Assembly (NCBI GenBank): GCA_030619985.1 | Contig: JAUXAI010000026.1 | Location: forward strand, 1 to 16,380 | Reading direction: 5' to 3' | From: a bacterium | Lineage (GTDB): Bacteria > UBP18 > UBA7526 | Length of the DNA stretch: 16,380 nucleotides | Shown: positions 1-16,380 of the stretch, piece by piece | Layout of the letters: every line of letters begins with the position of its first letter | Numbering within the stretch: position 1 is the first letter of the stretch | Translations under genes and position numbers: made by a program | Notes under the pieces: generated by a model | Seen by the model: only the letters and a program-made list of their open reading frames with translations | Told to the model about the DNA's origin: nothing | The model's database searches: none

Positions 1-707
1 ATCTGGAAAATTTTAAGGTAGAGATGGTCTTTAAGAATGGGAAACTGGTGGCCAAAGAAGGAAAGCTCTTTTTTCCCGTAAAGGAAGAAAAAACTTCCCT
101 AGTCACCAAGACCTTTCATATCAAACCACTTAAAAAAGAAGACTTCCAGATTAAAGAAACCCCTTCAAGAATAATCGGAATCATCCCTAATGAAATAGTA
201 ACCCAATCCTTGAATGAAAGGGTGAAGACAGAGAATGGATTAGCCGTTTCTAGTCTGGAGAAAGACATTCTAAAGATTGCGGTCATTGAGAGACATAAAA
301 AAACGGGGAATATTGGTCTGGGGTTCATAAAAGGTTTGGGCCTGAAAGAAGGGGCTTTAGGCACCTCTGTGGCTCACGATAGCCACAATATCGTTGTGGT
401 AGGAACAGATGACGGGGATATGCTCTCAACCGCTCAAGAAATCATCAGAATGCAAGGAGGATTGGTGATTTGTAATAAAGGAAGGATTCTGGGTTCTCTG
501 CCCTTACCCATTGCCGGAATTATGTCTGATCAAAACCTGATATCTGTTAAGACAAAACTTGGGGAGTTGCATAGCATATCCTTGTCTTTAGGGATAAAAT
601 TAAAGGAGCCCTTCATGACCCTATCCTTTTTGGCCCTCGCTGTCATTCCAGAACTGAAGATTACTGATAAAGGTTTAGTAGATGTGAATAAAGGAATGGT
701 AATATGA
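1..707 (+). CDS. ade: Adenine deaminase, C-terminal part (5' truncated)
   Basis: Adenine deaminase (COG1001, amidohydrolase superfamily) converts adenine to hypoxanthine and ammonia in purine salvage. The frame is open from base 3, so the first ATG (24) is internal: the residues before it (LENFKVE) and the following NGKLVA read like the end of the amidohydrolase domain. The visible 234 residues are the family's C-terminal domain. It shows the characteristic motifs VAHDSHNIVVVG, PLPIAGIMS and PFMTLSFLALAVIPELK, then a C-terminus around TDKGLVDV. The catalytic metal-binding N-terminal barrel lies left of the window. The stop codon overlaps the start of the next gene (ATGA), implying co-transcription. 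Identification is secure from these motifs; whether the full gene is intact cannot be seen. Confidence 0.93.
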   Translation, partial: LENFKVEMVFKNGKLVAKEGKLFFPVKEEKTSLVTKTFHIKPLKKEDFQIKETPSRIIGIIPNEIVTQSLNERVKTENGLAVSSLEKDILKIAVIERHKKTGNIGLGFIKGLGLKEGALGTSVAHDSHNIVVVGTDDGDMLSTAQEIIRMQGGLVICNKGRILGSLPLPIAGIMSDQNLISVKTKLGELHSISLSLGIKLKEPFMTLSFLALAVIPELKITDKGLVDVNKGMVI

Positions 708-1168
708 AGACCGAGATAATGACTTTGCTTCTTGCTATGGCACCGATATCTGAACTGCGAGGTGCCATCCCCTATGCTTGGAGCCAGGGAATGAATCACA
801 TCTCGGCCTATATCTTATCTATAATTGGAAACATAATTCTTGTTGTTCCTCTCCTTTTATTTTTGGGACCTGTCTCCAAATTCTTAAGGAGATTTAGACC
901 GTTTGATAAATTCTTTTCTTGGTGGTTTTCCCGTACCCTGAGGCGCTCTCGTTTGGTGGAGGAGTATGAGGCTTTAGGTTTGGTTCTATTCGTCATGATT
1001 CCTTTACCCATTACCGGCGCCTGGACGGGAAGCGTGGTCGCCTTCCTCTTGGGAATAAGGTTCCGCTTCGCTTTCCCCGCTATTATTGCGGGAGTATTAT
1101 TAGCAGGAATAATCGTTAGTTCTGTTTGCTTGGGGGTAATTCACATCCCAGCTTTCATCCGCCATTAA
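704..1168 (+). CDS. Small multidrug-export family membrane protein (COG2426)
   Basis: A 154-residue integral membrane protein resembling the 'putative small multi-drug export protein' family (COG2426, PF06695). The family hallmarks are visible: PISELRGAIPYA near residues 14-25 and PLPITGAWTGSVVAF near residues 100-114. Hydrophobic stretches at about residues 35-57, 91-118 and 120-147 are probable membrane segments. A basic stretch around residues 58-85 (FLRRFRPFDKFFSWW) is a likely cytoplasmic loop. The length is normal for the family. The start overlaps the stop of ade by four bases, so the two are probably translated from one mRNA. The export function is a family label with little direct proof, so substrate and direction are unknown. 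The tRNA-Pro gene begins 2 bp after the stop. Confidence 0.85.
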   Translation: MKTEIMTLLLAMAPISELRGAIPYAWSQGMNHISAYILSIIGNIILVVPLLLFLGPVSKFLRRFRPFDKFFSWWFSRTLRRSRLVEEYEALGLVLFVMIPLPITGAWTGSVVAFLLGIRFRFAFPAIIAGVLLAGIIVSSVCLGVIHIPAFIRH

Positions 1169-1169
1169 T

Positions 1170-1248
1170 CGGGGAGTGGCGCAGTTTGGTTTAGCGCGCA
1201 GCGTTCGGGACGCTGAGGTCGTGGGTTCGAATCCCACCTCCCCGACCA
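1170..1248 (+). tRNA. tRNA-Pro (anticodon CGG)
   Basis: A complete cloverleaf can be drawn. The 7-bp acceptor is CGGGGAG/CTCCCCG (1170-1176 with 1238-1244). The D stem is GCGC/GCGC (1179-1182 with 1194-1197). The anticodon stem CAGCG/CGCTG encloses the loop TTCGGGA with anticodon CGG at 1206-1208. The variable loop is AGGTC. The T stem GTGGG/CCCAC encloses TTCGAAT. The discriminator is A and CCA is encoded (1246-1248). It decodes CCG proline codons. It starts 2 bp downstream of the membrane-protein stop and has no intron. Confidence 0.97.
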
Positions 1249-1264
1249 TGAAAATTATCTGATT

Positions 1265-1281
1265 GTCGGGACCACCCCGAC
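1265..1281 (+). repeat. Short hairpin after tRNA-Pro, echoing its 3' end
   Basis: A perfect 6-bp stem (GTCGGG/CCCGAC) with a 5-nt loop lies 17 bp after the tRNA. No T-run follows, so it is not a textbook intrinsic terminator. The bases CCCCGACCA (1275-1283) repeat the last nine bases of the tRNA (1240-1248). The copy may be a remnant of tRNA 3'-end duplication, but nine bases is short. Confidence 0.4.
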
Positions 1282-1307
1282 CAAACGAAATCTTGTAGTT
1301 AGATAGC

Positions 1308-1370
1308 ATATCCAAACCAAGTTCGGATATACCCCGAATTTGGGAAGATATCAGAACCAGGTTTTGATAT
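1308..1370 (+). promoter_or_regulatory. Tandem pair of related hairpins with an alternative stem
   Basis: Two 23-nt units (1308-1330 and 1348-1370), 40 bp apart start to start, agree at 18 of 23 positions. Each folds into a 6-bp stem, one non-Watson-Crick pair, a 3-bp AAC/GTT stem and a 3-nt loop. Unit 1 has ATATCC/GGATAT with an A.C pair. Unit 2 has ATATCA/TGATAT with a G.T pair. The differences therefore keep or improve pairing. A third, competing stem pairs CCAAGTTCGG (1317-1326) with CCGAATTTGG (1334-1343): ten pairs with one G.T and a 7-nt loop. It would break unit 1. The block ends 30 bp before the start of the orphan gene at 1401, so it could be an operator or leader RNA; that role is inferred. 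Confidence 0.5.
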
Positions 1371-1400
1371 AAACAAGTTAAGTGAAATCAGGTGTAAAAA

Positions 1401-1838
1401 ATGGAAAATATTTGGCCTTATATAAGCTTTTTACTTGGAGCAATATTCGCCCTCTTCCTACAGTGGACTTCTTATCGTCTTTCCTTTAGAAAAGACCAAA
1501 GGAGAGAATACTGGATAAGGAAACTAAATAGTTATCAAGATTTCTACCACCAAACGACGCAATTGGTCGACCTTCTTAAAGCGAAATCTTCCGTACCTGA
1601 CAATGTTTACTGGCAAATCATCTCATCAGCACGAAAAGCAGCCTATGATGCAGCTTTTTATGACATATCACATCCAAAACAGACGGATAAGATGAAGACA
1701 ATTACTTTGAGACTTCTACAAATACTTCAATCAAAGAATCCAGACTTAGAAAAGTTAGATAAACTGTTAAAACAAATTGAAGAGATTCAAAACAATTTTT
1801 ACAAAGAGGAAAAGTTATTAACAAAGAAGAATGCCTGA
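1401..1838 (+). CDS. Orphan single-pass membrane protein, unknown function
   Basis: I do not recognise this 145-residue protein. It begins with a hydrophobic segment at about residues 6-23 (PYISFLLGAIFALFLQW). A basic stretch (RLSFRKDQRREYWIRK) follows, which by the positive-inside rule suggests a periplasmic N-terminus and a cytoplasmic helical body. The C-terminal 50 residues are rich in Leu, Lys and Glu with heptad-like spacing, so a coiled coil is likely. There are no cysteine clusters, catalytic motifs or nucleotide-binding loops. The ATG is preceded by AGGTG (1390-1394) at 6 bp. Base composition is visibly more AT-rich than the flanking genes. It sits alone between tRNA-Pro and an attC-like palindrome that starts directly after its stop, suggesting acquired DNA. 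The gene is real by its RBS and normal codon pattern; function is unknown. Confidence 0.65.
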   Translation: MENIWPYISFLLGAIFALFLQWTSYRLSFRKDQRREYWIRKLNSYQDFYHQTTQLVDLLKAKSSVPDNVYWQIISSARKAAYDAAFYDISHPKQTDKMKTITLRLLQILQSKNPDLEKLDKLLKQIEEIQNNFYKEEKLLTKKNA

Positions 1839-1919
1839 CTTTAACTAACAACGTGTATTTGGCTCGGACTTCGCCCAAATTTGCTTTCGGCAACTTCTTT
1901 TATCCGCAGGGTGTTAAAG
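1839..1919 (+). repeat. Imperfect palindrome resembling an attC-like site
   Basis: An 81-bp element begins immediately after the stop of the orphan gene. Its ends are perfectly complementary: CTTTAAC (1839-1845) and GTTAAAG (1913-1919). They differ by one terminal base each from the integron consensus RYYYAAC/GTTRRRY. Inside are two smaller stems: ATTTGG/CCAAAT (1857-1862 with 1875-1880) and TTGC/GCAA (1881-1884 with 1890-1893). Length and position after a promoter-poor orphan gene fit a gene-cassette recombination site. The middle arms pair poorly and no integron integrase is in the window, so the call stays tentative. Confidence 0.35.
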
Positions 1920-2014
1920 GAAATTGAAATTTTTGAAAGACAGTTTCTGATACCAGTTTAATTACTCAATTACTTATTCTCTTATTTCTGAGTGTTCAAC
2001 GAAGAAACAAGGTT

Positions 2015-2029
2015 CTGCGCATAGCGCAG
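2015..2029 (+). repeat. Short perfect hairpin
   Basis: CTGCGC/GCGCAG with the loop ATA, inside a gene-free stretch. It has no following T-run. It belongs with the other small palindromes scattered through the window (3571, 4202, 9411, 9731, 12999). Confidence 0.5.
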
Positions 2030-2032
2030 GTT

Positions 2033-2080
2033 CTTATTCACGTATTCTCGTATTCTCATATTAACTTATTTTCGTATTCT
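2033..2080 (+). repeat. Degenerate tandem octamers (CGTATTCT-like)
   Basis: Six units of 8 bp can be read in phase: CTTATTCA, CGTATTCT, CGTATTCT, CATATTAA, CTTATTTT, CGTATTCT. Three are identical. A further stretch of the same flavour (CTTATTCT and neighbours) lies near 1972-1990. At about 2113-2140 period-7 units of the form YRAACTN follow. No coding signal is seen here. Confidence 0.6.
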
Positions 2081-2145
2081 CCCAATAGCACAAGTACTTA
2101 GTTATTTTACTCCAAACTTCGAACTGTCAACTCCGAACTATTAAA

Positions 2146-2237
2146 ATCTGTGCTAATCTGTGATTTTAATATCTGCGCCAATCTATGTCTGAGTTTATCT
2201 GTGATCATCTGTGCTTTAGAATCTGCGCTAATCTGTG
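2146..2237 (+). repeat. Array of ATCTGTG-like dimers, 10-bp phased
   Basis: Eight copies of ATCTGTG or close variants (ATCTGCG, ATCTATG) start at 2146, 2156, 2171, 2181, 2197, 2207, 2221 and 2231. They form four pairs. Within each pair the spacing is exactly 10 bp, and the pairs recur every 24-26 bp. The array ends 15 bp before the next start codon. The same pair arrangement recurs at other gene borders in this window. Confidence 0.8.
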
Positions 2238-2252
2238 CCCAAGGGGTGAAAA

Positions 2253-3461
2253 ATGAAAGTTGCTTTTGTCAGTCCTTCCTTCTGGAGTGGGAAGAGAAAA
2301 GATTTTCATAAACCGGGGGATCAGATATATGACCATCCTCTCCCTTTAGAAGAGAAGGGAACCTTAGTAAGGTGCATCAAGAGCATGAAGAGGTTAAAGG
2401 ACCAGGACTTCACCTTCATTATTATCTCCGCTGCTACCCGGCCCGAGGTGGAGGATGAGGTAGACAGAAAAATAAGAAGCCTGACTGAGAAAATAAAAAC
2501 CAAATTTAATATCAAGTTCTTCGGCTATCAGGAACTAAGGAAATTAAGAAGATATCTGAAGAGGAAGAAAAAGAAAAGCCTCTTAGAACCTCTCCGTATG
2601 TATGGCTATGCCGGAATAAGAAATATGTGCCTTTTGGCTGCCCATATCCTGGGAGTAGATATTGCCATCTCCATTGATGACGATGTAGTTTTTGAAGACC
2701 CACATTATCTGAAAAAAGCAAAGGAGTTCATTAGCAAGAAGAAAGGTAAAGATAGAATACTCGCTGTCTATGGACCATATAAGTATGGAAAGAAAGGTCC
2801 AGAATGGGAGAAGATAGAAACCCCCGTATGGAGAACCTATTGGGATAATGTTGCTCCTGCGCGAAAGGCCTGGGAGAAGTTCATCCTCTCCAAGGGAAGA
2901 CTAAAAGAAACCTCCTATATTGTGATGTCCAACATCGTAGTCCATAGGGACTTCTTTGCCAAAGTTCCTCTGGATCCAGAAATAAATAGGGGGGAGGATA
3001 TGGACTGGGTGGTGAATGCCCGGATGTTTGGCTATAAGTTCTTCGTAGATAATAAATTACATGTCAGACATCTCCCTCCTCCCAGGACCCATCCTGACTG
3101 GAGATTGACCAGAGAGGATATTAAGAGATACATCTATGAGCGGGAGAAGGTGCACTCCTTAGAAAAACATAGGGGGATCCCAAAAGAATACTTCGACCCC
3201 TTTCCCGGTGAGTTCTTAAAGAAGGATTTGGAAGAGAGGATCTTCAAGTCCAATATCATGCTCGCCATGGATTCTTTAATTAAGAAGGACTTCGAAGGAG
3301 CGAGAGGGTGTCTGGCAAATATCCATCTAGCAAAGTACAAGGCAAGACCGAAATTCGATCCCTATGAGCATATGATCAAGTTTCAGAAAGTCTGGGAGCG
3401 ACTAATGAACTATATTGAAAAGCATCGGGATGAATTACAGAAGTTAATATTTAAAAGTTAG
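2253..3461 (+). CDS. GT-A-type glycosyltransferase (GT2-like)
   Basis: A 402-residue soluble protein with no signal peptide or membrane segment. A nucleotide-sugar-binding DxD-like motif is visible as AISIDDDVVFEDP, Asp142-Asp144. A later acidic motif, RGEDMDW (246-252), matches the catalytic-base region of GT2 and GT27-like enzymes. Between them is an acceptor-side region rich in Tyr and Trp (GPYKYGKKGPEW). The last 110 residues, helical and Lys/Arg-rich, may be an accessory domain. A sugar-transfer role in surface glycan or glycolipid assembly is inferred from the fold; donor and acceptor cannot be told. SD sequence AAGGGG (2241-2246) lies 6 bp before the ATG. The gene stands alone between two repeat-filled intergenic stretches, with no neighbouring glycan genes, so it is probably a single transcription unit. 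Confidence 0.72.
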   Translation: MKVAFVSPSFWSGKRKDFHKPGDQIYDHPLPLEEKGTLVRCIKSMKRLKDQDFTFIIISAATRPEVEDEVDRKIRSLTEKIKTKFNIKFFGYQELRKLRRYLKRKKKKSLLEPLRMYGYAGIRNMCLLAAHILGVDIAISIDDDVVFEDPHYLKKAKEFISKKKGKDRILAVYGPYKYGKKGPEWEKIETPVWRTYWDNVAPARKAWEKFILSKGRLKETSYIVMSNIVVHRDFFAKVPLDPEINRGEDMDWVVNARMFGYKFFVDNKLHVRHLPPPRTHPDWRLTREDIKRYIYEREKVHSLEKHRGIPKEYFDPFPGEFLKKDLEERIFKSNIMLAMDSLIKKDFEGARGCLANIHLAKYKARPKFDPYEHMIKFQKVWERLMNYIEKHRDELQKLIFKS

Positions 3462-3492
3462 CCAGTTTGCCAGTTTGCCTGTTAGCCAGTTA
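3461..3492 (+). repeat. Four tandem octamers (GCCAGTTT-like)
   Basis: The units GCCAGTTT, GCCAGTTT, GCCTGTTA and GCCAGTTA run head to tail. The first base is also the last base of the glycosyltransferase TAG stop. ATCTGTG, ATCCGTA and ATCCGTG follow at 3518, 3528 and 3539, spaced 10 and 11 bp. Confidence 0.75.
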
Positions 3493-3570
3493 TCTTTTAT
3501 CTTTTACTTTAAGTTCCATCTGTGTTAATCCGTAATCAATCCGTGTCAATGCTTAATATTTATGCTCCCT

Positions 3571-3593
3571 AGAATGCCAGCGAAGCGCATTCT
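3571..3593 (+). repeat. Hairpin with CAGCGAAGC loop
   Basis: A 7-bp perfect stem AGAATGC/GCATTCT encloses CAGCGAAGC. A related sequence, TCC-GAACGAAGTGA-GGA, follows at about 3604-3620. The GCGAAGC-type loop recurs at 4237-4253 and, as GCAAAGC, inside the gene at 9462. No T-run follows. Confidence 0.55.
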
Positions 3594-3627
3594 GTAATCC
3601 GTGTCCGAACGAAGTGAGGAAGAATGA

Positions 3628-3732
3628 ACCCCGCCCCTCATAGCACTGGTAATCTTGAGTTTAAAAAGCTTAGAATGATGAAGTCTTACTTTGTAAAAGT
3701 TATCTACTCGGATATAAAAGGAGGGGCGGGGT
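3628..3732 (+). promoter_or_regulatory. 12-bp inverted repeat that covers the RBS and start of the LOG-like gene
   Basis: ACCCCGCCCCTC (3628-3639) is the exact reverse complement of GAGGGGCGGGGT (3721-3732). The right arm contains most of the SD sequence GGAGG (3720-3724) and the first two bases of the GTG start (3731). If one transcript carries both arms, the very GC-rich stem would hide the ribosome site. The interior of about 80 bp is AT-rich. The structure could be a translational switch or the ends of a tiny mobile element; only the inverted repeat itself is directly seen. Confidence 0.5.
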
Positions 3733-4201
3733 GAAGATCGGAGTGATCGGTGCCAGCCGCTGCAGCAGGAAAATAGCAAAAGCGGCCTATGAAGTAGGAA
3801 AGGAAATTGCCAAGAGAAAAGCCATCCTTATCTGCGGTGGATTGGGAGGGGTGATGGAAGAAGCCGCAAGGGGAGCGAAGGAGAACAAAGGATTGACTAT
3901 AGGAATTTTACCCGGCTTCTCCTCCTCCGACGCCAATCCTTATATCGATATTCCTGTCGTCACTGGAATGGACCACGGAAGGAACATCATCGTAGTAAGG
4001 AGTTGCGATGCCATCATTGCCATCGGAGGTAGAGAAGGAACATTATCCGAGATCGCCTTTGCTCTGAAATTGAAGATTCCCTTGATCGGGATTGAGAGCT
4101 GGAAGATAGAAGGAGTAATAAGGGCCAAGGATGCTAAGGACGCAGTAAGAAGGGCCTTTCAGACATTAAAAGAAGAAAAGAAGATCGTGAGGTGCACTTA
4201 A
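3731..4201 (+). CDS. TIGR00725/LOG-like Rossmann nucleotide-binding protein
   Basis: A 156-residue protein of the SLOG (LOG/DprA-like Rossmann) superfamily, closest to the TIGR00725 group. It starts with KIGVIGASR and continues with LICGGLGGVMEEAARGA (about residues 33-50), the glycine-rich nucleotide-phosphate loop. IGGREGTLSEIAFAL (about 97-111) is the counterpart of the PGGxGTxxE motif of cytokinin-activating LOG phosphoribohydrolases. The length suits the family. GTG is the start because the first residues already belong to the first beta-strand and GGAGG lies 6 bp upstream. Activity on a nucleotide or nucleotide-derived ligand is plausible but unproven for this subgroup. The RBS lies within a long inverted repeat (3628-3732), suggesting translational control. 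Confidence 0.85.
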   Translation: MKIGVIGASRCSRKIAKAAYEVGKEIAKRKAILICGGLGGVMEEAARGAKENKGLTIGILPGFSSSDANPYIDIPVVTGMDHGRNIIVVRSCDAIIAIGGREGTLSEIAFALKLKIPLIGIESWKIEGVIRAKDAKDAVRRAFQTLKEEKKIVRCT

Positions 4202-4228
4202 AAGCATCGGAATTTCAATCCGATGCTT
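4202..4228 (+). terminator. Strong hairpin directly after the LOG-like gene; possible terminator
   Basis: A 10-bp perfect stem AAGCATCGGA/TCCGATGCTT encloses the 7-nt loop ATTTCAA. It starts one base after the first A's of the stop codon. The position fits a terminator, but the 3' flank is GATCAG rather than a T-run. It may instead be an mRNA 3'-end stabiliser or one of the palindromic repeats seen elsewhere. Confidence 0.4.
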
Positions 4229-4260
4229 GATCAGATTCCGAGCGAAGCAAGGATATCTTG

Positions 4261-4542
4261 ATGGCTGATAAGGTGAGAGTCCATGCCATTTATGGAGGAA
4301 GGGTACAGGGAGTGGGCTTCAGGTTTACTGCCCAGAGGTATGCCAATGAAATAGGAATAACCGGTTATGTAAGGAACCTCTGGAGCAGCCAAGTAGAGAT
4401 AGTAGCAGAAGGGGGAAGGAAAGAGGTGGAGACTTTCTTGGAAAGAATAAGAAATGGTCCACTCTCTCATTATATTGACGATGTGGAGACTCATTATAGT
4501 GAATATACTGGCCAGTTCAGAGACTTCCACATCCGCTTCTGA
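4261..4542 (+). CDS. acyP: Acylphosphatase
   Basis: A 93-residue acylphosphatase (EC 3.6.1.7), which hydrolyses the carboxyl-phosphate bond of acyl phosphates. The signature GRVQGVGFRFTAQRYA (13-28) carries the phosphate-binding catalytic Arg21. GYVRNL contains the second catalytic residue, Asn39. The length is typical. ATG at 4261 is preferred over the TTG codon just before it, because AAGGA (4249-4253) lies 7 bp upstream. That RBS sits in a GAGCGAAGCAAGGA sequence related to the nearby GCGAAGC-loop hairpins. The gene follows the hairpin at 4202. About 130 bp of repeats separate it from the phosphoesterase, so it is probably its own unit or weakly linked to it. Confidence 0.95.
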   Translation: MADKVRVHAIYGGRVQGVGFRFTAQRYANEIGITGYVRNLWSSQVEIVAEGGRKEVETFLERIRNGPLSHYIDDVETHYSEYTGQFRDFHIRF

Positions 4543-4544
4543 GA

Positions 4545-4582
4545 CGCAGATGGCCACAGATTGAAAACGGATTTACACGGAT
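4545..4582 (-). repeat. Two 10-bp-spaced dimers of the ATCTGTG family, reverse orientation
   Basis: Reverse-complement words CGCAGAT (4545), CACAGAT (4555), AACGGAT (4566) and CACGGAT (4576) form two pairs, each with 10-bp spacing and 21 bp between pairs. Downstream, to 4665, the stretch is filled with CGTAACC/CGTTACC words (for example 4605-4617, 4636-4649 and 4655-4662). Confidence 0.7.
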
Positions 4583-4672
4583 TATAAATAATGTAGTTCG
4601 ATTACGTAACCGTAACCCCTAAACGATACGGGCTTCGTTACCGTAACCCATCGCCCGTTACCGAGGATAGTG

Positions 4673-5404
4673 ATGAAATATGCTCTATTCGCTGATATCC
4701 ATTCCAACCTGGAGGCCTTCCAGGTGGTCCGGGAAGAATTTAAGAAGGAGAAGATTGACGAGTATATCTGTTTAGGGGATATTGTAGGATATGCCGCCAA
4801 TCCCAATGAGTGCATCAAGCTCACAAGGGAATTAAATCCTCTTACCGTCATTGCTGGGAATCATGACTGGGCAAGCGTGGGAAAGGCAGGTATCAATTAT
4901 TTCAATCCCATCGCCAAAGAGGCCATTCTATGGACCCAGAAGGAATTGACAGAAAAAAATAAAAATTTTTTAGGGGATTTACCCTTAATTAAGGAATTTG
5001 ATGACTTCGTCATTGTCCACGGAAGTTTATATTCTCCAGAGAAGTGGCACTATATCTTCACCCTTCAAGATGCCAAGAGAAACTTTGATTATCAAAAAAA
5101 GAAGATATGCTTCATCGCCCATTCCCACCAGCCATTCATCAACTCCCAAGATAGAGAAGGAAACTGTGAAGGTGTAAAGGAAATGAAAGTTTCTCTAAAA
5201 GATGATTATAGATACCTTATAAATATTGGAAGCGTTGGCCAACCAAGGGATGGAAATCCAGATGCCTGCTACTGTCTCTATGACACAGCCAAAAGCGCGA
5301 TAGAGATAAAGAGAATTTCCTACGAAATAAAGAAGGCCCAGGATAAGATAATCTCTGCCGGCCTTCCTCAGGAACTGGCCTGGCGCCTATCCTTAGGAAG
5401 ATGA
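4673..5404 (+). CDS. Metallophosphoesterase (YfcE/ApaH-like calcineurin fold)
   Basis: A 243-residue calcineurin-like metallophosphoesterase. All dinuclear-metal motifs are visible in order: ADIHSN (Asp8, His10), CLGDIVGYAANP (Asp36), AGNHD (Asn63, His64), IVHGS and AHSHQP, ending with NIGSVGQPRDGNP. This is the set seen in YfcE-like phosphodiesterases and in bacterial homologues of ApaH or PP-type enzymes. The substrate could be a cyclic nucleotide, a dinucleotide or a phosphoprotein. ATG at 4673 is chosen over the GTG at 4670 because GAGGA (4663-4667) lies 5 bp upstream. One base separates its stop from the next ATG, so it is probably co-translated with the RNase J-like protein. Both are metal-dependent phosphodiester hydrolases, which hints at a shared nucleic-acid or nucleotide-turnover job. 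Confidence 0.88.
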   Translation: MKYALFADIHSNLEAFQVVREEFKKEKIDEYICLGDIVGYAANPNECIKLTRELNPLTVIAGNHDWASVGKAGINYFNPIAKEAILWTQKELTEKNKNFLGDLPLIKEFDDFVIVHGSLYSPEKWHYIFTLQDAKRNFDYQKKKICFIAHSHQPFINSQDREGNCEGVKEMKVSLKDDYRYLINIGSVGQPRDGNPDACYCLYDTAKSAIEIKRISYEIKKAQDKIISAGLPQELAWRLSLGR

Positions 5405-5405
5405 A

Positions 5406-6878
5406 ATGACTAAACTCACTTTCTACGGTGGAATAAACGAAATCGGAGGAAATAAAATCCTTTTAGAGGATGACGGAACCAAGATATTCTTAGATTTTGG
5501 TATGTCCTTTGGAAAGAGGGAGGAGTTCTTTGAAGAGTATCTATCCCCTAGGTCATCCAATGCCTTAGGGGATTTCTTAGAAATGGGCTTGATTCCCAAC
5601 CTGGAAGGAGTCTATCGCACGGATTTGGTAAAACTATTGGGAAGGGAACCAAAACCTTCTATTATCGCTGCTTTATTCATAAGTCATGCTCATGCCGACC
5701 ATGTGAACTATGCCTCCTTCTTTCATGAGGATATCCCTTTCTACTGCGGCCGGACAGCCCTCTTAATCCTCCAATCCCTGAATGAGTCCAAGACAAGGAG
5801 CATTGAGACCGAGATTTTAGATTTTAAGGAAAGGCCGATACGAGATTACCGGATGCCACCTAGGAAGAGGAAGGTAATAACCTTCCGCACCGGGGATAAG
5901 ATAAGGGTGGGCTCCCTTCTTGTAGAACCGGTCCATGTCGACCACTCGGTTCCCGGGGCCTATGGCTTCATCATTCATACCAAGAGAGGTGTTGTGGCCT
6001 ACACCGGAGATCTGAGGCTCCACGGTCGCCGTTCTCAGATGACTGAGGACTTCATTGAAAAGGCCGGAAAAGCTAGGCCTATTGCTTTGATTTCTGAGGG
6101 AACACGGTTCAAGGAGAAGCATAGAGAAGAAGAAAAGGAGGGAGAAAAGCAGGTTATGGAAGAGTGCCTGGGGGAAGTAAAGAAAACCACAGGCTTAGTA
6201 GTGGCTGATTTTAATTTCAAGGATAGTGATCGGTTCAAAACATTCTATACCGTTGCCAAAGAAACGAAAAGAAAATTGGTTGTCCATCTTTCAGATGCTT
6301 TCTTATTAAAGTATCTCTCCCGAGACACGGGTCTTGCTCTTCCCCCTCCAGATGATTCCAACATTCTCATCTTCCTTCCCAAGCGCAAGAGCGGAACCTA
6401 TCAGGAAGGGGATTATCTTCCCCCAGAGAGACAATTCTATAAATACCCCAATACTGTAACCGCGGAAAGACTGGATCAGAAGAAGGTAATTCTCTGCTTC
6501 TCCTACTGGAAGATAAAGGAACTTATTGACATTAGGCCCCTACCCAAGAGCCTCTTTATTCACTCCCTATCCGAGCCCTTCAATGAGGAGATGGAGATGA
6601 CCTATCAGAGGCTATTGAACTGGGTGGAGCATTATAAACTGAAGTTCTTTCAGAGCCACTGCTCAGGCCATGCCTCAGAGAAAGAACTGAAGGAGATTGT
6701 GAAGAGGATTGCTCCTCAAAAACTTTTCTTCGTTCATATTCAACCCCCAGGAAAGAAATTCTTACAACCTTTGAAAGAAAAGGAGGCAGAAGAATTAAAA
6801 GAATTAGTGCAGAAAGAATTTCAGGGCTTAGCCCAGGAAATAGTATTACCGGAATATGGAAAAACTTATGAATTATAG
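5406..6878 (+). CDS. RNase J-like metallo-beta-lactamase-fold hydrolase
   Basis: A 490-residue protein of the metallo-beta-lactamase, beta-CASP-like RNase J group. It starts with LTFYGGINEIGGNKILLE, the usual RNase J opening. The zinc motif HAHADH spans His94-His99. HVDHSVPGAYG follows at 177-187, then VVAYTGDLRLHG. The C-terminal part ends with SHCSGHASEKEL and FFVHIQPPG, matching the C-terminal His motif of beta-CASP nucleases. RNase J enzymes degrade or mature RNA as 5'-3' exo- and endonucleases. Relative to typical bacterial RNase J (about 550 residues) this one is short and lacks an evident C-terminal domain. It also has an insertion (about residues 40-80, 125-155) rich in Arg, Lys and Glu. 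A divergent RNA or DNA nuclease is the safest reading. It is translated 1 bp after the phosphoesterase. Confidence 0.82.
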   Translation: MTKLTFYGGINEIGGNKILLEDDGTKIFLDFGMSFGKREEFFEEYLSPRSSNALGDFLEMGLIPNLEGVYRTDLVKLLGREPKPSIIAALFISHAHADHVNYASFFHEDIPFYCGRTALLILQSLNESKTRSIETEILDFKERPIRDYRMPPRKRKVITFRTGDKIRVGSLLVEPVHVDHSVPGAYGFIIHTKRGVVAYTGDLRLHGRRSQMTEDFIEKAGKARPIALISEGTRFKEKHREEEKEGEKQVMEECLGEVKKTTGLVVADFNFKDSDRFKTFYTVAKETKRKLVVHLSDAFLLKYLSRDTGLALPPPDDSNILIFLPKRKSGTYQEGDYLPPERQFYKYPNTVTAERLDQKKVILCFSYWKIKELIDIRPLPKSLFIHSLSEPFNEEMEMTYQRLLNWVEHYKLKFFQSHCSGHASEKELKEIVKRIAPQKLFFVHIQPPGKKFLQPLKEKEAEELKELVQKEFQGLAQEIVLPEYGKTYEL

Positions 6879-6880
6879 AG

Positions 6881-6916
6881 AGATTACAGTGATATCAAAA
6901 GCAAGATTACAGTGAT
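6881..6916 (+). repeat. Direct repeat AGATTACAGTGAT x2, left flank of GxxExxY gene
   Basis: Two identical 13-mers (6881-6893 and 6904-6916) with a 23-bp period. The second overlaps the GTG/ATG start region of the GxxExxY gene. The matching words on the other side of the gene (7321-7356) are in inverted orientation. Confidence 0.75.
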
Positions 6917-7283
6917 GACTAATGATGAGTTGACAGAGAAGATTATCGGGGCTTGTTATGAAGTTCATAATGAATTAGGGCCTGGCTTTACTGAAAGAAT
7001 TTATCATAACGCCTTAAAAATTAGTTTAGAAAAACATTCCTTAGAATATGTAAGTGAGAAGAGTTTTCCAGTAAAATTTCAAGAAAGTCTGGTAGGTAAT
7101 TTTAGAATTGATTTAATTGTGGAAGATAGAGTAGTTATTGAGATTAAAGCACTGACGAGTATGATTCCTAAAATCTTTGAGGCTCAACTTTTATCATACT
7201 TAAAAGCAGCCAATCTAAAGGTTGGTCTCTTGGTTAATTTCGGCAATAGAAAGTGCCAGATTCGCAGATTAGTAAACGGGTAG
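6915..7283 (+). CDS. GxxExxY family protein (PD-(D/E)XK-like fold)
   Basis: A 122-residue GxxExxY protein, named for its signature, here GPGFTERIY (about residues 22-30). Further family motifs are FRIDLIVEDRVVIEIKA (about 60-76), whose Asp and Glu-x-Lys resemble the active site of PD-(D/E)XK nucleases, and EAQLLSYLKAANLKVGLLVNFG (about 87-108). The family is widespread in bacteria and archaea. It is often found alone or in mobile, repeat-rich or intron contexts; its biochemical role is not established. ATG at 6915 is preferred to GTG at 6912, because family members begin with a short stretch before ELTEKIIGACYEVH. No good SD is seen; the upstream bases are the 13-mer repeats. The gene is AT-richer than its neighbours and is flanked by inverted repeat pairs, consistent with insertion between RNase J-like and ligA genes. 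Confidence 0.92.
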   Translation: MTNDELTEKIIGACYEVHNELGPGFTERIYHNALKISLEKHSLEYVSEKSFPVKFQESLVGNFRIDLIVEDRVVIEIKALTSMIPKIFEAQLLSYLKAANLKVGLLVNFGNRKCQIRRLVNG

Positions 7284-7320
7284 TATCGCTGTTATCTTTC
7301 CCAATCCCATTGGAGATTTT

Positions 7321-9382
<2,062 letters not shown>

Positions 9383-9394
9383 AGTAGTAGAATT

Positions 9395-9430
9395 CCCGGA
9401 TTCCCGGGCTATTCCGACTAAAGTCGGAAT
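9395..9430 (+). repeat. Two adjacent hairpins after ligA
   Basis: A small stem CCCGG/CCGGG (9395-9399 with 9404-9408) is followed by a 9-bp perfect palindrome ATTCCGACT/AGTCGGAAT (9411-9419 with 9422-9430). The word ACTAAAGT in the palindrome centre recurs at 9434-9441. There is no T-run, so a classical intrinsic terminator is not supported, although the stem is strong enough to stabilise the ligA mRNA end. Confidence 0.5.
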
Positions 9431-9461
9431 CTCACTAAAGTAAGCATGTGGGAATGAAGAA

Positions 9462-10067
9462 ATGAATATCGAAAGAAAGATTGTTTTAGATTTAGAAACC
9501 CAAAAAGAGTTAAGCGAAGTGGGAGGACATCAGAACCTCCATCTTCTCAAGGTATCGGTAGTGGGGATCTACGATTACTCTGATGGGAAGTATAAGGCCT
9601 TTGAGGAAAAAGAGATTCCTCAGTTGGAAGAGATTTTAAAGGAATCTTCTCTCATCATCGGGTTTAATATCAAGCGCTTCGATTTCCCGGTTCTTCAGCC
9701 CTATTTTCAAGCAAAGCGAGAAAACAAGGTTCTCGAGCAAAGCGAGAGGCGTCCTTATCTTTCCCTCGATTTAGGGAAGGTTCCTTATCTCGATATTATG
9801 GAAGAATTCGTCAGGATAAAGGGACATAGAATAAGTCTCCAAAGCCTTGCCCAGGCTACCTTAGGGGAGGGGAAGTCAGGGAGTGGCCTGGAGGCCCTAC
9901 GCCTCTATCGTATGGGCGATATGAAAAGATTAAAAGATTACTGCTTGGACGATGTGCGCCTGACAAAAGACCTATATGAGTATGGAATAAAAAATAAAAG
10001 ACTCTACTATACCTCCCGCTCCTTGTTTGCTATGGGAAAGGAAACCATCTCCGTAAGCTGGGGATAA
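9462..10067 (+). CDS. RNase H-like DEDDy exonuclease-domain protein (YprB-like)
   Basis: A 201-residue protein with a DEDDy 3'-5' exonuclease core. Exo I is IVLDLETQ with Asp and Glu. Exo II is IIGFNIKRFDFPVL with Asp at the end of KRFD. Exo III is YCLDDVRLTKDLY, fitting the YxxxD pattern, where the second of the adjacent Asp residues is expected to bind metal. It resembles YprB-type RNase H-like domains (PF13482). Residues about 84-97 (AKREN...SERR) are encoded by two copies of GCAAAGCGAGA (9711-9721, 9737-9747). They look like an in-frame palindromic repeat insertion between exo II and a conserved strand. The gene lies between ligA and polX, suggesting DNA end processing; RNA as substrate cannot be excluded. 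The upstream SD is weak. Confidence 0.8.
   Translation: MNIERKIVLDLETQKELSEVGGHQNLHLLKVSVVGIYDYSDGKYKAFEEKEIPQLEEILKESSLIIGFNIKRFDFPVLQPYFQAKRENKVLEQSERRPYLSLDLGKVPYLDIMEEFVRIKGHRISLQSLAQATLGEGKSGSGLEALRLYRMGDMKRLKDYCLDDVRLTKDLYEYGIKNKRLYYTSRSLFAMGKETISVSWG
9704..9747 (+). repeat. Palindromic repeat pair inside the exonuclease gene
   Basis: GCAAAGCGAGA occurs at 9711-9721 and 9737-9747, 26 bp apart. Each copy lies in a small hairpin: TTTTC/GAAAA (9704-9708 with 9720-9724) and TCTCG/CGAGA (9731-9735 with 9743-9747, loop AGCAAAG). The reading frame stays open through it. Confidence 0.6.
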
Positions 10068-10086
10068 CAGTGAACAGTGATCGGTG

Positions 10087-10131
10087 ATCTGTGATCTGTG
10101 CAAATCTGTTTTTAATCTGTGAGAATCTGTG
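10087..10131 (+). repeat. ATCTGTG-like words abutting the polX start
   Basis: ATCTGTG or ATCTGTT starts at 10087, 10094, 10104, 10115 and 10125, spaced 7, 10, 11 and 10 bp. The last word ends 2 bp before the polX ATG, so the whole 5' leader close to the start is repeat and no clear SD is visible. Confidence 0.75.
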
Positions 10132-10133
10132 CT

Positions 10134-11855
10134 ATGAAGAATAGGGAGATTGCTCAGATATTCTATGAGATGGGCGAGATTTTAGAGATTAAGGGAGATA
10201 ACCCTTTCAAGATCCGGGCCTACTATAAGGCCGCCCAGAATATGGAAAGCCTCACTGAGGATATAGAGAGGATAGTTCAGGAGGATAGACTGAATGAACT
10301 CCCCGGGATAGGGGTAAAACTTGCTCTAAAGATCAAAGAGTACGTTACCACGGGCAAGCTGCGCGCCTATGAGAAATTGAAGAAAAAGGTTCCTTCGGGA
10401 CTGATAAAGATACTCTCCGTTCCTGGGGTAGGACCCAAGACCGCCAAACTATTATATGAGGAACTGAAGATTGATAGTATAGAGAAATTGAAGAAGGCGG
10501 CTAAAGAACATAAGATAAGTCAACTGCCCCATCTCAAGGAAAAGACAGAGGAGAATATATTAAGGGGTATAGAAATCATCAAGAGAGGAATGGAACGAAT
10601 GCCCTTAGGGGTTGCCTTACCTTTGGCCAATGAGATTGTAGGCGCTCTAAAGAAACTGCCGGAGGTCAAGGAGATAAACCCTGCTGGTTCTCTGAGAAGA
10701 AAAAAGGAGACTATCGGGGATATCGATATCCTCATTACCTCTACCCGTCCGGCAAAGGTGATGGATGTCTTTACTAATCTTCCCTGCGTAAGTCAGGTCA
10801 TTGCCCATGGAGAGACGAAGTCCAGTATCTTAACCAAAGAGGGGATCCATGTTGACGTCCGAGTATTGAATCCCAGGAATTATGGCGCTGCCCTACAGTA
10901 CTTCACTGGCTCAAAAGAGCATAATATCGCCCTAAGAACCTTAGCCCTGAAGAAGGGTCTTAAGATCAGTGAGTATGGGATATTTAATAAGAGATCGGGA
11001 AAGAGATTAGCCGGAGAGAAGGAAGAGGATATCTATAAAATCCTGGGCCTCTCCTATATTGAGCCCGAATTGAGGGAGAATCAGGGAGAGATCGAGGCTG
11101 CCAAGGCAAATAGGTTGCCTAAGCTAATAGAGGAATCGGATATTAGAGGAGACCTTCATATCCACTCCAACTGGAGCGATGGCTCGGCTTCCATCGAAAA
11201 GATAGTAGAGGCAGCAAGGAAGAGGGGATGGGAGTATGTCGCCATCTGCGACCACTCAAAGAGCCTCAAGATCGCCGGAGGATTGAGTGATAAGGAATTA
11301 AAAGAACAGATAAAGGAGATCCGAAAACTCAACAAGAGGTTAAAGGGTTTCCGAGTCTTAGCCGGGATCGAGGTCGATATCCTTAAGGATGGGACCTTGG
11401 ACTATTCCGATGAACTATTAAGGCAACTGGACTTTGTAGTGGCTGCCATTCATTCTGGCTTCAAGCAGTCCAGAGAACAGATAACAAAAAGAATCGTCAA
11501 GGCCTGTGAAAATAGGTGGGTGGATGTTATTGCCCATCCCACGGGAAGGCTCTTGGGGGAGAGAGCACCCTACGAGGTAGATTTGGATAAAGTAATAAAA
11601 GTAGCTAAACACACTGGAACTTTTTTGGAGATTAATGCCTATCCTAAACGACTGGACCTGAATGACATCCACTCCCGAAAGGCAAAAGAGGGAGGAGTAA
11701 AGATCTCTATCGGAACCGATGCCCATACCTTGGACCAACTGGATTATATGACCATCGCCCTCACCGCTGCCCGCAGGGGCTGGCTGGAGAAGAAGGACGT
11801 CCTGAACACCCTTCCCGTCGATAGACTCCTAAAGAAACTCAAAAGAAATAAATAG
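10134..11855 (+). CDS. polX: DNA polymerase X with PHP domain
   Basis: Family X DNA polymerase fused to a C-terminal PHP phosphoesterase, 573 residues, normal for bacterial PolX. Such enzymes fill short gaps in base-excision repair, and the PHP domain supplies 3'-end-cleaning exonuclease or phosphatase activity. HhH motifs are seen at LPGIGVKLALKIKEY and VPGVGPKTAKLLYEEL. The nucleotidyl-transfer centre is GSLRRKKETIGDIDIL with Asp196 and Asp198, and Asp241 in GIHVDVRV. The PHP metal ligands include DLHIHSNWSDG (His342, His344), AICDHSKS, AHPTGR and IGTDAHT. ATG at 10134 is preferred; the longer GTG start at 10119 lies inside an ATCTGTG repeat and would add only repeat-encoded residues. No strong SD is seen. 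All catalytic residues look intact. Proximity to ligA supports a gap-filling plus sealing role. Confidence 0.96.
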   Translation: MKNREIAQIFYEMGEILEIKGDNPFKIRAYYKAAQNMESLTEDIERIVQEDRLNELPGIGVKLALKIKEYVTTGKLRAYEKLKKKVPSGLIKILSVPGVGPKTAKLLYEELKIDSIEKLKKAAKEHKISQLPHLKEKTEENILRGIEIIKRGMERMPLGVALPLANEIVGALKKLPEVKEINPAGSLRRKKETIGDIDILITSTRPAKVMDVFTNLPCVSQVIAHGETKSSILTKEGIHVDVRVLNPRNYGAALQYFTGSKEHNIALRTLALKKGLKISEYGIFNKRSGKRLAGEKEEDIYKILGLSYIEPELRENQGEIEAAKANRLPKLIEESDIRGDLHIHSNWSDGSASIEKIVEAARKRGWEYVAICDHSKSLKIAGGLSDKELKEQIKEIRKLNKRLKGFRVLAGIEVDILKDGTLDYSDELLRQLDFVVAAIHSGFKQSREQITKRIVKACENRWVDVIAHPTGRLLGERAPYEVDLDKVIKVAKHTGTFLEINAYPKRLDLNDIHSRKAKEGGVKISIGTDAHTLDQLDYMTIALTAARRGWLEKKDVLNTLPVDRLLKKLKRNK

Positions 11856-11858
11856 AAA

Positions 11859-11898
11859 ATCTGCGATCATCTGCGTTCAAAATCTGCGATAATCTGCG
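11859..11898 (+). repeat. Two ATCTGCG dimers between polX and rubrerythrin
   Basis: ATCTGCG starts at 11859, 11869, 11882 and 11892: two pairs at exactly 10 bp, 23 bp between pairs. It occupies almost the whole gap and ends 4 bp before the rubrerythrin Shine-Dalgarno site. Confidence 0.8.
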
Positions 11899-11915
11899 TT
11901 TCGGAGGTGATTACC

Positions 11916-12491
11916 ATGAAAGATTTAGAAGGAACAAAAACGGAAAAGAATCTTCTGAAAGCCTTTGCTGGAGAATCACAGGCCAGGAACCGCTATACCT
12001 ACTTTGCTTCTGTGGCCAGAAAGGCGGGCTTTGAGCAGATAGCGGCAATATTTTTAGAGACCGCTGAGAATGAAAAAGAACATGCCAAGAGATTTTTTAA
12101 ACTCTTAAAGGGGGGAGAAGTAGAAATTACGGATAGTTATCCCGCAGGCGTTATAGGAGATACGGCAGCAAATTTAGAAGCTGCTGCCGCCGGAGAAAAC
12201 CTTGAATGGACGAAGATTTACAAAGAGGCAGAAGGGGTAGCTCGGAAAGAGGGCTTTGAAGAAGTAGCCAGCCAGTTTAAAGAGATAGCAGAGGTAGAAG
12301 AGGAGCATGAAAAGAGATATAGGAAGTTACTTAAGAATGTAAGAGAAGACAAGGTATTCAAGAAGGATACCATAGTCAAATGGAAATGTCGGAATTGCGG
12401 ATATGTCCACCAGGGAAAAGAAGCACCTGAGAAATGCCCAGCCTGCGCCCACCCACAAGCATACTATGAACTTTTGAATGAGAACTATTAA
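11916..12491 (+). CDS. rbr: Rubrerythrin
   Basis: A 191-residue rubrerythrin, a cytosolic di-iron peroxidase that reduces hydrogen peroxide in anaerobes. The four-helix diiron domain has the paired Glu/His motifs: AGESQARNRYTYFAS and ENEKEHAKRF in the first half, EAEGVARKEGFEEVA and EVEEEHEKRY in the second. A C-terminal rubredoxin domain binds one Fe through Cys158, Cys161, Cys174 and Cys177 (KCRNCGYVHQGKEAPEKCPAC). ATG at 11916 is preferred over GTG at 11907; GGAGG (11903-11907) is 8 bp upstream, and the first residues MKDLEGTKTEKNL fit the family. The ferredoxin gene that follows 68 bp later could supply electrons, but that link is inferred from position. Confidence 0.97.
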   Translation: MKDLEGTKTEKNLLKAFAGESQARNRYTYFASVARKAGFEQIAAIFLETAENEKEHAKRFFKLLKGGEVEITDSYPAGVIGDTAANLEAAAAGENLEWTKIYKEAEGVARKEGFEEVASQFKEIAEVEEEHEKRYRKLLKNVREDKVFKKDTIVKWKCRNCGYVHQGKEAPEKCPACAHPQAYYELLNENY

Positions 12492-12496
12492 CCGCT

Positions 12497-12524
12497 CGTA
12501 ACTCGCAACCCGCAACCCGTAACC
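12497..12524 (+). repeat. Four tandem heptamers, CGYAACC
   Basis: CGTAACT, CGCAACC, CGCAACC and CGTAACC run head to tail right after the rubrerythrin stop. The same word family (CGTAACC, CGTTACC) fills 4605-4665. One ATCCGTG word follows at 12539-12545 just before the ferredoxin SD. Confidence 0.75.
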
Positions 12525-12559
12525 ATTATCTCTGCTAATCCGTGTCTAGGAGGTATTCT

Positions 12560-12859
12560 ATGACTAAAGTAATGCTGCCCTTGCTTAGAGACGAGGACAA
12601 AATCCGCTGTGTGGGATGTGGCGCTTGTGTTCGCGCCTGTCTCCCCGGAGTTCTTGAGTTACAGAAACAGGAAGTCGTAATAGGGGATTTAAAGGTAGTA
12701 TCCAGAGTTCCTGTTTTGAAGAACCCGGAGAAGTGTGACCATGAAGGCCGCTGCCTGGTCGCCTGTCCCCAGAAGGTATACCCCTGTCTCTGGCCCCAAG
12801 AGATGGAAGAAGTTAAGAAGAAAGCCGACTCATTAATAGAAAAGGCCAAAAGTCTATAG
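12560..12859 (+). CDS. Ferredoxin-like iron-sulfur protein with altered second cluster
   Basis: A 99-residue bacterial-type ferredoxin with two cluster motifs. Motif 1 is complete: Cys17, Cys20, Cys23 and Cys27 in CVGCGACVRAC. It is followed by LPG rather than the usual CP. Motif 2 (Cys59, Cys65, Cys69 in CDHEGRCLVACP) has Glu62 where the second Cys normally sits. An extra Cys76 lies shortly after. In two-cluster ferredoxins the second cluster would therefore have only three Cys ligands, compatible with [3Fe-4S] or a Glu- or Cys76-assisted [4Fe-4S]. The start is the ATG at 12560, 6 bp after AGGAGG (12548-12553); the longer GTG-started frame has no SD. A soluble electron carrier is likely. Partners are unknown: it sits between rubrerythrin and an efflux operon 20 bp downstream. 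Confidence 0.85.
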   Translation: MTKVMLPLLRDEDKIRCVGCGACVRACLPGVLELQKQEVVIGDLKVVSRVPVLKNPEKCDHEGRCLVACPQKVYPCLWPQEMEEVKKKADSLIEKAKSL

Positions 12860-12879
12860 AAACAACGAGTAATAGATTA

Positions 12880-14211
12880 ATGAAAAATATCAGATGGTTC
12901 AAGATTCCATTGTTTTTATCTTTATTTCTCGTTTTCTCGATTAGTCTCTATGCAGAAGAGATGCTCACCCCATTAGAAGTCCGCATCAAAGGTGCGGCAG
13001 TCGCCTCTGGCGACTTACTTCTAACGGGACTTACCTGGGAAGAATGTGTTAAAATAGCCAGAAAGAATCATCCAGATTTAGTTTCAGCAGAAGAGAAGTT
13101 AAATCAGGCCAAAGCGAATAAAGCGATTACTACCAGTAACCTCCTTCCTCAAATAAATAGCATCCTAAGCGAAAAGACTTCAAAATCAGCTACTAAAGAT
13201 AGGACCGATACCTATTCTTACGAGGTTACTGGAAAACAGTTATTATTTGACGGTTTAAAAACTCCCTATGATATAGCCCAGGCTAAGGAGGAAATTAAGT
13301 CTTCACAGTTTAATTATGAAGTCACCTCATCTAATGTGAGGTTAAGATTAAGAACGGCCTTTGTTAAACTCTTAAGGGCCCAGGAACTTTTGAGTATTAC
13401 AGAAGAGATTGCCCGGCGCCGGAAACAAAGCGCAGAGTTAGTAAAATTACGCTACGAAGCAGGGAGAGAACATAGGGGTTCATTTTTAACTGCAGAGGCA
13501 AATTTAGCCCAGGCAGAGTTTGAAGTAAGCCAGGCAAAGCGCAATATTAAATTAGCCCAGAGGCGGTTGAATAAAGAATTAGGTCGCCCAAAGTTCGTAC
13601 CAGTTAGAGTGAAAGGAGTTTTTGGAATTATTTATTCGGATAGAAAAAAGTCTGATTTTGAAGATTTGGCCGAGCGTACTCCTTTTCTGCAGGATCTCAT
13701 TGCCCAGAAAGAAGCAGCAAGGTTTGGTTTAAAGTCAGCCAAAGCGGATTTCTTTCCCCAAATCTACGCCAGCACCAGCTATGGGAAAACCGCCTCCCAC
13801 TGGCCGCCTAACCAGGAAGCATGGTCGGTAGGGGCAAGTATTTCTCTTCCTATCTTTGAAGGCGCGAAGCGCTGGGCCACAGTTTCTAAATCCCGGGCAA
13901 AATTGAACCAGACACAAGCTGATGAACGAAGCGGCCGGGACGGTGTTATTTTTACTTTAGAGGAAACCTGGACAGAATTACAGGATGCCATAGACAAAGT
14001 CCAGATGAAAAAGAAGTTTTTAAAAGCAGCCGAAGAACGAGCAAAGATTGCTCAAACCCAGTATTCCAGTGGCCTGATCACATTCAATGACTGGATTATC
14101 ATTGAGGATAACTTAGTTAGCACCAAGAAATCTTTTTTGGACGCTCAAGCAGATGCTCTTATAGCCGAGGCTAATTGGATTCAAGCCAAAGGAGGAACCC
14201 TTGATGATTAA
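12880..14211 (+). CDS. TolC-type outer-membrane efflux protein
   Basis: A 443-residue outer-membrane channel of the TolC/OEP family. A signal peptide is clear: KNIRWFK, then a hydrophobic core (IPLFLSLFLVFSISL), with likely cleavage at YA-EE near residue 25. The mature part begins with LTWEECVKIARKNHPDL (about 51-67) and repeats the family's coiled-coil pattern (QAKANKAI, LRAQELLSI, QAEFEVSQAKRNIKLA). The second half contains YASTSYGK and a GASISLPIFEG strand. This structure forms the trimeric barrel-tunnel that carries substrates out. Between the signal peptide and the OEP domain a 7-bp palindrome AGTCGCC/GGCGACT (12999-13015) is read in frame (VASGDLL). It overlaps the macA-like gene by 8 bases. 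SD is weak and the ferredoxin stop lies 20 bp upstream, so co-transcription with it is possible. Confidence 0.9.
   Translation: MKNIRWFKIPLFLSLFLVFSISLYAEEMLTPLEVRIKGAAVASGDLLLTGLTWEECVKIARKNHPDLVSAEEKLNQAKANKAITTSNLLPQINSILSEKTSKSATKDRTDTYSYEVTGKQLLFDGLKTPYDIAQAKEEIKSSQFNYEVTSSNVRLRLRTAFVKLLRAQELLSITEEIARRRKQSAELVKLRYEAGREHRGSFLTAEANLAQAEFEVSQAKRNIKLAQRRLNKELGRPKFVPVRVKGVFGIIYSDRKKSDFEDLAERTPFLQDLIAQKEAARFGLKSAKADFFPQIYASTSYGKTASHWPPNQEAWSVGASISLPIFEGAKRWATVSKSRAKLNQTQADERSGRDGVIFTLEETWTELQDAIDKVQMKKKFLKAAEERAKIAQTQYSSGLITFNDWIIIEDNLVSTKKSFLDAQADALIAEANWIQAKGGTLDD
12999..13015 (+). repeat. Palindrome inside the tolC-like gene
   Basis: A perfect 7-bp stem AGTCGCC/GGCGACT with a TCT loop lies in the poorly conserved segment between signal peptide and mature domain. 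It is in frame and of the same size class as the intergenic palindromes. Confidence 0.5.
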
Positions 14212-15166
14212 AAGATGGAAAATTGATCTAAGTTTACTGATTGCCCTGACTATAGTTACCGGTTTAATAGTGAAGATAAGACAAAGTAAAACCACCAAGG
14301 AGATTATTAAAGAAATAAATCCTACCTATGGAAAGATTGAGGTCTCTATTTCCACTACCGGCACTGTTCAACCCCAAAACAGATTAGAAATAAAGCCGTC
14401 TATTGATGGCCGCATCGAGAGTATTTTGGTAAACGAAGGCGATAAAATTAGGAAGGGCCAGATTTTAGCCTGGATGAGTTCCACAGAAAGGGCCGCCCTC
14501 TTAGACGCCGCCCGGCCCCAGGGCGAAGAGATTTTAAAATATTGGCGGGAGGCTTATAAGCCTACCCCTTTAATAGCCCCTATAAATGGTGAGGTAATTG
14601 TGCGGGCGGTTGAGCCGGGACAGACGGTGACCTCCACCACCCCGGTATTAGTATTATCAGACCGCCTCATAGTAAAAGCGCAGGTCGATGAGACCGACAT
14701 TGGCAAGATAAAACTCAGACAGGCAGCAATTGTTAGCTTAGATGCTTATCCAGAACAAAAAGTAAAATCAAAAGTTGATCACATAGCCTATGAGTCAAAG
14801 GTGGTAAATAATGTTACCATTTATGAAGTCGATGTGCTTCCCCAAAAAATACCCGGGGTTTTTCGCTCAGGTATGAGTGCTAACGTCAATATAATAGAAA
14901 AAAGTAAAGAGGATATTTTACTGGTACCTGTTGAAGCTGTTAAAAGAGACCAAAAAGGCAGTTTTGTGCTCCTAAGCCCGGGGCCTGGTAAAGAACCTGT
15001 TAAGCGCAGGGTCAAACCCGGTATTTTTGATGATGATAATATAGAAATTATTTCCGGGCTGGAGACAACAGATACCATAATAATAAAGACTCAAAGGTAT
15101 GCTCTCCCCAAAAGTAAAAGTCAAGGCAGTCCTTTTATGCCTTCCAGAAGAAAGAAATCAAGATGA
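14204..15166 (+). CDS. macA: MacA/HlyD-type periplasmic adaptor (short hairpin)
   Basis: A 320-residue membrane-fusion (adaptor) protein linking an inner-membrane MacB-type ABC transporter to a TolC channel. An N-terminal membrane anchor spans about residues 8-24. The lipoyl half-motif is RIESILVNEGDKIRKGQIL, and the second half is APINGEVIVRAVEPGQTV. Beta-barrel strands follow (VKAQVDETDIGKI, VSLDAYP), then the membrane-proximal domain (VPVEAVKRD, VKPGIFDDDNIEIISGL). Between the lipoyl halves only about 35 residues occur (SSTERAALLDAARPQGEEI...YKPTPLI), so the alpha-helical hairpin is much shorter than in E. coli MacA. ATG at 14204 follows GGAGG (14191-14195) by 8 bp and overlaps the upstream stop by 8 bases. 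The next gene overlaps by four bases, giving a tightly coupled operon. The tail is basic. Confidence 0.88.
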   Translation: MIKRWKIDLSLLIALTIVTGLIVKIRQSKTTKEIIKEINPTYGKIEVSISTTGTVQPQNRLEIKPSIDGRIESILVNEGDKIRKGQILAWMSSTERAALLDAARPQGEEILKYWREAYKPTPLIAPINGEVIVRAVEPGQTVTSTTPVLVLSDRLIVKAQVDETDIGKIKLRQAAIVSLDAYPEQKVKSKVDHIAYESKVVNNVTIYEVDVLPQKIPGVFRSGMSANVNIIEKSKEDILLVPVEAVKRDQKGSFVLLSPGPGKEPVKRRVKPGIFDDDNIEIISGLETTDTIIIKTQRYALPKSKSQGSPFMPSRRKKSR

Positions 15167-16380
15167 TAGAATTAAAAAACATAACTAAGACCTATCAGAT
15201 GGGCAAGGTAGAAGTACATGCCTTACGCGGCCTGTCCCTGAAGATTGCCCCCGGAGAGTTTATTGCCATTATTGGACCTTCTGGTTCAGGAAAGTCAACC
15301 CTTCTCCACATATTAGGTTTTTTAGACCGACCGGATTCCGGCACCTATCAATTAGGCAAAAGTGAAATAACTAAACTGGGAGACGAAGAATTAGCCATTT
15401 TAAGGAACCGCTTGGTCGGTTTTGTCTTTCAACAGTTTTACCTTCTTCCTAGAATAAATGCTTTGGAGAACGCAGAGCTTCCCCTAATCTATGCTGGCAA
15501 GCACCGCTTAAAGGAGAAAGCTCAAGATGCCATTGAAGAGGTTGGGCTTACACCGAGAGCAACTCATCGGCCGAATGAACTATCCGGAGGCGAACAGCAA
15601 CGAGTAACCATCGCCCGGGCTTTAGTGAATGAACCGTTGATTATCTTGGCCGATGAGCCAACCGGGAATCTGGATACCAAGAGTGAAGAGGAGATTATTT
15701 CAATTTTAAAAAGTTTGAATGAGAAGGGTAAAACCATTGTTATGGTAACTCACGAAAAAGAAATTGCTCAGCATGCCAAAAGAATCATCCAGATGCGCGA
15801 TGGTGAAATTGTCTCTGATGAAAGAACCAGAGGCGAAACCGAAAAACACCCCTTAACTGCCATGAGTATCTCCATAGATGATATTTTATCTGAAACGCGC
15901 CTCTCTGTAGGAAGGGCCGAATTTATGGACCACATTCGTCAAGCTGTGCATGCTATTGTTTCACACAAGATGCGTTCTATTCTTTCCATTCTGGGCATCC
16001 TTATCGGTGTCGGGGCAGTAATTACCATGCTCGCTCTGGGTGAGGGGGCAAAGGAATCCATATCACAAAGATTAGCTTCCTTAGGGTCAAACCTCTTAAT
16101 AGTAAGGCCTGGTTCACGGCGACTACGTGGTGTGGCATTAGAAGCAGGCACTATTACTCGTTTTACCCTGCAGGATGCAGAGGCACTAGCCCGGCTTCCC
16201 CAGGTGAGGAGAGTTTCACCCTCGGTTAGGGGCAGAGGCCAGATCGTCTATGCTAATAAGAACTGGAATACCCGGATTTATGGTACGGGAGTGGATTATG
16301 CTCCCATGCGCGCCGCTATTCCCATTGTGGGGAGGTTCTTTACAGAGAATGAGGTGAGAATGCGGAAAAAGATAGTTCTG
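15163..16380 (+). CDS. macB: MacB-type ABC transporter, ATPase plus permease (3' truncated)
   Basis: The open frame runs uninterrupted for 406 codons from ATG 15163 (overlapping the macA stop) to the window edge. The nucleotide-binding domain is complete. Walker A is GPSGSGKST with Lys44. The Q-loop is FVFQQF (Gln90/91). The signature is LSGGEQQR (140-147). Walker B is [14 protein letters not shown] with Asp164 and Glu165. The H-loop is His197. A linker of about 55 residues leads to the first transmembrane segment ([20 protein letters not shown], about 271-290). The start of the MacB periplasmic core domain follows ([20 protein letters not shown]). MacB pumps use ATP to push periplasmic substrates (macrolides, peptides, lipopeptides) into TolC-type channels via MacA; this substrate is unknown. 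The remaining three membrane segments lie beyond the right edge. Confidence 0.95.

Follow-up and report, generated by a model that had tools for sequence, protein, structure and literature searches.

The arrays of short ATCTGTG-type words that recur at gene borders in the 16,380-nucleotide stretch of DNA analyzed here (the window) are probably the arms, mostly without a gene, of a family of small insertion elements, present in many bacterial phyla and organized around genes for GxxExxY proteins, a reading in which the action of the protein on the words is deduced from sequence. In such an element, an inverted array of CAC.GAT words would be followed by the GxxExxY open reading frame, encoding a putative minimal PD-(D/E)xK nuclease resembling Cas4, and then by an inverted array of ATC.GYG words, and the elements would sit between genes, mostly with a stop codon on one side and the next SD on the other. 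The gene-less copies, which form the majority in the genome of the window and number five in the window itself, consist either of back-to-back arms with an apex of 0-3 nt or of a single arm. The 7-bp word may serve as the recognition unit of the nuclease, which would leave the 3-5 bp spacers unread. GxxExxY would thus bind or cut the words and might spread the elements in trans, and the gene-less copies would derive from gene-bearing ones.

At 2146-2237 of the window (forward strand), the first-pass annotation had described eight heptamers forming four dimers with a within-pair step of exactly 10 bp, and this description is accurate. The words start at 2146, 2156, 2171, 2181, 2197, 2207, 2221, and 2231, with the one at 2181 (ATCTATG) one base off, the pair-to-pair starts are 25, 26, and 24 bp apart, and the array, which lacks an open reading frame, is followed by AAGGGG and the ATG of the gene at 2253. 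The other arrays of that description were also found: a half array, ATCTGTG-N3-ATCCGTa-N4-ATCCGTG, at 3518-3545 (forward), consisting of two exact words and one near-word; two ATCTGCG dimers at 11859-11898 (forward), with words at 11859, 11869, 11882, and 11892, lying between the polX stop codon and the SD of a rubrerythrin-like gene; and, in the reversed orientation ascribed to it, an array of CGCAGAT, CACAGAT, and CACGGAT at 4545-4582 (minus strand), which begins 2 nt past the stop at 4542. The half array adjoins an inserted hairpin module (about 3546-3596), past which an extra word is found at 3597-3603, and this module recurs as an insertion within the arrays of other junctions. In L059 (bacterium UBP18 UBA7526; genome G003), the closest named genome, which is from the same family but another genus and in which the gene order around the window is kept, only about 10 bp separate the gene pair that flanks 4545-4582. 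The array at 10087-10131 (forward), located directly upstream of polX, had been assigned to the same dimer plan; its words are indeed related, but it follows a different, fixed design of 45 bp (type A), which other genomes of the family also contain, with words starting at 10087, 10094, 10104 (ATCTGTT), 10115, and 10125 in steps of 7, 10, 11, and 10 bp. A lone ATCCGTG word is located at 12538-12544 (forward), directly before the SD of a ferredoxin-like gene.

The genome of the window was examined as sampled stretches, with gene calls from codon usage and five short contigs read as N, and most of the comparison genomes are incomplete assemblies. Seven exact ATCYGYG-N3-ATCYGYG dimers were found in the window, whereas 200 dinucleotide shuffles gave 0.00 on average, and the scan for this dimer across the genome (1.25 Mb) yielded 98+87 = 185 occurrences versus 0+1 for the reversed control pattern. 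The pairwise spacings in 672 kb of the genome peaked at 10 bp (115 pairs), with 63 pairs at 21-22, 45 at 31-32, and 17 at 7 bp and smaller peaks at 28 and 38, while four permuted control words reached at most 2 at any spacing. The shuffles and the reversed-pattern and permuted-word controls exclude chance or low complexity as the origin of the arrays. Words lying 10 bp away from an exact one follow the consensus ATC-H-G-Y-G, with T, C, or A at position 4, T or C at position 6, and the others nearly fixed. The words are also intergenic, as had been proposed: 252 were intergenic versus 112 coding in the first 284-kb sample, although 89% of the DNA is coding, and 17 dimers were assigned to coding DNA versus 98 outside it in a larger sample. 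Neither of the two outcomes named beforehand as refuting the observation, a missing 10-bp peak and similar abundance within genes, was therefore obtained. Dimers numbered 205 in a relative from the same genus (G002), 160 in one from another genus (G004), and only 7 in G003. The earlier impression that similar words are common elsewhere is borne out by 20 of 284 unrelated genomes, in each of which 10 or more dimers were found. A search of plasmid DNA with the array gave weak partial matches only, and type A was absent among 2.9 million viral contigs, which likewise contained no relative of the GxxExxY protein of the window; spread on viruses was therefore rejected.

A GxxExxY gene (TIGR04256; PF13366, PDDEXK_3), whose flanks share the design of the arrays, a likeness that had escaped the first-pass annotation, is present in the window at 6912-7283 (forward), and its product is predicted to have a Cas4-like fold. 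Its left arm (6882-6916, forward), which overlaps the start codon, contains two copies of GATTACAGTGAT, a word of another class, and its right arm (7321-7354, forward), with ATCACcaTAATC and AATCACTGTAATC, is inverted relative to the left arm and ends before the ligA SD. Residues D66, E76-x-K78, and Q91-x3-Y95 are invariant in 34 sequences, the structural model has a pLDDT of 95.7, and the nearest solved fold is Cas4 (E 3e-4); sequence and model thus combine the D...E-x-K core with the restriction-endonuclease-like fold that define PD-(D/E)xK enzymes. The fold and the D, E-x-K, and Q-x3-Y residues are shared with the Cas4/RecB-type nucleases; in contrast to these, GxxExxY has only about 120 residues and is found here outside a CRISPR context.

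The gene and the arrays occur together at the level of both genomes and genes. Among the 284 unrelated genomes, TIGR04256 was present in all 20 with at least 10 dimers versus 45 of the 264 others (Fisher 1.2e-14, uncorrected for phylogeny), and in a 53-genome set PF13366 was present in 18 of 18 unrelated array-rich and 4 of 29 array-poor genomes. This association could be due in part to shared lifestyle or assembly type, and the genomes are not phylogenetically independent. Those of the 45 array-poor carriers that were inspected had other words. At the gene level, where at least four 8-mers had to be common, in inverted orientation, to the two 220-nt flanks, inverted words were found on both sides of 24 of 34 GxxExxY genes versus 9.9% in a control set of 435 genes (Fisher 4e-15), and 11 of 14 further loci had inverted flanking words. 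The design of the arms is equal while the words differ (CACAGAG/CTCTGTG, CGCAGAG, CGCCGAT, CACGAAR, and CACRGAT), and some arms outside the window are perfect 30-nt inverted repeats. Plasmids carry such genes as well, with CACAGAG-type arms in Bacteroides finegoldii, with CACGGAT arms in Treponema saccharophilum, and, in Sphingomonas parapaucimobilis (L355, NZ_CP155749.1), between fabD and fabG, from which 33 and 2 nt separate it, and without strong arms. In G002, a GxxExxY open reading frame is located at the apex of CACGGATagaCACGGATaacaaCACGGATagaCACGGAT..ATCCGCGataATCCGTG (L269), and a near-identical copy of that left arm is also present gene-less, with the apex 'tt'; in G004, the open reading frame lies between two type A arrays (L220). 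In these two cases, gene-bearing and gene-less copies share words; different words flank the remaining GxxExxY genes of the family. Several counts stand against reading the arrays as parts of such elements: the genome of the window has 4 GxxExxY genes versus 95 array loci in 904 kb, two of the three of these genes that were inspected have arm words not of the ATC type, and the array-poor G003 likewise has 4 GxxExxY genes.

Across phyla, the word class followed the protein tree. When a script labeled 32 of 47 GxxExxY proteins with one of three word classes, word class changed 6 times on the tree, where the least possible number is 2 and shuffled labels gave a mean of 14.8 (0 of 200 as low). Of the GAT words, 11 of 12 were in one deep clade and, of the GAG words, 12 of 13 in the other, in agreement with a first tree that had hand-checked labels, and the contrast between the two clades persisted after near relatives and long branches were dropped (p about 8e-4). 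Furthermore, one genome (G211) encodes a GxxExxY protein from each clade, each with the matching word, and arm spacing varies by word class as well (8-9 bp for GAG, 9-10 bp for GAT). This co-variation of word class and protein, as seen in sequence, strongly suggests that GxxExxY recognizes the words.

The arrays have a strict polarity. In clusters with both orientations, the order CACAGAT..ATCTGTG (R..F) was found 82 times versus once for the reverse order, with the halves meeting at an apex of 0-3 nt in 48 of the 82, and 137 of 221 clusters had a single orientation. Co-directional junctions of at least 100 nt contained ATCTGTG words only in 53 cases, CACAGAT words only in 10, and both in 65. 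The position at gene borders, which had been noted from the window, extends to the genome: ATCTGTG arrays lie mostly 15-23 nt before the start codon, directly upstream of the SD, and CACAGAT arrays start 0-3 nt past the stop codon. Within the family of the window, this hugging of gene borders would arise because the junctions were only a few bases wide, so that the ends of an insert touch both genes. Outside the family it was not found, the arrays in unrelated genomes being intergenic but away from gene borders.

The type A array has the plan ATCTGTGATCTGTG-N3-ATCTGT-N5-ATCTGTG-N3-ATCTGTG and occurs in 5 of 290 genomes, all from the family of the window. When copies were anchored on the first 14 bases, the three remaining words were present in 37 of 49; across 740 unanchored word positions there were 7 mismatches, and the spacers were close to random. 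A comparison of 337 orthologous junctions between the genome of the window and G002 found arrays in both species at 30, in one at 40, and in neither at 267, and several array inserts of 97-147 bp fill junctions that measure 3-12 bp in the sister; the flanks of occupied and empty junctions were too diverged to reveal a clean target-site duplication. At some junctions a different word type has taken the place of an entire arm while the register is kept, as with four CGCAGAT versus four CACGGAT. In shared arrays without such a switch, fixed word positions changed in 1 of 245 cases with G002 as reference and in 4 of 280 with the genome of the window as reference, compared with 9 of 67 and 8 of 84, respectively, in the spacers, and fourfold codon sites differ at 24%. 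The words change little relative to spacers and fourfold sites and are therefore kept, not merely inherited. If the gene-less copies were dead remnants, such purifying selection on their words would be unexpected, which counts against the element reading and calls for an additional explanation. The words might be preserved by a host function close to gene starts, given that junctions with ATCTGTG words only outnumber those with CACAGAT words only 53:10, or by the nuclease policing its own sites.

Two explanations had been offered for the spacing near one helical turn. The first, an array read by a protein, is well supported by the fixed words with free spacers and by the word class that tracks the GxxExxY tree. 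The second, growth by addition of fixed-length units, found no support, since what arrives and spreads is a whole unit of 45-150 bp with fixed polarity; simple tandem growth was rejected on the grounds that the spacers are not copies of one another and that type A is a single fixed 45-bp plan. A process that writes words de novo would have fitted the invariant words and random spacers, but it was dropped: some array units have identical spacers between copies, and because of this and the drift of orthologous spacers, copying plus selection suffices.

Alternatively, the arrays could be operators, that is, helically phased sites at gene starts for a host regulator or nucleoid protein, comparable to those of ArcA and PhoB, with dispersal being secondary. 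The phasing at 10, 21-22, and 31-32 bp, the fixed 45-bp design with free spacers, and the conservation of words in orthologous arrays are all consistent with this possibility, as is the excess of F-only over R-only junctions (53 versus 10; binomial 3e-8), 34 of the 53 being about 15-23 nt or less from the start codon. The boxes of ArcA, PhoB, and OmpR likewise comprise 2-5 direct repeats, spaced by roughly one helical turn and with skips of 22 bp (PMC3798270), but these have neither inverted arms nor dispersal. However, the OmpR/PhoB DNA-binding domain (PF00486, Trans_reg_C) was found in none of six genomes of the family, and an OmpR/PhoB operator was dropped for this reason; the genes downstream of the arrays are assorted, unrelated housekeeping genes, which rules out a regulon of related genes; and 40 of the 70 array-bearing orthologous junctions are occupied in one species only. 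Operators would also leave the arms of GxxExxY genes and the agreement of word and protein across phyla unexplained, and the dependence of GxxExxY arm spacing on word class speaks against them as well. We therefore regard this explanation as unlikely.

It also seems quite unlikely that the arrays spread by some mechanism of their own and that the GxxExxY open reading frames, together with others encoding four-helix-bundle proteins, insert into them as passengers. This explanation draws on the PF05635 four-helix-bundle genes, which are likewise found within inverted word arrays, in their case of other words of about 8-9 bp (19 of 29 genes). The PF05635 proteins are relatives of the 23S rRNA intervening-sequence protein. 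Their arm words include ACAAGTT, GTCAGTTT, ACAAATT, and CGGTTACTAA (C42, C54, and C47 of the genome of the window; C6 and C35 of G002), and such arms are probably the source of other word families in the same intergenic DNA. A half arm that both species share at one orthologous junction leads to a PF05635 gene in the genome of the window (L168, C9 about 2713-3100) and to a GxxExxY gene in G002 (G2C30 about 3040-3700), which likewise fits the passenger account. Thus, a GxxExxY open reading frame is not the sole route to a position within inverted arms. However, passengers would need neither a match between word class and GxxExxY clade nor a tight association with array-rich genomes. At the genome level, PF05635 is associated with arrays more weakly than GxxExxY (15 of 18 array-rich and 11 of 29 array-poor genomes). 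In the array-poor G013, pairs of opposed PF05635 fragments about 200 bp apart were repeatedly observed (C2, C3, C7, and C12).

RNA hairpin elements of the REP/BIME kind, in which R..F pairs would fold in the mRNA and stabilize it, terminate, or couple translation, are very unlikely: they would fit the 82:1 order with its apex of 0-3 nt and the perfect 30-nt repeats at some GxxExxY genes, but in the genome of the window opposed words mismatch at position 4 in 47% of cases (45.5% expected) and in 34 of 49 at the apex, opposed spacers pair below chance (1.28 versus 1.59 of 3, p=0.011), 137 of the 221 clusters have a single orientation, and Rfam, for the part of the window searched, had tRNA as its sole match. 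Pairing between units is thus not maintained, with both the covariation and the spacer-pairing tests negative, and the agreement of opposed words at positions 2 and 6 (7.7% versus 19% mismatch) results from the array-wide word type (GTG or GCG).

As a family of insertion elements, the arrays have partial parallels in several known systems. REP, BIME, and REPIN sequences mobilized with RAYT are also short, interspersed, extragenic inverted doublets that are non-autonomous and depend on a nuclease encoded elsewhere (PMC2817692, PMC3116915), and the inverted-doublet feature of REPINs is apparent in the R..F order here. In contrast, the RAYT enzyme is of the HUH Y1 type rather than PD-(D/E)xK, and the arrays studied here consist of 7-bp words with free spacers and without a pairing requirement. 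A REP/RAYT system was rejected, as the Y1 transposase (PF01797) had no matches in six genomes of the family, the best of which is 93% complete; in a comparison of genomes it was present in 15 of 15 versus 11 of 19, but in 0 of 6 in the family of the window. The intervening sequences of 23S rRNA (S23p/PF05635, for example in Coxiella) are similarly small elements, described as selfish, with terminal inverted repeats and one small open reading frame in the loop (PMC4990558), but they are located within helices of the 23S rRNA and RNase III excises them, whereas the elements here occupy operon junctions and, in the GxxExxY version, encode a different protein. Direct repeats of the heptamer TAACTGA have been reported in Beggiatoaceae, Cyanobacteria, and Bacteroidetes and were proposed to be sites for a post-transcriptional regulator (MacGregor 2015, PMC4679880). 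Like the present words, they are intergenic, mostly forward and directly before starts, occasionally reversed after a stop, and patchy across phyla, and they are missing from close relatives that have shorter intergenic regions (PMC4679880). Unlike them, TAACTGA is one exact word repeated head-to-tail every 7 bp without spacers, compared with ATCHGYG at mainly 10 bp and a minor 7-bp spacing here, and neither inverted arms nor a nuclease gene were reported for it (PMC4679880).

Text searches for the words in the searchable literature, outside which most subscription journals lie, found nothing relevant, no description of a link between GxxExxY and word arrays was found there, and the name GxxExxY barely occurs in it, in passing mentions only. 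We tentatively raise a wider possibility, which we hold with considerable reserve: selfish elements of an undescribed class, spread over dozens of bacterial families, may insert precisely between stop codon and ribosome-binding site and have GxxExxY proteins as the nucleases that read their words. Protein clade and word class would then have co-evolved, and the nuclease itself would preserve the words in copies that lack the gene, for instance through cleavage of sites that have been damaged. GxxExxY is annotated in very many environmental genomes and has been role-less so far, and the link to arrays offers it a testable job. The elements would be a likely source of puzzling intergenic repeats across phyla, and the pairing of protein clade with word class provides a natural experiment. 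If a 7-bp word is indeed read and DNA is spread into operon junctions with genes left unbroken, GxxExxY would represent a new class of mobile-DNA enzyme and possibly a tool.

Other repeated or shared DNA was observed in the same genomes. An element of about 110 bp at 3624-3731 of the window has the ends AACCCCGCNCCT..AGGNGCGGGGT, the right one supplying the SD of the next gene, and further copies are found at other junctions as well as near 9900-10000 in L059. Mini-hairpin modules, whose loops are of the AGCGAA(G)C type, are inserted at 9705-9752, within the gene at 9462-10067, and at 3566-3596 of the window; relative to L059, one of them is inside a coding sequence, and others break array spacers in one of two sisters. 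Stretches of L042 and L046 are nearly 100% identical to G002 contigs, while other genes have about 92% protein identity, reflecting either shared DNA or mis-binning. In L243 and L244 (G315, Desulfobacterales), the triplet ATCTGCGTTCATCTGTGTGAATCTGTG occurs many times with its spacers conserved and is apparently a recently spread copy.
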